Below are positions 1 to 64,000 of a stretch of DNA of 64,000 nt, in pieces. Each line of letters opens with the position of its first letter. The stretch's first letter is position 1. Location: the NCBI GenBank assembly GCA_030041515.1, contig JASHNS010000092.1, forward strand, positions 1 through 64,000, written 5' to 3'. The DNA is from Acidobacteriaceae bacterium (GTDB lineage: Bacteria; Acidobacteriota; Terriglobia; Terriglobales; Acidobacteriaceae). The position numbers were made by a program, and so were the translations under genes. The notes below the pieces were generated by a model that worked only from the letters and a program-made list of their open reading frames with translations, searched no databases and was not told the origin of the DNA.

Positions 1-7
1 CGCTGCC

Positions 8-1423
8 TTAAACGTTGATCGCCATGCCCTCCACCGCGCCGAAACCGTCCAGCATGGCCTCGGAGAGCGTGGGATGCGCGTGGATGGTGAACATCATCTC
101 CTCCACCGTCGCTTCCAGTTCCAGCGCCGTCACCGCTTCGGCAATCAGCTCCGTGGCCTGCGGCCCGATGATGTGCACGCCCAGAATCTCTCCGTACTTC
201 GCATCGGCGACCACCTTGATGAAGCCCTCATGCGAATTGACGATCGAGGCCTTCGAGTTCGCCGAGAACGGGAACTTGCCCACCTTCACCGTGTAGCCCT
301 TCTCTCTGGCCGCGGCCTCGGTCAGTCCCACGCTGCCGATCTGCGGCTCGGTGTAGGTGCAGGCCGGCACGCGCTCGCGCCGGATCGGCCGCGCGTACTG
401 GCCCGCGATCTTCGCCGCCACCACGATGCCCGCCATCGCGCCCGAGTGCGCCAGCTGCGGCAGCCCCGCCACGATGTCGCCGATGGCGTAGATGCCCGGC
501 TCTTCGGTCTGCATCCACTCGTTCACCTGGATGAAGCCGCGCTCCGGCTTGATCTTCGTCGTCTCGAGGCCGATATTCTCCGTCCTCGGCGCGCGCCCCA
601 CGGCCACCAGCACCTTCTCGGCTTCCTTCACCACCGTCTTGCCGTCCGACGCGGTAAAGGTCACCTTCGCGCCGGTTTTCGTCTTCTCCACCTTCTCGAC
701 CTTTGCGCCCACATTGATGTCGATGCCGCGCTTCTTGAACGCCCGCGCCAGTTCCCTGCTCACGTCCTCGTCTTCCATCGGCACCACCCGCGGCAGGAAC
801 TCGATGATGCTGATCTCCGACCCGAAGCTGCGATAAATCGACCCGAACTCCACGCCCACCGCGCCGGCGCCGATAATCGCCAGCGACTTCGGAATCTGCC
901 CGAGCGACAGAATCTCCACGTTGGTCAGGATCGTGTCATCGGCCTTCAGCCCCGGCAGCATCTTCGCGTCCGAGCCGGTCGCCAGCATCACGTTCTTCGC
1001 CTGCACGCTCGTCGGCCCTTTGCCCTCCACCGCAATCATGAAGACGCCGTTCTTCGCCGGACCCGTCAGCTTGCCCCAGCCCGCGATCACGGTCACCTTG
1101 TTCTTCCGCATCAGGAAGTCGAGGCCCTTCACGTGCTTGGCGATGATGCCGTTCTTGCGGTCCAGCACCGACTGCCAGTTCACCTTGCCGTCGCCCAGGC
1201 CTTCGATGCCGTACTCCTTCGCCGCCTTCATGTAGTCGTAGATTTCGGCGTTGAACAGCAGCGACTTGGTCGGGATGCAACCCACGTGCAGGCACGTCCC
1301 GCCCAGCTTCGGCTCTTTCTCAATCAGCGCGACCTTCAGGCCGTACTGCCCGGCGCGAATCGCCGCCGTGTATCCGGCGGGACCGCCGCCAATAATCGCA
1401 ACGTCATACATCGTGTCTGCCAA
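8..1423 (-). CDS. lpdA: dihydrolipoyl dehydrogenase (E3)
   Basis: Flavoprotein disulfide reductase that reoxidises dihydrolipoamide with NAD+ in 2-oxoacid dehydrogenase complexes. The 471-residue product has the N-terminal FAD motif GGGPAGY near residue 12, the redox-active disulfide GGTCLHVGCIP near residues 41-51, the NAD-binding GAGAVGVEF near 185 and the C-terminal dimer-interface HAHPTLSE carrying the catalytic His. Length is normal for the family. The chosen start is a TTG with GGAG six bases upstream; an ATG four codons later (MYDV) is possible but lacks a well-placed ribosome site. No other pyruvate dehydrogenase gene is visible. Confidence 0.95.
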   Translation of the reverse strand: MADTMYDVAIIGGGPAGYTAAIRAGQYGLKVALIEKEPKLGGTCLHVGCIPTKSLLFNAEIYDYMKAAKEYGIEGLGDGKVNWQSVLDRKNGIIAKHVKGLDFLMRKNKVTVIAGWGKLTGPAKNGVFMIAVEGKGPTSVQAKNVMLATGSDAKMLPGLKADDTILTNVEILSLGQIPKSLAIIGAGAVGVEFGSIYRSFGSEISIIEFLPRVVPMEDEDVSRELARAFKKRGIDINVGAKVEKVEKTKTGAKVTFTASDGKTVVKEAEKVLVAVGRAPRTENIGLETTKIKPERGFIQVNEWMQTEEPGIYAIGDIVAGLPQLAHSGAMAGIVVAAKIAGQYARPIRRERVPACTYTEPQIGSVGLTEAAAREKGYTVKVGKFPFSANSKASIVNSHEGFIKVVADAKYGEILGVHIIGPQATELIAEAVTALELEATVEEMMFTIHAHPTLSEAMLDGFGAVEGMAINV

Positions 1424-1557
1424 GGAATGCTCCGTTCGGGAAAAGTGGGTGCGGGAAAGGGAGGCGCAGGCGCGAAACCAGTACGCCCCAAACTCTTTAT
1501 TGTATCCGCGAGGCTTCCCACTGGAAGATGCGGCAAGACTCGGTCAGGATTCGGGCC

Positions 1558-1597
1558 GGGTGCCCCACCCTTGTCGTCCGCTGTTTGGATGACAGGA
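1558..1597. repeat. dispersed palindromic repeat, family R3
   Basis: Intergenic copy containing CACCCTTGTCGTCC, a short loop and a GACAGG arm, so the two halves partly pair. A related copy in the opposite orientation lies at about 48400-48440. It sits between the lpdA start and the stop of the SCO1-like gene. Confidence 0.5.
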
Positions 1598-1615
1598 TGA
1601 TTTGCTGAGAAGCCG

Positions 1616-2521
1616 CTACAATCTTCCTCTCGTCCCCGCCGTCGCGTACTCCACCGCCTGCGCCACCTGCTTGGGATCCCAGTCGTCCCCGTTCCACATC
1701 TGCTCGACCGTCCCGTCCGGCGCCACCAGCGCGGTCACCATCGTGTGCTCAATGTCGCCATCCTTCGACGGCTGATAGATCACCCCAAACGCCGTCGCCA
1801 GCTTCTTCAGGTTCGCCGGCGTCAGGTCCACAAAGCTCCAGTGCGCGAAGCCCTGCGCGTTCCCGTCAAGATACTTCAATCCGTACTGCCGTAATACCGG
1901 AGGCGTGTCGTTCGCCGGATCGATGCTCACCGTCAGCAGATGGCTCGCCGCGAACGCCTGCCCCTGGTGCTGCAGCAAATCGTTCACCTTCTGGAACCGC
2001 GCCGTGATGATCGGGCAATCCTCCGTGCACTTCGAGTCGACAAAGGTCAGCAGCAGCGCCTTTCCGCGGAACTTCGCGAAATTCACCGGCTTTCCTGCCT
2101 GGTTCACCATGGGAATCTCCGGCACCGCCTCGCCCGTCAGCAGCAAATGCGGCGGAATCTGTTCCACCGTCAGTGGAGAACGGGGCTTCGCGGTCACCGC
2201 AACATTCGCCAGCAGGTTCTCCCCTCCATCCACCGGTGTCAGAATCGTCCCCGTAATCTGATCCCCGGGCTCGATCGTACGAAACGTCGCAGGGTCGTTC
2301 ATCGTGTACACGGCATTCATCGCCGGCATAAAGTCCGGGATCGCACCCTGCTCCACCGTCAGCTCCTCCGTCGTCCCGCTTTTGCCCAGCACCTCGCCGC
2401 GCATGGCATGCCGCGTGTAGCTCGCGGATTCTGTCGCCGCCGTCACGTTCGTTTTGCCGCACCCGGCGGCAGCCATCGTCATCAGCCCGGCCAACGCGGC
2501 AATCCAGCAACGGCGACCCAT
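1616..2521 (-). CDS. SCO1/SenC-family lipoprotein with N-terminal CusF-like copper domain
   Basis: Thioredoxin-fold copper chaperone or redox protein of the SCO type, expected at the periplasmic face where such proteins serve cytochrome oxidase CuA assembly. The start used (MGRRCWIAAL) has GAAGGAGG upstream and a lipoprotein signal ending AAAGC. A CusF-like stretch follows (GAIPDFMPAMNAVY; compare the copper-binding E. coli CusF fold), then the SCO domain with the metal-binding CxxxC in DSKCTEDCP and the conserved His in DIEHTM. A longer frame open to 2737 is rejected because it removes the signal peptide. The fusion of two copper-binding modules is the unusual point. No oxidase genes are adjacent. 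Confidence 0.88.
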   Translation of the reverse strand: MGRRCWIAALAGLMTMAAAGCGKTNVTAATESASYTRHAMRGEVLGKSGTTEELTVEQGAIPDFMPAMNAVYTMNDPATFRTIEPGDQITGTILTPVDGGENLLANVAVTAKPRSPLTVEQIPPHLLLTGEAVPEIPMVNQAGKPVNFAKFRGKALLLTFVDSKCTEDCPIITARFQKVNDLLQHQGQAFAASHLLTVSIDPANDTPPVLRQYGLKYLDGNAQGFAHWSFVDLTPANLKKLATAFGVIYQPSKDGDIEHTMVTALVAPDGTVEQMWNGDDWDPKQVAQAVEYATAGTRGRL

Positions 2522-2735
2522 CACAGAAGACCCTCCTTCAGAAAATTGGGAATCATAGCCGGCTCGGCCCAAAGAGTGGCCTGCACTTCCCTGCCCGGAG
2601 CGGGCAAGGACGGGAAAACACCCAAACTCTATTTTGGACGCACGAAACTCCGCAGGGGAAGTCGCACCTGCCTCCCGCCGCCGAATCCCGCCATTTTCCT
2701 TAGCCGGCCGCCCCCGCCTGCGCGATACTACCTGC

Positions 2736-3266
2736 ATGAGCGCCGCTCCTCAGCCCGTGCGAATTCCCGAAGAGGAATACCTGAGCACCGTCTATCGCCC
2801 TGACTGCGATTACGTGGACGGCGAGGTCCTGGAGAGAAATTTGGGCACCTTCGATCATTCTTTTGTTCAGGGCCTGCTGGTCAGGCTGTTTCTGAACCAT
2901 TCTGCCGACTGGAACTGTCTCGCCGTCCCCGAGCAGCGTGTTCGCATCCGCACCGGGAAGTACCGCATTCCGGACGTCTGCGTACTGAGAAAGCCTTTCG
3001 CCAGGGAGCAGATCGTCGCCCAGTCTCCGCTGCTGTTCATCGAGATTCTTTCCCCCGAAGACCGCATGAACCGCATCCGCGAGCGCGTCGACGATTACTT
3101 CGCCTTGGGCACCGAGCACGTCTGGATCATCGACCCCGAACTGCGCAAGGCCTACGTCTGCTCCCGCACCGGCTTCCAGGAGCCTGACGGCGGCGTCCTC
3201 GCCATCCCCGGCACGCCCATCCGCGTCGTCCTCAGCGACCTCTTCGCCGAACTCGACCGCGCTTAG
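2736..3266 (+). CDS. Uma2-family (DUF820) restriction-endonuclease-like protein
   Basis: A 176-residue protein with the DUF820/Uma2 pattern: an N-terminal EEEYL...YVDGEVLER segment, then PDVCVLRK and [12 protein letters not shown], which supply the Asp and Glu of a PD-(D/E)xK-like core, and [14 protein letters not shown]. Family members are numerous in Acidobacteria and cyanobacteria and their role is unknown; nuclease activity is a fold-based inference. An upstream in-frame ATG at 2634 exists, but [16 protein letters not shown] is the usual N-terminus. The last bases overlap the stop of the convergent hemB. Confidence 0.85.
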
Positions 3267-4252
3267 CCCAGCACCTTCGCCGCTTCCACCGCAAAATACG
3301 TCACAATGAATCCCGCCCCCGCCCGCCGGATCGACACCAGCGACTCCAGCATCGCCCGCTGCGGCTCCAGCCACCCCTTCGCGAACGCCGCCTGCAGCAT
3401 CGAATACTCCCCGCTCACCTGATACGCCCCGATCGGCGCCGTGAACTGCTCCCGCGCTGCGCGAATCACATCCAGATACGGCATCGCCGGCTTCATCAGG
3501 ATCATGTCCGCGCCCTCGGCCAGGTCCAGGTCGATCTCCCGCATCGCCTCGCGCACGTTCGCGCCGTCCATCTGGTAGCTCCTCCGGTCGCCGAACTGCG
3601 GCGCCGAATCCGCCGCCTCACGAAACGGCCCGTAAAACGCCGATGCAAACTTCGCCGCATACGACAAAATCGGCGTCTGCTCCAGCTCTTCCGCATCCAG
3701 CGCGTCCCGAATCGCCGCCACCCGCCCGTCCATCATGTCGCTCGGAGCCACCACGTCCGCTCCGGCCTTCGCCAGCGACACCGCTGTCTTCGCCAGCAGC
3801 CCCAGCGACGAATCGTTCTCCACCTCGTACTCGCCGCCCTTCCGCTTCACAATTCCGCAATGCCCGTGCGACGTGTACTCGCACAGACACACATCGGCCA
3901 TCACCACCAGCGACTTCGCTGCGCTGGAACTCTTCAGCGCCCGCAATCCCTGCTGCACAATCCCGTCGTCCGCCCACGCGCCTGTCGCCTCTTCGTCTTT
4001 CGTCTCCGGAAGCCCAAAGAGCAGCAGCCCGCCGATCCCCAGCGCCGCCGCCGCCTCGGCTTCTTTCACCGCCTCATCGACAGAAAGGTTGAACACCCCG
4101 GGCATGGACGCAATCTCTTTGCGCACGCCCTCGCCGGGGCACAAAAACAGCGGCAGAATCAGCGCGCCCGGCTCCAGCCGCGTCTCGCGCACCAGCGCGC
4201 GCAGCGGCTCCGTCCGCCGCATCCGGCGCATCCGCGTCACAGGAAATTCCAT
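3263..4252 (-). CDS. hemB: delta-aminolevulinic acid dehydratase (porphobilinogen synthase)
   Basis: Condenses two 5-aminolevulinate molecules to porphobilinogen in haem and tetrapyrrole synthesis. The 329-residue product has the zinc-binding cluster [13 protein letters not shown] (near residues 120-132), the lysine-bearing [19 protein letters not shown] region and the Schiff-base lysine in MKPAMPYLD near residue 255. The CxC...C cluster marks the zinc-dependent rather than the Mg-only type. It starts with ATG and no strong Shine-Dalgarno. It is convergent with the Uma2 gene, overlapping it by three bases, and divergent from the four-helix-bundle gene. Confidence 0.95.
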
Positions 4253-4270
4253 GCCACGATTGTAGTGCCA

Positions 4271-4363
4271 GCGCAGAAGCGGGCAGCTAAAAAGCGGAGA
4301 GCGAAGAACCTGTCAGCTATAGTCCGGATAGCTAAAGTGGTAAGCAGAAAGCCGGGCAGCAGG
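4271..4363 (-). repeat. degenerate ~15-nt tandem array R1-A (reverse orientation)
   Basis: Read on the minus strand this stretch is a run of imperfect 15-nt units built on AGCTGACCGCTTCTT (for example AGCTATCCGGACTAT and AGCTGCCCGCTTCTG). It lies between hemB and the four-helix-bundle gene and is inverted relative to array R1-B on the far side of that gene. Units vary too much and are too short for CRISPR repeats. Confidence 0.6.
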
Positions 4364-4421
4364 AGCGTCGGCCAACTTTCGTGCTCTTGCGCAGTTGCCG
4401 TAACCGCGCTTCGATTGTCGC

Positions 4422-4799
4422 GTGAGAACTCGCAATTTTCGCGACCTTCAGGTGTGGCAGCGCTCCATTCAGATGGCCCGTGCCGTTTACCTGGCGACAA
4501 GCGATTTTCCACCGGCGGAAGCCTTTGGCCTCACCAGTCAAATCCGCCGCGCCGCCGCCTCGATCCCCGCCAATATTGCCGAAGGACAGGGCCGGGGCAC
4601 CGATCGAAGCTTTGCTCTCTTCCTCCGCCAGGCCCGTGGTTCGCTGCTGGAGCTTGAGACTCCCATGGAACTGGCGCATTCCCTGGAATGGCTGAAGCCG
4701 GATTGCTGCCAGCCGCTTCTGCAGGAAGCTGGTGAAATCACGCGCATGCTGAATGGCCTTCTGCGCACTCTCCGCGCCAGCCAGTCAAATCCCAGCTAG
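4422..4799 (+). CDS. four-helix bundle protein (S23/IVP, Avd-like family)
   Basis: A 125-residue, almost all-helical protein of the family once called 23S rRNA intervening-sequence protein. Diagnostic segments are FRDLQVWQRS at the N-terminus, FGLTSQIRRAAASIPANIAEG in the middle and FLRQARGSLLELE. Relatives occur inside bacterial 23S rRNA insertions and as the accessory protein Avd of diversity-generating retroelements; the cellular role is otherwise unknown. The start is GTG with no clear ribosome site. The gene is framed by inverted arrays of the same 15-nt repeat (4271-4363 and 4794-4862), and its TAG stop lies inside the first right-hand unit (AGCTAG). No reverse transcriptase or rRNA is nearby. 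Confidence 0.85.
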   Translation: MRTRNFRDLQVWQRSIQMARAVYLATSDFPPAEAFGLTSQIRRAAASIPANIAEGQGRGTDRSFALFLRQARGSLLELETPMELAHSLEWLKPDCCQPLLQEAGEITRMLNGLLRTLRASQSNPS

Positions 4800-4862
4800 C
4801 CGCTTGTCCGCTACCCGCTTCTTAGCTACCCGCCTCTTAGCCGCCGTCCCTTCAGCTCACCG
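4794..4862 (+). repeat. degenerate ~15-nt tandem array R1-B (forward)
   Basis: Units such as AGCTACCCGCTTCTT-like, AGCTACCCGCCTCTT and AGCCGCCGTCCCTTC follow each other with 14-16 nt spacing. The array fills the space between the convergent four-helix-bundle gene and the zinc-ribbon gene. The first unit contains the TAG stop of the former, and the last contains the TGA stop of the latter (4852-4854, minus strand). Confidence 0.65.
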
Positions 4863-5373
4863 CCATCTGCTCGTACTCCTGCCCCGACAACCCGGGCGCC
4901 AGCACCCACAGCGTGTAGACCCCCAAAGCCGTCCCCAGGATCGGATGGATGAGAGCGAGCACCGCCATCACAATGGCCATGACGCGCCCCCACGACGCCC
5001 GCCGCAGCAGCGCAACCCCTGCCACGGCGCTCAGAATCGCCCGGATTGTCAGCACCACCGTAATCAGCGGCACGAACCACGGCAGATTCTCAAAGGGAAA
5101 GCGGAAGCCATACATCCCGTGCCCGTGAAAGCCCCACGGCCCCGGCCATCCGTGAAACATACCCGCCAGGAACGGCAGCGCGACCAGCCACATCAGCAGC
5201 ACGTACCCGGCATAGACCACCCATAAAATCCCCAGCGTATGCACATGCCGGTGCACCCGCGTCCACACCCACGGCGGCGCCGGCGCCGTCGCAATCGGAG
5301 TTACCTGGCGCCCGCACCGCGGGCAATACGGCTGATATGCATCGACCTCCAGACCGCACGCGCTGCAATACAT
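4852..5373 (-). CDS. zinc-ribbon membrane protein, function unknown
   Basis: A 173-residue protein beginning MYCSACG, followed by a second CPRCG about ten residues later: a four-Cys zinc ribbon of the zinc_ribbon_2 type. After a proline-rich linker come about four hydrophobic segments (LGILWVVYAGYVLLMWLVAL; FVPLITVVLTI; AILSAVAGVALL; VMAIVMAVLALI). The start is the ATG at 5371-5373 with AGAGG seven bases upstream; a TTG five codons earlier is less likely. Such proteins are common in Acidobacteria but have no assigned function. The terminal codons run into repeat array R1-B. Confidence 0.75.
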   Translation of the reverse strand: MYCSACGLEVDAYQPYCPRCGRQVTPIATAPAPPWVWTRVHRHVHTLGILWVVYAGYVLLMWLVALPFLAGMFHGWPGPWGFHGHGMYGFRFPFENLPWFVPLITVVLTIRAILSAVAGVALLRRASWGRVMAIVMAVLALIHPILGTALGVYTLWVLAPGLSGQEYEQMAVS

Positions 5374-5437
5374 GGCTGCACCTCTCAAACAATCAGGACT
5401 ACGCAGCCGCCAGCCGTCCGGTTCCGGACGATCCGGC

Positions 5438-5605
5438 GAAGAAGCGGTTAGCCAAAGTCCGGACCGCTGAAGTGCGGTCAGCCCAGGTCCGGTCAGCGCC
5501 CGGTTGTCGGCCGGCCCCTTGCCAGCCGTTTTTCCGCTGATCGCCTTTTAGCGAACCGGTTCTTCGCTGACCGCTTTTACCAGCTGACCGCGTTTTAGCT
5601 CCGCT
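5438..5605. repeat. back-to-back 15-nt repeat arrays R1-C
   Basis: The left half (about 5438-5506) carries units in reverse orientation (AAGTGCGGTCAGC, AGGTCCGGTCAGCG). The right half (about 5520-5605) carries them forward (CGCTGACCGCTTTTA, CAGCTGACCGCGTTTT). The two arms could form a long imperfect hairpin. It lies in the divergent gap between the zinc-ribbon gene and accD and has the same arm orientation as the arrays around the four-helix-bundle gene, but with nothing between the arms. Confidence 0.6.
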
Positions 5606-5662
5606 CCCCTGTTAATCTGTTGCAAGCCCGAAACTCCCTCACGGGCAACCCACGGAGCGTGC

Positions 5663-6511
5663 ATGTCCTGGTTCAGGCGGGAAGACAGCGGAATCGAATC
5701 CGGCGCCGGCCGTGTCCGCACCGAAGGCCTCTGGACCAAGTGCGAAGGCTGCGGCCAGACCATCTGGAAGGCCGACCTCGAAGCCAACCTCCAGGTTTGC
5801 CCCAAATGCGGACGCCACAACCGCATCGGCGCGCGCGCCCGCATCGAATCCCTGCTGGAGCCCGGCTTTGAGATCGTCGACGGCAACCTCCAGTCCACCG
5901 ACCCGCTCCGGTTCTCCGACCTCAAGTCCTACAAGGCGCGCCTGAAAAAGGCCCAGGCCGACACCGGCCTCAACGACGCCATCGTCAACGCCCAGGGACT
6001 CCTCGGCCCCCACCCCGTCGTCCTCTCCGTCATGGAGTACAGCTTCATCGGCGGCAGCATGGGCGCCGTGGTCGGCGAGACGATCGCCCGCGCCATCGAC
6101 CGCGCCCACGACCAGCGCCATCCCCTCATCACCGTCGCGGCTTCCGGCGGAGCCCGCATGATGGAAGGCATCGTTAGCCTCATGCAGCTCGCCAAGGTCT
6201 CCACCGCGCTCGCCCGCCTCGACGAGGCCCGCATCCCCTTCCTCTCCATCCTCACCGACCCCACCACCGGAGGCGTCACCGCCAGCTTCGCCATGCTGGG
6301 CGACCTGAACGTGGCCGAGCCGGGCGCGCTCATCGGCTTCGCCGGCCCCCGCGTCATCGAGCAGACCATCCGCCAGAAGCTGCCGGAAGGCTTCCAGCGG
6401 TCGGAGTTCCTGCTCCAGCACGGATTCCTCGACGCCGTCGTCTCCCGCAAGGAGATGAAGTCGTACCTCATCCGGGCCCTGGACTTCATGCAGCTGCCCA
6501 AAGCGGGATAG
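5663..6511 (+). CDS. accD: acetyl-CoA carboxylase carboxyltransferase subunit beta
   Basis: Beta half of the carboxyltransferase that moves the carboxyl group from carboxybiotin to acetyl-CoA, the first step of fatty-acid synthesis. The 282-residue product has the N-terminal zinc ribbon CEGC...CPKC (near residues 28-53) and the crotonase-fold core with VTVAASGGARMMEG-like and LTDPTTGGVTASFAMLGD oxyanion-hole segments. The length is typical. GGAG precedes the ATG. accA is not in the window. Directly downstream lies the defence cassette at 6760-10460, which may have inserted behind accD. Confidence 0.96.
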   Translation: MSWFRREDSGIESGAGRVRTEGLWTKCEGCGQTIWKADLEANLQVCPKCGRHNRIGARARIESLLEPGFEIVDGNLQSTDPLRFSDLKSYKARLKKAQADTGLNDAIVNAQGLLGPHPVVLSVMEYSFIGGSMGAVVGETIARAIDRAHDQRHPLITVAASGGARMMEGIVSLMQLAKVSTALARLDEARIPFLSILTDPTTGGVTASFAMLGDLNVAEPGALIGFAGPRVIEQTIRQKLPEGFQRSEFLLQHGFLDAVVSRKEMKSYLIRALDFMQLPKAG

Positions 6512-6516
6512 CCAGG

Positions 6517-6577
6517 ACTGTCATCCTGAGCGGAGATGGCTTGCGCCAGCGAGCCATCGCAGTCGAAGGTATCCCCC
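6517..6577 (+). repeat. dispersed repeat family R4 (GTCATCCTGAGCG...GTCGAAGG)
   Basis: Begins CTGTCATCCTGAGCG and ends GCAGTCGAAGG, with a palindromic centre. A copy in the opposite orientation lies at 48501-48580, and a fragment (CCTGAGCGAGCGGAGCGAGT) lies near 54180. It immediately follows accD. Confidence 0.5.
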
Positions 6578-6759
6578 GAAGCGGGCCTGCGTAGCACCGG
6601 AGCCGAATGGGACATGCATTCGCTCTCCGTCACTCGCACAAAGCGAGTGATGCAAGCAGAACTCCGCAGCACAGATCGAGTTAATAACGATCTAAGCCGA
6701 GAGCCTCAAACTTACCTTACTCGCCCTTCCACGAGTGTTGTAGAATTGCGGTTCCCGCA

Positions 6760-7992
6760 ATGCATACGGTCGAAAACACTTTGTCTCAGACCGACTCAGG
6801 CGACGACATGCAGCGTCGCCTTCGCTACCAAGCCTCCTACGGTGCGCTGCTCTGCCTTGACCTCTTGGTAGATGACAGAATCTCCGAAATCTTCTGCGAG
6901 CATCACGAAGATTTCCTTATCAAGAACAAATCCGGCCAATATGTCGGCGTCCAAGTGAAGACCAGAATTCCGGGGGAGGGGCCTTTCAAGACGAACGACA
7001 TCGCGGTCCGAAATGCGTTTCATCGGTTCGTTGGGCTGGAAATTGAATTTCCAAGCTCCTTCGCACGTTTCGTCCTCGCCGCCAACTGCGACTTTTACTC
7101 GGTGGGCACCGACGAAACCAATCTGCAGTTTGTTCTTGATCAGTTAAGAGGTAAGCCCACCTTCGGCTTCAAAGGGGCCATGAAGACACTTATTTCAGAG
7201 CTGAGAGAATCTCACAAATGCAAGAAAGAGATTGTCCTCAGCGTGCTCAACAAAGTCCACCTTGAAGGAAGCGCGCCGAAATTCGAAGACATAACCGCTA
7301 CAGTCACCAGCAAGACCGCCAAGCTACGCCCCGAAATAGTTGAGTACCGCTCCGTCGAGGCATGCGCACTCGCGCTCATCGAAAAGGTCCTCAAGGCGTC
7401 AGCACTCACCTGTGATCAGCCGATTCGCACCCACTTTATCTTCACCACCTCGCCTGCAGAGGATAAGGTCCAGACAATTGTCCAGCAGAAGCGAATAACT
7501 GGGACCGACGTAGGCAGCCTGTTCACCAGCTCGCTACAGACGCTCCTGGTCGCCCCAGCGAATGGCAACGTGATCGAAACCCAGACGCCAACTGGAAGCC
7601 ATGTACTGGAGAAAAAGATGGCCGCCGGCGGCATTTCGGCCCCAAGCATCAGCATGGCCAAGGACCACCAAGAATCCGCCGAATATGTTCTGCAGCAATG
7701 GATTGCTCGCTACGGACCGGAGGCGGCGAAGCAGCGCAGTGGACACATAGACATGGCCGTGCGTACAGTGTGCACGGAAGCTCACGATAACACCGCCCGA
7801 CCTGACAAGCCGTACGGCGCTGAGATGCTCTCCGCCAGCAGGGCGGGCTTGAAGGAGCTGGCCAAAGACAAGGAGCACGTCTTGGGCCTCAAATACGAAC
7901 AGCTTCTCGGATTCGTCAGCTTGGCGACCCATGCATGCCGGATCTGGTGGAGCGACCGCTTTCCCTTGGACGACCCCAATGGCACTGTTTGA
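6760..7992 (+). CDS. lmuA: Cap4/DUF4297-type dsDNA endonuclease effector of a Lamassu/ABC-3C system
   Basis: Predicted effector nuclease of a three-gene anti-phage/anti-plasmid cassette. The 410-residue protein opens with the DUF4297 pattern (DDMQRRLRYQASYGALLCLD), then FCEHHEDFLI and VGVQVKTR, supplying the Asp/Glu and QxK of a PD-(D/E)xK active site within residues 15-75. The C-terminal half (from about 270) has no motif I recognise and probably docks on the partners. A TAGAAT -10-like box at 6741-6746 is only a few bases upstream of the expected transcript start, and there is no Shine-Dalgarno, so translation may be leaderless. The gene overlaps the next one. It is visibly less GC-rich than its neighbours, which suggests transfer. 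Confidence 0.8.
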   Translation: MHTVENTLSQTDSGDDMQRRLRYQASYGALLCLDLLVDDRISEIFCEHHEDFLIKNKSGQYVGVQVKTRIPGEGPFKTNDIAVRNAFHRFVGLEIEFPSSFARFVLAANCDFYSVGTDETNLQFVLDQLRGKPTFGFKGAMKTLISELRESHKCKKEIVLSVLNKVHLEGSAPKFEDITATVTSKTAKLRPEIVEYRSVEACALALIEKVLKASALTCDQPIRTHFIFTTSPAEDKVQTIVQQKRITGTDVGSLFTSSLQTLLVAPANGNVIETQTPTGSHVLEKKMAAGGISAPSISMAKDHQESAEYVLQQWIARYGPEAAKQRSGHIDMAVRTVCTEAHDNTARPDKPYGAEMLSASRAGLKELAKDKEHVLGLKYEQLLGFVSLATHACRIWWSDRFPLDDPNGTV

Positions 7993-8530
7993 GGCTTCCC
8001 TCACCATCGAGTCCAGCGACCTGTTTCACACGAGCAGGCTTCTCGTACTCATCGACGCCTTCGCCGGCGGAAACTTGGAAGGGTCGGTTCAGGGCATCAC
8101 AAAGCTGGCGAAGCTCGACTTCCTGCTCCGGTATCCCTCGAACCTCGAGCGCGCGCTCGCCGCCAGAAAAGTGAATCCGAAACTGGCCGCAGTGAAGGAC
8201 TATGAGAAATACAACGTCGAATCAGCGATGGTCAGGTTTCGGTACGGGCCATGGGATTTTCGCTATCGCCGTTTCCTCAACCTCCTCGTGGCGCGCAGAC
8301 TGGTTCACGTCCAAGTGGCAGGCCGAACAATCCACATCAGTGTCACCCAGAGGGGGCACGCCGCCGCGCAAGAACTGGGACGCTCAGACGATTTCGCGGA
8401 TCTCGTAGGCCGCTCACGCCTCTTGAAGACCCATTTTGATATCGGGGGCACCACGCTGATGCGGTTCATCTATAAGACCTTCCCCGAGATTGCCAACCTG
8501 AAGTATGGAGCCCCGATCAATGAGGTTTAA
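7979..8530 (+). CDS. lmuC: middle component of the Lamassu/ABC-3C system
   Basis: A 183-residue protein starting MALFEASLTIESSDLFHTSRLLVLIDAF, overlapping the upstream nuclease gene by 14 bases and the downstream ATPase gene by 11. ABC-three-component systems always carry a small helical 'middle component' at this position, and the segment ITKLAKLDFLLRYPSNLERAL followed by MVRFRYGPWDFRYRRFLNLL fits that class (winged-helix-like, kleisin-type role). Assignment rests on position plus these segments; I cannot name the subfamily. A frame open from 7931 adds 16 residues with no ribosome site. Confidence 0.68.
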   Translation: MALFEASLTIESSDLFHTSRLLVLIDAFAGGNLEGSVQGITKLAKLDFLLRYPSNLERALAARKVNPKLAAVKDYEKYNVESAMVRFRYGPWDFRYRRFLNLLVARRLVHVQVAGRTIHISVTQRGHAAAQELGRSDDFADLVGRSRLLKTHFDIGGTTLMRFIYKTFPEIANLKYGAPINEV

Positions 8531-10460
8531 GCTCAACCTTCTGGCGCTGCAATTTCGGCACTCCACCGAGGTAATCGATCTCACGGCGTCGATTACGTTC
8601 TTCCACGGGAAGATATCTTCCGGCAAGAGTACCATTCTGAACCTCGTCGACGCCTGCCTCGGCGGGAAGCTGCCAAGGACGAATGCAATCCAGCAGGAGT
8701 TCATCTCCGCACGATTGGAGGCTGAGATCGGAGCCCACGAAGTGATTTTTGAGAGGACGGCTGGGTCCAATCAGGTTCAGGTCACCTGGAGGGATCAGGA
8801 CGGCGCGGGCGCTTCCGTTCTTGCTCCGATAGACAATTCCGAACGGCCAATCTGGAAGGACACTATCTATGGGCTGAGCGACCTCATTTTCGAGCTGGCG
8901 GGCGTAGGGCCGATGAAGGTTAGGCGGAACAAGAGCAACCCTGATGCCCCATTAATCCCGCTGAGCTTCAGGGACGTCATGTGGTACTGCTACCTGGAGC
9001 AAGGCGACCTCGACTCAACGTTTTTTCATCTGGAGATTGAAGATCCAAGATGCTCAAAGAGCAGGGACGTCATGCGGTATGCTCTGGGGTACTACACCGA
9101 ACGACTGAACGAGCTCGAGCAAAAGCTCGCCTACGAGACCCAAGAGGCACAGACCAAGAGAGAGTCGGCGGAACGCTTGAGGAAGTTCCTTTCGGAATTG
9201 GGCTACGACTCCGAACTAGAGATCCAAGCGGCGGCGCAGTCGACACAGGCCGAGATCGATGCCGCGCAGGAGCGCCTCAGGATTCTCCGCGAGACCCATA
9301 AGACCAACACCCACTTCGCCGATGATCTCCGCCACAGATTGCGCAAGATGTCCGAAGAAGTCGCCGAATCCGAAGGCGCGCTCGCGAGCTTACAGGAATT
9401 CATATCGAAGGAAGCGAGCCTGCGCGATGAAATTCTATCCACGAAGTTCCGCCTGAAGCGGTTAAAGACGGCTAGCGCCGTCCTCGCTGACGTGGAGTTC
9501 TCGGAATGCCCTCGCTGCGGTTCAGAACTTGCGGATCTCCCCAGATCGGCAGATCAGTGCGCCCTGTGTGGCGCTACCGAGATGGCAAATAAACGAGAGC
9601 TGGAATCAACAAGCCCGGACCAAACCGACCTCGACGCTCGTCTGTCCGAGATCGACCAGTCACTCTCGATGCGGCGGAAGGAGCGCGACAAGCAAGGCCG
9701 ACACCTGCAGGCCTTGGTCGACGAGAAAAGGAGCTTGGATGATCGTCTGAATCATGAACTCCGACAGTACGACTCGGCTTTTCTATCCCAGGCTCGCGCT
9801 CTGGAGCGCGAGATCGCTTCGATGGAACAAGAACTTGTCACATTGCGGCGGGACGCGCGCCTTCCTGAGGCTTTAAGGCGCATGGAATCTGAAGCAGACG
9901 AACACACTCTCAATGCAAGCGCGACCCGCCGGGATCTTGCGAGAGAAAGGGAGAAGCTCAGCGGTCAGGGCGAGCTGATCGCAACGCTTGCCAGATATTT
10001 CTATGAGGCCCTCCGGGCCGCCAATTTCCCTGCGCTTACCGCCGAGGACACAATACTCATTAACTCTCGCAACTGGCTGGCGTACATATGCCCCCGCGGC
10101 GACGAAACAGTCAAGATCGATTACCACGGACTCAGCTCAGGCGGCAAAAAGACCCTCTTCAAGGTGTGCTATGCCGTAGCGCTGCATCGCTTGGCAGAGG
10201 AGTTCAATCTCCCGCTGCCCACGTTCCTAATGGTCGACTCCCCCATGAAGAACATTGGCAACGACGTGAACAAAGATATTTTCCTCGCGCTCTACCGCTA
10301 CGTCTATTGGCTCTCGGCTACTGCATTAAAGGAGACCCAACTGGTCATCGCAGACGCTGATATTGCGATCCCGCCAGCGGAAACGAAGTTCCGGGAGCGA
10401 CTCATGACCCCGGGAGACAAGGAACATCCGCCCCTGATCCCCTACTACTCAGGCCATTGA
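8520..10460 (+). CDS. lmuB: SMC/Rad50-like ABC ATPase of the Lamassu/ABC-3C system
   Basis: A 646-residue coiled-coil ATPase. Walker A is FFHGKISSGKST near residue 30, the ABC signature is GLSSGGKKTL near 537 and Walker B is PTFLMVDSP near 570. Between them run two long heptad-rich arms. At the hinge (about residues 329-355) there are two CxxC pairs, CPRCG and CALCG, a zinc knuckle or hook at the place where Rad50 has one. The family senses foreign DNA and licenses the LmuA nuclease. The start used is ATG at 8520 with GGAG eight bases upstream; an ATG at 8505 is also possible. A terminator lies 150 bases downstream. Confidence 0.82.
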   Translation: MRFKLNLLALQFRHSTEVIDLTASITFFHGKISSGKSTILNLVDACLGGKLPRTNAIQQEFISARLEAEIGAHEVIFERTAGSNQVQVTWRDQDGAGASVLAPIDNSERPIWKDTIYGLSDLIFELAGVGPMKVRRNKSNPDAPLIPLSFRDVMWYCYLEQGDLDSTFFHLEIEDPRCSKSRDVMRYALGYYTERLNELEQKLAYETQEAQTKRESAERLRKFLSELGYDSELEIQAAAQSTQAEIDAAQERLRILRETHKTNTHFADDLRHRLRKMSEEVAESEGALASLQEFISKEASLRDEILSTKFRLKRLKTASAVLADVEFSECPRCGSELADLPRSADQCALCGATEMANKRELESTSPDQTDLDARLSEIDQSLSMRRKERDKQGRHLQALVDEKRSLDDRLNHELRQYDSAFLSQARALEREIASMEQELVTLRRDARLPEALRRMESEADEHTLNASATRRDLAREREKLSGQGELIATLARYFYEALRAANFPALTAEDTILINSRNWLAYICPRGDETVKIDYHGLSSGGKKTLFKVCYAVALHRLAEEFNLPLPTFLMVDSPMKNIGNDVNKDIFLALYRYVYWLSATALKETQLVIADADIAIPPAETKFRERLMTPGDKEHPPLIPYYSGH

Positions 10461-10609
10461 CCGCACTGGTTCCGTACCTGTCAACCCCACCCTCCACACC
10501 AAGGTAACTTGGAGCTGATTCCAAGCGCCTTCCGAGCCAAATCCACCTAACTTACCGGGCCGTCTAACTCCCTCAACCTGCTATCCTGAAGATAGAGGGA
10601 AATCCAGAG

Positions 10610-10634
10610 AAAGGCTCGCTACGGCGGGCCTTTT
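10610..10634 (+). terminator. rho-independent terminator after the defence cassette
   Basis: AAAGGCTCGC pairs with GCGGGCCTTT across a TACG tetraloop (ten pairs including one G-T), followed by TTTT. It lies about 150 bases beyond the ATPase stop. Confidence 0.65.
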
Positions 10635-10678
10635 GGCTTTGGGCAGGTAGCCAGTAGTTAGCAGCCGGAAACGGCGAG

Positions 10679-10776
10679 GTGGAGGGTAATACCCGCAGGG
10701 TATTACCCAGCAAGTACCGCCGATAGAGGTACTTGCTGAAGGCTCCATCCTTAAAAAATGTTTTTCTCCCGCGGCC
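10679..10776. repeat. hairpin repeat R5, copy 1
   Basis: Contains a perfect inverted repeat of GGGTAATACCC with a GCA loop (10684-10708), then a second hairpin CAGCAAGTACC / GGTACTTGCTG, an A-rich tract and CTCCCGCGG. A second direct copy follows about 150 bases later. The frames open on the minus strand through this area are a by-product of the repeat. Confidence 0.75.
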
Positions 10777-10829
10777 CGGCTCCGGCCGCGAGGAACGAAG
10801 AGCCAGGAGAAATCCGGGCGGAGCAGGGC

Positions 10830-10925
10830 GTGGAGGGTAATACCCGCAGGGTATTACCCTGGAAATCCCGGCGATTGAGGTACTTACTCCGGAGGTCTTC
10901 AAAAAGATATTGTTCTCCCGCGGTC
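10830..10925. repeat. hairpin repeat R5, copy 2
   Basis: Shares with copy 1 the exact GGGTAATACCC hairpin (10835-10859), the GAGGTACTT segment, an A-tract and the closing CTCCCGCGG; the second hairpin has diverged. It ends about 120 bases before the start of the propeller lipoprotein, so it could lie in that gene's leader. The gap 10461-11048 holds only the terminator and the two R5 copies. Confidence 0.75.
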
Positions 10926-11048
10926 CCGTCCCCTCCTCGCGCCCCCGGCTCTGGCTCTGGCGCAGGCTGCCGCCGAAAAGCAGTACCAGAATGCGGAATC
11001 TGCGTGTATCGTGAAGGCGCACCCAAAGATACCTTTCCGATCGCGTCT

Positions 11049-13781
11049 ATGAAAGTTTCCCGCTCAGGCTGCTCACGCCCCTGTCTCCCTCTGGTCTTTT
11101 TCACGTTCTTAGCCGCAACCCTTTGCGCCTGCTCCGGAGGCTCCTCCGCTCCACCTCCCCCGGCGCGAACCCTGCAGTCGATTGCTGTAACGCCGGCCAA
11201 CCCATCCGTCGCGTCGGGGCTCACCGAGCAGTTGACGGCAACCGGCACGTACTCCGACGGCACGACCGCCAACCTGACCAGCAGCGTCACGTGGGCTTCC
11301 GCGACCGGCGGCGTCGCCACCGTGAACTCGTCAGGCCTGGCCACGGCCGTGAGCGCCGGAACTTCGCTGATCTCGGCCACGTCCGGGACGGTGAGCGGAT
11401 CGACGACGCTGACCGTCAATCCCGCGGCCCTCGTCTCCATCGCGATCACGCCCTCCACCGCTCAGCTGGGATCGACCACGCAGCTGAAGGCAACGGGCAC
11501 GTATACCGACCAGAGCACGCAGGACCTGACCGACACGGTGACATGGACAGCCGTGAACAGTTATGTCGGGACGATCAGCACAGCGGGGGTTTTCAATCCG
11601 CTGCGCGCCGGATACACGGCGGTCACGGCGACGGACGGCAGCGTGCAGGCATCCGGGGCGATTACCGTGCTGGCGAGCCCACGCTATCTGCTGATTGCGA
11701 ATTCGAACAACCGGAACATCTCTCGAGCAGCCATTGACGGTGGTACCGGGCAGCCGCACTACCTCGGCTATTTGCCGACGAACGTCTCCACCGGGGCGGG
11801 CCTGCCGTGTCTTACGCTCGATCCTGCCGGCGCGCACGCTTATCTGACAACCCAGACGCTGGCCTCCGGCGGCTCCGGCTATGCGGGTACGGTGTCGGCC
11901 TACTCGATCGGATCCTCTTCGGGCAGCCTGAGTACCATCGCCGGCAGTCCGGCATCCCTGTCAATGGCGCCTGGATGCCTCCAGTTCGTGCCTTCGGGCA
12001 ACTTCGCGTACGCGATCAGCGGCGTCGAGAACGCGGGCAATCAGCTGGGCACTTTCACCGTGAACTCGGATGCAACACTGTCCCTGACAAACAGCACCGC
12101 GTTTACGGATACTCCCACCGGCTTTGCCGTCGATCCGCTGGGCCAATACCTGTATGTCGCCACCCTCGCCAGCCCGTATGAGACGACCAGCGCCGCCTCG
12201 CTCTACGGCTACTCCATCGATGCATCGTCCGGGGCGCTGACGCCTCTGCCCGGATCCCCCTGGGCGCTGCCTTCCGGCACCTCGGGACAGGCCTCCATCT
12301 CGCCGTCGGGCGGCTATCTGTACGTCTCAGACCTGAATGGCACCAAGATTATCGAATACGCACTCGACCGTGCCACCGGCGTGCCGACCCTGGAGCAAAG
12401 CGTCGACTCGACGTGCATCAACCCCTCAGGGCTGCAGTTTTCTCCGGACGGCAGCCACGCCTACGCAACCTGTGGTGAGAGTTCAGGGCGCAGCGTCGAA
12501 CAGGCTCCGCTGATGGACTACTCGATCGGCGCCAACGGACAATTGTCGGTCGTGAATTCCGCCGTTGCCGGACCGGCAGCGGGTCAAATTCAAGTCGATC
12601 CCTCGGGCAAATTCGTTTATGTTTTGGGAACCGGAAATAACTATTCCAGCTCGAGTTCCGGCACCACCGTCGCAGGAAACGTCCTGCTGGTGTACGAAGT
12701 ACAGTCCGATGGCTCCATCCAGTTCGTTCAGCAGGTCGCTGGGCAAATCAATGACTCCATGGTGCTCCTGAGCGGGCCGGCTCCCCTCACCTGGACCACA
12801 GCCACCGCCTGGATCACAACTTCGGGCGACGACAAAGTCACCCCTTACACCGTGCAATCGGATGGCACGCTGACTGCGGGGACGAGCATCGCCACGGCAG
12901 CCCCGCCGTTCTCAGCCAGTGCCACGCCCTGGGGAACCAATCTGCTGTTCGCCACGCAGTCCTCCTCGCCCAACCTTTTCGCCTACTCGATAGCCGGGAC
13001 TTCTACCTTCACCGCATCGTCGCTTGGCCCCGCAGCCCTCCCGGGCGGCATCGTGATCGACCCCTCCGAACACTGGGCCTATGCCACGGACCCCGCTTCC
13101 GGTCTCGTCGATGTCCTGTACAGCGGATCTTCCGGATACTGGAGCCTCACCTATACATCGCCAGGCGGCCCGCTCAATACGTACCCCGCTGAGGCGGGCG
13201 CCGGACCCATCACCATGGATCCAGCCGGCCAATTCATCGTGGTCGCCAACCAAAGCTCCAAAAGCCTTACCCTGATCGGCGCCCAGGGGACAGCACCCGT
13301 GCCTCCCATTCCGCTCTCGTTTACTCCGCTGACCATCACGGCAGATGCGACCGGCAACTACTTCTTCACAGCCGGCGACGACGGCGAGCTGCATATGTTC
13401 CTCAGCAGCGGGCTCGATTCGCTGACCGATGTGGCCCAGGGTACGCTGCTCGGCACCACGACCACATCCGTGGCCGTCGACCCATTCGGCGGTTTTGTCT
13501 ACGCAGCCGGGCCCGCAGGGCTGAATGCGTTCGCCGTGGATCCCACCGCTGATACCCTTACGCCGATTGCGCTCAACCTCTCCGTCTCCCTGACCGATGC
13601 CACCGGCGTATTTGTCGATCCGTCGGGCAAATTCGTCTATGTCGCGGTCAGCAACGGAAGCTCCAACGCGCTCTATCTCTTCACGGTGAATTCAGACGGA
13701 ACGCTGACGGCCGCGAGCACCAACCCCGTTGCCGCTCCCGACCACGCCACATCGATGGTCTTCCAGGCCTCGGTTCAATGA
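11049..13781 (+). CDS. secreted lipoprotein: two Ig-like (Big_2) domains plus lactonase-like beta-propeller
   Basis: A 910-residue envelope protein. From MKVSRSGCSR a lipoprotein signal runs to the lipobox LCAC near residue 25. Two bacterial Ig-like domains of the intimin/BID_2 kind follow (residues about 40-125 and 125-210, each with the SIAxTP start and GT...VTW core). The rest is a repeated propeller with blade motifs such as VDPSGKFVYV, FSPDGSHAYATC and VDPLGQYLYVA, as in 6-phosphogluconolactonase-like (YVTN/lactonase) proteins. Catalysis is doubtful; surface binding is as likely. The frame is open from 10758, but that part reads repeat R5. It stands alone between the repeats and a convergent GH127-like gene. 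Confidence 0.82.
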   Translation: MKVSRSGCSRPCLPLVFFTFLAATLCACSGGSSAPPPPARTLQSIAVTPANPSVASGLTEQLTATGTYSDGTTANLTSSVTWASATGGVATVNSSGLATAVSAGTSLISATSGTVSGSTTLTVNPAALVSIAITPSTAQLGSTTQLKATGTYTDQSTQDLTDTVTWTAVNSYVGTISTAGVFNPLRAGYTAVTATDGSVQASGAITVLASPRYLLIANSNNRNISRAAIDGGTGQPHYLGYLPTNVSTGAGLPCLTLDPAGAHAYLTTQTLASGGSGYAGTVSAYSIGSSSGSLSTIAGSPASLSMAPGCLQFVPSGNFAYAISGVENAGNQLGTFTVNSDATLSLTNSTAFTDTPTGFAVDPLGQYLYVATLASPYETTSAASLYGYSIDASSGALTPLPGSPWALPSGTSGQASISPSGGYLYVSDLNGTKIIEYALDRATGVPTLEQSVDSTCINPSGLQFSPDGSHAYATCGESSGRSVEQAPLMDYSIGANGQLSVVNSAVAGPAAGQIQVDPSGKFVYVLGTGNNYSSSSSGTTVAGNVLLVYEVQSDGSIQFVQQVAGQINDSMVLLSGPAPLTWTTATAWITTSGDDKVTPYTVQSDGTLTAGTSIATAAPPFSASATPWGTNLLFATQSSSPNLFAYSIAGTSTFTASSLGPAALPGGIVIDPSEHWAYATDPASGLVDVLYSGSSGYWSLTYTSPGGPLNTYPAEAGAGPITMDPAGQFIVVANQSSKSLTLIGAQGTAPVPPIPLSFTPLTITADATGNYFFTAGDDGELHMFLSSGLDSLTDVAQGTLLGTTTTSVAVDPFGGFVYAAGPAGLNAFAVDPTADTLTPIALNLSVSLTDATGVFVDPSGKFVYVAVSNGSSNALYLFTVNSDGTLTAASTNPVAAPDHATSMVFQASVQ

Positions 13782-13900
13782 TCGGGGCGCTGCAATGGAG
13801 ACTGCCCGCCAGGATTTGACTGGCTACCCTGTCAGCGTCGCCGCCATCGCTGACGCACATGGAGTCCACGCGAAACGGTGGGCCGCTGCGCAATGGGGCG

Positions 13901-15757
13901 TTACGTCACCCGCAGGTACGCGCTGTACGAGCGGTCGCCGATCCAGGGAAACGGGAGCATGGTGACCGGGCCGGAGGCGGAGTCGACCTGCCAGGCGCGT
14001 TCGCTGATGCGGCGCGCCGCCAGCAACTGCGCGCGCGTGACCTGAGGCAGCGGGCTCTCCTGGCGCGGCTTCACCGCCATCAGCACCAGCGGGCCGCGCA
14101 GCAGCGCCACGGTTTCGGGGTGCTGCGCGTCGATGGGTTCGAGGCGCGTGCGCAGCGGGAATTCGAGATCAACGCGGTCGCCGCTGCGCCACGTGCGGTG
14201 GAGGGCGGCGAACTGGCCCGGCACGGCGAGGCCCGGCTGCCGTTTGCCGTTGACGCCGATCTCCGCGCCTTCGGCCCACTCCGGGATGCGGAAGTGCAGG
14301 GTGGTCTCAGTGGGCTGCGATGCGGTGATGGTGAAGGCGACCTGCGGCTCGCAGGGATACTCGCCCTGCTGGGTGAGCGTGAGGGCGGCGCCGCCTTCGG
14401 TCCAGCGCAGCGTGGAGGGCACGTAGAGCACGACGTAGACGGACTGCGGCCCGCGCAGGTAGGTGTTGATGCGGTAATCCGCGGCGACCTGGGGCAGCGT
14501 GCCCGAGCAGCACGGCCAGTACGAGACGTGGTAGACGCGGTGCGCGTCGTAGTTGTAATCGGAGTAGTAGAAGGCCTGGCCATTGGTCTCCAGCGGCTTG
14601 GCGCCCAGCACGGTGTTGAGCATCATGCGCTCCATGCTGTCGCCGAGGCGCGCATCGCGGCTGACGCGCAGCAGATAGCGGGTGATCTTGAAGTGGGCGT
14701 AGGAGCCGCAGGGGGTCTCGAAGCTGGCATGCGTGTTGGCGAGGCTGTTGTAGACGTCGTTGCTGCCGGGCGCGCGCAGCTGCTCGTCGGGGCCCCATCC
14801 GCCAGTGGCGAAGCTCTGCGCCTGGACCATGGCGAATCCGTTGCGCGCGGCCTCGAGGTGCTTCTGGCTGCCCGCGACGAGATAGGCCATGGCCGCCGAG
14901 CTGAGCGAGTTCACGTAGCTGTAGGCGTGGCGGCCGGCGAGGACGTTCTCGTTGCGCGCGAGCGGATCGAACCAGGTCTTGTCGTCGAGATACTGGAGGG
15001 CGAGATCGTAGTACCTGCGTCCGGCGCCTCGACGGTAGGCGATGAACAGGTTCTCGGGCATGGTGTAGGACTCATCCCAGGTCCACGAGGCGTCCTGCTT
15101 GTCGGGATCCCTGCGCCAGCGGACGTTGTGCTCGACGGCGTGGCCGGGCAGGTGCGGCATGGCGGTGTCGGTGGTCTTCTGGAGGATGGCCATGGCCTGC
15201 GGATCGTGGCAGTACGTGTGGGCGTCGAGCAGGCCGAGCAGCAGCTTGTCATACATGTAGGCGGGAAAGCGGCTCTTCTCGTAGAGCTGGCCGGAGATCG
15301 TCTGCGCGTAGAGCTGGTTCAGGCGGAGGACTTTGTCGCGTGTAGCTTCGTCGCCGGTGATGGCGTAATCGCGCGCGAGCGCGGAGACCCACTGGCCGAA
15401 GGTGCAGCCCGAGGCGAATCCATAGTCGAAGTTCTTCTTATAGTCGTAGTCGGGGTCGTAGGCGTACCAGCCGCCCAGATCGTCGCCGGGCGCGGGCATG
15501 CCGCTCATCTGGCGGAAGGGCTTGAGCAGGCTGTCGTCGCTCAGGCCCATGAGCACGGAATGGGTGTTCATGAGCTGGGCTTCGTGGCGCTCGCTGGAGA
15601 TCCAGACGTCGCCGTAGCCGAATTGTTCGAGGGGAGCATTGGGGGAGCCGTTTGCGCCCCAGGTGCTGCGCGGCCACAGGCCATCCCCGGCCAGGGCGGC
15701 GGCCGCCAGCGAGCCGGTTGCCAGAAAACGACGACGCGAGATCCCTCTTCTGCCCAT
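13901..15757 (-). CDS. GH127-like (DUF1680) beta-L-arabinofuranosidase-type glycosidase, Tat-exported
   Basis: Glycoside hydrolase of the DUF1680/GH127 clan, likely acting on plant arabinose-containing glycans in the periplasm. The start MGRRGISRRRFLATGSLAAAA is a twin-arginine signal; AGGGAG sits five bases before the ATG, and a GTG two codons upstream is less likely. The middle is an (alpha/alpha)6 barrel, followed by beta-sandwich segments. The catalytic/zinc cysteines appear as WPCCSGT. The conserved zinc ligand pair normally spaced E-x-C appears here as FETPCGSY, i.e. E-x-x-C. The 618-residue length is usual. No transporter or other glycosidase is adjacent. Confidence 0.85.
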   Translation of the reverse strand: MGRRGISRRRFLATGSLAAAALAGDGLWPRSTWGANGSPNAPLEQFGYGDVWISSERHEAQLMNTHSVLMGLSDDSLLKPFRQMSGMPAPGDDLGGWYAYDPDYDYKKNFDYGFASGCTFGQWVSALARDYAITGDEATRDKVLRLNQLYAQTISGQLYEKSRFPAYMYDKLLLGLLDAHTYCHDPQAMAILQKTTDTAMPHLPGHAVEHNVRWRRDPDKQDASWTWDESYTMPENLFIAYRRGAGRRYYDLALQYLDDKTWFDPLARNENVLAGRHAYSYVNSLSSAAMAYLVAGSQKHLEAARNGFAMVQAQSFATGGWGPDEQLRAPGSNDVYNSLANTHASFETPCGSYAHFKITRYLLRVSRDARLGDSMERMMLNTVLGAKPLETNGQAFYYSDYNYDAHRVYHVSYWPCCSGTLPQVAADYRINTYLRGPQSVYVVLYVPSTLRWTEGGAALTLTQQGEYPCEPQVAFTITASQPTETTLHFRIPEWAEGAEIGVNGKRQPGLAVPGQFAALHRTWRSGDRVDLEFPLRTRLEPIDAQHPETVALLRGPLVLMAVKPRQESPLPQVTRAQLLAARRISERAWQVDSASGPVTMLPFPWIGDRSYSAYLRVT

Positions 15758-15839
15758 ACACACTCCCTGATATCGAGCTTACGCTGCCGCCGGCGCCCGA
15801 GCCCCGGCCGCCGCTGCATACAATAGAAAAAGCCGATCC

Positions 15840-17669
15840 ATGAACCCGAACCCATCCCCAGGCGGGTCGCGCTTCCGCATTTTTGGAGGAACGCGGCTCA
15901 CGTTGCTCGTCGTACTGCTGGCCGCGCTGGCGGTCTGCATTGTCTTTTCGTGGGCGACGCACGGAGCGATGACCGATCTGGCCTTCGAGCGCGCGCAAGC
16001 GAGCCAGTCCCTGGTGGACATGAGCCCGTGGCAGACGGCGCAGGCTCTGGCCACGCAGGCCGTCACTGCGGAGGAACAGCAGTACGCGCGCATCGCCGAA
16101 GCACTTGCCGATCACGAGGTCGATCAGGCCTTCGCCGCCGCGCTGCGTTCGGCGCAATTGGCGGAAAGCCACAAGGCGCTGACGGGCCGCGCGCTGGCGC
16201 TTTCACAGCGCGTCGCACAACTGCAAACGGAGATCGCGCAGGATAATGCGCAGATCGCGCGGCTGAAGGCGAAGGCGGCGGGAACAGCGGCGACGGCGCG
16301 CGCGGCGGCGGGAACGGCGGTGGGCAGCATCAACCTGCAGGTGGCCGAGGCGCAGCTGGGCCTGGATACCGACGAGCTGGCCGACACGCAGCATGCGCTG
16401 GACCGTGCCACAGGCAGCCGCAGCATCCGCATCCAGGAAGAACTGGCGGCGCACGAAGCGTCGATGAAGAAGTACGACAGCCAGGCGGCCAGCGGCGCGC
16501 TTGCGGTCGTTTCCGTCCGCAGCCATGGCGCGCTGGTGGGCATGCTGCGGGCATGGTTCGGACAGATCGGCCGTTACCAGTCGATTGAGGAGGCGCAGGC
16601 GCAGGCACAGAGTGATGCGCGCTCCCTGACCGCGCAGTACAACGCGCTGCAGGCGAAGGCGAGCGCCGTCTCCGGAGCAGTCACCCTCGCCGAGCTGCAG
16701 GATCGCAGCGCCGAACGCCAGATCCTCTCCATCGACAACGACCGCATCCAGACAGATCAGCAACTTGCGACGGTTTATTCCCGATGGGGCGGCCAGGTCC
16801 TGCTCCAGCATCGCGTGGTCGCGCATCTGGTGCTGCGGTCGCTGGAGATTTTGCTTTTCATTCTCATCGGCATGATTCTCGGCGACGCCGCGGTTCGGCA
16901 CCTGACGGTTCGCCACGCGCGCGATCGCCGCCAGATGCACACGCTGCGGACGGTGCTGGAAGTGAGCGTGCAGCTGCTCGGACTGTTCCTCATCGTGCTG
17001 GTGCTCTTCGGGCCGCCGCATCAAACGGCGACGATGATCGGGCTGGCCACCGCGGCACTGACCATTTCGCTGCAGGATTACCTGCTGGCGTTCATCGGCT
17101 GGTTCATGCTGGTGGGACGGAACGGCATCCATGTCGGCGATCTGGTGGAGATCAACGGGATCAGCGGTGAAGTGGTCGACGTGGGCCTGATCTCGACAAC
17201 GCTGCTGGAAACCACGGGCCTTGCGGACAAGGGGGAGCCCACGGGGAGGCGCGTTTCCTTCGTCAACAGCTTTGCGGTGCGCGGCCAGTACTTCAACTTC
17301 TCCGGCGAAGGCCAGTGGATGTGGGACGAAATCACGGTGAGCCTGCCCACGGAGGCCAACCTGTTCGCCATTGCAAAGGAAATCGAACGGGCAGCCCACG
17401 AAGAAACCGCCGAAGGCGCGCGCCTGGCCGAGCAGGAGTGGAATCGGGGCAAGCACACCGCCGGCCTGGCCCGCCTGAGCGCGGCGCCCACCGTGACCAT
17501 GCGTCCTTCAGGATCCGGCGTGGACGTGGAGGTTCGCTACGTCACGCGCGCCATTGGACGCTACGAGGTGCGCGACCGCCTGTACCGGCACGTAATCGAG
17601 CTGCTGCACGAAAAGAAGGAGCTGGGCGGCGGCGAATCGACCGCCAACCTGCACACCACCTCGGCGTGA
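15840..17669 (+). CDS. mechanosensitive ion channel, MscS family, with long periplasmic coiled-coil
   Basis: A 609-residue inner-membrane protein. An N-terminal membrane anchor (LTLLVVLLAALAVCIVF, residues about 20-37) is followed by some 290 residues of Ala/Gln-rich helical coiled coil, then three membrane spans between about 333 and 430, the last being the pore helix region (TMIGLATAALTISLQDYLLAF). The MscS beta domain follows, with VGDLVEINGISGEVVDVGLISTTL. The C-terminal domain is alpha/beta. Such channels release solutes on hypo-osmotic shock; the long N-terminal domain resembles the MscK/MscM architecture in general form only. Transcribed alone. Confidence 0.88.
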   Translation: MNPNPSPGGSRFRIFGGTRLTLLVVLLAALAVCIVFSWATHGAMTDLAFERAQASQSLVDMSPWQTAQALATQAVTAEEQQYARIAEALADHEVDQAFAAALRSAQLAESHKALTGRALALSQRVAQLQTEIAQDNAQIARLKAKAAGTAATARAAAGTAVGSINLQVAEAQLGLDTDELADTQHALDRATGSRSIRIQEELAAHEASMKKYDSQAASGALAVVSVRSHGALVGMLRAWFGQIGRYQSIEEAQAQAQSDARSLTAQYNALQAKASAVSGAVTLAELQDRSAERQILSIDNDRIQTDQQLATVYSRWGGQVLLQHRVVAHLVLRSLEILLFILIGMILGDAAVRHLTVRHARDRRQMHTLRTVLEVSVQLLGLFLIVLVLFGPPHQTATMIGLATAALTISLQDYLLAFIGWFMLVGRNGIHVGDLVEINGISGEVVDVGLISTTLLETTGLADKGEPTGRRVSFVNSFAVRGQYFNFSGEGQWMWDEITVSLPTEANLFAIAKEIERAAHEETAEGARLAEQEWNRGKHTAGLARLSAAPTVTMRPSGSGVDVEVRYVTRAIGRYEVRDRLYRHVIELLHEKKELGGGESTANLHTTSA

Positions 17670-17718
17670 GTCTGCCGGCCTGAACAGCAAGGGCCATTGC
17701 GGCAGCCTGACCCGGCTC

Positions 17719-18894
17719 ATGGAGAATGGGATGGACGCGAAAATGGACTTCGCCGAGTACGAACTCGGATATGACGTGCCCGCGCTGCCGGGAATGGATG
17801 AGGCGGCGATCCAGACTCCCTGCCTGATCCTCGATCTGCATGCGCTGGAGCGGAACATCAGGAAAATGGGGGAGTACGCGAAGGCGCACGGGATGCGCCA
17901 CCGCAGCCACGGCAAGATGCATAAGTCGGTCGACGTGCAAAAGCTGCAGGAAAGCCTGGGCGGCGCGGCGGGGGTCTGCTGCCAGAAGGTCTCCGAGGCG
18001 GAGGCCTTCGCGCGCGGCGGAATCAGGGACATTCTGGTTTCGAACGAGGTGCGCGATCCGGTGAAGATCGATCGCCTCGCGCGCCTGCCGCACTCCGGCG
18101 CGCGGATTACGGTGTGCGTGGATGATCTGGCCAATGTGGCCGACCTTTCCGCTGCGGCGGCCCGGCACGGCACGGTTCTGGAATGTCTGGTGGAAATCGA
18201 ATGCGGCGGCGAACGCTGCGGCGTGTCGACCACCGAGCAGGCAGTCGAGATTGCGAGCGCGATCGATGCTGCGCCAGGCCTGCAATTCAGCGGCCTCCAG
18301 GCGTATCAGGGGGCTATGCAGCACCTCGTCCGCTACGAGGAGCGGAAAGCGAAGCTTGAGATTGCCATCGCCGCGACGAAGGCCGTGGCGGAGGCGTTGC
18401 GCCGGCAGGGTCTGGAGCCGAAGTTGATCTCAGGCGGCGGCACGGGCTCGTATTCTTTCGAGTCGAACTCCGGGGTGTACAACGAGCTGCAGTGCGGCAG
18501 CTACGCCTTCATGGATGCTGATTACGGGCGCATCCGGGATGAGAACGGAAATCGCATCGACCAGGGCGAATGGGAGAACGCGCTCTTCGTCCTTACCTCC
18601 GTGATGAGCCACGCGAAACCTGGCTTCGCGGTCTGCGATGCAGGCCTGAAGGCGATGTCGGCCGAGAGCGGGCTGCCTGTGGTGCACGGCCGCGACGATG
18701 TGACCTACGTCAACGTCTCGGACGAACATGGCGTGATCGAGGACAGGGAGAACGTTCTCCGCATCAACGAGAAGTTGAAACTGGTTCCCGGCCACTGCGA
18801 CCCGACCTGCAACCTGCATGACTGGTATGTGGGCGTGCGCGATGGAAAGGTGGAGGTGGTTTGGCCAATCTCCGCGCGCGGCAAGAGCTACTGA
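17719..18894 (+). CDS. D-threonine aldolase / D-serine dehydratase-like PLP enzyme (DSD1 family)
   Basis: Fold-type III (alanine-racemase-like) PLP enzyme of 391 residues. It carries the cofactor-lysine motif RSHGKMHKS (family form RPHxKTHK) near residue 62, CVDDL and ECGGERCGV in the barrel, SGGGTGSY as phosphate-binding loop and, at the C-terminus, the metal-binding GHCDPTCNLHD, where His and Cys bind zinc in D-serine dehydratase and D-threonine aldolase. It therefore acts on a D-beta-hydroxy amino acid, either by aldol cleavage or dehydration; the sequence does not decide which. Several ATGs cluster at the start (17719, 17731, 17743); GGAG fits the one at 17731 best. Confidence 0.82.
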   Translation: MENGMDAKMDFAEYELGYDVPALPGMDEAAIQTPCLILDLHALERNIRKMGEYAKAHGMRHRSHGKMHKSVDVQKLQESLGGAAGVCCQKVSEAEAFARGGIRDILVSNEVRDPVKIDRLARLPHSGARITVCVDDLANVADLSAAAARHGTVLECLVEIECGGERCGVSTTEQAVEIASAIDAAPGLQFSGLQAYQGAMQHLVRYEERKAKLEIAIAATKAVAEALRRQGLEPKLISGGGTGSYSFESNSGVYNELQCGSYAFMDADYGRIRDENGNRIDQGEWENALFVLTSVMSHAKPGFAVCDAGLKAMSAESGLPVVHGRDDVTYVNVSDEHGVIEDRENVLRINEKLKLVPGHCDPTCNLHDWYVGVRDGKVEVVWPISARGKSY

Positions 18895-18932
18895 CGGCTG
18901 CTCGGCTGCGGAACGTCCCTCGGGTATTCATC

Positions 18933-18966
18933 TTGACAAATATCTATATGAATCAGTATAGATATT
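18933..18966 (+). promoter_or_regulatory. padR promoter with overlapping palindromic operator
   Basis: TTGACA (18933-18938), an 18-nt spacer and TATAGAT (18957-18963) form a near-consensus promoter. A perfect 10-bp inverted repeat, AATATCTATA / TATAGATATT with an 8-nt spacer, covers the spacer and the -10 box; this matches the spacing of PadR operators, so autorepression is likely. The expected transcript start is within a few bases of the padR ATG at 18972, with no Shine-Dalgarno, suggesting a leaderless message. Confidence 0.8.
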
Positions 18967-18971
18967 GACCC

Positions 18972-19322
18972 ATGGCGAACAAGGCCGAAGCGTACCTTCC
19001 TCTGAAGCCGCAGTGGTTCCACATTTTGCTGTCGCTGGCGGCCGAGGAGCAGCACGGCTACGGGATCATGCAGGACGTGCTGGAGCGAACGACGGGCAAA
19101 GTGCGGCTGTGGCCGGCGACCTTGTACGGCTCGATCAAGCGGCTGATCGAGGCGGAGCTGATTCAGGAGTCACCGCGGCGTCCGGCGCCGGAGCTGGACG
19201 ATGCGCGGCGGCGGTATTACCGGCTGACCCCCCTGGGGCGGCGGGTGCTCGACGCGGAGTGCGCGCGACTGCAGGAACTGGTGGACGCCATCCACACGAA
19301 ACGGCAGATGGCGACCGAGTAG
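18972..19322 (+). CDS. PadR-family transcriptional regulator
   Basis: A 116-residue winged-helix repressor. The PadR pattern is clear: PLKPQWFHILLSLAAEEQHGYGIMQD, the recognition region LWPATLYGSIKRLIEAELI, the wing DDARRRYYRLTPLGRRVL and a C-terminal dimer helix. It precedes the duplicated permease gene by 24 bases, the standard PadR/permease pairing in Acidobacteria, and most likely represses both genes from the palindrome in its own promoter. The inducer is unknown. Confidence 0.93.
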   Translation: MANKAEAYLPLKPQWFHILLSLAAEEQHGYGIMQDVLERTTGKVRLWPATLYGSIKRLIEAELIQESPRRPAPELDDARRRYYRLTPLGRRVLDAECARLQELVDAIHTKRQMATE

Positions 19323-19346
19323 CCCTGGCGAAAGGAGGACACCACC

Positions 19347-22022
19347 ATGAGCACGGCGGCATGGCGTTCGATGTACCGGCGGCTGGCGCAGGCCTTCCCG
19401 CACGAGTTCAAGCTGGCGTATGGCGATGAGCTGGTGCAGGCGGGCGAGGACGCCATCGGCCAGGTGGCGAGGCGGCACGGGGTGCCGGGATTGCTGCGCA
19501 TGCTGCTGGATCTGGCTCTGCGGCTGCCGGTCGAGTACCTGAACGAGATGCGGCAGGACATTCCCTATGCGTTGCGGACGCTGGTGAAATCGCCGGGTTA
19601 CGCGGTGGTGGGGATTGTCTCCATGGGGCTGGGGATCGGGCTGACCACCAATGTCTACAACTCGGGATGGGCGCTGCTGACGCGGCAACTGCCCGGAGCG
19701 GAGAATGCGAATCGGCTGGTGACGCCGGAAAAGCCCGTCTCGTACTACTACATTGAGCAGTACCGCGAAGAGAAAAGGCTCTTCACGGGAGTGGCGGCGG
19801 TCGAGACGCCGGTGCAGTTCAACGTGGGACTTGAGGGCGGGGCGACGACAAAGCCGGAGCGGGTCTTCGGGCAGATCGTGTCGCCGGATTACTTTTCCGT
19901 TCTGGGGATACGGGCCGAGCGCGGGCGGCTGCTGAACGCCGAAGAGGACAAGCCGGGCGACGCGCCAGTTGTCATCAGCGATCGTTTCTGGCGGAGCGGG
20001 CTGCATGCCGATCCGGATGCGGTGGGACAAACGATCCGCATCAACGGGCAGAACGCGACGATCGTGGGCGTGACACCACGGCGATTTGGCGGAGCGCTTT
20101 CACCGAGTCCAGCGGAGATCTTTGTGCCCACGACGGCGCCCGTCGCGATGGTGCCGGAGCTGGGCAACGACGTGCTTCAGCAGAGGAACGCGAAAAACTT
20201 TGCAGCGCTCATGTGCCTGGCACCGGGCGTGACCCTCGCTCAGGCGGAGGCGGCGCTGGATGGGATCACGCGCCGGCTGGACAAACTGGATCCGATGGCG
20301 CCGCCCGCAACGGCGAAGGGGAAACGTGTGGTGCTGGATGGCGCCGGGACGCGCGTGCCGATTCCCCGGCAGTTCAAGCCGGCGCTCATCGGATTTTACG
20401 TCGTGCTGATGGCGGCGGTGATTGCGATTGCCTGCCTGAACCTGGCGACGATGCTGCTGGCGCGGGGGGCGAACCGCCGCCGCGAGCTGGCGATCCGGCT
20501 GGGCGTGGGAGCAAGCCGCCTCCGTCTCGTCCGGCAGATGGTGAGCGAAGGGATTCTGCTGTCTCTGGCCGGGGGCGCGGCTGGATTCGCGCTTGCGTAC
20601 GGACTGTGGGCGCTGAACGCGCACACCCGGCTGCCCGCGGGCGCGCCGCCCAACCCCGACATCGCGCTGGACTGGCACGCGGTGCTGTTTGCGTTTGTGC
20701 TTTCCGTCGTGTGCGGGATCGGATTCAGCGTGCTGCCGGCGTTTTCCGCAACCAGGACCGACGTGGCCACGGCACTGAAGGAGGGCACGGCGCTGCAGTT
20801 CTCCGGGCACAAGCGCTTTGGACTGCGCAATGTGGCGATGGGCGCGCAGGTCGCCGGCTCCCTGATGCTGTTGCTGGTGACAGGCTTTCTGGTGATGGGG
20901 ATGCTGCGCAGCGGCGGCCTGCACACCAACTTCGACCAGCGAACCATGGTGTTCCTGTCCATCGATCCCGTGCGCGACGGCTACTCGCCGGAAAAGGCGC
21001 AGGCTTTCTTTCAGCAATTGCCGGTGCGGCTCAGCGCCGCCACCCGGGTGCAGAGCTTCGCGCTGGCGGCGCAGCCACCCTTTCTCACCACGGACGATGA
21101 GGATGATCATCAGTTCACCACGGAACAATCGCGTATCCAGAGCGGGGCGGCGCAGGAGAAGATTGGCCCGGGCTACTTTGCCGCGATCAGCGAGCCGCTG
21201 CTGGCAGGCCGGGAGTTCGAGGCTCACGACCAACTCATCGCCACGAACGACAGCGGTGCTGCCGGCGTCGCCATCCCCATCGTGCTGAACGAGAAGGCTG
21301 CGCGGGCTTTGTTCTCGAGTGGCAGTCCGATCGGGAAGCGGCTGCGCGACGACCAGCATGAGTATGAAGTGATCGGCGTGGTTCCGAGTTTCAAGAACGC
21401 GATGGGCATGACGCAGCCGACCGCGTATCTGCCACTGACCCGGCGCGATTTTGCGCAGCCGCCTGCGGGCGGCATCACGATCATCGCGCGCGGCCACTCC
21501 GCAGCCGATGCGCTGGTGGGCGTGCGCAGCGTGATCACATCGATGGATCCAAACCTGACTGTCTTCAACGCGGAGACGCTGAGCGAGTTTCTGGAGCTGA
21601 CGCGCATGCAGATGCGCAACGCGCTGCGGACCTTCGGCGGGATCGGATTGTTCGGCCTCATTCTTTCCGCGGTGGGGCTGGCGGGCGTGACCGGGTACGC
21701 GGTGGCGCAGCGGCGCAGGGAGATCGGGATCCGTATGGCGCTGGGCGCGCGCAGGGCGCAGGTGCTGGGATTGGTGCTGCGCGAAGGCCTGATTTTAATT
21801 GCAGCGGGAACGGCGATCGGATTCCTCGGCGCGGTCGCGGTGACGAAGATGGTCTCCGCCATCGCGAAGGAATTTGCCGACGCCTTCCAGATCGGGACGA
21901 CCGATCCGCGCCTGCTGCTGGGCGCGCCCCTGCTTCTGGCGGGACTGGCTCTGCTGGCCTGCTACATCCCCGCGCGCCGGGCGGCGAAGATCGACCCGCT
22001 GGAAGCCCTGCGCCGGGAGTGA
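19347..22022 (+). CDS. FtsX/MacB-type double permease (acidobacterial duplicated orphan permease, ADOP)
   Basis: An 891-residue integral membrane protein with two MacB-PCD/FtsX units in one chain. The soluble N-terminus (first ~80 residues) includes the ADOP-typical LRMLLDLALRLPVEYL...IPYALRTLVKSPGYAVVGI. FtsX helices occur near residues 90-110, 345-370, 395-425 and 450-480, and again near 765-800, 815-840 and 860-885, with ARGANRRRELAIRLGVGASRLR and AQRRREIGIRMALGARRAQVLG as the paired cytoplasmic loops. No ATPase is adjacent, hence 'orphan'. GAAAGGAGG precedes the ATG. Regulated with padR; the substrate is unknown. Confidence 0.92.
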   Translation: MSTAAWRSMYRRLAQAFPHEFKLAYGDELVQAGEDAIGQVARRHGVPGLLRMLLDLALRLPVEYLNEMRQDIPYALRTLVKSPGYAVVGIVSMGLGIGLTTNVYNSGWALLTRQLPGAENANRLVTPEKPVSYYYIEQYREEKRLFTGVAAVETPVQFNVGLEGGATTKPERVFGQIVSPDYFSVLGIRAERGRLLNAEEDKPGDAPVVISDRFWRSGLHADPDAVGQTIRINGQNATIVGVTPRRFGGALSPSPAEIFVPTTAPVAMVPELGNDVLQQRNAKNFAALMCLAPGVTLAQAEAALDGITRRLDKLDPMAPPATAKGKRVVLDGAGTRVPIPRQFKPALIGFYVVLMAAVIAIACLNLATMLLARGANRRRELAIRLGVGASRLRLVRQMVSEGILLSLAGGAAGFALAYGLWALNAHTRLPAGAPPNPDIALDWHAVLFAFVLSVVCGIGFSVLPAFSATRTDVATALKEGTALQFSGHKRFGLRNVAMGAQVAGSLMLLLVTGFLVMGMLRSGGLHTNFDQRTMVFLSIDPVRDGYSPEKAQAFFQQLPVRLSAATRVQSFALAAQPPFLTTDDEDDHQFTTEQSRIQSGAAQEKIGPGYFAAISEPLLAGREFEAHDQLIATNDSGAAGVAIPIVLNEKAARALFSSGSPIGKRLRDDQHEYEVIGVVPSFKNAMGMTQPTAYLPLTRRDFAQPPAGGITIIARGHSAADALVGVRSVITSMDPNLTVFNAETLSEFLELTRMQMRNALRTFGGIGLFGLILSAVGLAGVTGYAVAQRRREIGIRMALGARRAQVLGLVLREGLILIAAGTAIGFLGAVAVTKMVSAIAKEFADAFQIGTTDPRLLLGAPLLLAGLALLACYIPARRAAKIDPLEALRRE

Positions 22023-22060
22023 CCCGGCAGCGACGACCGCGAGGAACGGGAGGAAAGAGC

Positions 22061-22906
22061 ATGCACAGGATCGTCATTGCTTCCCTGCTGGCGGTGTTGC
22101 CGTGCGTTGCTGGGGCACAGCCTGCGGCGAGGGCCGGCAACGCGCCGCTGCCCAATCCCCACGATCTGATGCAGCGCGCCATTGCCAACGAGGCCAAGCT
22201 GGCGGCCGAGCAGGAGCGCTACGAGTGCCGCGTGACGGACGACGAGTCGGAGCTCAACAAAGCGGGCGAGGTGAAAAAGCCGGACCTCGAGGTTCACGAG
22301 CAGTTTTACGTCAACGGGGTTGAAATCCAGCGGCTGTTGGCGAAGAACGGGAAGGATCTGACGCCGGGCGAAACGCGCAAAGACGACGACCGGGTGATGA
22401 AGCAAACTCTGAAATACAGCAACCCGTCCACAGCCAGGAAGGAAGTCGACAAGCAGAACCAGGAAATCCGGGACATCCTCACGGCGATGACGCTGGTCAA
22501 CGGCCATCGCGAGCAGATCAACGGTCGCAGCGTGCTCTTCTACGACGTCGTGCCGAATCCGCATTTCCCGGCGAAGAACCTCGAACAACGCTTCGCACAG
22601 GTCATGCGGGGCACGATCGCCATCGATGAGCAGACCGGGGAGCCGATCGACATCGACATCCGCTCGACGGAGGATCTGAAGATCGGCGGCGGTGTGCTGG
22701 TGAGCCTGCACAAAGGATTCTGGCTGCACATGCACGATCACGCGCAGCCGGACGGCGTGTGGCTGACAGACCTGGTGGAAGGCTCCGGCGACGCGCGCGC
22801 GCTGCTGTTCTTCCATCCCTATTTCCGATTCAAAGAAACAACGGAAGACTGCCACCTCTACTCAGCGACGGCCCAACAGGTGGGGCCGGCAACCGTGGTG
22901 CAGTGA
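22061..22906 (+). CDS. secreted protein, possibly LolA-like, function unknown
   Basis: A 281-residue protein starting MHRIVIASLLAVLPCVAGAQ, a signal peptide cleaved after GAQ, with GGGAGGAAAG upstream of the ATG, 38 bases after the permease stop. The mature part has an N-terminal charged helix, then alternating beta segments (MRGTIAIDEQTGEPIDIDI; GGGVLVSLHKGFWLHMHDHA; DGVWLTDLVEGSGDARALLFFHPY), reminiscent of LolA/outer-membrane-lipoprotein-sorting folds. That resemblance is a guess. Its place behind padR-permease suggests it belongs to the same unit. Confidence 0.6.
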   Translation: MHRIVIASLLAVLPCVAGAQPAARAGNAPLPNPHDLMQRAIANEAKLAAEQERYECRVTDDESELNKAGEVKKPDLEVHEQFYVNGVEIQRLLAKNGKDLTPGETRKDDDRVMKQTLKYSNPSTARKEVDKQNQEIRDILTAMTLVNGHREQINGRSVLFYDVVPNPHFPAKNLEQRFAQVMRGTIAIDEQTGEPIDIDIRSTEDLKIGGGVLVSLHKGFWLHMHDHAQPDGVWLTDLVEGSGDARALLFFHPYFRFKETTEDCHLYSATAQQVGPATVVQ

Positions 22907-22962
22907 ACGCGTCGCACCTTCGCTCCGCGCCCCGCAGGTTCCGCAGCTTCCGTGAGCGCAGT

Positions 22963-23892
22963 CTACCGTTCGCCGGCGTTTAACCTTGCGATCGCTTTCT
23001 GCACGCTTTGGGCGATGACGCCGTCGGGGCGCAGCTGCACGGCTTTGGCAAAGGCGTCGCGCGCCTTCGTGCCTTCGTGCATCGCCGACCAGGCTTCGCC
23101 TACGAAGTAATCCACGCCGGCCAGATCGCCCGCGCTCAATCCCTGGCCCGCAGCCAGCGCGGCATCGATCTGCTGCTGCGCTTCGGAGCGGCGTCCACAC
23201 GCAGCCAGGGCCCATGCGTAACGCGCGGTTCTTTGCGCCTTGTCGGCAGGAGAGATTTTGGTCTGAGCCGCGTTGGCCATGGCCTGCTCCAGCAGCGCGC
23301 GGGCGCGCTCGGGATTCTTCTGCTGGGTCAGCAGGCATCCGGCGAGGGCGACGAGCAGCGAGCTGCGCGCCGGAAAGGCATGCGCCGCAGCATCCAGCAG
23401 CGGCTCGGCCTGGGCGGCGCGATCGTCGTTCACCAGCGCGAGCGCATAACAGTAAAGGTCCGTGCTCCCCAGTTTCGGATTTCCCGTGGAGTCGAAGGCG
23501 CGGGACCGCAGATACGCCTGCGCCTCGCGATAGCGGCCCTGCTCAAAGAGGATGAAGCCCTGAAGCGAGCCGCCCGACAGCGGCATCACCGAGACGATGC
23601 GATTGAGCCATTCGGCCTTGTCGTACTTGCCGTTTCTGATAAGGAAGAGAACCTGGTGGCGGAGGCGGTTGATACCCCACACATAGCCAACGACCAGAAG
23701 CGCCTGCCCGCGGAAGATGAGGGCGTGCCAGGGGTGGAGGACCGGGATGCGCGCCAGCCAGACGAGGGCCAGAACGTACAGGCATAAAGCCGCCGCGTGA
23801 AGCAGCCTGCGGCGCAGGCCGGCGCGCAGGTCGCGGCCTGCCTGTTGCTGCTGCTGTTCGAGCGTCGGAGGAATGCTGTAGCTGGTGGCCAT
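22963..23892 (-). CDS. membrane-anchored tetratricopeptide-repeat protein
   Basis: A 309-residue protein with a cytoplasmic N-terminus, two membrane helices (LLHAAALCLYVLALVWLARI and FRGQALLVVGYVWGINRL, residues about 30-80) and then four to five TPR-like helix pairs, for example GFILFEQGRYREAQAYLRS, YCYALALVNDDRAAQAEPLL, ALAGCLLTQQKNPERARALL and AWALAACGRRSEAQQQIDAAL. TPRs bind partner proteins, but nothing in the sequence names the partner. AGAGGA precedes the ATG. Convergent with the secreted-protein gene. Confidence 0.78.
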   Translation of the reverse strand: MATSYSIPPTLEQQQQQAGRDLRAGLRRRLLHAAALCLYVLALVWLARIPVLHPWHALIFRGQALLVVGYVWGINRLRHQVLFLIRNGKYDKAEWLNRIVSVMPLSGGSLQGFILFEQGRYREAQAYLRSRAFDSTGNPKLGSTDLYCYALALVNDDRAAQAEPLLDAAAHAFPARSSLLVALAGCLLTQQKNPERARALLEQAMANAAQTKISPADKAQRTARYAWALAACGRRSEAQQQIDAALAAGQGLSAGDLAGVDYFVGEAWSAMHEGTKARDAFAKAVQLRPDGVIAQSVQKAIARLNAGER

Positions 23893-24026
23893 GGTCCTCT
23901 TCGCAGGGAACGGATTCCCCCCGACTATGGCACGGGCGGCCGCCGTTTGATATGCAACAGACGTGGAATCGCCCGAGAACCTTGGGGGGATGCAGAACTT
24001 TGGGGGATGCGCGAGCGCGGCGTGGA

Positions 24027-25799
24027 CTAATCCAGTTCGCGCACGCGCCGCGTGACGTCCTGCATCTCGCGCGTCAGGCGCAGCGCCTCGTCCAGGTTGC
24101 CGGCGCGCTCGGCGTGATCGATCTGGGCGCGGAGCTGCCGCTGCTGGTGCTCGAGGGCGGTGCGGCGGATCGCCAGCACCGCTTCTTCCACGTCGTCGGC
24201 GCCTGGCTCCGCGTCGTGGATGGAGAGAAACAGCTCGGCCAGCACTTTTTTCTGGACTTCTTCCTGGACCGCGCTCAGAGGATCAACGCCGTCGGGCCGC
24301 TCGCGGAGACGCTCCACCATGGCGCGCACGTCGTCGCGCAGACTCTCGAACTCGGGCTCGTGCTCGTGCCAGGCGCCCTCGGCGACCAGGTAGGCTTCGC
24401 TGGAGCGCGGCGCGGAGAAGGCCTGCAGCAGGATCTGCTCGGAGCGGGTGAGCGACTGCTGGGTGGGCGCGAGGGAATCGCGCCGGCGCGCGGCTGCATC
24501 CTTTAGCTCCGCGCGCACCAGCGCCGAGTCGATGCCGAGAGACTGCGCCGCGTCATTGGCAAAAGCATCGCGCGCGATGCGGCTGGGAATGCGGCGGATG
24601 TGCGGCAGGAGATAATTCAGCGCCTCGGTTTTCGATTTCGGATCGCGGCCCGGGAACAACTGCCGCGCCCGCTCGACGAGATAATCCTGGAACGCCGGCG
24701 CGCCGCGCAGCGCGTCCACATAGCCACGCGCGCCGCGCTCGCGCACGTAGCGGTCGGGATCGAGGCCGCCTTCGAGCGTCAGCACCCGGACGTCAAAGCC
24801 CTCTTCGGTAAGCAGGGCGATCGACTTCTCGGCCGCGTTCGCGCCGGCGGTATCGGGGTCGAAGTTCACGATCACGCGCGTCGCATACCGCTTAAGCAGC
24901 CGCACCTGCGCCTCAGTGAACGCGGTGCCGCTGGTGGCGATCACGTTGGGGATGCCGGCGAGGAAGACGGAGATGCAGTCCATCTGGCCTTCGACGAGTA
25001 CTGCACCGCCGTCCGCGCGAATCGCCTGCCGCGCCTTGTCCAGATTGAAGAGCACCTGGCCCTTCGAGTACAGCGCGGTCTCCGGTGAATTCAGATACTT
25101 GGGCCCCGCTTTTTCGCCGGTCTCGAGCGTCCGCGCCGTAAACGCAATCACGCGCCCGGCTTCGTTGGCGATGGGAAACATGACGCGCCTGCGGAAGCGC
25201 GCGTAGATGGGGCCGGGGCTGCCATCTTCCTGCTCTTTCCAGGAAAAGAGGCCGGTTGCGCGGAGCGTGTCGAGGTCGGCCATCGTCTGCAGTCGCTCGC
25301 GCAGCGCGTGGAACGAGTCCGGGGCGTAGCCGATGCGGAACCTGGCGATGCCGTCCGCAGTCAGGCCGCGTCCGGTCAGATACTCGCGCGCGGTCGCGCC
25401 TTCGGGCGACTTGAGCTGCTCCTCGAACCACGCCGTCGCTGCCTCGTGCAACTCCAGCAGCTTCCCGCGCTGGCGGTGTTCCGCGGCTTCCTCGGGCGAA
25501 GCGAACTCGCGCTTCGGCAGCGGGATGCCGCACTTCTGCGCGACGACGCGGACGGCCTCAGGGAACGAGACGTTTTCAATTTTCTGGACGAAGGAAAACA
25601 CGTCGCCCGACTGCCCGCAGCCGAAGCAGTGGTAGAACTGGCGGCCGGCGTGGACGCTGAACGACGGCGTCTTCTCCTTGTGGAAGGGGCACAACCCGCT
25701 GTAGTTCTGCGCGCCGGCTTTGCGCAGCCGCACATATTCGCCGACGATCCTGACGATGTCGGCCTGCTGCTTCACGTTCTGGGCGAAATCCAGGGCCAT
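24027..25799 (-). CDS. dnaG: DNA primase
   Basis: Makes RNA primers at the replication fork. The 590-residue product has the N-terminal CHC2 zinc finger (Cys37, His40, Cys58, Cys61 in CPFH...CFGC), the RNA-polymerase domain with RFRIGYAP and FPIANEAGRVIAFTARTL, and the TOPRIM core VLVEGQMDC, NFDPDTAGANAA and LEGGLDPDRYV. The last ~150 residues form the helicase-binding domain. dnaG is usually followed by rpoD; here rpoD lies 1.5 kb away on the other strand with a ferritin-like gene between them. Confidence 0.95.
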   Translation of the reverse strand: MALDFAQNVKQQADIVRIVGEYVRLRKAGAQNYSGLCPFHKEKTPSFSVHAGRQFYHCFGCGQSGDVFSFVQKIENVSFPEAVRVVAQKCGIPLPKREFASPEEAAEHRQRGKLLELHEAATAWFEEQLKSPEGATAREYLTGRGLTADGIARFRIGYAPDSFHALRERLQTMADLDTLRATGLFSWKEQEDGSPGPIYARFRRRVMFPIANEAGRVIAFTARTLETGEKAGPKYLNSPETALYSKGQVLFNLDKARQAIRADGGAVLVEGQMDCISVFLAGIPNVIATSGTAFTEAQVRLLKRYATRVIVNFDPDTAGANAAEKSIALLTEEGFDVRVLTLEGGLDPDRYVRERGARGYVDALRGAPAFQDYLVERARQLFPGRDPKSKTEALNYLLPHIRRIPSRIARDAFANDAAQSLGIDSALVRAELKDAAARRRDSLAPTQQSLTRSEQILLQAFSAPRSSEAYLVAEGAWHEHEPEFESLRDDVRAMVERLRERPDGVDPLSAVQEEVQKKVLAELFLSIHDAEPGADDVEEAVLAIRRTALEHQQRQLRAQIDHAERAGNLDEALRLTREMQDVTRRVRELD

Positions 25800-26105
25800 G
25801 CCGGTGCGATGGAGGGTGCGGATACAGGGTACAGCCTGGACATCCGGTTCCGGGGTACGGCGCAGAGGGGCGGGCAGACCTGGAAAAATATTTCTTCAAT
25901 CGGGCAATCCGGCAGATCCTTTTCCGGCGTATCAGGGACAGCGGGTGGCCCTGATCTGCCGCCAACGTATCGACCAGTAAGCCAGCAAGCCTGTCCACCA
26001 GGGGCCATCCGGGATCGCGCCCGCCCATGTCGCGCGCATGGAGAAGCTGTCTGCTCCTGCCGCACCGGCCCCCCACTCAAGACAACACGATTCAGGAGAC
26101 TGTTT
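25800..26105. other. divergent intergenic region, dnaG / ferritin-like gene
   Basis: Holds the start regions of both genes. A 7-bp inverted repeat ATCAGGG / CCCTGAT is present near 25935-25960. I see no further gene and no clear -35/-10 pair. Confidence 0.4.
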
Positions 26106-26912
26106 ATGAAACTGGAAGATGTATCCCGTTTCGCAGCGAACCGCCGCACCTTCCTCAGGGGCGCCGGACTGACCGGCATCGGCATCGCGAGCGCAGCCGT
26201 GCTGGGCAAAACATTTGGCATGGGCGAGCAGAAAGTCAACGCCGCCTCCTACAGTGATGCGGACATTCTGAACTTTGCCCTCAACCTGGAATACCTGGAA
26301 GCCGAGTTCTACCTGATGGCGACCTATGGAACGACCCTGGTGAAATACGGGGTGCTGACGGAAGCGGAAACCTCGGGCGCAACCACGGGGGGCTCGATGG
26401 TGAAGAATTTCGGCAACTCGCCGCAGGCGACCATCGCAACGGCGCTCCGGGAGAATGAAATTGCTCACGTGAAATATCTGCGGGCGGCGCTGGGATCGGA
26501 CGCCGTAAAAAAGCCCACCATCAACCTGGACGCTCTGGGCTACGGCTTTGCGAACGTGGACAGCTGGCTGAAGCTGGCCAGACAGTTCGAGGACGTGGGG
26601 CTGAGCGCGTATCTGGGGGCGGCGCCACTGATTTCAAGCAGCACCTATCTGGCGGCAGCGGCTGCCATTCTGGGCACGGAGGCGCAGCATTCGGGGTCGA
26701 TCCGGCTGGCCTGCATCATGAACGCGGTGAGCAGCCCGGCGGTGGACTCCCTCGACGTGCCCCCCACCTCGAGCAAGCCCTACGATGTGAACGCGGACGC
26801 GCTGTGTATTCCCCGGACCACATCGCAGGTTCTGAAGATCGTGTACGGTGGCGGCCAGAATTCGGGCGGGTTCTATCCCGACGGGATGAATGGCGCCATC
26901 AGCTCAACCTAG
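26106..26912 (+). CDS. Tat-exported ferritin-like domain protein
   Basis: A 268-residue protein of the ferritin-like (PF13668, desiccation-protein-related) family. The start MKLEDVSRFAANRRTFLRGA carries a twin-arginine signal, and AGGAG lies seven bases before the ATG. The helical core has DILNFALNLEYLEAEFYLMA and a second ENEIAHVKYLRAAL segment, providing the ExxE/ExxH-type residues expected in a four-helix bundle; TEAQHSGSIRL is the fourth helix. Metal binding is likely and ferroxidase function is unproven. It is a single gene with its own terminator, lying between the divergent dnaG and rpoD. Confidence 0.85.
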   Translation: MKLEDVSRFAANRRTFLRGAGLTGIGIASAAVLGKTFGMGEQKVNAASYSDADILNFALNLEYLEAEFYLMATYGTTLVKYGVLTEAETSGATTGGSMVKNFGNSPQATIATALRENEIAHVKYLRAALGSDAVKKPTINLDALGYGFANVDSWLKLARQFEDVGLSAYLGAAPLISSSTYLAAAAAILGTEAQHSGSIRLACIMNAVSSPAVDSLDVPPTSSKPYDVNADALCIPRTTSQVLKIVYGGGQNSGGFYPDGMNGAISST

Positions 26913-26956
26913 TTCTCCCTGCACGCATGGTTCGGCCAGGGCGGACAGGACGCCCG

Positions 26957-26994
26957 AAAAAAAAGGCCTCGCGCGGTGCGCGGGGCCACTTTTG
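26957..26994. terminator. strong rho-independent terminator
   Basis: GGCCTCGCGC (26965-26974) pairs with GCGCGGGGCC (26978-26987) across a GGT loop, with eight A before and TTTT shortly after. It can act in both directions and follows the ferritin-like gene. From here to 27316 there is no gene; a TGGTATTCT extended -10-like box at 27136-27144 and a TTGACG at 27112 are the only promoter-like marks ahead of rpoD. Confidence 0.85.
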
Positions 26995-27316
26995 TTCGCG
27001 GGCGCGGCCCCGGGTCCTGAAACAATTTGCGGTTTTCCACATCTAAAGCTGTGAGGATCTGCCCTTCAGGATAAGAGGAATTCTCCGAAAATCAGCGCGA
27101 AGCTCCACCATTTGACGGAGTTACGCGGTGTTTCGTGGTATTCTGAAGATCCTGGGCAGACGTGCGCCCGTAACCCGGCGGCTTCGATCCGCATTCGGGA
27201 TTACGCCTTCTATGGCCTTAACCGCACCTCGTCCACTCCCGGGGATTTCCGGCGCACCCTGAGCGCCGGACCTGAGGCAGACAGATCCGAAAATTCACTG
27301 CGGGGGAGCCATCCGC

Positions 27317-29008
27317 TTGGCGATTGACGACAAATACGAACAGGATATTCAGAAGCTCATCGATACGGGCAAGGAAAAGGGCTATCTGACCTACAACGAG
27401 GTCAATGACCTGATCCCGGGTGACGTAAACTCGCCCGACGACCTCGATGACCTTATTACGACCATCGGCACGCAGGGCATCGACATTCTGGAGGGCGGCC
27501 CGAAGATCGCCGGCGGCGAGCGCGAGGAGTTTGAGGGCGAGGAAGGGGAAGACGTCGAGCTGGACCTGACGCCGGGGACGCTCGAAAAGACCAACGACCC
27601 GGTTCGCATGTATCTGCGCGAGATGGGCACGGTGCCGCTGCTGACGCGTGAAGGCGAAGTGGAGATCGCGCGGCGCATCGAGCGCGGGCAGATGCGCGTG
27701 ATGAAGGCCATCTCCCGATCGCCTGTGGTGATTCACGAGATTGTCGCGCTGGGGGAGGATCTGCGGCGCGGCGTGCGCAATATCAAGGAAGTCGTCATCT
27801 TCGACGACGAGGAGCTGACCGAAGAGGTGGTGCAGGCGCGCGTTCGCCAGACGGTCGGCAAAGTCGACACGCTGGTGAAGCACCAGAAAAAGGCTCAGCA
27901 GTTCGACGAGAAGCTGGCCACGGTCAACCAGAAGGCCAAACCCAGAGAACACCGCAAGCTGCGCTGGGGCATCGCGCGCGAGAAGGTGCTCGTTTCGCGC
28001 ATTGTCCGCGAGCTGAAGTACACCAATCAGGAACGCAAGCGCCTGCTCGACAAGGTCAACAAGACCGTCGAGGCCATGCGCACCCTCGAGCGGCAGATCC
28101 GCTCGCTCGACCAGAAGTGGGAAGCGTCGCGCTCCGAAGAGCTGAAAAAGGAGTACCGGCGCCAGCAGAAGAACTGCAAAACGGATCTGGAGAAACTGGA
28201 AGAGGAAGCGGGCGTTTCCATCGCCGAGCTCAAGCGCACGCAGCGCGAGATGATCCAGGGCGATATGGACGCGGAGCAGGCGAAGCGCGAGCTGATCGAA
28301 GCCAACCTGCGTCTGGTGGTCTCCATCGCCAAGAAGTACACGAACCGCGGGCTGCAGTTCCTCGATCTGATTCAGGAAGGCAACATCGGCCTGATGAAGG
28401 CGGTGGACAAATTCGAGTACCGCCGCGGTTACAAATTCTCGACCTATGCCACCTGGTGGATCCGGCAGGCCATCACGCGCGCCATCGCGGACCAGGCCCG
28501 CACGATCCGCATCCCGGTGCACATGATCGAGACCATCAATAAGCTCATCCGCACCTCGCGCCAGCTGGTGCAGGAGCTGGGCCGCGAGCCTACTTCGGAG
28601 GAGATCGCGCGGCGCATGGATATTCCTGTGGCCAAGGTCCGCAAGGTGCTGAAGATTGCCCAGGAGCCCATCTCGCTGGAAACCCCGATCGGCGAAGAGG
28701 AAGACTCGCACCTGGGCGACTTCATCGAAGACCGCCAGGCGGTCTCGCCCTCGGACGCGGTGATCAGCGTGAACCTGAAGGAGTACACCTCTCAGGTGCT
28801 GCGCACCCTGACTCCGCGCGAGGAGCGCGTGGTCAAGATGCGCTTCGGCCTCGAGGACGGCTCTGAGCACACGCTGGAAGAGGTTGGGCAGAGCTTCCAG
28901 GTCACGCGCGAGCGCATCCGCCAGATTGAAGCCAAGGCGCTGCGCAAGCTGCGTCATCCGTCGCGTTCGCGCAAACTGCGGGCGTTCGTGGACGCGGTCC
29001 ACGAATAG
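27317..29008 (+). CDS. rpoD: primary RNA polymerase sigma factor (sigma-70)
   Basis: Housekeeping sigma factor, 563 residues. Region 1.1 (residues 5-35, [19 protein letters not shown]) is followed by an acidic linker, region 1.2 ([22 protein letters not shown]), a long non-conserved helical segment, region 2 ([19 protein letters not shown] ... [17 protein letters not shown]), region 3 and region 4.2 with [20 protein letters not shown]. The start is TTG at 27317 with GGGGGAG eight bases upstream. dnaG lies nearby on the opposite strand, so the usual dnaG-rpoD operon is split. Confidence 0.97.
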
Positions 29009-29234
29009 TTACCTCCGGCCCTGGAGACGAGCGCGAATCCACTTCGCCTCGTTTCCGCGCGGCCGGGTCAGCGAATTCAGCGTAAAACTCCGCATTACTA
29101 TTGGTTAGGCCCCAGTGGGTTGTTACCCGGGGTTCCCTCCAAAGTGTCATTGTTCCGGTTCCATCTTTGAGCAACAGTAAGCCCATTGCGGTATTGACTT
29201 TTCAGCGTCGATTGCGCGCTGGGAGGATTCCAAC

Positions 29235-29447
29235 TTGCCTGCTTTGGAAATCGATCTCGCTCCTGTTGCAGCGGCCGAAGCCTGCGCCTGGCGTTACATA
29301 GCTCGCTCTGAACGCACCAGCGCCGGCGCGTCGCCTCGTACCCGCGGCGGTTGCATTCGCGGCTTTATCTTTGCTTTGGCGATTGAAGCCGTAAGCGTCG
29401 CGACCGTCTGGGCGTTGTTCTTCGGCTTTCACTCACTCCAGCGTTGA
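29235..29447 (+). CDS. small single-span membrane protein, hypothetical
   Basis: A 70-residue frame starting at a TTG with GGGAGGA eight bases upstream. The C-terminal third is one hydrophobic helix (GFIFALAIEAVSVATVWALF) preceded by a basic stretch. No family is recognised. The ribosome site and the position in an otherwise empty gap after rpoD favour a real gene. Confidence 0.5.
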   Translation: MPALEIDLAPVAAAEACAWRYIARSERTSAGASPRTRGGCIRGFIFALAIEAVSVATVWALFFGFHSLQR

Positions 29448-29504
29448 TTGCGGCCCTCACCCATTGTCCGCGCTGCAGCGTTGCCCGGGCAGCGGCTCCT
29501 GTCG

Positions 29505-32500
29505 TCACTCGACATCCAGGTTCAGTGCCACGCTGTGCGTAATATTCGATGTCGCACCCTTCACGGTCAGAACATAGTTGCCGCTGGGGGTTGTGTTTTG
29601 TCCAGAACCACCCCCGCCTCCGCCTGATCCACCGCTGGCCGAAACGCCGCAGCCCGTCGGCGCCAGCAGAATCGCGGCCAGCAGCACGGCCAACCCGGAC
29701 CAGCGCCTGCGGCGCCCGCCCGCGAGCCAAAGGGGAAGCAGCATGGCCAGCAATGGGCCGGCAAGGTTCGGCGGCTTTGGACGGTTGTGCCGGAGCGCCG
29801 AGGCCGGCGCCACGCCCGTCGCGACGCAGACGTTCGCGGTGGAAGCGTTCAGTCCGTTCAGCGTCAGGCTGGCGGTGGTCGCCGCTGGACAAGCGCCATT
29901 CTGCGCAGACCCGAAGGTGCAGGCCGCGTTCTGCGGAGCGCCGCTGCACGTCAGCGTGACCGTCCCTGTGATTCCGCCCAGCGCGGCCAGTTGCAATGTG
30001 TAGTTTGCGGTCTGCCCGCTCACCACGACCGCCGAGGATGATCCGCTGACCGCCAGGCTGAAGTCCTGCGTCGCTCCTGAAAGCTCAACCGCCAGGGGCC
30101 GGGTCAGATTGCCTGAGCTCACGGTGAGAGTGCCGGTCACCGCGCCCGGGGCGGCGGGAGCCGTGAACGCGATGCCGATCTGGCACGCCGATCCTGTGTT
30201 CAACGTTGCCGGACAATTATTGCCGGCAATGGAAAAATTCGCCGTGATGGATGCGGCCAGGCTCGTGAGGGCCGTTCCTCCGCTGTTCGTCACCGTGACC
30301 GTTTGCGCGCTGCTCGTGGTTCCGGCTGCATAGCCGCCAAAGCTGATCGACCCGGGCTCGGCCGAAACTCCAGGGGGGGCCAGGCCGGTTCCCGTCAGGT
30401 CGACGGACTGGTTGCGGAGTGCATCGGTCACGGTGAGCGTGCCGTTCTCCGCGCCTGTCAGCGTCGGCACATAAGTCACCGCGATCGCGCAGCTTCCATG
30501 CCCCTGCAGTTGCGAGCCACAGTTGTTCAGGGCGCTGAAATCGCCGCTCACGGCCACCGAAATCCCCGTGAGCGCCAGATCGCCGCTGTTGGTCAGCGTG
30601 AGGACCTGGGCCGCGCTCACCGTCCCAATCTGCTGGGGTGCGAATGCCAGGGCCAGCGGCGACAGCGTGTCCGTTGCCGGCGCCTGGCCCGTGCCGCTGA
30701 GTTGAGCGGTCTGCGAGCCCAGCGAATCTGCGATGGTCAGAGTTCCGCTGCGCGTTCCTGAACCCGCCGGCGCAAAGACGATGGACAGCGTGCAACTCGT
30801 ATCGGTCGCGAGCGAGGCTGCGCAGGTGTTTCCCACGATGGCAAAGTCGCCGCTCACCGCTTCGCTGGACAGGGAGGCAGACGTGCCGCCCGTGTTCGCC
30901 ACGGTGATCGTTTGCGCCGCCGACTGCGCGCCGACGTTCGTCAACGGAAATGTCAAAGATGATGGCGTGAGCACCACATCGGCCGGCGCCAGTCCCGTGC
31001 CGTTCAGGGCCGCGGTCAACTGGCCTCCGCTCACGTTCGCGTCGACGGTGAGCGTTCCCTGTTCCGCTCCCGTTTGCGTGGGATTGAACGTGACGTGGAT
31101 GCTGCAGGTCCCCTCGGCCCCGATCGATTGCCCTGCGCAGGTGTCGGTTTCGCTGAAGTCGCCCGCAATCGTGATGCTGGAGATATTCAGGTTGAGGCGC
31201 CCGGTATTGCTGACCTGGATCAGCTGCGGAGCGCTGGCGGTCTGCACCTGCTGTGGAGAAAAGCTCAGCGACGGGGGAGAGAGAGCGGCGGTGGTCGTCG
31301 TCACGCCGGCTGTGGCCAGATTCGCCTGCCAGATGCCGCGGCCGTAGGTGGCGGCCCGGAGCACCTGCGCGCCGTTGCCGAAATAAACCATCAGCGCGAC
31401 CGGCGGCGCATTGGGCAATCCGCTGCCGTACACATTCCAGCAGGGCAAACCGGGAATCGCGCAGGTGCTGACATTCTGCGTGATGTAGACACCCGTGTCA
31501 GTGGCCACATACACGATGTTCGCGTCATTCGGGTCGACGACGATGCTGTTGGCCGGCGCATTGGGAAGGTTCGAGGAGATGTCGCTCCAGTGCGCGCCTG
31601 CATCGGTCGAGCGATAGACGAGCGGCTCCTCCAGCAGGGCGCTGCCGTAGCCCTGCACAGTCACGTAGACCGTTTGGCCGGTGGCGTCGTGAGGGTCAGC
31701 GTAGACGCTCGAGATGTCGTATTCGCCAGGATCGAACTGCGCGTTCGTATCGTTGGTTACCGGCGACGCATAGTCGTCCGTCCAGGTGGTATTCGCCGCC
31801 AGGGAGTCGAGATTCACGGCAGCGGTGAAGACGTGGCCCGGAGTCAGGCCGCCTCCGTCGAGGACGCCGGCCATGCCTGTGTACAGCTGCTCTTCCTCTG
31901 GGTCGGTCGTGTCCGCAGTGTTCGCTGCAGCGGCGAGCGAACGAATCTCCGCGTTGCCGTTGCAGAAAGAGGTGGTCTGGTCGCCATCCAGAATTCCGCT
32001 CAGCAGGCTGTCCGTCCCCCAGCTCCCTCCGTTCGCGGAGCCGCGCCATACCCGGCAGGTGCCCAGAATCAGGTATTCCGGCATGCGCGGATCGATGAGC
32101 CAGGGCGCCGGGATGGTTTGCACGTCATTCTCAACCTGCGCTTCGCCGATGACGACATTCCCGAAGCGGGCAAGGTTGCAGCTGAGGCCATCCGAGCACT
32201 GGTTGATGCCCACGCCGAACTCCGACGTGGCATACCAGTTCTCTGAGTTCTGGGGATCGATGGCCACGACATTGCTTTCGCCGTCGAGCACCTGGTTCCA
32301 GACCTGGTCATTTTCCTCCGGAGCCGCCGTGCCCAGCGCGCCGAGCGCGGCCAGCCAGGTGTCCGGATTGTTCGGGTCCTCACTGAAGCTTTCCACCTCG
32401 GCCAGCGAGCCGAGTGCTCCGTTCAGGTTCTGGAAATGATTCGCGTCGTCCGCCAAACACACCGTCTGCTGCTGATTCACCGCGTCGGTCGTGCGCCACA

Positions 32501-34025
32501 GGCCACCGTCGTTGCCAAAGAACATCAGCCCGCTTGCGCCAAAGGTGGTTTCCATCGCGTGCTGGGCCGGCGCCACCTGCGCCGCAGCGCAGGTCTGCGT
32601 GTTGGTGGTATTCCTCCACACGCAGCTATTGGCCAGGCTGCATTTGAAGATGTCCGTGGTTCCCGCGAAGAGCAGCGTATCTTGCTGCGAGGGAACCGCC
32701 GCGAGAGTCAGGTTGTAATCGCCCGAGGCGATGGTGCCGTCGCTCGCATCGATCGCCTGATCGGCGATCTGGTTGGCGAAGTCGACCGATGGCGAGGCGC
32801 ATGCTCCTGAAGTGAGGTTGCAGGCGTCCCGCCACAGGCCCTGATCCAGGTTGTTGACATCCACGGTGAGCGCGAAGAGATCGCCTGTGGCCGGCTGCAC
32901 CGCCAGGGCACCGCGAAAGATCGGACAAGCGGGAGAAGCGGGCAGACCGGCGTTGGCGGGGCAGAGCGCCGTCGTCAGATTCGCGCCGGGCTGGTTGTCG
33001 AGGCGCGTCCAGGTGATGCCGTCACTCGATGCGTAGTAGCCGTGATAGCGAACGGCGGCGTAGAAACTTTGCCGGTAAGGGTTCCAAACAACGGCGGTTG
33101 CGGGATTGCTGCCCACGACGGAGCTGCTCGGGCCCTCCACGACCGTGCTCCCATCCTCGATGATCGCCAGATTCCAGGTCGCTCCGGCGTCCTGGGAGTA
33201 GTAGAGCCCCTGATTGCTGTTCGTATCGGCTCCGGTCACGCCGAGCAACGCGCCGTACGCCGATTGGCTGACCGCGGCGACCACTTCGTTTGGATTCGTT
33301 GTGCTCCAGGCGAATTCCGCGATCGCGTTGCCCAGAAAGCTGAACGTTCGTCCGGTGCCGGACGAACCGCTGCCGGCTGTGGTGATCAACGTCCAGGTAG
33401 TTCCGCCGTCCGTGGAACGCAGGATGCCCGCGCCATACCAGGAGTCAGTGGCATCATTCGGGTCGCCCGTGCCGGCCAGCACCACGCCGGTACCGCCGGG
33501 CTGCACGGTGACGGCCCCGATGCTCAGCGAAGTGAGCGCGGCCGGCGAGAACGCGCTCAGATTGTCGGTGAGCGGCTGAAATACGGGCGTGGAGCCAGCT
33601 GCCGCGGTGGACTTCCACACGCCGCCGCCTGTCGTTCCCACATAGAGCGTATTTCCTGTTGAGTCCGATGGGTCGGCGCCCAGGCTGGTAACGCGCCCCG
33701 TCACCAGGCCCCACGCCGCGGTGCTCACCTGGGCCGGGCCGACCGCCTGCCAGGAGACGGGGGCGGACGTGTCCTGCGCGCGCACCAGGGCTGCATGCTG
33801 CGCGCGAGCCTGCAGCAGAATCGCCGCCGGAGTTGGACCTCCGTGCCGTCCCACTCCGCGCTTTGCCAGGAACCGCTCCGCGCGCTGCCGGGCGGACTGG
33901 GCGGAAAACGCCGGACCCGCCTTCGCCGTCGGGGGCATTGTCTGGCTCCGAGCCAGGGGATTCGCCAGCAACTCCGCACAGACGAACGCGGCAGACGCAA
34001 GAGCGATCCTGACAGGAAGCTTCAC
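29505..34025 (-). CDS. very large secreted BNR/sortilin-like protein with choice-of-anchor D repeats
   Basis: A 1506-residue surface protein. A signal peptide (KLPVRIALASAAFVCAELLA) follows the GTG start at 34025; the frame is open to a GTG at 34091 but that start has no ribosome site. Residues up to about 940 are sialidase/BNR-like, with repeats such as GILRSTDGGTTWTLI, GLYYSQDAGATWNLAI and VDPNDANIVYVATDTGVYI. Four choice-of-anchor D (ASH-like) domains follow, each with LSPxSLxF...VxVxNTGxxxL...C...G and ending in GTLTV...L.GTG. The C-terminus has a membrane span, an LAPTGCG segment and a Gly/Ser-rich tail. Likely exported and cell-surface attached; the ligand is unknown. Confidence 0.82.
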   Translation of the reverse strand: MKLPVRIALASAAFVCAELLANPLARSQTMPPTAKAGPAFSAQSARQRAERFLAKRGVGRHGGPTPAAILLQARAQHAALVRAQDTSAPVSWQAVGPAQVSTAAWGLVTGRVTSLGADPSDSTGNTLYVGTTGGGVWKSTAAAGSTPVFQPLTDNLSAFSPAALTSLSIGAVTVQPGGTGVVLAGTGDPNDATDSWYGAGILRSTDGGTTWTLITTAGSGSSGTGRTFSFLGNAIAEFAWSTTNPNEVVAAVSQSAYGALLGVTGADTNSNQGLYYSQDAGATWNLAIIEDGSTVVEGPSSSVVGSNPATAVVWNPYRQSFYAAVRYHGYYASSDGITWTRLDNQPGANLTTALCPANAGLPASPACPIFRGALAVQPATGDLFALTVDVNNLDQGLWRDACNLTSGACASPSVDFANQIADQAIDASDGTIASGDYNLTLAAVPSQQDTLLFAGTTDIFKCSLANSCVWRNTTNTQTCAAAQVAPAQHAMETTFGASGLMFFGNDGGLWRTTDAVNQQQTVCLADDANHFQNLNGALGSLAEVESFSEDPNNPDTWLAALGALGTAAPEENDQVWNQVLDGESNVVAIDPQNSENWYATSEFGVGINQCSDGLSCNLARFGNVVIGEAQVENDVQTIPAPWLIDPRMPEYLILGTCRVWRGSANGGSWGTDSLLSGILDGDQTTSFCNGNAEIRSLAAAANTADTTDPEEEQLYTGMAGVLDGGGLTPGHVFTAAVNLDSLAANTTWTDDYASPVTNDTNAQFDPGEYDISSVYADPHDATGQTVYVTVQGYGSALLEEPLVYRSTDAGAHWSDISSNLPNAPANSIVVDPNDANIVYVATDTGVYITQNVSTCAIPGLPCWNVYGSGLPNAPPVALMVYFGNGAQVLRAATYGRGIWQANLATAGVTTTTAALSPPSLSFSPQQVQTASAPQLIQVSNTGRLNLNISSITIAGDFSETDTCAGQSIGAEGTCSIHVTFNPTQTGAEQGTLTVDANVSGGQLTAALNGTGLAPADVVLTPSSLTFPLTNVGAQSAAQTITVANTGGTSASLSSEAVSGDFAIVGNTCAASLATDTSCTLSIVFAPAGSGTRSGTLTIADSLGSQTAQLSGTGQAPATDTLSPLALAFAPQQIGTVSAAQVLTLTNSGDLALTGISVAVSGDFSALNNCGSQLQGHGSCAIAVTYVPTLTGAENGTLTVTDALRNQSVDLTGTGLAPPGVSAEPGSISFGGYAAGTTSSAQTVTVTNSGGTALTSLAASITANFSIAGNNCPATLNTGSACQIGIAFTAPAAPGAVTGTLTVSSGNLTRPLAVELSGATQDFSLAVSGSSSAVVVSGQTANYTLQLAALGGITGTVTLTCSGAPQNAACTFGSAQNGACPAATTASLTLNGLNASTANVCVATGVAPASALRHNRPKPPNLAGPLLAMLLPLWLAGGRRRRWSGLAVLLAAILLAPTGCGVSASGGSGGGGGGSGQNTTPSGNYVLTVKGATSNITHSVALNLDVE

Positions 34026-34215
34026 GGGCGGGCCCACTCCGGCAACGGACGGAATGGCTTGATTATTCAATCGCGCTGCGGGCAGCAGCACGTTACTTTG
34101 GTCAGGAGAAGATGCCGCTCGTACCGAAAAAGGAAGGGGATACCGAATCGGGACGGCGCATTGCCGCTATCTCAGCTCGCGCCGGCGACGGAGGCGCGTC
34201 ACCGTTCGCGGGTGA

Positions 34216-34389
34216 TCATCCATGCCGGAAGAATCTGAGGTAGAAGGCCAAAAACACCACGACCATGCCGATGTTCACCAGCAGCCGTGGCCAGAATCGG
34301 CCCCGAAAGAACAGGATGTCCACGGCGACGATCACGGCGATCATTGCAACGATATAAACCACCGCGGCCGGCGATATCTGTCTTCCCAT
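34216..34389 (-). CDS. 57-residue two-span membrane protein
   Basis: Small gene with GGGGGAG six bases ahead of an ATG. The product starts MGRQISPAAVVYIVAMIAV and has two hydrophobic helices (VVYIVAMIAVIVAVDILFF and LLVNIGMVVVFLAFYL) separated by a basic loop RGRFWPR. It lies 40 bases beyond the sufT stop on the same strand, so it may be the last member of the suf operon. No family is recognised. Confidence 0.65.
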   Translation of the reverse strand: MGRQISPAAVVYIVAMIAVIVAVDILFFRGRFWPRLLVNIGMVVVFLAFYLRFFRHG

Positions 34390-34429
34390 TGCACTCCCCC
34401 GCTGGTCCTGGTTGTGCCGCCAGGGCCGA

Positions 34430-35011
34430 TCAGCGCAAAATTGGAAACGCGCCGCCGGACGGCCCGGCGTAATCGAGGTCGAAGCCGAGTTGCAGCTTCG
34501 CTGCTTCCGTCATGCGCGCCGGCGACCAGGGCGGATCGAAGACCACCTGCACGCGCACATCTTTCACTTCGGGCAGGCGGCGCAGCTTCTGTTCCACGTC
34601 GGCCTTGAGTACGTCGGACATGCCGCAGCCCGGCGCGGTGAGCGACATCCGCACGTCGATTTTCCTGCCGCCGCCTTCGGCCTCGGCGATGTCGCAGGCG
34701 TAGATCAGGCCGAGGTCGACAATGTTCACCGGAATTTCGGGATCGTAGACGGTCTTGAGCTGATCCCAGACCATGCGCTCGCTGAAGGTCGCGGGCGCGT
34801 GCTGCTCCGCTTCCACGCTGGCGCCGAGCGCGTCGGCGTCCTTCGCCTCAATACGATAGAGCGCGCCCTGCGCCGAAACCGTGTAGCTCCCGCCCATGGC
34901 CTGCGTGATGCGCACCGACGTGCCGGCGGACAGAACCACTTTGGTCCCCGCCGGGATGGCAATGGCGGAGCAGTCGCGCTTCAGAGTGACGGTTTGGTTG
35001 GTGATGATCAT
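34430..35011 (-). CDS. sufT: Fe-S cluster assembly factor SufT (DUF59/MIP18 family)
   Basis: A 193-residue maturation factor of the SUF pathway. The N-terminal SufT-specific part (TNQTVTLKRDCSAIAIPAGT, residues 4-60) precedes a MIP18/DUF59 domain with VYDPEIPVNIVDLGLIY and the conserved LTAPGCGMSDVL, whose Cys is functionally important in the family. The start MIITNQTV is at 35011; a longer open frame reads through a hairpin repeat. It sits at the end of sufBCDSU. Confidence 0.9.
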   Translation of the reverse strand: MIITNQTVTLKRDCSAIAIPAGTKVVLSAGTSVRITQAMGGSYTVSAQGALYRIEAKDADALGASVEAEQHAPATFSERMVWDQLKTVYDPEIPVNIVDLGLIYACDIAEAEGGGRKIDVRMSLTAPGCGMSDVLKADVEQKLRRLPEVKDVRVQVVFDPPWSPARMTEAAKLQLGFDLDYAGPSGGAFPILR

Positions 35012-35028
35012 GAGGCAGCCAGAAGCCA

Positions 35029-35077
35029 GAAGCCGGAAGCCCGTAGCGCCAGCCAACATGCTGACGCTACCGGCTTC
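35029..35077. repeat. imperfect hairpin between sufU and sufT
   Basis: GAAGCCG (35029-35035) pairs with CGGCTTC (35071-35077), and inside it GTAGCG (35043-35048) pairs with CGCTAC (35065-35070). It fills most of the 77-base sufU-sufT gap and is preceded by short AGAAGCC direct repeats. It could limit sufT expression or protect the upstream message; it may also be only a repeat copy. Confidence 0.55.
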
Positions 35078-35088
35078 AGGCTCTCGGC

Positions 35089-35535
35089 TTATTCCGTTGA
35101 CACCTTCTCCTGCTTGCCTTCGAGCGCCGCCTCCAGCGTGTGCCATGCCAGGCTCGCGCACTTGACGCGCGCCGGAAACTCCGAGACCCCGGAAAAAACC
35201 GCCAGCTTGCCCAGCTCCGCCTGGCTCGCGTGGCCATGGCCCGTCACCAGCTCGTGAAACTGCTGAAAGATCCGGTGCGCATCGGCCTTCGTTTTGCCCT
35301 TCACCATCTGCGTCATCATCGACGCCGACGCTTTCGAGATCGCGCAGCCCGCCCCCTGGAAGCCGATGTCCTTCACCACGTCGCCGTCCATCTCCAGATA
35401 GACAGTGAAGCGGTCACCGCAGAGCGGGTTGTAGCCTTCGGCTTTGTGATTCGTATGCGCCGGCTCTTTGTAGTTGCGGGGAGCCTTGCTGTGTTCGAGG
35501 ATCACTTCCTGATAGAGATCGCGCAGCTCCGGCAT
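35089..35535 (-). CDS. sufU: SUF-type Fe-S scaffold / sulfur acceptor SufU
   Basis: A 148-residue NifU-N-like protein that accepts sulfur from SufS. Conserved zinc/sulfur ligands are present: Cys in GYNPLCGDRF, Cys in GAGCAISKASASMM and Cys in RVKCASLAW near the C-terminus. The ATG overlaps the TGA of sufS (TGATG), so translation is coupled. Confidence 0.93.
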   Translation of the reverse strand: MPELRDLYQEVILEHSKAPRNYKEPAHTNHKAEGYNPLCGDRFTVYLEMDGDVVKDIGFQGAGCAISKASASMMTQMVKGKTKADAHRIFQQFHELVTGHGHASQAELGKLAVFSGVSEFPARVKCASLAWHTLEAALEGKQEKVSTE

Positions 35536-36794
35536 CAGGCGAAAACCTCCCGCACCCTGCGGATCCCGCGCGCCAGCGCATCCACTTCCGCCCGCGTGTT
35601 GTACATGGCAAACGACGCCCGCACCGTGGCGGGAACGCCGAAGCGATCCATCACCGGCTGCGCGCAGTGGTGGCCGGTGCGCACGGCGATGCCTTCCTGG
35701 TCGAGGATCGTGCCGATGTCGTGCGGATGCACATCCTCGATCACGAACGAGAGTACGCTGGCTTTTTCTTTCGCCGTGCCGACGATCCGCACGCCCGGCA
35801 GCGCACCCACAACCTGCGTCGCGTACTCGAGCAGCTCGAGCTCATGGGCCGCGATCCGTGCCACGCCCACGTGGGTCATGTACTCGATGGCCGCGCGCCA
35901 GCCAATCACGCCCGCCATGTCCGGCGTGCCCGCCTCGAACTTGTGTGGCACCTTGTTCCAGGTCGTTTTCTCGAAGGTGACGGAGCTGATCATGTCGCCG
36001 CCGCCCTGGTACGGAGGCATCTTTTCGAGCAGCGCTTTCTTCCCGTAAACCGCGCCCACCCCCGTCGGGCCGTACATTTTGTGCGCGGAGAAAGCGTAGA
36101 AATCGGCGTCGAGATCCTGCACGTCAACGGCGATGTGCGGCACAGCCTGGGCGCCATCCACCAGCACCGGAATTCCCTTGGCGTGCGCCAGCGCGATCAT
36201 TTGCTTCACGGGATTGATGGTGCCCAGCGCATTCGACACATGGGAGATCGCCGCCAGCTTTGTCCGCGGACCAAGCAGCTTCCCGTATTCGTCGAGGATC
36301 AGCTCGCCGCGGTCGTTCATCGGCGCCACGCGCAGCTTCGCGCCCTTCTGGTCGCAGAGCATTTGCCAGGGCACGATGTTCGAGTGGTGCTCCATCGCGG
36401 TGATCACCACTTCATCGCCCGCACCCACGTTCGCGCCGCCGTAGCTTTGCGCGACGAGGTTGATCCCCTCGGTCGTCCCGCGCACGAAGACGATCTCGCT
36501 CGCCTCGGCCGCGTTCACAAAGCGCTGCACGGTGCGCCGCGCGTGCTCGAAGTCCTCGGTGGCTTTTTCCGAGAGGAAATGCACGCCGCGGTGGATATTC
36601 GCGTTGCCCTTCTCGTAGTACTCCACAATGGCGTCAATGACCGCCTGCGGCTTCTGCGAGGTCGCGGCGTTGTCCAGATAAACGAGCTGATGGCCGCGTA
36701 CCTGCTGGCGCAGAATCGGAAAATCGGCGCGAATCTTCTCCACGTCGAAGGTTGACTTCCCCGCCGTCTCGGCTGGTGCCAGGGTTGCGCTCAT
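35535..36794 (-). CDS. sufS: cysteine desulfurase SufS
   Basis: PLP enzyme converting cysteine to alanine with transfer of persulfide sulfur. The 419-residue product has YLDNAATSQKP near the N-terminus, ITAMEHHSN, VDGAQAVPH, the PLP lysine in FSAHKMYGPTG and the active-site Cys in VRTGHHCAQP. The start at 36794 overlaps the sufD stop as ATGA with GGAAG upstream; frames open further upstream read sufD in the wrong frame. Confidence 0.95.
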   Translation of the reverse strand: MSATLAPAETAGKSTFDVEKIRADFPILRQQVRGHQLVYLDNAATSQKPQAVIDAIVEYYEKGNANIHRGVHFLSEKATEDFEHARRTVQRFVNAAEASEIVFVRGTTEGINLVAQSYGGANVGAGDEVVITAMEHHSNIVPWQMLCDQKGAKLRVAPMNDRGELILDEYGKLLGPRTKLAAISHVSNALGTINPVKQMIALAHAKGIPVLVDGAQAVPHIAVDVQDLDADFYAFSAHKMYGPTGVGAVYGKKALLEKMPPYQGGGDMISSVTFEKTTWNKVPHKFEAGTPDMAGVIGWRAAIEYMTHVGVARIAAHELELLEYATQVVGALPGVRIVGTAKEKASVLSFVIEDVHPHDIGTILDQEGIAVRTGHHCAQPVMDRFGVPATVRASFAMYNTRAEVDALARGIRRVREVFA

Positions 36795-38164
36795 CCCACT
36801 TCCTCCATCACCCGCTCTTCGAGTTCGCCTTTGGCGGGCGCCGATACGCTTTCCATGAACAGCAAATGTCCTCGGATCAGCCGCACCACGTGCTCGCGCG
36901 CCGCGGTCGAGTGCATCCGGTCCACGCACTCCTCGGCAAAGGCCATCAGCAGCAGCTTGCGCGCCTCGCTCTCGCTGATGCCGCGCGACTGCAGGTAGAA
37001 CAGCGCGTTCTCCTCGATCTGGCCGATGGTTGCGCCATGTGTGCACTTCACATCGTCGGCGTAGATTTCCAGCTGCGGCTTGGTATCGATCTGCGCATCG
37101 TCGCTCAGCAGCAGGTTGCGGTTGGTCTGCTTCGCATCGGTTTTCTGCGCGGCCTTGTGCACGACAATGCGGCCGTGAAAGACGCCGTGCGCCTGGCCAT
37201 CCAGAATGCCGTTGTAGAACTGCCGGCTGCCGCAATGCGGCGCCGCGTGCTCGACGTGCATGTAGTTGTCGAGATGTTGTCGCCCCGTGCCGAGGAAGAG
37301 CCCGTTGATCAGGCACTCGCCACCTTCGCCGGCCAGCACCGGATGCACATTGTTCCGCACCAGCCCGCCGCCCAGCAGCACCGAGTGCGACGCCACATTC
37401 GCGCTCCGGCCCTGCTCGATCCGCAGCGTGGACACGTTGAACGCCTTCAGGTGCTCGCGCTCGATCAGGTAGTGCTGCACATGGGCATTCTCGCCAGCCA
37501 CCAGCTCCGTCACCGCGTTTGAGAATGCGACGGACTCCCCGCCGATCGAGACGTAATCCTCAATCACCGCGACCTGGCTCTCGTCTTCCGCGACGATCAG
37601 ATTGCGGGGATGCGTGACCGTCGGCGCGTCTTCTTCTGTGGTCAGATACAGCAGGACGATCGGCGCATCCACAACCACGCCGCGCGCCACGTGGATGTAC
37701 GCGCCCTCGGCCAGGAATGCCGTGTTCAGCGCGACGAACGCATCGCGCTCCTGACTCGCATAGCGGCCGAGATGCTTTTCCAGAGTCGCTGGATCGCGGT
37801 CAATGAGTTCCGCCAGGCTCGCGACGGTCACGCCCTTCGGCAGATTCTTCAGCGACGACAGCTCCGGTGCATGCCGGCCATTCACCAAAACGATTTGTGC
37901 CGCCGCGCCTTCAACGCGGCGCGCCGCGGCCTCGCTCTTCGCCAGCTTCGCCGGCCGAGCAGACCGGAACTGCGTCCGCGCAATGGCCGACACATTCGTG
38001 AAGCGCCAGTCCTCGTCCTTCGTGGTCGGGAAGCCTGCCTCGCAGAAGCGCGCAAACGCATCTTCGCGCAGCTTCTTCAGCCACGGCAGCGCGCGGCCCG
38101 GCGCGGACCGCTCCGCTTCCGTGAAGTTCTCCAGCCAGCTCTCCAGTTGAGCGACAGCCGTCAT
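36791..38164 (-). CDS. sufD: Fe-S cluster assembly protein SufD
   Basis: Beta-helix scaffold partner of SufB in the SufBCD complex. The 457-residue product has the N-terminal WLKKLREDAFARFCEAGFPTTKDEDWRFTN region, the right-handed helix core and the C-terminal CTHGATIGQIEENALFYLQSRGI with the conserved His. The ATG overlaps the sufC stop (ATGA). Confidence 0.94.
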   Translation of the reverse strand: MTAVAQLESWLENFTEAERSAPGRALPWLKKLREDAFARFCEAGFPTTKDEDWRFTNVSAIARTQFRSARPAKLAKSEAAARRVEGAAAQIVLVNGRHAPELSSLKNLPKGVTVASLAELIDRDPATLEKHLGRYASQERDAFVALNTAFLAEGAYIHVARGVVVDAPIVLLYLTTEEDAPTVTHPRNLIVAEDESQVAVIEDYVSIGGESVAFSNAVTELVAGENAHVQHYLIEREHLKAFNVSTLRIEQGRSANVASHSVLLGGGLVRNNVHPVLAGEGGECLINGLFLGTGRQHLDNYMHVEHAAPHCGSRQFYNGILDGQAHGVFHGRIVVHKAAQKTDAKQTNRNLLLSDDAQIDTKPQLEIYADDVKCTHGATIGQIEENALFYLQSRGISESEARKLLLMAFAEECVDRMHSTAAREHVVRLIRGHLLFMESVSAPAKGELEERVMEEVG

Positions 38165-38928
38165 CCGCGTGCTCCCGCTAGTTCCTTCTCGGTCCAGCCG
38201 TAGCCCTTTTCTTCCAGCTCCAGGGCCAGCTCCTTGCCGCCCGAGCGCACAATCCGCCCATCGACCAGAACGTGGACAAAGTCCGGCACGATGTAGTCCA
38301 GCAGCCGCTGATAGTGCGTCACCACCACCATCGCCCGCTCCGGGCTGCGCAGCGAATTCACGCCGTTGGCCACGATGCGCAGCGCGTCGATGTCGAGGCC
38401 CGAGTCCGTCTCGTCCAGAATCGCCAGCTTCGGCTCCAGCACCGCCATCTGCAGAATCTCGTTGCGCTTTTTCTCGCCGCCGGAGAAGCCCTCGTTCAGC
38501 GACCGGTTCATCAGCTTGTCGTCCATCTCAAGCAGCGCCAGCTTCTCGCGAAACATGGGCAGGAAATCCATCGCGTCCATCTCATCGAGGCCGCGGTGCT
38601 TCCGCTGCGCGTTCAGCGCCGAGCGCAGAAAATACGTGTTGCCGATGCCGGGAATCTCCACCGGATACTGGAACGCCAGAAACACGCCCTCGCAGGCGGC
38701 CTCTTCCGGCTTCATCGCCAGCAGGTCTTTCCCGTCGAGCGTGACGGACCCTTCGGTCACGTTGTAAGCATCGCGCCGCGCCAGCACCTGCGCCAGCGTG
38801 CTCTTGCCCGACCCGTTCGGGCCCATGATGGAGTGGACCTCGCCCGCGTTCACCGTCAGGTCGATGCCCTTCAGAATCTCATTGCCATCCACTTTCACAT
38901 GGAGGTTTTTGATTTCCAGCAAACTCAT
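38161..38928 (-). CDS. sufC: Fe-S cluster assembly ATPase SufC
   Basis: ABC-type ATPase of the SufBCD complex. Walker A is GPNGSGKST near residue 37, the signature is GFSGGEKKRNE near 150 and Walker B is LAILDETDSGLD near 170. The 255-residue length is normal. GAGGGAAAA precedes the ATG. Unlike the other suf junctions, about 200 bases separate it from sufB, and that space is filled with repeats. Confidence 0.95.
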   Translation of the reverse strand: MSLLEIKNLHVKVDGNEILKGIDLTVNAGEVHSIMGPNGSGKSTLAQVLARRDAYNVTEGSVTLDGKDLLAMKPEEAACEGVFLAFQYPVEIPGIGNTYFLRSALNAQRKHRGLDEMDAMDFLPMFREKLALLEMDDKLMNRSLNEGFSGGEKKRNEILQMAVLEPKLAILDETDSGLDIDALRIVANGVNSLRSPERAMVVVTHYQRLLDYIVPDFVHVLVDGRIVRSGGKELALELEEKGYGWTEKELAGARG

Positions 38929-38987
38929 TTTTCCCTCATCCTCGACACTGCGCAGGGGCTAAAGCCCCGAACCTGTCCTGCCCCTTC

Positions 38988-39017
38988 GGCACAACTGAGG
39001 TCGTGCCCTGATACAAA
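38988..39017 (-). repeat. dispersed palindromic repeat R2 in the sufB-sufC gap
   Basis: Divergent copy of the R2 family (reads GGCACAACTGAGG then TCGTGCCCTGATACAAA). Related copies are at 54151, 54248, 54455 and 54658. A separate short hairpin, GGGGCT-AA-AGCCCC, lies just before it at about 38954-38967. Confidence 0.65.
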
Positions 39018-39039
39018 TCCTTTGACCCAGCCCCTGCCC

Positions 39040-39132
39040 CGCTAACTCGCTGGCTTGCTGACCCGCCAACCGGCTCTTAGCTAACCGGACTTCAGCTGAC
39101 CAGATTTCAGCTGACCGCTCCTTAGCTATCCG
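39040..39132 (+). repeat. degenerate ~15-nt tandem array R1-D
   Basis: Consecutive units AGCTAACCGGACTTC, AGCTGACCAGATTTC and AGCTGACCGCTCCTT, then AGCTATCCGAC, which contains the TAG stop codon of sufB on the opposite strand (39126-39128). Same family as the arrays around 4.3-5.6 kb. Confidence 0.7.
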
Positions 39133-40583
39133 ACGCTGCCTTCCAAACTGATACTCAGCAGCTTCTGCGCTTCCACCGCAAACTCCATCGGCAGTTCCTT
39201 GAAGACCTTCTTGCAGAAGCCGTTCACGATCATCGAGACTGCGTCTTCCGTCTTCAAACCGCGCTGCTGCAGATAAAACAGCTGATCCTCGCCGATCTTC
39301 GAGGTTGCCGCCTCGTGCTCCATCCGGGCCGACGAGTTTTTCACCTCGATGTACGGGAAGGTGTGCGCGCCGCACTGATCGCCGATCAGCAGCGAATCGC
39401 ACTGCGTGTAATTGCGCGCGCCCTCGGCGCCCTTCAGAATCTTCACCTGCCCGCGGTACGTGTTCTGCCCGTGCCCCGCGCTGATGCCCTTCGAGACGAT
39501 CGTGCTCTTCGTGTTCCTGCCCAGGTGGATCATCTTGGTCCCGGTATCGGCCTGCTGATAATTGTTCGTCAGCGCCACCGAGTAGAACTCGCCCACCGAG
39601 TCATCGCCCTGCAAAATGCAGCTGGGATACTTCCACGTGATCGCCGAGCCCGTCTCCACCTGCGTCCACGAAATTTTCGACTTCTTCCCTGCGCACTTCC
39701 CGCGCTTGGTCACGAAGTTGTAGATCCCGCCCTTGCCGTTCTTGTCGCCGGGATACCAGTTCTGCACCGTCGAGTAGCGAATCTGCGCGTTGTCGAGCGC
39801 GACCAGTTCCACCACCGCCGCGTGCAGCTGGTTCTCGTCGCGGATGGGTGCGGTGCAGCCTTCGAGGTAGCTCACGTAGGCGCCTTCATCAGCCACAATC
39901 AGCGTCCGCTCAAACTGTCCCGTCTCCTGCGCGTTGATGCGGAAGTACGTCGACAGTTCCATGGGGCAGCGCACACCCTTCGGCACGTAAACAAACGAGC
40001 CGTCGCTGAAAACCGCGGCGTTCAGCGCGGCATAGAAATTGTCCGTGTACGGCACCACAGATCCCAGATACTTCTTCACCAGCTCGGGATGGTTCTTCAC
40101 GGCTTCACTGAACGAGCAGAAGATGACGCCCGCTTCGGCCAGCTTCTCTTTGAATGTGGTGGCCACGCTGACTGAATCGAAGACCGCGTCCACGGCCACA
40201 TTCGCCAGCAGCTTTTGCTCCGCCAGCGGAATTCCCAGCTTCTCGTAGGTGCGCAGGATCTCCGGATCCAGCTCGTCCAGGCTCTGCAATTGCTTCTTCT
40301 GCTTCGGCGCCGAGTAGTAGACGATGTCCTGATAATTGATGGGCGGAAATTTGACGTTGGCCCAGGTCGGCTCGGCTCCGGATTTCTCCAGCGACGCCCA
40401 GTGCCGGTACGCCTTCAGCCGCCACTCCAGCATGAAAGCAGGCTCCTGCTTTCGCTCCGAAATCAGCCGGATCACGCTCTCGTCCAGCCCCTTCGGAATG
40501 CGGTCTTCCTCGATCTTCGTGACGAATCCCCACTCGTATTCCTTATTGGCGAGATCGTGGACGACATTCATCTCAGTGCTCAT
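39126..40583 (-). CDS. sufB: Fe-S cluster assembly protein SufB
   Basis: Core scaffold of the SufBCD complex, 485 residues. Landmarks are [87 protein letters not shown]-like core repeats and the C-terminal [22 protein letters not shown]. The ATG at 40583 has AAGGAG upstream; the frame is open further but without a ribosome site. First gene of sufBCDSUT; its stop lies in repeat R1-D. Confidence 0.95.
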
Positions 40584-40695
40584 CCTGCTCTCCTTGTGGC
40601 CTGTCCTGGTTGCGCCGTCCCGCCTGCTTTCGCCCTCGGGGCCAAGCCTCGCCGGGGCTATCGGGCGCAAATACGACTAAAGCGGTCCTATATGA

Positions 40696-40724
40696 AGTGT
40701 ACCGCCGCATCCTGCCAGAATCAA
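40696..40724 (-). promoter_or_regulatory. probable suf operon promoter
   Basis: On the minus strand TTGATT (complement of 40719-40724), a 17-nt spacer and TACACT (complement of 40696-40701). This gives a leader of roughly 105 bases before sufB. I see no recognisable IscR/SufR operator. Confidence 0.5.
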
Positions 40725-41271
40725 ATGCCCCCTGCGGAAATCCTTTGATTGCTTGCGGAAGAAGCGGCGAATGCGGCCCGGAGCGGCGAACGAGGCCTCA
40801 GGCGGTGGCTCTTTCCACTCCAATTTTGGGCGCGAATGATAGTCACCGCTTTCTGAAAAGGTTGCCGGCTCCCTGATCGAAATACTTGCCCCTCATTCCT
40901 CTGTGTGTTACTAATGAAGCAACCTTTCAGGGGACGACCGATATGCCTTGCGGTCGACGTGGTACGGGCCCGCAATCGTTGTGAAGAAAAAGGGCCACGA
41001 TCACCAGGGTTTTGCCTGAGGTACGCAGCACGCCGCTCAGGAGAACCTCGCAAGTCCTGTTGCGCACCTTCGTGAAGCACCGAAGGAGCCCCAGGTGAGT
41101 TCCTGCGTCCGCAGCAGGAGCAGAGAACGCCAGGCAGACGATTGGCAAGCGGCACGATCGCGCGAAATTCGCGTGTGCGGTTCATCCGCCAAAGACACGA
41201 ATTGACGCGTGTGAACGAGCAGACCCGCCCGACCCTTGCGGGCGCAACCCACATTCCGGAAGGTATTCTCG
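40725..41271. other. long intergenic region between suf operon and secreted protein gene
   Basis: No convincing gene. Several short GC-rich inverted repeats are present (for example CCTTCGTG near 41070 pairing with CACCGAAGG), so it could hold a structured leader for the + strand gene at 41272. It matches no riboswitch consensus I know. Confidence 0.35.
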
Positions 41272-42315
41272 ATGAAGTTTGCTGTCTCTCTCCCCTTGAG
41301 CCTCCTTTTGGCTCTCGCCGCGGCTCCGGCCGTAGCACAGGTTTCGGTGAACAGCCCAACCGACGGCGAGCACGTCAGTTCGCCCTTTAAGTTCGACGTC
41401 ACAGCCAGCACGTGCTCGTCGGATGCGGTCACCGCCATCGGCTACTCGCTGGACAGCAGCACGCAGACGACCCACTGGAATTCCCAGTCCGTCAACACCT
41501 CCATCGCGGCGCCGGGCGGCTCGCACACTCTTCACGTGAAGGCGTGGAATGGAAAGGGCGAGGTGTGCGTCGTCGATGTTTCCATCGACGTCGTCGCGGA
41601 GGGATCCAGCGACGGCAGTTCGGGAGGAGGACTTTCGGTGGTGCCTTCCAACGCGACCAAAGTAGGCGCCATCCAGACGCTGAGCGGCTGGCAGAAGGTG
41701 CACGACGGCGGCACGACCGGCTCCTCGAACGGCACGATGAGCATAGCCAGCTCGCCCTCGGTGGCCGGAGCGTCCAGGCTCTTTGCCAACGAATTCAAGG
41801 ATTACGGCGGCGAACGCTATTGGGTCCACTTCAGCGACGACACTTCGGCCCAGAACTTCCTGTACGACGGCTGGGTGTACATCCACGACAGCTCCAGCGG
41901 CTTTAAGAACCTCGAGTTCGACGTGGCCCAGACCATGGACAACGGCCAGACGGCCATGATGGCGTTCCAGTGCGATGGCTGGAACCACACCTGGGATTAC
42001 GGCATCAATGCCGGATCGGCGGCGAAATCGAAAGCCACCTGGCGTCACTCCTCGGCCTACTGCAATCCGCAGGCCTGGGGCTTGAACGCCTGGCACCACG
42101 TACAAATCTACATTTCGCGCAACGATTCCGGATCGCTGACCTATCATGCGGTCTGGCTCGATGGAAACAAGCAGACCCTGGAAGCGACAGCGTTTGGGGC
42201 CTTCGATCTTGGGTGGGGCCCGGCAATTATCACCCAGTTCCAGGTAGACGGCAGTTCCAGCGGCACGACCTACGGCAACGTCTATCTCGATGAGCTGAGC
42301 GTGTATCGGTGGTAA
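41272..42315 (+). CDS. secreted protein with Ig-like N-terminal domain, function unknown
   Basis: A 347-residue exported protein. The signal peptide MKFAVSLPLSLLLALAAAPAVAQ is preceded by GGAAGG. Residues about 25-105 form an Ig-like domain (VSVNSPTDGEHVSSPFKF...GGSHTLHVKAWN). After a Gly/Ser linker, the rest resembles a concanavalin-like jelly roll (WVHFSDDTSAQNFLYDGWVYI; HHVQIYISRND; YGNVYLDELSVYRW). Related exported proteins in Acidobacteria are common; the ligand or substrate is not evident. Confidence 0.7.
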   Translation: MKFAVSLPLSLLLALAAAPAVAQVSVNSPTDGEHVSSPFKFDVTASTCSSDAVTAIGYSLDSSTQTTHWNSQSVNTSIAAPGGSHTLHVKAWNGKGEVCVVDVSIDVVAEGSSDGSSGGGLSVVPSNATKVGAIQTLSGWQKVHDGGTTGSSNGTMSIASSPSVAGASRLFANEFKDYGGERYWVHFSDDTSAQNFLYDGWVYIHDSSSGFKNLEFDVAQTMDNGQTAMMAFQCDGWNHTWDYGINAGSAAKSKATWRHSSAYCNPQAWGLNAWHHVQIYISRNDSGSLTYHAVWLDGNKQTLEATAFGAFDLGWGPAIITQFQVDGSSSGTTYGNVYLDELSVYRW

Positions 42316-42378
42316 ATCCGGAGTGGGCGGCGTGCACTACCTCAGCCGCCCTAACCCGTAAACCGTCTCCCGTATCTC

Positions 42379-44160
42379 CTACTCCAGACTCACTGCCGGC
42401 TTCCCATCCAGCAGTGCGACGACGTTCGCGCCCACGCGATCGGTGAGTTGCGGCTGGCCGGGCATGAGATCCAGGCAGTTGTACAGCACCACAATGGCCC
42501 GGTCCTTCTCCGGATTGAAGATCACCAGTGACGAGTAGCCGCCCGTTCCGCCGTCGTGGAAGTACCGGTCCTCGGCCGGACGGACCAGCCACGCCAGCGC
42601 AATCCTGACGGTTCCGCCGGGATCGACATCCGCACGGGGCTCCAGCGCCATCGGAATCGCCGCGGCCAGCGTCGCTCCGTCGCCCTGTTTGCCGGCCAGC
42701 CGCTCCGGATGCATCAGGTCTTCGCAGTAGGTCAGCAGATCCGCGGCCGTCGAGTTCAATGCGCCCGCCCCAGCCAGCGCGTTCAAATGCCACGGACCCT
42801 GCGCAGTGTGCGCCCCGGTGTAGCCCTGGATGAATCGCTGCTGCTGCTCCGGCGAGAGGGTGACGACGGTGTCCCTGAGCCCCATCGGCCCGGTCACTTC
42901 GTTGCGGATGAGCTCCGCCCAGGTCACGCCGGCCTTCTGCGCGAGCGCAAATCCCAGCAGCCCCACGCCCAGATTGCTGTAGTCGAACTCCGTCTTCTCG
43001 GGCCGTCCCACGCCGTGCTCCTTCAGGAACGCCTCAAGCTGCTCCGGCCCGTAATCCGCATACGGATCGGCCATGTTGACGGGCTTCATGTTGCTCGGCA
43101 GCCGGGGCAGCCCGGAGTGGTGCGTTACCAGATCCAGCAGCGAGATCTCCTCGCCGGAAGGCTTGGTCACCCATCCGGCCGGCAACAGCTCCCGCACGGG
43201 CTCGTCCAGCGTGACCTTTTTCTGCTCGACCATCTGCGCCAGCGCCAGACCGGTAAAGGTCTTCGTCACCGAACCGATCTCGAAAATCGAGTCCGCCTTC
43301 GCCGTCCCAAACGCCATCACCTCCCGCTGCCCGTGGTCCAGCACGCCGACGACGACTCCGCCCTGCGGCCACGCCTGCACCACAGGCTGCATCTCCTGCT
43401 GCAGCAGGCCAGGCAAGTCTTTCAGCGCGACCGGAGGCCGTGCCGGCAGCATCTTCGGCGGCTCCGGCGCGTTGCTTTCCGTGCGGATCAGGTTCAGTTC
43501 CAGCGGCTGGCCCTGCGACCAACTTCCGGCGATGCTCTTCCCGTCCGCGCTCAGCGTGCCTTCATAGGTTCCGTGCACCGCCGGGACCGTCAGTGTGAGT
43601 TTTTGGCCATCGAGCTTGACATTGGAACAGCCGATGCCCATCGCGCCCTGGTCGATCGAGTCCATCGAGCCCGCGATCGTCCCGCCCGGCTGCGCATGAA
43701 AATGAAACGCGAGCCGCAGTGTCATATTGCCGGCGTGGAGGGTACCCGCCCAGTCGCCATCCACCGGCGAAGGCTTCACCGCGGCCAGCGCCGCCGCCGT
43801 CGCCGTCATGTGGAAGACCAGCGGCATCGCTGCGCCCATCTGCTTCCACGTGCCCGTCAAAGTCTTCCCATCCGCGCTCAGCGTTCCCGTGTAGGATCCC
43901 TGAACCACCGGCACATCGAAGGTCAACGTTTGGCCGTTCAGCTTCGCGTTCGCGCCCGGCAATCCCATCGCGCCCTGCGAAGGCGAGTCGACCGTAGCCA
44001 TCAGCCCGGCATCCGTCGCTACCCGCAGATGCAGCACCAGCGGAAGCTTTCCCGCGATCGCGCCCTGCCAATCCCCGGCCACCGACTGCGGGCCCTGCGC
44101 CCACGCTCCCGTTACCGCCAGGCACCCGCCCAGAAGGAACAGAATTCCAAGCCTTTTCAT
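42379..44160 (-). CDS. beta-lactamase-family serine hydrolase (AmpC/EstB-like) with duplicated N-terminal domain
   Basis: A 593-residue exported enzyme of the penicillin-binding serine hydrolase fold. After the signal (MKRLGILFLLGGCLAVTGAWAQ) come two similar ~110-residue beta domains, each with GxWxGxL...GTLSADGKxxxGxW. The catalytic domain follows: the SxxK nucleophile is GSVTKTF, the YxN motif is DYSNLG and the third motif is HDGGTGGY. It acts on ester, amide or D-peptide bonds; beta-lactam hydrolysis is only one possibility. AAGGTG is eight bases before the ATG. Confidence 0.88.
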   Translation of the reverse strand: MKRLGILFLLGGCLAVTGAWAQGPQSVAGDWQGAIAGKLPLVLHLRVATDAGLMATVDSPSQGAMGLPGANAKLNGQTLTFDVPVVQGSYTGTLSADGKTLTGTWKQMGAAMPLVFHMTATAAALAAVKPSPVDGDWAGTLHAGNMTLRLAFHFHAQPGGTIAGSMDSIDQGAMGIGCSNVKLDGQKLTLTVPAVHGTYEGTLSADGKSIAGSWSQGQPLELNLIRTESNAPEPPKMLPARPPVALKDLPGLLQQEMQPVVQAWPQGGVVVGVLDHGQREVMAFGTAKADSIFEIGSVTKTFTGLALAQMVEQKKVTLDEPVRELLPAGWVTKPSGEEISLLDLVTHHSGLPRLPSNMKPVNMADPYADYGPEQLEAFLKEHGVGRPEKTEFDYSNLGVGLLGFALAQKAGVTWAELIRNEVTGPMGLRDTVVTLSPEQQQRFIQGYTGAHTAQGPWHLNALAGAGALNSTAADLLTYCEDLMHPERLAGKQGDGATLAAAIPMALEPRADVDPGGTVRIALAWLVRPAEDRYFHDGGTGGYSSLVIFNPEKDRAIVVLYNCLDLMPGQPQLTDRVGANVVALLDGKPAVSLE

Positions 44161-44302
44161 GGTGTCTGCCACCTTACCAGAGGCGGCGCATGCGACGACA
44201 AGGAGACAGGGGCGCGAGCCAATCCTGCGCCCCTGTCTTCGTCAGCCCCCTGCCGGGATGGCGCTAACCACTGCGCCCTCCCCGAGCGAGTTCATCCTGT
44301 CG

Positions 44303-44596
44303 TTAATATCCCTGCCCGGCGTGGAACGCCCGCTGATAGCCATCGCGGAAGCCGTGCCGGTAGTCGTCGGCGAACCGCGGTCCCACAGGAGGCTGGCGGA
44401 AGCGCGGATGACGATTCACGTCGGGGTTGAGCCCGCGGCGCACATCGCGCCGGCCGGCATTCCATCCGTCGTGATAGCCCTCCTGAGCGACCTGCGAATA
44501 CGCCGACGGCGGCGGTGGGTAATACGGTTGCGGATGCGAGCAGCCTGCCAGCAACATCGGCATCAGCAACGCACAGGAAATCAGCAGTTTTTTCAT
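44303..44596 (-). CDS. small lipoprotein, unknown function
   Basis: A 97-residue lipoprotein: [19 protein letters not shown] signal with lipobox LAGC, a Pro/Tyr-rich linker, then a hydrophilic tail with repeated Tyr-x-x-Gly/Arg patterns ([16 protein letters not shown] and [15 protein letters not shown]) like short secreted 'YHDG' proteins. GAGG is nine bases upstream. The frame is open further 5' but without a signal. Confidence 0.7.
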
Positions 44597-44832
44597 CGTT
44601 TTTGCCTCAGTCTCCCTCAAGTCGAACGCAACATATATGCCCTTCAACCCGGCAGCGCGCCGGGAGTTGCCATTCGCTGAGGACCCCAGAGGAGCCCGAA
44701 CCAGCGGCCCTGTCCCGTAGGCCTCTCCCCGTAACCCCTGACCTTCCCCATTACCATCGTTTCCCCCGGACCGCACGCCGTCACAGCGGCGCCATCCCTC
44801 CGCTGCTACACTCCCCGCAGAATCGGGAATCT

Positions 44833-46422
44833 ATGCTCTTCACCGCCCGCAGCGCCGCCGTCTACGGCATTGACGCGTCCATCATCGATGTCGAAGTCGA
44901 CTTCTCCAGGTTCGTCTCCGACAAGGACACCTTCTCGACCGTAGGCCTGCCCGACGCCGCGGTGCGCGAGTCCCGCGACCGCGTGCGCGCCGCCATCCGC
45001 AACTCCGGCTTCGACCTGCCCTCCACGAAGATCACCATCAATCTCGCCCCTGCCGACATCAGGAAAGAAGGCTCCGGATTCGATCTGCCCATGGCCGTCG
45101 GGATTCTCGGCGCCTACGGCGCGCTTGAACTCCAGGACCTCAAAGACTTTTTGCTGATCGGCGAACTCGGACTCGACGGCACGCTGCGCCCTGTCCCCGG
45201 CATGTTGCCCGTCGCCGTCGCAGCCCGTCAGCGCGGCATTAAGAACCTCGTCATCCCCAAAGCCAACGCCCGCGAAGCCGCCGTGGTCGAAGGCGTCAGC
45301 GTCTATCCCGTCACGACGCTGCTCGAAGTCCGCGACCTCCTCAACCAGGCCGGCAACGGAGGCATTCACGTCCCTGCGTTCCACGTCGAGCCCACTGAGG
45401 TCCTCAACGAGCTCCAGCACTTCGCTCTCGACTTCGCCGACGTCCGCGGCCAGCTCACTGCCAAGCGCGCCCTCGAAGTCGCCGCAGCCGGAGGCCACAA
45501 CATCTTAATGATTGGCCCTCCCGGCTCCGGCAAAACCATGCTCGCCCGCCGCCTGCCGTCCATCCTCGCTCCGCTCACCTTCGACGAAGCCCTCGAAACC
45601 ACCAAAATCCACTCCGTCGCCGGCGTTCTCGACGCCGAAGCCGGCCTCGTCACCCAGCGACCTTTCCGCGCGCCGCACCACACCATCTCCGACGCAGGCC
45701 TGATTGGCGGCGGCGTCATTCCGCGTCCCGGCGAAGTCTCGCTCGCGCACAACGGCGTGCTGTTCCTCGACGAGCTGCCGGAGTTCCCGCGCAACGTGCT
45801 CGAAGTGATGCGCCAGCCGCTGGAAGATCGCCACGTGACCATCGCCCGCGCGTCGATGTCGCTGACGTTCCCGGCCGCGTTCATGCTCGCCGCCGCCATG
45901 AACCCCTGCCCGTGCGGCTACTTCAACGACAAAAGCCGCGAGTGCCACTGCACCCCGCCGCTCATCCAGCGCTACGTCGCCAAAATCTCCGGCCCGCTCC
46001 TCGATCGCATCGACATTCACATCGAAGTTCCCGCCGTGCAGTACAAAGAACTGCGCGGAGCGGCTGCGACGGAAACCTCGGCGACCATCCGCGGGCGTGT
46101 GCTCGCCGCGCGCGAGCGCCAGCGCCAGCGCTTTGCCGCGGTCCCCGCAAACACCTCCGCAAAATCAGTTCAGGAAAAAATCTTCTCCAACGCCCAGATG
46201 TCCACCCGCCAGATCCGCTCCTTCTGCGAGCTCTCTCCCGACGCGGAAAAGCTGCTGGAGCGCGCCATGCTGCAGCAGGGACTGACGGCGCGCGCGCACG
46301 ACCGGATCCTGAAGGTCGCGCGCACCATCGCCGACCTCGCCGCCGAACCCTCGATTACGGTCCCCCACATCGCCGAAGCGATCCAGTACCGGACGCTGGA
46401 TCGCAGCTACTGGGCGAGCTAG
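44833..46422 (+). CDS. comM: YifB/ComM-family Mg-chelatase-like AAA+ ATPase
   Basis: A 529-residue hexameric helicase-like protein; ComM promotes branch migration during natural transformation. The N-terminal Lon-like domain ([16 protein letters not shown]...[17 protein letters not shown]) precedes an AAA+ domain with Walker [11 protein letters not shown], Walker [11 protein letters not shown] and [16 protein letters not shown], then the Mg-chelatase C-terminal [15 protein letters not shown] with a four-Cys cluster. The start [12 protein letters not shown] is standard for the family; earlier starts read upstream repeats. Confidence 0.93.
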
Positions 46423-46433
46423 GGCGCTCGCCC

Positions 46434-46595
46434 TCACGTTCTCGTGATCAGTCCCAAATACAGCATCAGCAGACATCCGCTCCCGACTACCGACATCGCG
46501 CCCGCCAGCGCACGCGCCCGCATTGATATCACCACTCCCCACAATCCAGTCAGGCATGCCAGCAGGCATCCCACCGATTCATATGTGAATATCAC
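46434..46595 (-). CDS. 53-residue two-span membrane protein overlapping the next gene
   Basis: Starts at a GTG inside the end of the 69-residue membrane gene (17-base overlap). Two hydrophobic stretches, VGCLLACLTGLWGVVISM and SVVGSGCLLMLYLGLI, are separated by RARALAG. There is no independent ribosome site, so translation would depend on coupling. No family is recognised. Confidence 0.4.
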   Translation of the reverse strand: MIFTYESVGCLLACLTGLWGVVISMRARALAGAMSVVGSGCLLMLYLGLITRT

Positions 46596-46788
46596 CAGAC
46601 GCGTGCGGGTGATGGCGCGGAAAGATCAGCGCCCATAGCATCCACGCCGCTCCCGTCGCCATCAGCCCCACGACTCCCAGCACCGGTCGCCGGTAAGGAT
46701 CATGAGGCCGACGTCGCGCCGCCACCCACCAGGTCAAAGCCACATACATGCACAGCAGCAGATACGTCCAGATCGTCAGCTCCAACAC
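46579..46788 (-). CDS. 69-residue two-span membrane protein
   Basis: GTG start with GGAGG five to six bases upstream. Hydrophobic helices LTIWTYLLLCMYVALTWWV and VLGVVGLMATGAAWMLWALI flank a basic loop RRRPHDPYRRP, and the tail is His-rich (PRHHPHASGDIH). Downstream of the WYL regulator on the same strand. Function unknown. Confidence 0.55.
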   Translation of the reverse strand: MLELTIWTYLLLCMYVALTWWVAARRRPHDPYRRPVLGVVGLMATGAAWMLWALIFPRHHPHASGDIHI

Positions 46789-46844
46789 GTGTCCCTCCGT
46801 CGCGCATCAGTATGCCGCATGCGCCCGTCCCTGCATCTGAAATT

Positions 46845-47795
46845 TCAGCCCTCCGTCGCAGCCTCCGCCTGCCGCGCCAGCTCCCGAAATGTCTCTCGCA
46901 GCTCTGGCGGTTCGCGCACCACAATCCGCCGTCCGCAACTCAGCAGCATCGCGGCAAAGAGCTCCAGCCGATCGCGGCCGCAGCGCAGCCGCGTCCCCTC
47001 GCCTTCGGGTTCGGTCGCAATCCGCCATGGAGCGAAGTTGCGCGCCGCTTCCTCCGCAGGCATGTCGATCCAGACGTCAATCTGGTACTCGGACTGCACG
47101 AACGGCATGTGCTCGGCCAGGTATGTGCGAGCGTCGAAGTCCGCCGGGCGGCGAAACCGCTCCGCGCAGAGCTCCAGATCCATCACGCGATCCAGCCGAA
47201 ACGTCCGCGGCGCTTTGCGCATCAGGCAGTAGCCGATCAGGTACCAGCGCCCGTCGGTGTGCAGCGCCCCCCACGGCTCGATCTGCCGCCGCGAGACTCG
47301 ACCATCGTGTGACCGGTACCGAAACCGCACTCTCCGTCCGCTGCGGATTGCCGCTGCTGCGCGCATCAGCGCCTCGACGGACGTGGAGACGACCCACGGA
47401 CCCGGCTCGATGGCGACGACGTCCTCCACCGTGCGCAGGCTTTGCCGCAGCGCTTCCGGCAACACGCGGCTCAGCTTCGTCAGCGCGCCCTCCGTTGCAG
47501 GGGCAAACGCCGCCAGCCCTACCTGGCGCAGCGCGCGCAGGCCGAGTGACAGCGCAAAGGCTTCCTCGTTGGTGAGCAGCAGCGGAGGCAGCCGATACCC
47601 CGGCTTGAGCCGGTAGGCGCCACCGACGCCCCGCGACGACTCGACCGGAATCTTCAGATCCTTGAGCCGCACGATGTAGCGCTGCACGGTGCGCAGGTCG
47701 ACTTCCAGGCGCTCGGCCAGTTCCGCTCCGGTCACGGATTCGCGCGCCTGGAGGATCTCCAGCACCGTCAGCGCGCGCAGAATCGGGTCGTACAT
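46845..47795 (-). CDS. YafY/WYL-domain transcriptional regulator
   Basis: A 316-residue regulator: N-terminal winged helix (ILRALTVLEILQARESVTGAELAERLEVDLRTVQRYIVRL), then a WYL domain with RVRFRYRSHDGRVSRRQIEPWGALHTDGRWYLIGYC and a C-terminal WCX extension. WYL proteins sense ligands or nucleic acid. It is divergent from the DinB-like gene with 97 bases between, so control of that gene is likely. Confidence 0.9.
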   Translation of the reverse strand: MYDPILRALTVLEILQARESVTGAELAERLEVDLRTVQRYIVRLKDLKIPVESSRGVGGAYRLKPGYRLPPLLLTNEEAFALSLGLRALRQVGLAAFAPATEGALTKLSRVLPEALRQSLRTVEDVVAIEPGPWVVSTSVEALMRAAAAIRSGRRVRFRYRSHDGRVSRRQIEPWGALHTDGRWYLIGYCLMRKAPRTFRLDRVMDLELCAERFRRPADFDARTYLAEHMPFVQSEYQIDVWIDMPAEEAARNFAPWRIATEPEGEGTRLRCGRDRLELFAAMLLSCGRRIVVREPPELRETFRELARQAEAATEG

Positions 47796-47821
47796 GCGAT
47801 TTTGAGTCTCGCTCTAATTTA

Positions 47822-47836
47822 CGACAAGTTCTGTCG
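47822..47836. promoter_or_regulatory. possible operator in the WYL regulator / DinB gap
   Basis: CGACA and TGTCG separated by AGTTC, a perfect 5-bp palindrome centred between the divergent starts. Short, so chance is not excluded. Confidence 0.3.
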
Positions 47837-47892
47837 GGAATGCCTCGTACTCTGTTCTCAACCCGAAACGGGGAGATAGGGAGAGAACCAAT

Positions 47893-48387
47893 ATGCCAAC
47901 AGAAACGAAACCGGAACGGAACCTCGCCATCGTCATGACCGCCGATGAACTGCTCAGCCACTGGCAGGGCCACCGCCGGCTCACCCGCCGCACCATCGAA
48001 GCCTTCCCGGAAGACAAGCTGTTTCAGTTCTCCATTGGAGGCATGCGGCCCTTCGCCGACCTGGCCTTCGAGTTCATCAACATGGCCATGCCAATCGTGC
48101 ATGGCGTCGCAACCGGCAAGTGGGAGAAATTTGCGGGCGAGAAGCCAACGACGAAAGCCGGTCTGCTCCAGTTGTGGGACGAACAGACTGCGGCCATCGA
48201 CAAGGCGTTCCCGCAGATCCCGCCGCACCGATTCGCCGAGGTCGACAACGCCTTCGGCATGTACAAAAACACCGGCATTGGGACCATCCAGTACGGCATC
48301 GACAACGAGATTCACCACCGCGGCCAGGGCTACGTGTATCTGCGCGCGCTGGGGATTGAGCCGCCGCATTTCTGGGAGCGGGAGTAG
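47893..48387 (+). CDS. DinB/YfiT-fold protein
   Basis: A 164-residue four-helix DinB-like protein. The metal-binding histidines of the fold appear as LLSHWQGHRRL near residue 22 and DNEIHHRGQGYVYLRALG near residue 140, which is the usual C-terminal signature. DinB-type proteins are metal-dependent enzymes, often thiol transferases; the substrate is not evident. GGGAGAG precedes the ATG. Probably controlled by the divergent WYL regulator. Confidence 0.85.
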   Translation: MPTETKPERNLAIVMTADELLSHWQGHRRLTRRTIEAFPEDKLFQFSIGGMRPFADLAFEFINMAMPIVHGVATGKWEKFAGEKPTTKAGLLQLWDEQTAAIDKAFPQIPPHRFAEVDNAFGMYKNTGIGTIQYGIDNEIHHRGQGYVYLRALGIEPPHFWERE

Positions 48388-48399
48388 CCGTGCACCCGC

Positions 48400-48440
48400 C
48401 CTGTCGTTCAACTGCGGGACGACAAGGGTGGGCACTCCGC
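48400..48440. repeat. dispersed repeat R3, second copy
   Basis: Contains CTGTCGTTC...GGACGACAAGGGTGGGCAC, the reverse complement of the R3 element at 1558-1597 with a few changes. Confidence 0.5.
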
Positions 48441-48500
48441 TATGCCTAATTCCGGCGCCTGCCGGACTGGCGTGTGCTTTCCGGTGATTGTTGAAACCGC

Positions 48501-48580
48501 GGGTCCTTCGACTCGCGGCCTGAACCTGACACCGCGCAAAATCAGCGCGGCAAGTTCGGCTCGCTCGCTCAGGATGACAG
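48501..48580 (-). repeat. dispersed repeat R4, second copy
   Basis: Starts GGGTCCTTCGACTCGCGG and ends GCTCAGGATGACAG, the reverse complement of the R4 ends at 6517-6577, with an inner palindrome ACCGCGCAAAATCAGCGCGG. It fills most of the gap before tdh. Confidence 0.5.
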
Positions 48581-48666
48581 TTCTTCCCTGATTGGAAAGA
48601 AGCCGCGTCCTGGCGAGCTCCGCTCCCGGTTGCTGTACCGTAATAAAGGAATCCGAGGAGCTGTCC

Positions 48667-49698
48667 ATGCGTGCTCTCGTCAAGGCTCGCGCCGAGCGCG
48701 GGCTGTGGCTCGAAGATGTGCCCGAACCTGAATACGGCATCAACGATGTGCTCATCCGTGTGCGCCGCACCGGCATCTGCGGCACCGACGTCCACATTTA
48801 CCAGTGGGACGAGTGGGCGCAGCAGACCATCCCCGTGCCCATGGTTATCGGCCACGAGTTCGTCGGCGAAATCGCCGCGGTCGGCTCTAACGTCTCCGAC
48901 TTCCACGTCGGCGACCTGGTCTCGGGCGAGGGCCACGTGACCTGCGGACGCTGCCGCAACTGTCTCGCCGGCCGTCGGCACCTCTGCGCGAACACCTCCG
49001 GCGTCGGCGTCAACCGCCCCGGCGCTTTCGCCGAATACATCGCGCTCCCGATGACGAACATCTGGCGCCATCATGCCGGCGTTCCCGAGGAGATCGCCGC
49101 GATCTTCGATCCCTTCGGCAACGCCGTTCACACTGCGCTGGCCTTCCCGGTCCTCGGCGAGGACGTCCTGATCTCCGGTGCGGGACCGATCGGCCTGATG
49201 GCCATCCCCATCGTGCGCTTCGCCGGCGCACGCTACGTGGTGGCGACGGACCTGAACCCCTTTCGACTGGAGCTGGCCCGCAAAATGGGCGCCACGCTGG
49301 CGGTCGATCCACGGGAAACGCCGGTGGCGCAGGTGCAGAAGCAGCTGGGCATGGCGGAGGGCTTCGACGTGGGCCTTGAAATGTCCGGCAGCCGCGCCGC
49401 GTTTGTCGAAATGATCGACAACATGGCCCACGGCGGGCGCATCGCCATGCTCGGCATCCCGGCCAAACCCATGGAGATCGACTGGCGCAAGGTCATCTTC
49501 AACATGCTGACGATCCGCGGCATCTACGGCCGCGAGATGTACGAGACCTGGTACAAGATGTCCGTGCTGGTGACCTCGGGCGTGGACATCTCGCCGGTGA
49601 TCACGCACCGCTTCAGCTACAGGGAGTACGAGAAGGGCTTCGAGGCGATGATCGGCGGACAGACGGGGAAGGTGATTCTGGACTGGACGAAGATCTGA
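48667..49698 (+). CDS. tdh: L-threonine 3-dehydrogenase
   Basis: Zinc alcohol-dehydrogenase-fold enzyme oxidising threonine to 2-amino-3-ketobutyrate. The 343-residue product has the catalytic zinc motif [18 protein letters not shown] and GHEFVGEI, the structural zinc cluster [15 protein letters not shown] and the NAD-binding [23 protein letters not shown] is typical of Tdh. GAGGAG precedes the ATG. The usual partner kbl is not in the window. Confidence 0.94.
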
Positions 49699-49719
49699 CC
49701 ACCGGTCCCTGTTCGCTGA

Positions 49720-50975
49720 TCACTGACTTCCGGGATCCTGCAGCCGGCCCAGGAAGAGAATCTCGCCGCTGCGCGTGCCGCGGATGAGGAACAGGAAAGG
49801 GTGGTCGGCGCGGAAGACGATCGGCGGCTCCGGCACCCGCATCGCCGTCGCCACCATGATGGTGGACGTGGCCGCGGCTGCCTCCGTGCCCTGCTCGTTC
49901 ACGTCGATGAACGCCTTGTGAATCGCGGCCGAGAGGGTCAGGTCGCGCTTGCCGGTCATGCCGGAAAAGTCGGCTGTCCCGCTGAAGGCCTGGGGCATGC
50001 CCATGGCGGCCAGCGTGCTGCTCAGCTCGAACTGCTGGGTCATGGTGAAGCGGGGGAAGGTCACGATGACTTTCTCGGCCGGTGCCAGCCTCCCGATCCA
50101 TAAACGCGCGTTCGCCGCGGTGAACTGCTCTTCGAGCGCGGGCAGACCATCTTTCTGCTTCGGCAGCAGGACGATCATGGCCAGTTCGTTGCCCTTGTAC
50201 GGGAGCTCCAGCTCCTGAAAGCTGCCGCCGTCGTAGTACGAATACTCGCCGCTTCGGTGCATCAGGGGCGTCTTTGCCGTCTGTCCGCTGGAGAGATAGA
50301 AGTCCTCGTCCCGGGTCGCGTTGGCGAGGAACTGATCCTGCCATGTCCCCTTGAATGATCCTGCCATGTCCCCTTGAAGTAGATGGCGTTGGTCAGGACC
50401 AGGCGCGTCGACGGCTGCAGTACGCCTGGGCCGATCAGATTCCGGATGCGGTTGTTGGTTTCCTGGGCGACCCACCGGTTGATCGTGCCGCGCACCGCTT
50501 CGGGCGCATGCTCGAAGTCGACGGGGTGGAAGGCGGCGCCGTAGTCGTCGTGCATCAGCTTCGTGAAGCTGGGCAGGAACTGCTCGTCCTGCTCCGCCCA
50601 AAGAGCGTCGGCCACGCGCAGCTCGTAGTCCGGGTGCGCCTCGTTCATCGAGGCAAGCAGCGCGCCCGTGGCCGGGTGCAGTTGGTCCGGCGGCAGCGTG
50701 AAGTGGAAGACCTGCTGCATCTGGGCCGCCGTCTGGCCGCGCGCGCCGGCATACGCCATGGCGAACGCGGTGGAAATGCTCTGCGGCGAGAAAAACAAGT
50801 TGCCGGGCCGCGCGCGGAGGTGACTATAAAGGTCTACGGCAAAGGCGTTATTGCCTTGGCTGAGGGCTGCCTGATCGGCGGCCGGAACCGCCGTTTGGGC
50901 GACGAGGCCCACAGAGCAAATGAGAACCCCGAGAACGGCGACCGCAACCTCTCCCCGTCGACAGGCAAAGTTCAT
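49720..50975 (-). pseudogene. serpin, disrupted by a 23-bp tandem duplication
   Basis: Exported serine-protease-inhibitor-like gene. The first frame (from 50975, signal MNFACRRGEVAVAVLG...VAQ) runs through NLFFSPQSISTAFAMAYAGA and LVLTNAIYFKGTWQD, then goes out of frame. The second frame resumes FKGTWQDQFLANATRDEDFY and continues to the stop, with an inhibitory hinge EQGTEAAAAT and FRADHPFLFLIRGT. The break is exactly a duplicated 23-bp unit at 50333-50378; removing one copy restores one continuous frame of about 410 codons. Either a recent inactivation or a reversible slipped-strand switch; an assembly error is also possible. Confidence 0.85.
50333..50378. repeat. 23-bp perfect tandem duplication inside the serpin gene
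   Basis: Two adjacent identical units beginning TGATCCTGCCATGTCCCC (50333-50355 and 50356-50378). The 23-nt length shifts the reading frame. Confidence 0.95.
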
Positions 50976-51065
50976 GGATCCTCCACTCGTCGTTCACACA
51001 GAATCTACGCCGTCCCGCGGGATTGGTGAGCGTCCAACCGGGTTGATTTCGCCGGATCGAAAGGA

Positions 51066-51902
51066 TCAGGCGCCAGGGTCGAGCCTTTTGAGCACCCAGG
51101 CCTTGGCTGCCTGGACGGCCTCCGCCGGCCCATCGCCCATAATCAGGCGGCAGAGCAGCGCAGAAGAGAAAGCGCAGCCGGTCCCATGCTCACCGTGGAT
51201 GCCGCGCGCCTCGACGCGCTGCCCGGGAAACCAGGTCTCCTGCCCGCTGGCTTCCAGCAGATAATCGTTGGGCGGGTCGAGATGGCCGCCGGTCACAACG
51301 ACGTTGAGACCATTAGTACGTTCCAAAAGTACCCTGGCCTGGCTCTGAACGGCGTTTCGGTCCGGAACGGGCCGCCCGGTCAGGGCGGCCAACTCCCCCA
51401 CGTTTGGGGTGACCCAGCCGACCAGCGGCAGCAAATCCATCCTCAGGTTTTCCACAGCCGGGGCCGAGAGCAGCTCCTCCCCGGAGCTGGACCGTAGTAC
51501 CGGATCGAGCACTACCCTCCCCCGGGCGACCCCGACCCGCCGGAGAAACTCCGCGACTACGCCGAGGATCTCCGCGTTCGCCAGCATCCCGATCTTGACC
51601 CCCGCCAAAGGTCCGTCGGAAGCCAGGGAGTCGAGGGTACGGCGCAGCAGGTCGCCGTGGACCCACTCCACGGCGGTCACGCCTCGCGCCGTCTGCACGG
51701 TAAGCGCTGTAATCGCGGAGACTCCATTAAACCCATGATTCCAGAAAGTTTGAAGGTCGGCAGTGATCCCAGCGCCCGAGGACGGATCGAAGCCGGCGAT
51801 GGCGAGGAGGACCGGGGCTCCCTCCGGTCGAGGCAACCCTTCGCCTTGGGCAGAATCCGCTCCCGTTTTGGGCTGGGCGGCGCGCGTCCCCATGCCAGAC
51901 AT
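51066..51902 (-). CDS. thiD: hydroxymethylpyrimidine/phosphomethylpyrimidine kinase
   Basis: Ribokinase-fold kinase that phosphorylates HMP and HMP-P for thiamine synthesis. The 278-residue product has LLAIAGFDPSSGAGITADLQTF, VVLDPVLRSSSGEELL, WVTPNVGELAALTG and the anion-hole motif HGEHGTGCAFSSAL near the C-terminus. The start MSGMGTRAAQ at 51902 has AAGG five bases upstream; a longer frame to 52019 reads the leader. About 40 residues of N-terminal extension precede the core. A hairpin with a U-tract lies in its leader. Confidence 0.92.
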   Translation of the reverse strand: MSGMGTRAAQPKTGADSAQGEGLPRPEGAPVLLAIAGFDPSSGAGITADLQTFWNHGFNGVSAITALTVQTARGVTAVEWVHGDLLRRTLDSLASDGPLAGVKIGMLANAEILGVVAEFLRRVGVARGRVVLDPVLRSSSGEELLSAPAVENLRMDLLPLVGWVTPNVGELAALTGRPVPDRNAVQSQARVLLERTNGLNVVVTGGHLDPPNDYLLEASGQETWFPGQRVEARGIHGEHGTGCAFSSALLCRLIMGDGPAEAVQAAKAWVLKRLDPGA

Positions 51903-51964
51903 CGTACCTTGTAGGTCTTCCTGTTCGTTGGGCGGCCGCGATGTTGCGGGGAAGATCGATGCTG

Positions 51965-51998
51965 AAAAAGGTAACCCTTTAGCCGCCGAAGGGCTACC
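51965..51998 (-). terminator. attenuator-like hairpin with U-tract in the thiD leader
   Basis: On the minus strand GGTAGCCCTT pairs with AAGGGTTACC (one G-U) across a 9-nt loop and is directly followed by TTTTT, about 60 bases upstream of the thiD start. The A/T-rich block near 52025-52050 could supply the promoter. No TPP (THI-box) consensus such as CTGAGA is present, so any ligand is unknown. Confidence 0.55.
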
Positions 51999-52051
51999 AC
52001 AGACCGTGCGGGATCGCAAGGGAAGTTAGGCAAATAAATATAGTATTTTGT

Positions 52052-52080
52052 TTGACTTAGCCGTGCCACATTCCTACAAT
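52052..52080 (+). promoter_or_regulatory. promoter of the rlpA-like gene
   Basis: TTGACT (52052-52057), a 17-nt spacer and TACAAT (52075-52080). The transcript would begin a few bases before AGGAGG (52087-52092), giving a very short leader. Confidence 0.8.
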
Positions 52081-52095
52081 TTTTGAAGGAGGATT

Positions 52096-52596
52096 ATGAA
52101 CGCTATCCGAAGATCCGATAACGCGAAGCGTCCTCGACGCAGAATTACCATCATCGGTGGTTTGCTCGCAGTTTTGGTTGGCATCGCCGGTGCGCAGACC
52201 GCGTCCCCGGTCGACCACGTTCGCCCTGCCCCCGCGGTGCGACACCACCACTGGTACGAGTTCGGTATCGCGTCCTGGTACGGCAAGTTCTTTCAGGGAC
52301 GAACCACCGCCAGCGGCGAACCCTACAACCAGAATGCGATGACCTGTGCGCAGCGCAGCCTGCCGCTCGGGTCGCTTCTGCGGGTCACCAATCTCCGCAA
52401 TAACCGGTCGGTCGTCGTCCGCGTCAATGATCGCGGCCCCGTACCGCAGGACCGGGTCATCGATCTCTCCCGCGCCGCCGCCGAGCGGCTGGGCTTCAGC
52501 CATAAGGGACTGGCTCCGGTAAAGATCGAGCTTCTCCAGACCGGTTCCGAACGACCTGTCGAAACGGCCGAGCTGAATCAGCCAGCCAGCCGCTGA
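52096..52596 (+). CDS. RlpA-like double-psi beta-barrel protein
   Basis: A 166-residue exported protein of the septal-ring RlpA type. An N-terminal membrane anchor/signal (ITIIGGLLAVLVGIAGAQ) is followed by the double-psi barrel: GIASWYGKFFQGRTTASGE, AQRSLPLGSLLRVTN and VVRVNDRGPVPQDRVIDLSRAAAERLGF. The His and Asp of this barrel are those used by lytic transglycosylase RlpA on naked glycan strands. No SPOR domain is present. AGGAGG is ideally placed. Confidence 0.88.
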   Translation: MNAIRRSDNAKRPRRRITIIGGLLAVLVGIAGAQTASPVDHVRPAPAVRHHHWYEFGIASWYGKFFQGRTTASGEPYNQNAMTCAQRSLPLGSLLRVTNLRNNRSVVVRVNDRGPVPQDRVIDLSRAAAERLGFSHKGLAPVKIELLQTGSERPVETAELNQPASR

Positions 52597-52681
52597 TCCC
52601 CCCATTTCATCCGAATCCTGAAATCCAACCGCCGCGCGGCGTAACGCTGCTCGCTGGGTTTTTTGGATGCGGAGGATCCCG

Positions 52682-52704
52682 GCGCCGCGGTTTTTCCGCG
52701 GCGC
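52682..52704. other. GC-rich hairpin upstream of pyrF
   Basis: GCGCCGCGG and CCGCGGCGC pair across a TTTTT loop, 31 bases before the pyrF start, in the gap after the rlpA-like gene. It could be a terminator without a U-tract or a leader element. Confidence 0.4.
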
Positions 52705-52734
52705 GCGGCCATGGGCCTGTGCCACCATGGAAAC

Positions 52735-53445
52735 ATGGAGCCAACACTGGATCCCAGGCTGATCGTCGCTCTGGACTTCCCGGAGGCGGGCCCGGCGCTC
52801 GATCTTGCCGACCGGCTGACGGGCCGCTGCGGCTGGTTCAAGGTAGGGCTGGAGCTTTACCTGGCGGAGGGCAATGCGATCCTCCATGAGCTGCGCCAAC
52901 GAGGATTCTCGGTCTTCCTCGACCTCAAGCTGCACGACATCCCCAATACCGTCGCGCGGGCGGTGCGGTCGGTGGCGGAGACCGGGGCGGAGCTGCTGAC
53001 GGTTCACGCTTCGGGTGGTCCGGCGATGCTGGCGGCGGCGGTCGAGGCCGCGGCCGTCACGAACGGGCCGAAGCTCCTGGCCGTAACCGTGTTGACGAGC
53101 ATGGACCGGGCACAGCTGGCGGCGACAGGGGTGGCCGATGCACCGGCAGACCAGGTTTTGCGCCTGGCCGAAATGGCGGCGGCTTCCGGGATTTCAGGAT
53201 TCGTGGCCAGCGCCGAGGAAGTGGCGACGCTGCGGCGGAAGCTGCCTTCGGCGGTCCTCGTCATTCCGGGAATTCGGCCGGCGGGCGCGGCGATCGGGGA
53301 CCAGAAGCGCACGGCGACCCCGGCGGCGGCGCTGGCTGCCGGAGCCGATTACCTGGTGGTCGGGCGCCCCATCACCCAGGCTGCCGATCCCGCCGCCGCG
53401 GCAAGGGCGATCCTGGAAGAGATGCAGGGCGTGCCGGCGGGCTGA
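52735..53445 (+). CDS. pyrF: orotidine 5'-phosphate decarboxylase
   Basis: Final step of UMP synthesis. The 236-residue TIM barrel has LIVALDFPEAG, WFKVGLELYLAEG, the catalytic DLKLHDIPNTV (Asp-x-Lys...Asp), LLTVHASGG, VIPGIRPAG and ADYLVVGRPITQA. Start MEPTLDPRL; in-frame ATGs further upstream read the hairpin region. No other pyr gene is adjacent. Confidence 0.95.
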   Translation: MEPTLDPRLIVALDFPEAGPALDLADRLTGRCGWFKVGLELYLAEGNAILHELRQRGFSVFLDLKLHDIPNTVARAVRSVAETGAELLTVHASGGPAMLAAAVEAAAVTNGPKLLAVTVLTSMDRAQLAATGVADAPADQVLRLAEMAAASGISGFVASAEEVATLRRKLPSAVLVIPGIRPAGAAIGDQKRTATPAAALAAGADYLVVGRPITQAADPAAAARAILEEMQGVPAG

Positions 53446-53520
53446 GGGCCTGGCCTTTGGCCTGGTCTGCCAATCGAACGCGCGAAGCGCCTTCGCACGT
53501 CCGGCCAGGACCCCGTCCGG

Positions 53521-54078
53521 TCAGGACTTCCATTTAATGTTGCAGCCGATGCTCGGCTTTTGGTCCGGCGCAACAGGGCGTCCGGCGACCAGAGCGTCCA
53601 GCGCCGCGCGGAGATCCTTGCCCGTGACCGGGGTTCCGTTGCCGGGACGGCTGGCGTCGAGCTGGCCGCGGTACGCGAGCTTCTTCTGGCCGTCGAAGAG
53701 GAAGAAGTCGGGCGTGCAGGTGGCGTCGTAGGCGCGAGCGACTTCCTGGGTCTCGTCGTAGAGGTACGGGAAGACGAAGCCGACGCGCTTCGCCTGCGCG
53801 GCCAGACCCTCGGGCGAGTCGTCGGGGTAGTTGTCGGCGTCGTTGGAGCTGATCGCGACAATGCCGATGCCGGACTTCTGATAATCGCGGCCGATCCTGG
53901 CCAGCTCCTGCTCGACGTGCTTCACGAACGGGCAGTGGGTACAAATGAACATGACCAGCAGGCCTTTTGGACCGGCGAGCGAGTCGACGGAGTGTGTCCT
54001 GCCGTCGCGAACGTCCTTCAGGGAAAAAGCCGGGGCCGCAGTACCCAGCGCAAGCATGGCGGATTCCGTAGCTGCCAT
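53521..54078 (-). CDS. thioredoxin-fold (AhpC/TSA-type) protein
   Basis: A 185-residue cytoplasmic protein of the redoxin type. ML-LGTAAPAFSLKDV opens the fold, FICTHCPFVKHVE carries the CxxC redox pair near residues 46-49, and FPYLYDETQEVARAYDATCTPDFFLFD contains the cis-Pro loop with a further Cys. No signal peptide is present. GGGAGG precedes the ATG. Similar proteins are common in Acidobacteria; partners are unknown. Confidence 0.88.
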   Translation of the reverse strand: MAATESAMLALGTAAPAFSLKDVRDGRTHSVDSLAGPKGLLVMFICTHCPFVKHVEQELARIGRDYQKSGIGIVAISSNDADNYPDDSPEGLAAQAKRVGFVFPYLYDETQEVARAYDATCTPDFFLFDGQKKLAYRGQLDASRPGNGTPVTGKDLRAALDALVAGRPVAPDQKPSIGCNIKWKS

Positions 54079-54150
54079 GAAAAATCCTCCCGCTCCAGAT
54101 TAGAGCAAGGCCGGGGACCGGGGGTCGCAGAGAATGGCAGCGCCCAGAGG

Positions 54151-54171
54151 CTTTGTATCAGGGCACGACTC
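54151..54171 (+). repeat. R2 repeat fragment
   Basis: CTTTGTATCAGGGCACGACT, the left part of the R2 consensus, followed by an R4-like fragment CCTGAGCGAGCGGAGCGAGT. Confidence 0.5.
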
Positions 54172-54247
54172 TTAGCCTGCCCTGAGCGAGCGGAGCGAGT
54201 CGAAGGGTGCCGCTGCAACCGCCCGCGCTCTCAGGCTTCAGCCTCCG

Positions 54248-54491
54248 CGCCTTGTATCAGGGCATGACTTCAGTCGTGCCGTAACCGGCGCAAAAAAGGT
54301 CCGGCTTTAGCCGCTGAGAAAGGCTTTCCCTCCGCGAGGTCAGCCACACCCTTTTCGCCAAGACGGATCCGGGGGTAACGTACCCTCGTCGCCTGCGCTC
54401 GTTCCGCCTGCGCCGACAGCCTGCGGGAGCAAGGAAGGCGCCTGCGGCGCGTCTTTACGGCACGACTGAAGTCATGCCCTGATACAAGGCG
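54248..54491. mobile_element. MITE-like element with 37-bp perfect terminal inverted repeats
   Basis: The ends, 54248-54284 and 54455-54491, are exact reverse complements over 37 bases, beginning CGCCTTGTATCAGGGCATGA and ending CAGTCGTGCCGTAA. Each end is itself partly palindromic (GACTTCAGTC). The 170-bp interior is GC-rich with no gene. No transposase in the window obviously recognises these ends. Same sequence family as the R2 solo copies. Confidence 0.65.
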
Positions 54492-54657
54492 TAGGGTGGC
54501 GTAGCGAACTGTCGCGGAGCCCCGCGAAGCGCAAGGCGGCGAAGAAGAACGGAAAACTGGGCGGGCAGCCGAGAAAGCGGGTGGCGTAGCTTTGCGCGGT
54601 CGGCTGCGGCGCTCCGCTCTGCGGCAGCAACGAAATGTCTGCGGCGCGGCTTTTTGA

Positions 54658-54688
54658 GGCACGACCGGTCGTGCCCTGATACGAAGCC
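54658..54688 (-). repeat. R2 repeat copy
   Basis: GGCACGACCGGTCGTGCC (a perfect palindrome) followed by CTGATACGAAG, about 20 bases beyond the TcmP stop. Confidence 0.6.
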
Positions 54689-54707
54689 CGGTACCGAGAA
54701 CCGCGCA

Positions 54708-55841
54708 TTAACTGAGCGGACCGATCACCTCGATGATCGTGTTGGCGTGAGGAACTCTTTGCCTTTCGCCCCAATTCGGGTAGAGTATCCCGCCGGCCTG
54801 GCGCCAGCTTTCCAGCCACTCGCGAAGGTCGCTTTCGACCACTGTCGCGAACTGCATGGATTCTTGGTAAAGGATCCCATAGTTGGTCTTCCTCGTTTCA
54901 AGCAGCAGCTTCTTGACCGCAGCCCTCGCGTTTACCCGTCGCCGCTCATTAAGTAATCCGAATCGGCGTTCATGGTACATCTCCTCTTCGGAGAGAAGGA
55001 AACCCTGTCCAGTGGCACTCACTGCTCGCCGACGCTGCGCGCTCGCGCGCAACTTGTGCATGAACTGGATAGAGACGTCTTCAGCCTTTTTAAATTCTTC
55101 AAGACCCTTAACACTTCGTGTGCCGAACACGAGATGATAATCAATATCGTCGCGGTCCGGCATCATGATAGGTATCGCGCATGTGTATGAATACCCGCCT
55201 TCTTCCCGTATCCTGAATGCGTAGACATTGACAATCTCGTCCTCCCTCTCCCGGGCGGGTAATTGACGCAGCCGCTCCACCTCGGCGCGGCCAAACAGTT
55301 TATGGAATGGCTTGTCCTCGTCGTCAAAAAATCTCTTTATCCAGGAGGTCATGAAATTGATCAATACTTCGCCGGGTTCCGTCTGAAGAATCGGCTTGAT
55401 CAAACTTGGCGCGATCTCTTTCCAGCCGGTGGGGTCGATAAAAAAGAAAGGGAAACTCCTGCTTGACCCCTTCGCAAAAGCAACGATGTCCGCGATGTGC
55501 TGCGTGAAATCCCAGTTTCTGGTTACAACCTCTATCCCCTTAACGGATCTTGCATATTCCTCCAAGAGAGGATAGCGATGACGGTCTGACTCTATGAGCA
55601 AAGCCCTGGCGTGCTTACACTTATTGCGATCCCTGCACTCTTGGAGGACGGAGATTGCGGTATGGAACGACGTGTCATGGAGAGCCTTATCCTTTGACTC
55701 CCATGGGCCGGCAAAGCAGTCCACGTAGACAATTTCATCGAATGCGCTTCCTATGATTGGAGAAAAGGCTTGGAGGTAACGTTCGAGGACCCGATGCTTT
55801 ACCCGTGACTGCTCGCGTTCAAAATAGTGCTCGTCCTTCAT
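54708..55841 (-). CDS. tcmP: three-Cys-motif partner protein TcmP
   Basis: A 377-residue protein recognised by its opening (MKDEHYFEREQSRVKHRVLERYLQAF), IVYVDCFAGPWES and FPFFFIDPTGWKEI. The last two resemble motif I (DxFAGxG) and motif IV (DPP-like) of Rossmann methyltransferases such as RlmJ, so a methyltransferase-type fold is inferred; activity is unknown. The family is defined by its co-occurrence with the three-Cys Gp37/Gp68-type protein, which here lies one base upstream, so the two are co-transcribed. Base composition is lower in GC than the neighbours, consistent with transfer. Confidence 0.85.
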   Translation of the reverse strand: MKDEHYFEREQSRVKHRVLERYLQAFSPIIGSAFDEIVYVDCFAGPWESKDKALHDTSFHTAISVLQECRDRNKCKHARALLIESDRHRYPLLEEYARSVKGIEVVTRNWDFTQHIADIVAFAKGSSRSFPFFFIDPTGWKEIAPSLIKPILQTEPGEVLINFMTSWIKRFFDDEDKPFHKLFGRAEVERLRQLPAREREDEIVNVYAFRIREEGGYSYTCAIPIMMPDRDDIDYHLVFGTRSVKGLEEFKKAEDVSIQFMHKLRASAQRRRAVSATGQGFLLSEEEMYHERRFGLLNERRRVNARAAVKKLLLETRKTNYGILYQESMQFATVVESDLREWLESWRQAGGILYPNWGERQRVPHANTIIEVIGPLS

Positions 55842-55842
55842 G

Positions 55843-56652
55843 TCATGTGGTTATCGTGACGAGATTTCCGGGCAGATATTGAGCTGCCAGTGACCTTCTC
55901 CTGTTCAAAGCCGGTACGGTAGATCGCTCAATCTCCGGGAACTCATCGTGAATAGCTCCGTCCAGCATCCTACCATGCTCTTTCTTCCGTACTCCGCCCC
56001 ATTGCTTGAAGAAGAAGGCGACCTCGGCCTTTACGCACTGATCGCGAATTGATCTCACCCACTCCGGATCGAGACGCCGCGCGCCGGGGCCGCTTTCTCC
56101 TCCCACAATTACCCATGAGATACGACAGAGGTTTAGCCTACCTAAGTCTTCCAATAGGGGTTCGACGGACAAGAATCTGACTGCGGCAGGCGTATTTCGA
56201 AGCTGATCAATGCGCGGAAGACCGTATTTCTTATTTTCGACGCTCACTCCCCACCAGATGTGTTTCATCGACGCGAAGCGAAGGAGGCGGCCATTCAAAA
56301 GCTTTGCGACTCGGTTCGCCCGCTTAGTCAAGACTTGAAAAGTATGCCATTTAGCCAACGCCATCACTTCACATACCCGCTCTATGTAGTCTTCGGGAAC
56401 GTCGTCATGGAACAGATCGCTCATGGAGTTGACGAAGATCATGCGTGGATCCGACCACCGCAGCGGGTCGGCGAGCCGTTCCGGAACTAGGCGGAGGTCG
56501 AAGCCGCGCTCGTAAGGGTGTCCAGGGACACCGCGAAATCTTTCGGCGAAAGTTTCCGCATAGCAATGTTTGCAGCCCGGGCTGATTTTCGTGCAGCCGC
56601 GGACCGGGTTCCACGTGGAGTCGGTCCATTCGATATTCGATTGAGCGCTCAT
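55843..56652 (-). CDS. phage Gp37/Gp68-family (DUF5131) three-Cys protein
   Basis: A 269-residue protein starting MSAQSNIEWTDSTWNPVRGC, with three cysteines in RGCTKISPGCKHCYAE, spaced C-x7-C-x2-C, an unusual radical-SAM-like cluster motif. TKRANRVAKLL and WVIVGGESGPGARR are further family signatures. It occurs in phages and genomic islands beside TcmP; the reaction is unknown. The pair stands in the variable region downstream of ruvB. Confidence 0.85.
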   Translation of the reverse strand: MSAQSNIEWTDSTWNPVRGCTKISPGCKHCYAETFAERFRGVPGHPYERGFDLRLVPERLADPLRWSDPRMIFVNSMSDLFHDDVPEDYIERVCEVMALAKWHTFQVLTKRANRVAKLLNGRLLRFASMKHIWWGVSVENKKYGLPRIDQLRNTPAAVRFLSVEPLLEDLGRLNLCRISWVIVGGESGPGARRLDPEWVRSIRDQCVKAEVAFFFKQWGGVRKKEHGRMLDGAIHDEFPEIERSTVPALNRRRSLAAQYLPGNLVTITT

Positions 56653-56792
56653 TGAACCTCCGCGAGTTCTTCGGCCTCTTCTATTTCGCCTTTAATTCGC
56701 CAGCGTTGTCTAGTAGCTTAAACGGTACACCGTAACCCGCGGGCCAAGCTTCTTGGGACGCCCCACGACGTCGCAACACGCCGTCGCGTAGG

Positions 56793-56858
56793 ACAACCCG
56801 CTCTGCCGGCCGATCATTGGGGTGCCGAAGTGCACGTGCGCCAAGCGCACGGCGCAGC
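56793..56858 (-). other. degenerate second copy of the ruvB 3' end (possible attachment-site remnant)
   Basis: Aligned without gaps to the ruvB end at 59824-59889, 49 of 66 bases match by my count, and the encoded segments correspond (RLAHVHFGTPMIGRQSGL versus [18 protein letters not shown]). Similarity stops at the ruvB stop codon. Orientation is the same as ruvB. This is the pattern left when an element integrates into a gene's 3' end and brings a replacement tail. Confidence 0.6.
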
Positions 56859-56972
56859 CCAACACCCCCCCAGTTCCCACATTGCCCTTACCTTCGTACC
56901 CCCGGTCCTCCACTTTTCCCTTGCCATCCGCCAGCTCCTCATTCGATCCTGATAACAACCAGTAGAAGTGCG

Positions 56973-57004
56973 GCCCTGCCAGGCTCTCCGCCAGCAGGGC
57001 TTTT
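56973..57004 (+). terminator. hairpin terminator-like structure
   Basis: GCCCTGC (56973-56979) pairs with GCAGGGC (56994-57000), followed by TTTT. It begins directly beyond the stop of the minus-strand frame 57004-57249 and has an A-run on the other side, so it could end transcription in either direction. Confidence 0.45.
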
Positions 57005-57249
57005 CAGTTGCGGGAGAAGATGACCACTCGACGCCAATCCGGGAGAGGGAAAAGCCGGTTGACGGAGTAGTCATCCCTGATGTCGAGGTAGTCAACAGAG
57101 CGAAGGGCATAAATATATTTAGCTAACCCATCGTCTGCGGTATGCGTGGGAGATGGTCTGCGAGACACTAGAGCGCGATAATTTCCGTTGTGGTATTTCG
57201 CTGCCCCTCCGATCCGCCTGGTTGGACTGCTTCCCCTTGGAGAATCCAC
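57004..57249 (-). CDS. hypothetical 81-residue protein
   Basis: A GTG-started frame whose C-terminal half looks protein-like (GLAKYIYALRSVDYLDIRD, RLFPLPDWRRVVIFSRN). It ends at a hairpin resembling a terminator. No family is recognised; it lies in the accessory region and overlaps nothing else convincing. Confidence 0.3.
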   Translation of the reverse strand: MDSPRGSSPTRRIGGAAKYHNGNYRALVSRRPSPTHTADDGLAKYIYALRSVDYLDIRDDYSVNRLFPLPDWRRVVIFSRN

Positions 57250-57308
57250 GCGCTCTCGATAGACTGGCGGCGGCCCTCTTCGTCAATTCCCGCAATCCCT
57301 GGAGCAGG

Positions 57309-58082
57309 ATGATGGCGATGTTTACCGCCTATTTCGATGCGTCTGGGAGTGCTGCCGGGCAGCCTTATGTGATCGTCGCCGGATACGTTGCGAGTTTCTT
57401 CCAATGGCAGAGGTTTGAAGACGAATGGTCCAAAGCGCATCTGGCATTTAATGTCGAGCTTCCGTTTCACTCGACCGAATTCAGGTCCGCTTGTGTAAGC
57501 GACACCTACAAGCATCAGAGCAATGCACGGGCCGATTATGTAGAAATCGCAAAAAACCAGGTTCAGGCGCAGGCGTTTCTGGAGGTGCTTGGCAAGATCC
57601 AAACTTCTTTCATTCACTGCGGGATTTCGTGCATCATTCCGATGGACGTATACGAAGGCGTGAGCAGTCTGCTCCCTCTTCAGGAAGTTCTGCCCCCGTA
57701 TGCGCTCGGTGCGCGAATGTGCATCGAGAAGCTGCATCAGTGGGAGAAGAAGTTCCTCATCAATCCGCCAGCCGAATATATTTTTGAGTCGGGTGACCTG
57801 GGGCAGGGGAAATTCACCGATTTGATGGTGGACGAAGGCGAAGCCGTTCCGATTTATAAGAACAAGGCGGACTTCGCTGGACTTCAAGCTGCCGACTATT
57901 ATGCCTGGGAGCAGTTCTACATTCTCAAGAACCTCAAGCGCGGCATGGAGCGCGAAACACGAAAGACGCTGTATTTTCTGCTTGAGGCGATACCAAAACT
58001 GCACACCAGTCCAACTCAGGAATGGCTCATTCGCCTGTGCGAGCGAAAGGGCATCGACCCGCGAACGGGAGTCAAAAAGTAA
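57309..58082 (+). CDS. DUF3800 protein
   Basis: A 257-residue protein with the DUF3800 signature: MFTAYFDASGSAAGQPYVIVAGYVA at the start (family form YxDESG) and ADFAGLQAADYYAWEQF near residue 190, which holds the second acidic pair. The fold is RNase H-like by family description; no activity is established. Members are frequent in prophages and defence islands. Three ATGs (57309, 57312, 57318) follow GGAG; 57309 or 57312 fits. A GC-rich hairpin follows the stop. Confidence 0.82.
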   Translation: MMAMFTAYFDASGSAAGQPYVIVAGYVASFFQWQRFEDEWSKAHLAFNVELPFHSTEFRSACVSDTYKHQSNARADYVEIAKNQVQAQAFLEVLGKIQTSFIHCGISCIIPMDVYEGVSSLLPLQEVLPPYALGARMCIEKLHQWEKKFLINPPAEYIFESGDLGQGKFTDLMVDEGEAVPIYKNKADFAGLQAADYYAWEQFYILKNLKRGMERETRKTLYFLLEAIPKLHTSPTQEWLIRLCERKGIDPRTGVKK

Positions 58083-58084
58083 AA

Positions 58085-58104
58085 CCCCGCCTGCCAGGGC
58101 GGGG
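58085..58104. terminator. hairpin after the DUF3800 gene
   Basis: CCCCGCC pairs with GGCGGGG across a TGCCAG loop. The A-run before it gives a T-run on the minus strand, so it is best placed to end minus-strand transcription, possibly from the small gene at 58265-58432. Confidence 0.5.
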
Positions 58105-58149
58105 CGAATTCGACACTCTCACGCGAATCATCGCATGGAGTGTGCCACA

Positions 58150-58338
58150 ATGCAAGATAACCCCCTTCGATACGCGCAAAGAATCTCCGAGTTGCTGGCA
58201 GAGGTTCCCTACGCGACTGCCGATGCAGCCCTCAAGATTGCTCGCAGTCTGCTGGATTACAGCGTTACCGCCGTCGCACAGGATTACCGCGCTCATCTCG
58301 CGGATCAGGAGGTGGAGGTTCCTGAATCCCGAATTTAA
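58150..58338 (+). CDS. small helical protein, hypothetical
   Basis: A 62-residue frame, ATG with GGAG nine bases upstream: MQDNPLRYAQRISELLAEVP then ADAALKIARSLLDYSV. Predicted all-helical. Its end overlaps the minus-strand frame at 58265-58432 by 74 bases, so one of the two may be spurious. Confidence 0.45.
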   Translation: MQDNPLRYAQRISELLAEVPYATADAALKIARSLLDYSVTAVAQDYRAHLADQEVEVPESRI

Positions 58339-58432
58339 GGGATAGCCCAGAAACATAGCGGGTGAGGTGTTCCAGTGAATACGCGATCTGCGTGAGAGCG
58401 TTGGCGATCCGTTCGTCCTGGTCAGCGGTCAT
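58265..58432 (-). CDS. small hypothetical protein
   Basis: A 55-residue frame starting MTADQDERIANALTQIAYSL with AAAGGA nine bases upstream and a Pro/Arg-rich tail. Overlaps the + strand frame tail to tail. Confidence 0.4.
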   Translation of the reverse strand: MTADQDERIANALTQIAYSLEHLTRYVSGLSLKFGIQEPPPPDPRDERGNPVRRR

Positions 58433-58494
58433 GGGAAAGGTTCCTTTCATGTGGTGTACGCGTGGATTCTGTCGCGCCGCGCTATCATAGACCC

Positions 58495-58689
58495 ATGAAA
58501 TCCCAGGCGCACCAGAACTTCGAGAACCTGCTTGGCCGGATCGTTTCGGTCCCGAACGCGGAAGTAAAGAAGCGCATGGGCGATGAGCGAACGGCGAAGG
58601 AATGGGCGAAGGAAAACGGGCAGCGAACGCGCCGCGCCCGTCCTATCGTTTCCCCCGCCGCTGTCTCTTCATCCAAAACTCGCGTTTAG
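58495..58689 (+). CDS. small conserved-looking protein, hypothetical
   Basis: A 64-residue product MKSQAHQNFENLLGRIVSVP followed by NAEVKKRMGDERTAKEW and a basic tail. The pattern NFxxLLxRIVSVxxxEVKKRM resembles short proteins often carried by phages and islands. No Shine-Dalgarno is seen. Confidence 0.5.
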   Translation: MKSQAHQNFENLLGRIVSVPNAEVKKRMGDERTAKEWAKENGQRTRRARPIVSPAAVSSSKTRV

Positions 58690-58700
58690 CGAACTTCGCG

Positions 58701-59699
58701 TTACCAACTGTCCGTTTCCGACACCTTGCCGGTCAGGTCGGCATAGGTGAGCCTTTTCCCCGAGACTTGAGCAAGCAGGGCCATAAAGCGGTCCTGATCG
58801 TTCAGCGGATTCTCTTTGGTCGCACGGTTGTTGTAACGGAACACCTGCTCATCAACGTACTTCCCAAGGTGGAACGGCTCAACGGCGACGTAGGTGCCGC
58901 GCAATCCCCGCTTGAGCAGACTCCAGAAGTTCTCAATCCCCTGAGTGTGAATCTGGCCGCGAACGTACTCGTTCGCATGGGTGACAGTCTCATGCACAAA
59001 CTGGTGCATGTTAATGTATCCGGTGTGCTCATCGGTGTAGACGGTTGCGCCCTTTTCGATGTGATTCAGGATTTCGTTCATCAGGGTTTCGCGGGTTACA
59101 TCGGGAATCAGTTTGGCGCGGACCTTGCGAGTCTCGCGGTCCAGCATCCCCATAACGACGGTTTTGTTGTTCCCGTAGATGCCGAATCTGCCCTTCAGCT
59201 TGCGGCGGCGCGATGAGTGCATGAACTTCGGATTGCCGCCGATGAAGGACTCATCGATTTCAACCGGGCTGCCGCTGCCGCCGATCTTCGGCCATCCGCC
59301 ATTGGCCAGTGCGAAGCGAATGCGATGCAGCATGAACCAGGCGGATTTCTGAGTGACGCCAACGTGCCGCGCGATCTCGTATGAACTGATTCCGTTTTTG
59401 CAGTTGCCGATGAGCCAGACGGCGATGAGCCATTTATCCAGCCTGATAGGAGAATCCTCGAAAATGGTTCCCATCTTTACGGAGAACTGCTTTCGGCAGG
59501 AGTAGCACTTCCACCGCTTCTGCGAATCCAGCCAGTAGTGCTTGCGCTCCCCTTCCGCCACGTCGCACCAGGGGCAAATCACGCGTCCATCGGGCCAGCG
59601 CATCTCTTTCACGGCATCAATGCAGTTGCCCGGATCGCCAAAGTACCGGATCGCATCAGCGAGGGATTTAAGGTCTTTCATTTGAATCTCTTTCGCCAA
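58701..59699 (-). CDS. IS1595-family (ISXO2-like) transposase
   Basis: A 332-residue DDE-type transposase. N-terminal zinc ribbon: CPWC near residue 43 and CYSC near residue 67. A winged-helix-like region (GISSYEIARHVGVTQKSAWFMLHRI) and the ISXO2 catalytic domain follow, with VEIDESFIGG, VYTDEHTGY and GIENFWSLLKRGLRGTY as the acidic active-site segments. The coding region appears intact. I could not find matching terminal inverted repeats around it. Confidence 0.88.
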   Translation of the reverse strand: MAKEIQMKDLKSLADAIRYFGDPGNCIDAVKEMRWPDGRVICPWCDVAEGERKHYWLDSQKRWKCYSCRKQFSVKMGTIFEDSPIRLDKWLIAVWLIGNCKNGISSYEIARHVGVTQKSAWFMLHRIRFALANGGWPKIGGSGSPVEIDESFIGGNPKFMHSSRRRKLKGRFGIYGNNKTVVMGMLDRETRKVRAKLIPDVTRETLMNEILNHIEKGATVYTDEHTGYINMHQFVHETVTHANEYVRGQIHTQGIENFWSLLKRGLRGTYVAVEPFHLGKYVDEQVFRYNNRATKENPLNDQDRFMALLAQVSGKRLTYADLTGKVSETDSW

Positions 59700-59818
59700 A
59701 CTGAGACGAGTATGCCAGAATCGCGTGGGTTAGTCAAGTATATTTGTGCCGAGCGAAGCTCAATAGATTCAGCGCTAAAAGTTGTCGCCCGTCCAAGGGG
59801 GGTACCCCCAAAGGATAG

Positions 59819-60856
59819 TCAAAACAATCCGCTCTGCTTTCCCGTCATCGGTATCCCGAAGTGCTCATACGCTAATCGCGTGGCGCAGCGGCCGCGGGGG
59901 GTGCGGTCGAGGAATCCGATCTGGATGAGGAAGGGCTCGCAGACCTCTTCGAGCGCGTCCTCCTCTTCTGCCAGCGTGGCGGCCAGCGTGCCGAGGCCGA
60001 CCGGGCCGCCCTGGTACTTCTCGATGATGGCGAGCAGCAGCCGGCGGTCGAGCTCGTCGAAACCGTGGGCGTCGACCTCCAGCATTTTGAGAGCGTGGCA
60101 GGCAGTGTCGCGATCGATGCGGCCGGAGCCGCGGACCTGGGCGTAGTCGCGGACGCGGCGGAGCAGGCGGTTGGCGATGCGCGGCGTGCCCCGGGAGCGC
60201 ATGGCGATCTCGGCGGCTCCGTCCTGATCGATGTCGATGCCGAGGACTTCGGCGGAGCGGGTGACGATGAAGCGGAGGTCGTCATCGGTGTAGAACTCGA
60301 GGCGGAGCAGGATGCCGAAGCGCGAGCGGAGGGGCGACGAGAGCAGGCCGGGGCGCGTGGTGGCGGCGACGAAGGTGAAGGGCTTGAGCTCCATGACGTG
60401 GGTGCGCGCGGCGGGGCCCTGGCCGATGACGATGTCGAGCTTGTAGTCCTCGAGAGCGGTGTAGAGCTTCTCTTCGAGGACGGGCTGGAGGCGGTGGATT
60501 TCGTCGAGGAAAAGGACTTGTCGCTCGCGCAGGTTGGTGAGGATGGCGGTGAGGTCGCCCTGGATCTGCAGCGCGGGGCCGGAGGTCTGCTGGAAGTGGA
60601 CGTCGAGCTCGTTGGCGATGATGGTGGCGAGCGTGGTTTTGCCGAGGCCGGGAGGGCCGAAGAAGAGGACGTGGTCGAGGGCTTCGCCGCGGGCTTTGGC
60701 GGCTTCGAGGGCGATGGCGAGCTGCTCTTTGGCTTTGGTCTGGCCGATGAATTCGGCAAGGCGGCGGGGGCGGAGCTTCAACTCGAAGGAACTTTCGTCT
60801 TCGGCGCGGGCGGCCGAGACGAGGCGCTCGTGGTCCTCACGGGTGCTGCGGGTCAT
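59819..60856 (-). CDS. ruvB: Holliday junction branch migration ATPase RuvB
   Basis: AAA+ motor that with RuvA drives branch migration. The 345-residue product has [18 protein letters not shown], Walker [14 protein letters not shown], Walker [11 protein letters not shown], sensor [11 protein letters not shown], the arginine finger region [14 protein letters not shown] and the C-terminal winged helix ending [13 protein letters not shown] degenerate copy of its last 22 codons lies 3 kb downstream at 56793-56858. ruvA and ruvC are not in the window. Confidence 0.96.
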
Positions 60857-60948
60857 TTGATTCGGAGTTTACAGGAAGAGGTGAGGCCTGCGGCGGCGCG
60901 AATCGCGGGGCGAGCCTGTCAGCCGGCCCCGGAACATCGCTTCTCACA

Positions 60949-62094
60949 TCACCGTTCAGGTGTTCGTCCCGGCACGCGATCGAGTTCGGCGAGGGTATCG
61001 GCTGCGGAGAGTTCACCGGCGAGGTGACGCGTGAGCACTTCCGCAGCCAGATTCTGGAAGCGGACAAAGCCGGCATGGCGGGGCCGGACGAACGCATGTT
61101 CGAGCACGGGCAGCGTGGCGCGGAAATAACCGTCAGCCAGCTCGTTGGGCGGGTCGTCCTGCCAGGCCGCTCTGCTTCCCGGCTGGCCGCCGGACTCCAC
61201 ATACAGGCTGCGCTGGCACGCGCGGCTGGCCACGCACGAGATGTATTCGAGAGCGGTGTCGCGCTGCTGGGAGCGCGCGGAGACGGCAAGGCCCGCGCCG
61301 CCGAGGGTGGCGCCGATGGGGCCGCGTCCGGCAGACGGGATGAGGCCAAAGGAAAGCACGCTGGCGCGATAACCAGCGCGTGCATAATTCGAGTACCCGA
61401 ACGCGAGAGGGCAATACGCAATCTCATTTGTGGTGCTCATGCGCTCCCACACGGCGATGGGGTTTTGGGTGGCGGCCTGGGGAGCGGCGATTTTGCGCAG
61501 ACGGCGGAGCATCGCTAACGCATACTCGCCGGTGTCGCGGCTGACAAGGCGATCGGGATGCGTGAAACAGGGGGCGCCGATGTTCGCGCAGAGGGTGAAG
61601 AAGCACATCAGCGTATCCAGCGGCCACAGCGGCAGGGAAACGAAACCGCGCCGGACGCGGGCGAGAGCGAAGACATCGTCCCAGGTCTGAGGGAGGGACA
61701 GCCCTTCGCGCGCGAGCAGGTCGGGGCGCCAGCCCGCAATTTGAGCGGCGGCGTCGATGGCCAGCGCCCACTGGTGTCCGTTGATATTGTAGGTGCCGTA
61801 AGAGGGGCCGGCACTGTCGGCGGCAAAGTCGCGGAGTTGTTCCGCAGGCAGATACTCATCGAGCGGCAGGAAGCACTTCGTCCGGGCGACTGCACCCATA
61901 TAAGGGTGATCGATTACGACCAGATCGTATTGCGCCGCGAGACTCTCCACCGGCGCCTCGCCGAAATCGCTGAGGCTGCGAGCTTCCCACTCGATGGAGA
62001 TCTCGGGATGCGATTCGCGGAAGCGGACAGCGGTGGCGACCATGGGAGCAAGGCCGCGGGTGTGCTTCCAGGTCATGCCACGCAGACGAATCAC
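60949..62094 (-). CDS. solute-binding-protein-like (family 1) protein lacking a signal peptide
   Basis: A 381-residue protein with the periplasmic sugar-binding fold: FRESHPEISIEWEARSLSDF, YDLVVIDHPYMG, YNINGHQWALAIDAAAQIAGW, LPQTWDDVFALAR and GLIPSAGRGPIGATLGGAGLAVSA. No export signal, lipobox or membrane segment is visible at the GTG start, which overlaps the CaiB-type gene stop (GTGA), so it is translationally coupled to a CoA-transferase. It may therefore work in the cytoplasm, or the true start may be elsewhere. No permease is adjacent. Confidence 0.72.
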   Translation of the reverse strand: MIRLRGMTWKHTRGLAPMVATAVRFRESHPEISIEWEARSLSDFGEAPVESLAAQYDLVVIDHPYMGAVARTKCFLPLDEYLPAEQLRDFAADSAGPSYGTYNINGHQWALAIDAAAQIAGWRPDLLAREGLSLPQTWDDVFALARVRRGFVSLPLWPLDTLMCFFTLCANIGAPCFTHPDRLVSRDTGEYALAMLRRLRKIAAPQAATQNPIAVWERMSTTNEIAYCPLAFGYSNYARAGYRASVLSFGLIPSAGRGPIGATLGGAGLAVSARSQQRDTALEYISCVASRACQRSLYVESGGQPGSRAAWQDDPPNELADGYFRATLPVLEHAFVRPRHAGFVRFQNLAAEVLTRHLAGELSAADTLAELDRVPGRTPER

Positions 62095-63284
62095 GCGGGG
62101 TCCTGCTGGTTGACGATGCCATCTTTGCGAAGCTGATCGATTTCGGCGCCGGAGAAGCCCATCTCGTGCAGGATGGCGCCCGCGTGTTCGCCGAGGAGGG
62201 GCGGCCGCTCGATCTCGCAGGGAGTGCGGCTGAACTTTGCCGGCGGCCCGATGGTGCGGAACCTTCCGACTTTGGGGTGGTCGAAGCTGACGATGGACTT
62301 GTTGTGGACCACCTGGGGATCATGCTCCATTTGCGGAATCGAGTTGACGGGGGCGCACCAGATGTCGGCTGCGAGGAAGATCTCCACGAGCTCAGCGGTG
62401 GTTTTTTGGGCGAAGCCGGGCTCGAGCGAGCGCTTGATCTCGTCGCGATTCTCGATGACATTGCGAGAGTCGTTGCCTTCCCAGCCGGAAAGGCCGACGA
62501 GCTCGGCGATTTTGCCGATGGGCATCATGGCGACGACGATATAGCCGTCTTTGGTTTTATAGACTCCCATCGGAGCGCCGACACAGGGGTGGCCGATGCC
62601 GGCGGCGCTGCGCTGCGGCTCCTTGCCGGTGTTCAGGTAGAGCGTGATCTCCTGGGTGGCGAGGGAAAGGATGGAGTTGAGCAGATTGATGTCGATGCGC
62701 TGGCCGATTCCGGTGCGGTTGCGCTCGTAGAGCGCGGCCAGGATGGCGCCGACGATGTGGAACGATGCGGTGAGATCGGCAATGCCCATGCCGACGGGCG
62801 AGGGCGGATCTCCGGCTTTGCCCTGGAGCGAGAGCACGCCGGCGACGGCCTGCGCCAGCAGATCCTGGCCGGGACGCGTGAGGTAAGGGCCATCCTGGCC
62901 CCAGCCGCAACTGGCGCAGTAGATGAGCTTCGGGTGAATATTGGCGAGCGTTTCGTAGCCGAGGCCGAGTCGATCCATGACGCCGGGGCGAAAGTTTTCG
63001 AGAAGCACGTCGCAGGATTTGATGATGCGCAGCGCGATCTCTTTGCCGCGCGGATCCTTCAGGTTGAGCGCGATGCTGCGCTTGCCCCGGTTGAAGGCGA
63101 GGAAGGAGACGCTTTCGCCGTCGATCCAGGCATCGCCGAGCGACCAGTTGCGTTGCCAGTCGCCGTGGAGCGGTTCGATTTTGAGGATCTCCGCGCCCAT
63201 ATCTGCGAGCTGCTGCGTGGCGTTGGGTCCCTGAACGAGCTGGCTGAAGTCGGCGACACGCAGTCCCTGCAATGGTCCGCTCAC
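62091..63284 (-). CDS. CaiB/BaiF-family (type III) CoA-transferase
   Basis: A 397-residue formyl-CoA-transferase-like enzyme moving CoA between acids. Signatures: LRVADFSQLVQGPNATQQLADMGAEILKIE at the N-terminus, FNRGKRSIALNLKDPRG, LLENFRPGVMDRLGL, the catalytic Asp in RPGQDLLAQAVAG and GVYKTKDGYIVVA. The ATG overlaps the upstream gene's stop (ATGA). Combined with a family I CoA-transferase subunit, it points to catabolism of a dicarboxylic or aromatic acid; the acid is unknown. Confidence 0.92.
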   Translation of the reverse strand: MSGPLQGLRVADFSQLVQGPNATQQLADMGAEILKIEPLHGDWQRNWSLGDAWIDGESVSFLAFNRGKRSIALNLKDPRGKEIALRIIKSCDVLLENFRPGVMDRLGLGYETLANIHPKLIYCASCGWGQDGPYLTRPGQDLLAQAVAGVLSLQGKAGDPPSPVGMGIADLTASFHIVGAILAALYERNRTGIGQRIDINLLNSILSLATQEITLYLNTGKEPQRSAAGIGHPCVGAPMGVYKTKDGYIVVAMMPIGKIAELVGLSGWEGNDSRNVIENRDEIKRSLEPGFAQKTTAELVEIFLAADIWCAPVNSIPQMEHDPQVVHNKSIVSFDHPKVGRFRTIGPPAKFSRTPCEIERPPLLGEHAGAILHEMGFSGAEIDQLRKDGIVNQQDPA

Positions 63285-64000
63285 TTCTTTTTCTCCTGAG
63301 TGCTTTTTGGCGGCCGGCCGGCGGCCACGTAGCGCACCATCGCCGCTTCGGCGTGAAGGATGCTCTCGATGAGTCCGAGGCGGTCGCGGCCGGGAACGAA
63401 TTCGAGGCGACGGATGCCGAAGGGGTCGATCTCTTCGCGCACCTGGCGCAGCTGTTCGGGCGTGGGCGGCTCGGTCACGGCGAGGTTGTCCGCGACGAGC
63501 AGGTCGCCGCCGGTCTTGTCGCGGACTTCTTCGAGCTGGATGCCGGGATGCAGGCTGACGAGGCGGAAGAGGCGATCCGCGTGCTTCATCTCGAAGATGC
63601 CGAGGTCGCTGATGAGCCGCACTTTGCCGGGCGGCAGGCCGGCGGCGCGACGCTCTTCATCGGTGAGCAGGCCGCGCGAGGCGGTGCTGAAGTCGACGGC
63701 CTCGACGAAGCGCTCGCGCGAGTGGCGCGCGAGGTAGAGGATGAAATGGCGATGGAGGTTGGCGACGTCGGCCATGCCTCCCTGGCCGGGCAGACGCAGG
63801 CGCTTCTCGCCGCTGCCGACCCAGGCGTTGTTCGTGCGGCCGCGATGGTCGATCTGCGCGGTGGTAATGACCTCGTGCGTGATGCGCCCCTGCTGGTAGT
63901 ACCAGTGGTAGGTTTCGTCCGCGCCCCAGCAGGCTTTCGCGCTGGCCATCTGCATGGGTTCGGCGGCGGTGAGCGACATGGCGTGGTAATCGATATCGAT
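63281..64000 (-). CDS. family I CoA-transferase beta subunit (glutaconate CoA-transferase B-like), partial
   Basis: The frame stays open to the window edge, so the 5' end is outside. At least 239 residues are visible, including QIDHRGRTNNAWVGSGEKRLRLPGQGGMADVANLHRHFILYL and VRLISDLGIFEM, the pattern of GctB/CoA-transferase beta subunits. An internal ATG at 63979 could be a start but is preceded in frame by DIDYHA, which looks coding. The alpha subunit should lie just beyond the window. First visible gene of the operon with the CaiB-type and solute-binding-like genes. Confidence 0.85.
   Translation of the reverse strand: MDIDYHAMSLTAAEPMQMASAKACWGADETYHWYYQQGRITHEVITTAQIDHRGRTNNAWVGSGEKRLRLPGQGGMADVANLHRHFILYLARHSRERFVEAVDFSTASRGLLTDEERRAAGLPPGKVRLISDLGIFEMKHADRLFRLVSLHPGIQLEEVRDKTGGDLLVADNLAVTEPPTPEQLRQVREEIDPFGIRRLEFVPGRDRLGLIESILHAEAAMVRYVAAGRPPKSTQEKKK

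Follow-up and report, generated by a model that had tools for sequence, protein, structure and literature searches.

Spontaneous and reversible sequence duplication has been described in the capsule genes of pneumococcal serotypes 3, 8, and 37 (PMC4243769, citing Waite et al. 2001 and 2003), where, according to the citing source, tandem duplications within the open reading frames of cap3A, cap8E, and tts inactivate the genes and reversion was demonstrated. Here we analyzed an acidobacterial gene with a similar lesion, a frame-disrupting tandem duplication within a serpin gene; in contrast to the pneumococcal duplications, it is known from one assembled sequence. Among serpins of solved structure, the top sequence match of its C-terminal half in the PDB is chloropin of Chlorobium (PDB 8GXV, PMC10090351; E value of 8e-54), and inhibitory serpins share the hinge motif ExGTEAAAA at positions P17 to P9 (PMC10090351). 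A search of the literature for acidobacterial serpins returned no directly relevant paper among those listed. Likewise, phase variation by such a duplicated pair was not found described for this phylum and gene family in the literature searched, and the words tandem and duplication are absent from a review of phase variation (PMC11868660).

The analyzed window, a 64,000-nucleotide stretch of DNA, is contig 9 of an Acidobacteriaceae genome (G000; 4.77 Mb in 123 contigs, 99.9% complete according to the tool used). The serpin gene (PF00079) occupies positions 49720 to 50975 on the negative strand, as frames, Pfam matches, and alignment agree, and is broken once in its frame. The frame that opens with the ATG at 50975, preceded by a ribosome-site-like GGAGG at 50980 to 50984 (GTGGAGGATCC-ATG), encodes 199 codons of serpin with a signal-peptide-like N terminus (50379 to 50975). 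It then reads through the first copy of a 23-bp segment (50356 to 50378; FKGTWQD, the end of the strand preceding the break), adds approximately 30 residues unrelated to serpins, and reaches a stop codon at 50262, for a product of 237 amino acids (tail at 50262 to 50378). The second copy, perfect and abutting the first (50333 to 50355), lies in register with the rest of the serpin, which runs in another negative-strand frame from 50355 to the stop at 49720 and comprises 211 codons plus the stop, including the hinge and the reactive loop. Tandem Repeats Finder returned this array (50333 to 50378, 2.0 copies, 100% identity) as the top-scoring tandem repeat of the window, and chance alone would produce only about 4e-9 perfect 23-bp tandem repeats in a window of equal size and composition. 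The array is exactly 2 × 23 bp with no additional base, and no microhomology was found flanking the ancestral one-copy site.

Both halves matched PF00079 well above its curated cutoff of 27 bits, so that the whole domain is covered in two pieces: the N-terminal half matched profile positions 2 to 168 (E value of 3.6e-50, 171.7 bits) and the C-terminal half positions 161 to 370 (E value of 8.4e-65, 219.8 bits). When aligned separately with intact relatives, the two parts joined at NAIY/FKGTW with neither gap nor overlap, and no second frame break was seen between 49720 and 50975. The start codon, the ribosome site, the export-signal-like N terminus, and the inhibitory hinge are all intact. These data bear out what the sequence-only reading had proposed, namely, that the frame of the gene at these coordinates breaks exactly at two perfect adjacent 23-bp copies and that a single copy would give a full serpin with an intact GTEAAAAT hinge. 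As assembled, the gene does not encode a continuous serpin chain able to insert a cleaved loop into sheet A, since the frame is broken at 50356, and we therefore classed the window sequence as a broken serpin gene.

By sequence, the gene would have encoded an ordinary inhibitory-type bacterial serpin before the break. The window serpin contains the hinge NEQGTEAAAAT, which conforms to the inhibitory consensus, and EQGTEAAAA is present in its relatives as well. Its N terminus resembles a signal peptide when judged by eye, as do those of the relatives, and the protein is probably exported, in line with the earlier proposal of an exported, inhibitory-type serpin. Like chloropin, the window serpin covers the full PF00079 profile and carries the ExGTEAAAA hinge, but it does so in two pieces, its frame being broken in the assembly. 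The two proteins also differ at the center of the reactive loop, which reads VATAMRV in the window serpin and contains Arg-Ser in chloropin; hence, the target protease is likely to be different. An AlphaFold model of the intact orthologue from G011 (L006, 3419 to 4642; mean pLDDT of 73, pTM of 0.69) is predicted to adopt the serpin fold and matched solved serpins, including 8gxv, with E values of 1e-44 to 1e-36 and TM scores of approximately 0.8 to 0.9 among the matches listed.

The sequence-only reading had further concluded from the perfect copies that the duplication was very recent. The duplication does appear to be recent; copy identity, however, is a poor proof of this, as 46 identical bases would still be obtained with a probability of 3 to 6% at a divergence of 6 to 7%, and perfect copies alone thus permit up to about 6% divergence since the duplication. 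Taking into account the 410 codons that contain neither a stop nor a second frameshift lowers the combined limit to about 2%, assuming one indel per 20 substitutions. The dN/dS ratios (NG86) of the window gene against its counterparts in the related genomes G006 and G011 were 0.23 to 0.24 for the N-terminal part and 0.16 to 0.17 for the C-terminal part, and the ratio between G006 and G011 was 0.15 to 0.21. Such low values indicate that selection acted on the gene through almost its whole history, and both halves show purifying selection in the comparisons with G006 and G011, which is what a recent break should leave. The undamaged codons and the purifying selection are better evidence of recency than the identity of the copies. 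With one break in an otherwise conserved coding sequence, the gene has the features of a recent pseudogene.

The window serpin is the sole serpin found in the 4.77-Mb host genome, in which no further copies were detected, and serpins were present in 4 of 61 related genomes. The claim that bacterial serpins are uncommon thus holds within this lineage but not overall, as one scan of genome contigs confirmed 522 relatives. The gene is flanked by conserved genes for L-threonine 3-dehydrogenase (tdh, 48592 to 49698, positive strand) and hydroxymethylpyrimidine (phosphate) kinase (thiD, 51066 to 52019, negative strand). This spot was readable in ten genomes of the genus, three of which carry the serpin (G000, G006, and G011; the G006 contig ends inside its serpin gene). 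The other seven (G002, G003, G004, G005, G007, G008, and G010) lack it, with a hydrolase-like gene in its place in G003 and other genes in G005, and a tblastn search of the interval between tdh and thiD in these genomes detected no remnants of a serpin at an E value below 1. Altogether, the gap in the window (49699 to 51065) and in loci L225, L226, L227, L228, L229, L230, and L233 is variable in content, being occupied by a serpin, by a hydrolase-like gene, or by other genes, or being almost empty, and in G010 just 36 bp separates the tdh and thiD matches.

In a tree resting on three genes (tdh, thiD, and rlpA), G011 grouped with the serpin-less G007 (bootstrap of 99), separately from G000 and G006 (bootstrap of 100). 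The serpins of G000, G006, and G011 formed one clade with a support of 0.97 among the serpins tested. Read most simply, the two groupings together reflect an old gene that was inserted once at the tdh-thiD spot and subsequently lost several times; alternatively, related serpins may have entered this spot twice, independently of each other.

We consider it probable that a chance 23-bp duplication recently inactivated a dispensable, ordinary inhibitory-type, and probably exported serpin gene. A single tandem duplication, which may have arisen by replication slippage or end joining, shifts the reading frame where the strand ahead of the serpin breach ends. The product from the true start would lack the whole C-terminal half, including the reactive loop, and so could not inhibit proteases as serpins do. 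The locus is a variable spot from which the gene has apparently been lost repeatedly in the genus, and the break accordingly resembles one more loss in progress. We infer that the allele is fixed, that the loss of the gene is neutral, and that the protein would otherwise be an active inhibitor. A single recent frame break in a patchily distributed accessory gene is what ordinary bacterial pseudogenes formed by short tandem duplication also display, and no feature distinguishing the window serpin from them was found. Furthermore, a sample of approximately 2.0 Mb of the host genome contained isolated perfect tandem pairs of 17, 18, 18, 23, and 23 bp, and the presence of comparable perfect duplications elsewhere in the genome indicates that such events are background. 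Apart from the serpin pair, the perfect pairs sit in intergenic or uncertain places and also in an in-frame linker, away from serpin and surface genes. The serpin pair is the only one in the sample that breaks the frame of a clearly identified gene, which counts against chance loss, but it bears no mark that singles it out from the others. The meaning of the locus is modest: in an acidobacterial group that has received little study, it provides an example of a serpin, located at the variable tdh-thiD spot, that is apparently being lost, and it illustrates that a perfect short duplication can mimic a switch.

After chance inactivation, the next explanation to be weighed is an assembly error, to which we assign a minor but appreciable likelihood. 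Two contigs overlapping by 23 bp would have been joined end to end without being merged, and the real gene would be intact. The exactness of the array, which lacks both additional bases and microhomology, is what such a join would leave, and the serpin frame is undamaged apart from the duplication. In addition, two pairs of contig ends were left unjoined in this assembly despite exact overlaps of 33 bp and 36 bp (end of L106 with start of L139, and end of L153 with start of L177), which makes a contig-join error a real rival, and the sample holds a second perfect 23-bp tandem copy (L139, 1254 to 1300). As a control, 400 kb from a genome of this family assembled into one contig contained no perfect tandem copy of at least 13 bp, but this sample is too small to decide the matter. 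Against an artifact, the perfect copies vary in length (13, 17, 18, 18, 23, and 23 bp, and others) instead of pointing to one join length, and this spread speaks against 23 bp as the prevailing length of joins, although the 33- and 36-bp overlaps of contig ends keep a join error plausible. Moreover, no N gaps were seen within the contigs examined, and isolated copies of at least 20 bp were not clearly commoner than in loci from other assemblies, where 0.59 Mb held one 29-bp pair.

The sequence-only reading had raised phase variation, in which the population toggles the serpin by gaining and losing a 23-bp copy. The pneumococcal capsule genes, as reported in PMC4243769, set a precedent for such reversible duplication, and both halves of the serpin are otherwise intact in a gene whose product is probably exported. 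The mechanism is thus possible, but we found no positive support for it and regard it as unlikely. The array has just two copies, and the one-copy site contains neither a repeat nor microhomology through which the second copy could often be regained. The 23-bp site is single-copy in G006, in G011, and at nine other Acidobacteriaceae loci, which are all the intact relatives compared (the named relatives being metagenome-assembled genomes), and no repeat was found at any of them, so that the recurrence looked for as a mark of a switch was lacking in this set. The frequent absence of the serpin locus from the genus and the similar duplications elsewhere in the genome likewise speak against the proposal. 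That a free-living acidobacterium toggles an exported protease inhibitor through a reversible 23-bp copy, in the manner of a minisatellite-like pair, seems to us less likely still. Both alleles, if proved by reads to be present in one population, would offer testable duplication-based switching in a soil bacterium. Finally, it is highly improbable that a full or two-part protein is still made through ribosomal frameshifting or an internal start, since, despite an ATG in the downstream frame inside copy 1, the break shows no classical slippery heptamer by eye and no strong predicted structure that would favor slippage (DNA strand, z of −0.69), the region contains no RNA element known to Rfam, and the frame is unbroken in the relatives.

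The survey of short duplications also yielded several minor observations. The second perfect 23-bp tandem copy, in L139 (G000:C40), starts where an open frame has its stop codon. In L173 (G000:C74), two different perfect tandem duplications, of 13 and 17 bp, lie within positions 3872 to 3945 with 13 bp between them. Degenerate short repeats of the TTAGCTGACCGG type were seen in L139 (approximately 1330 to 1400), L119 (8470 to 8581), and L162 (11837 to 12079), and these perhaps constitute an interspersed family of small repeats.
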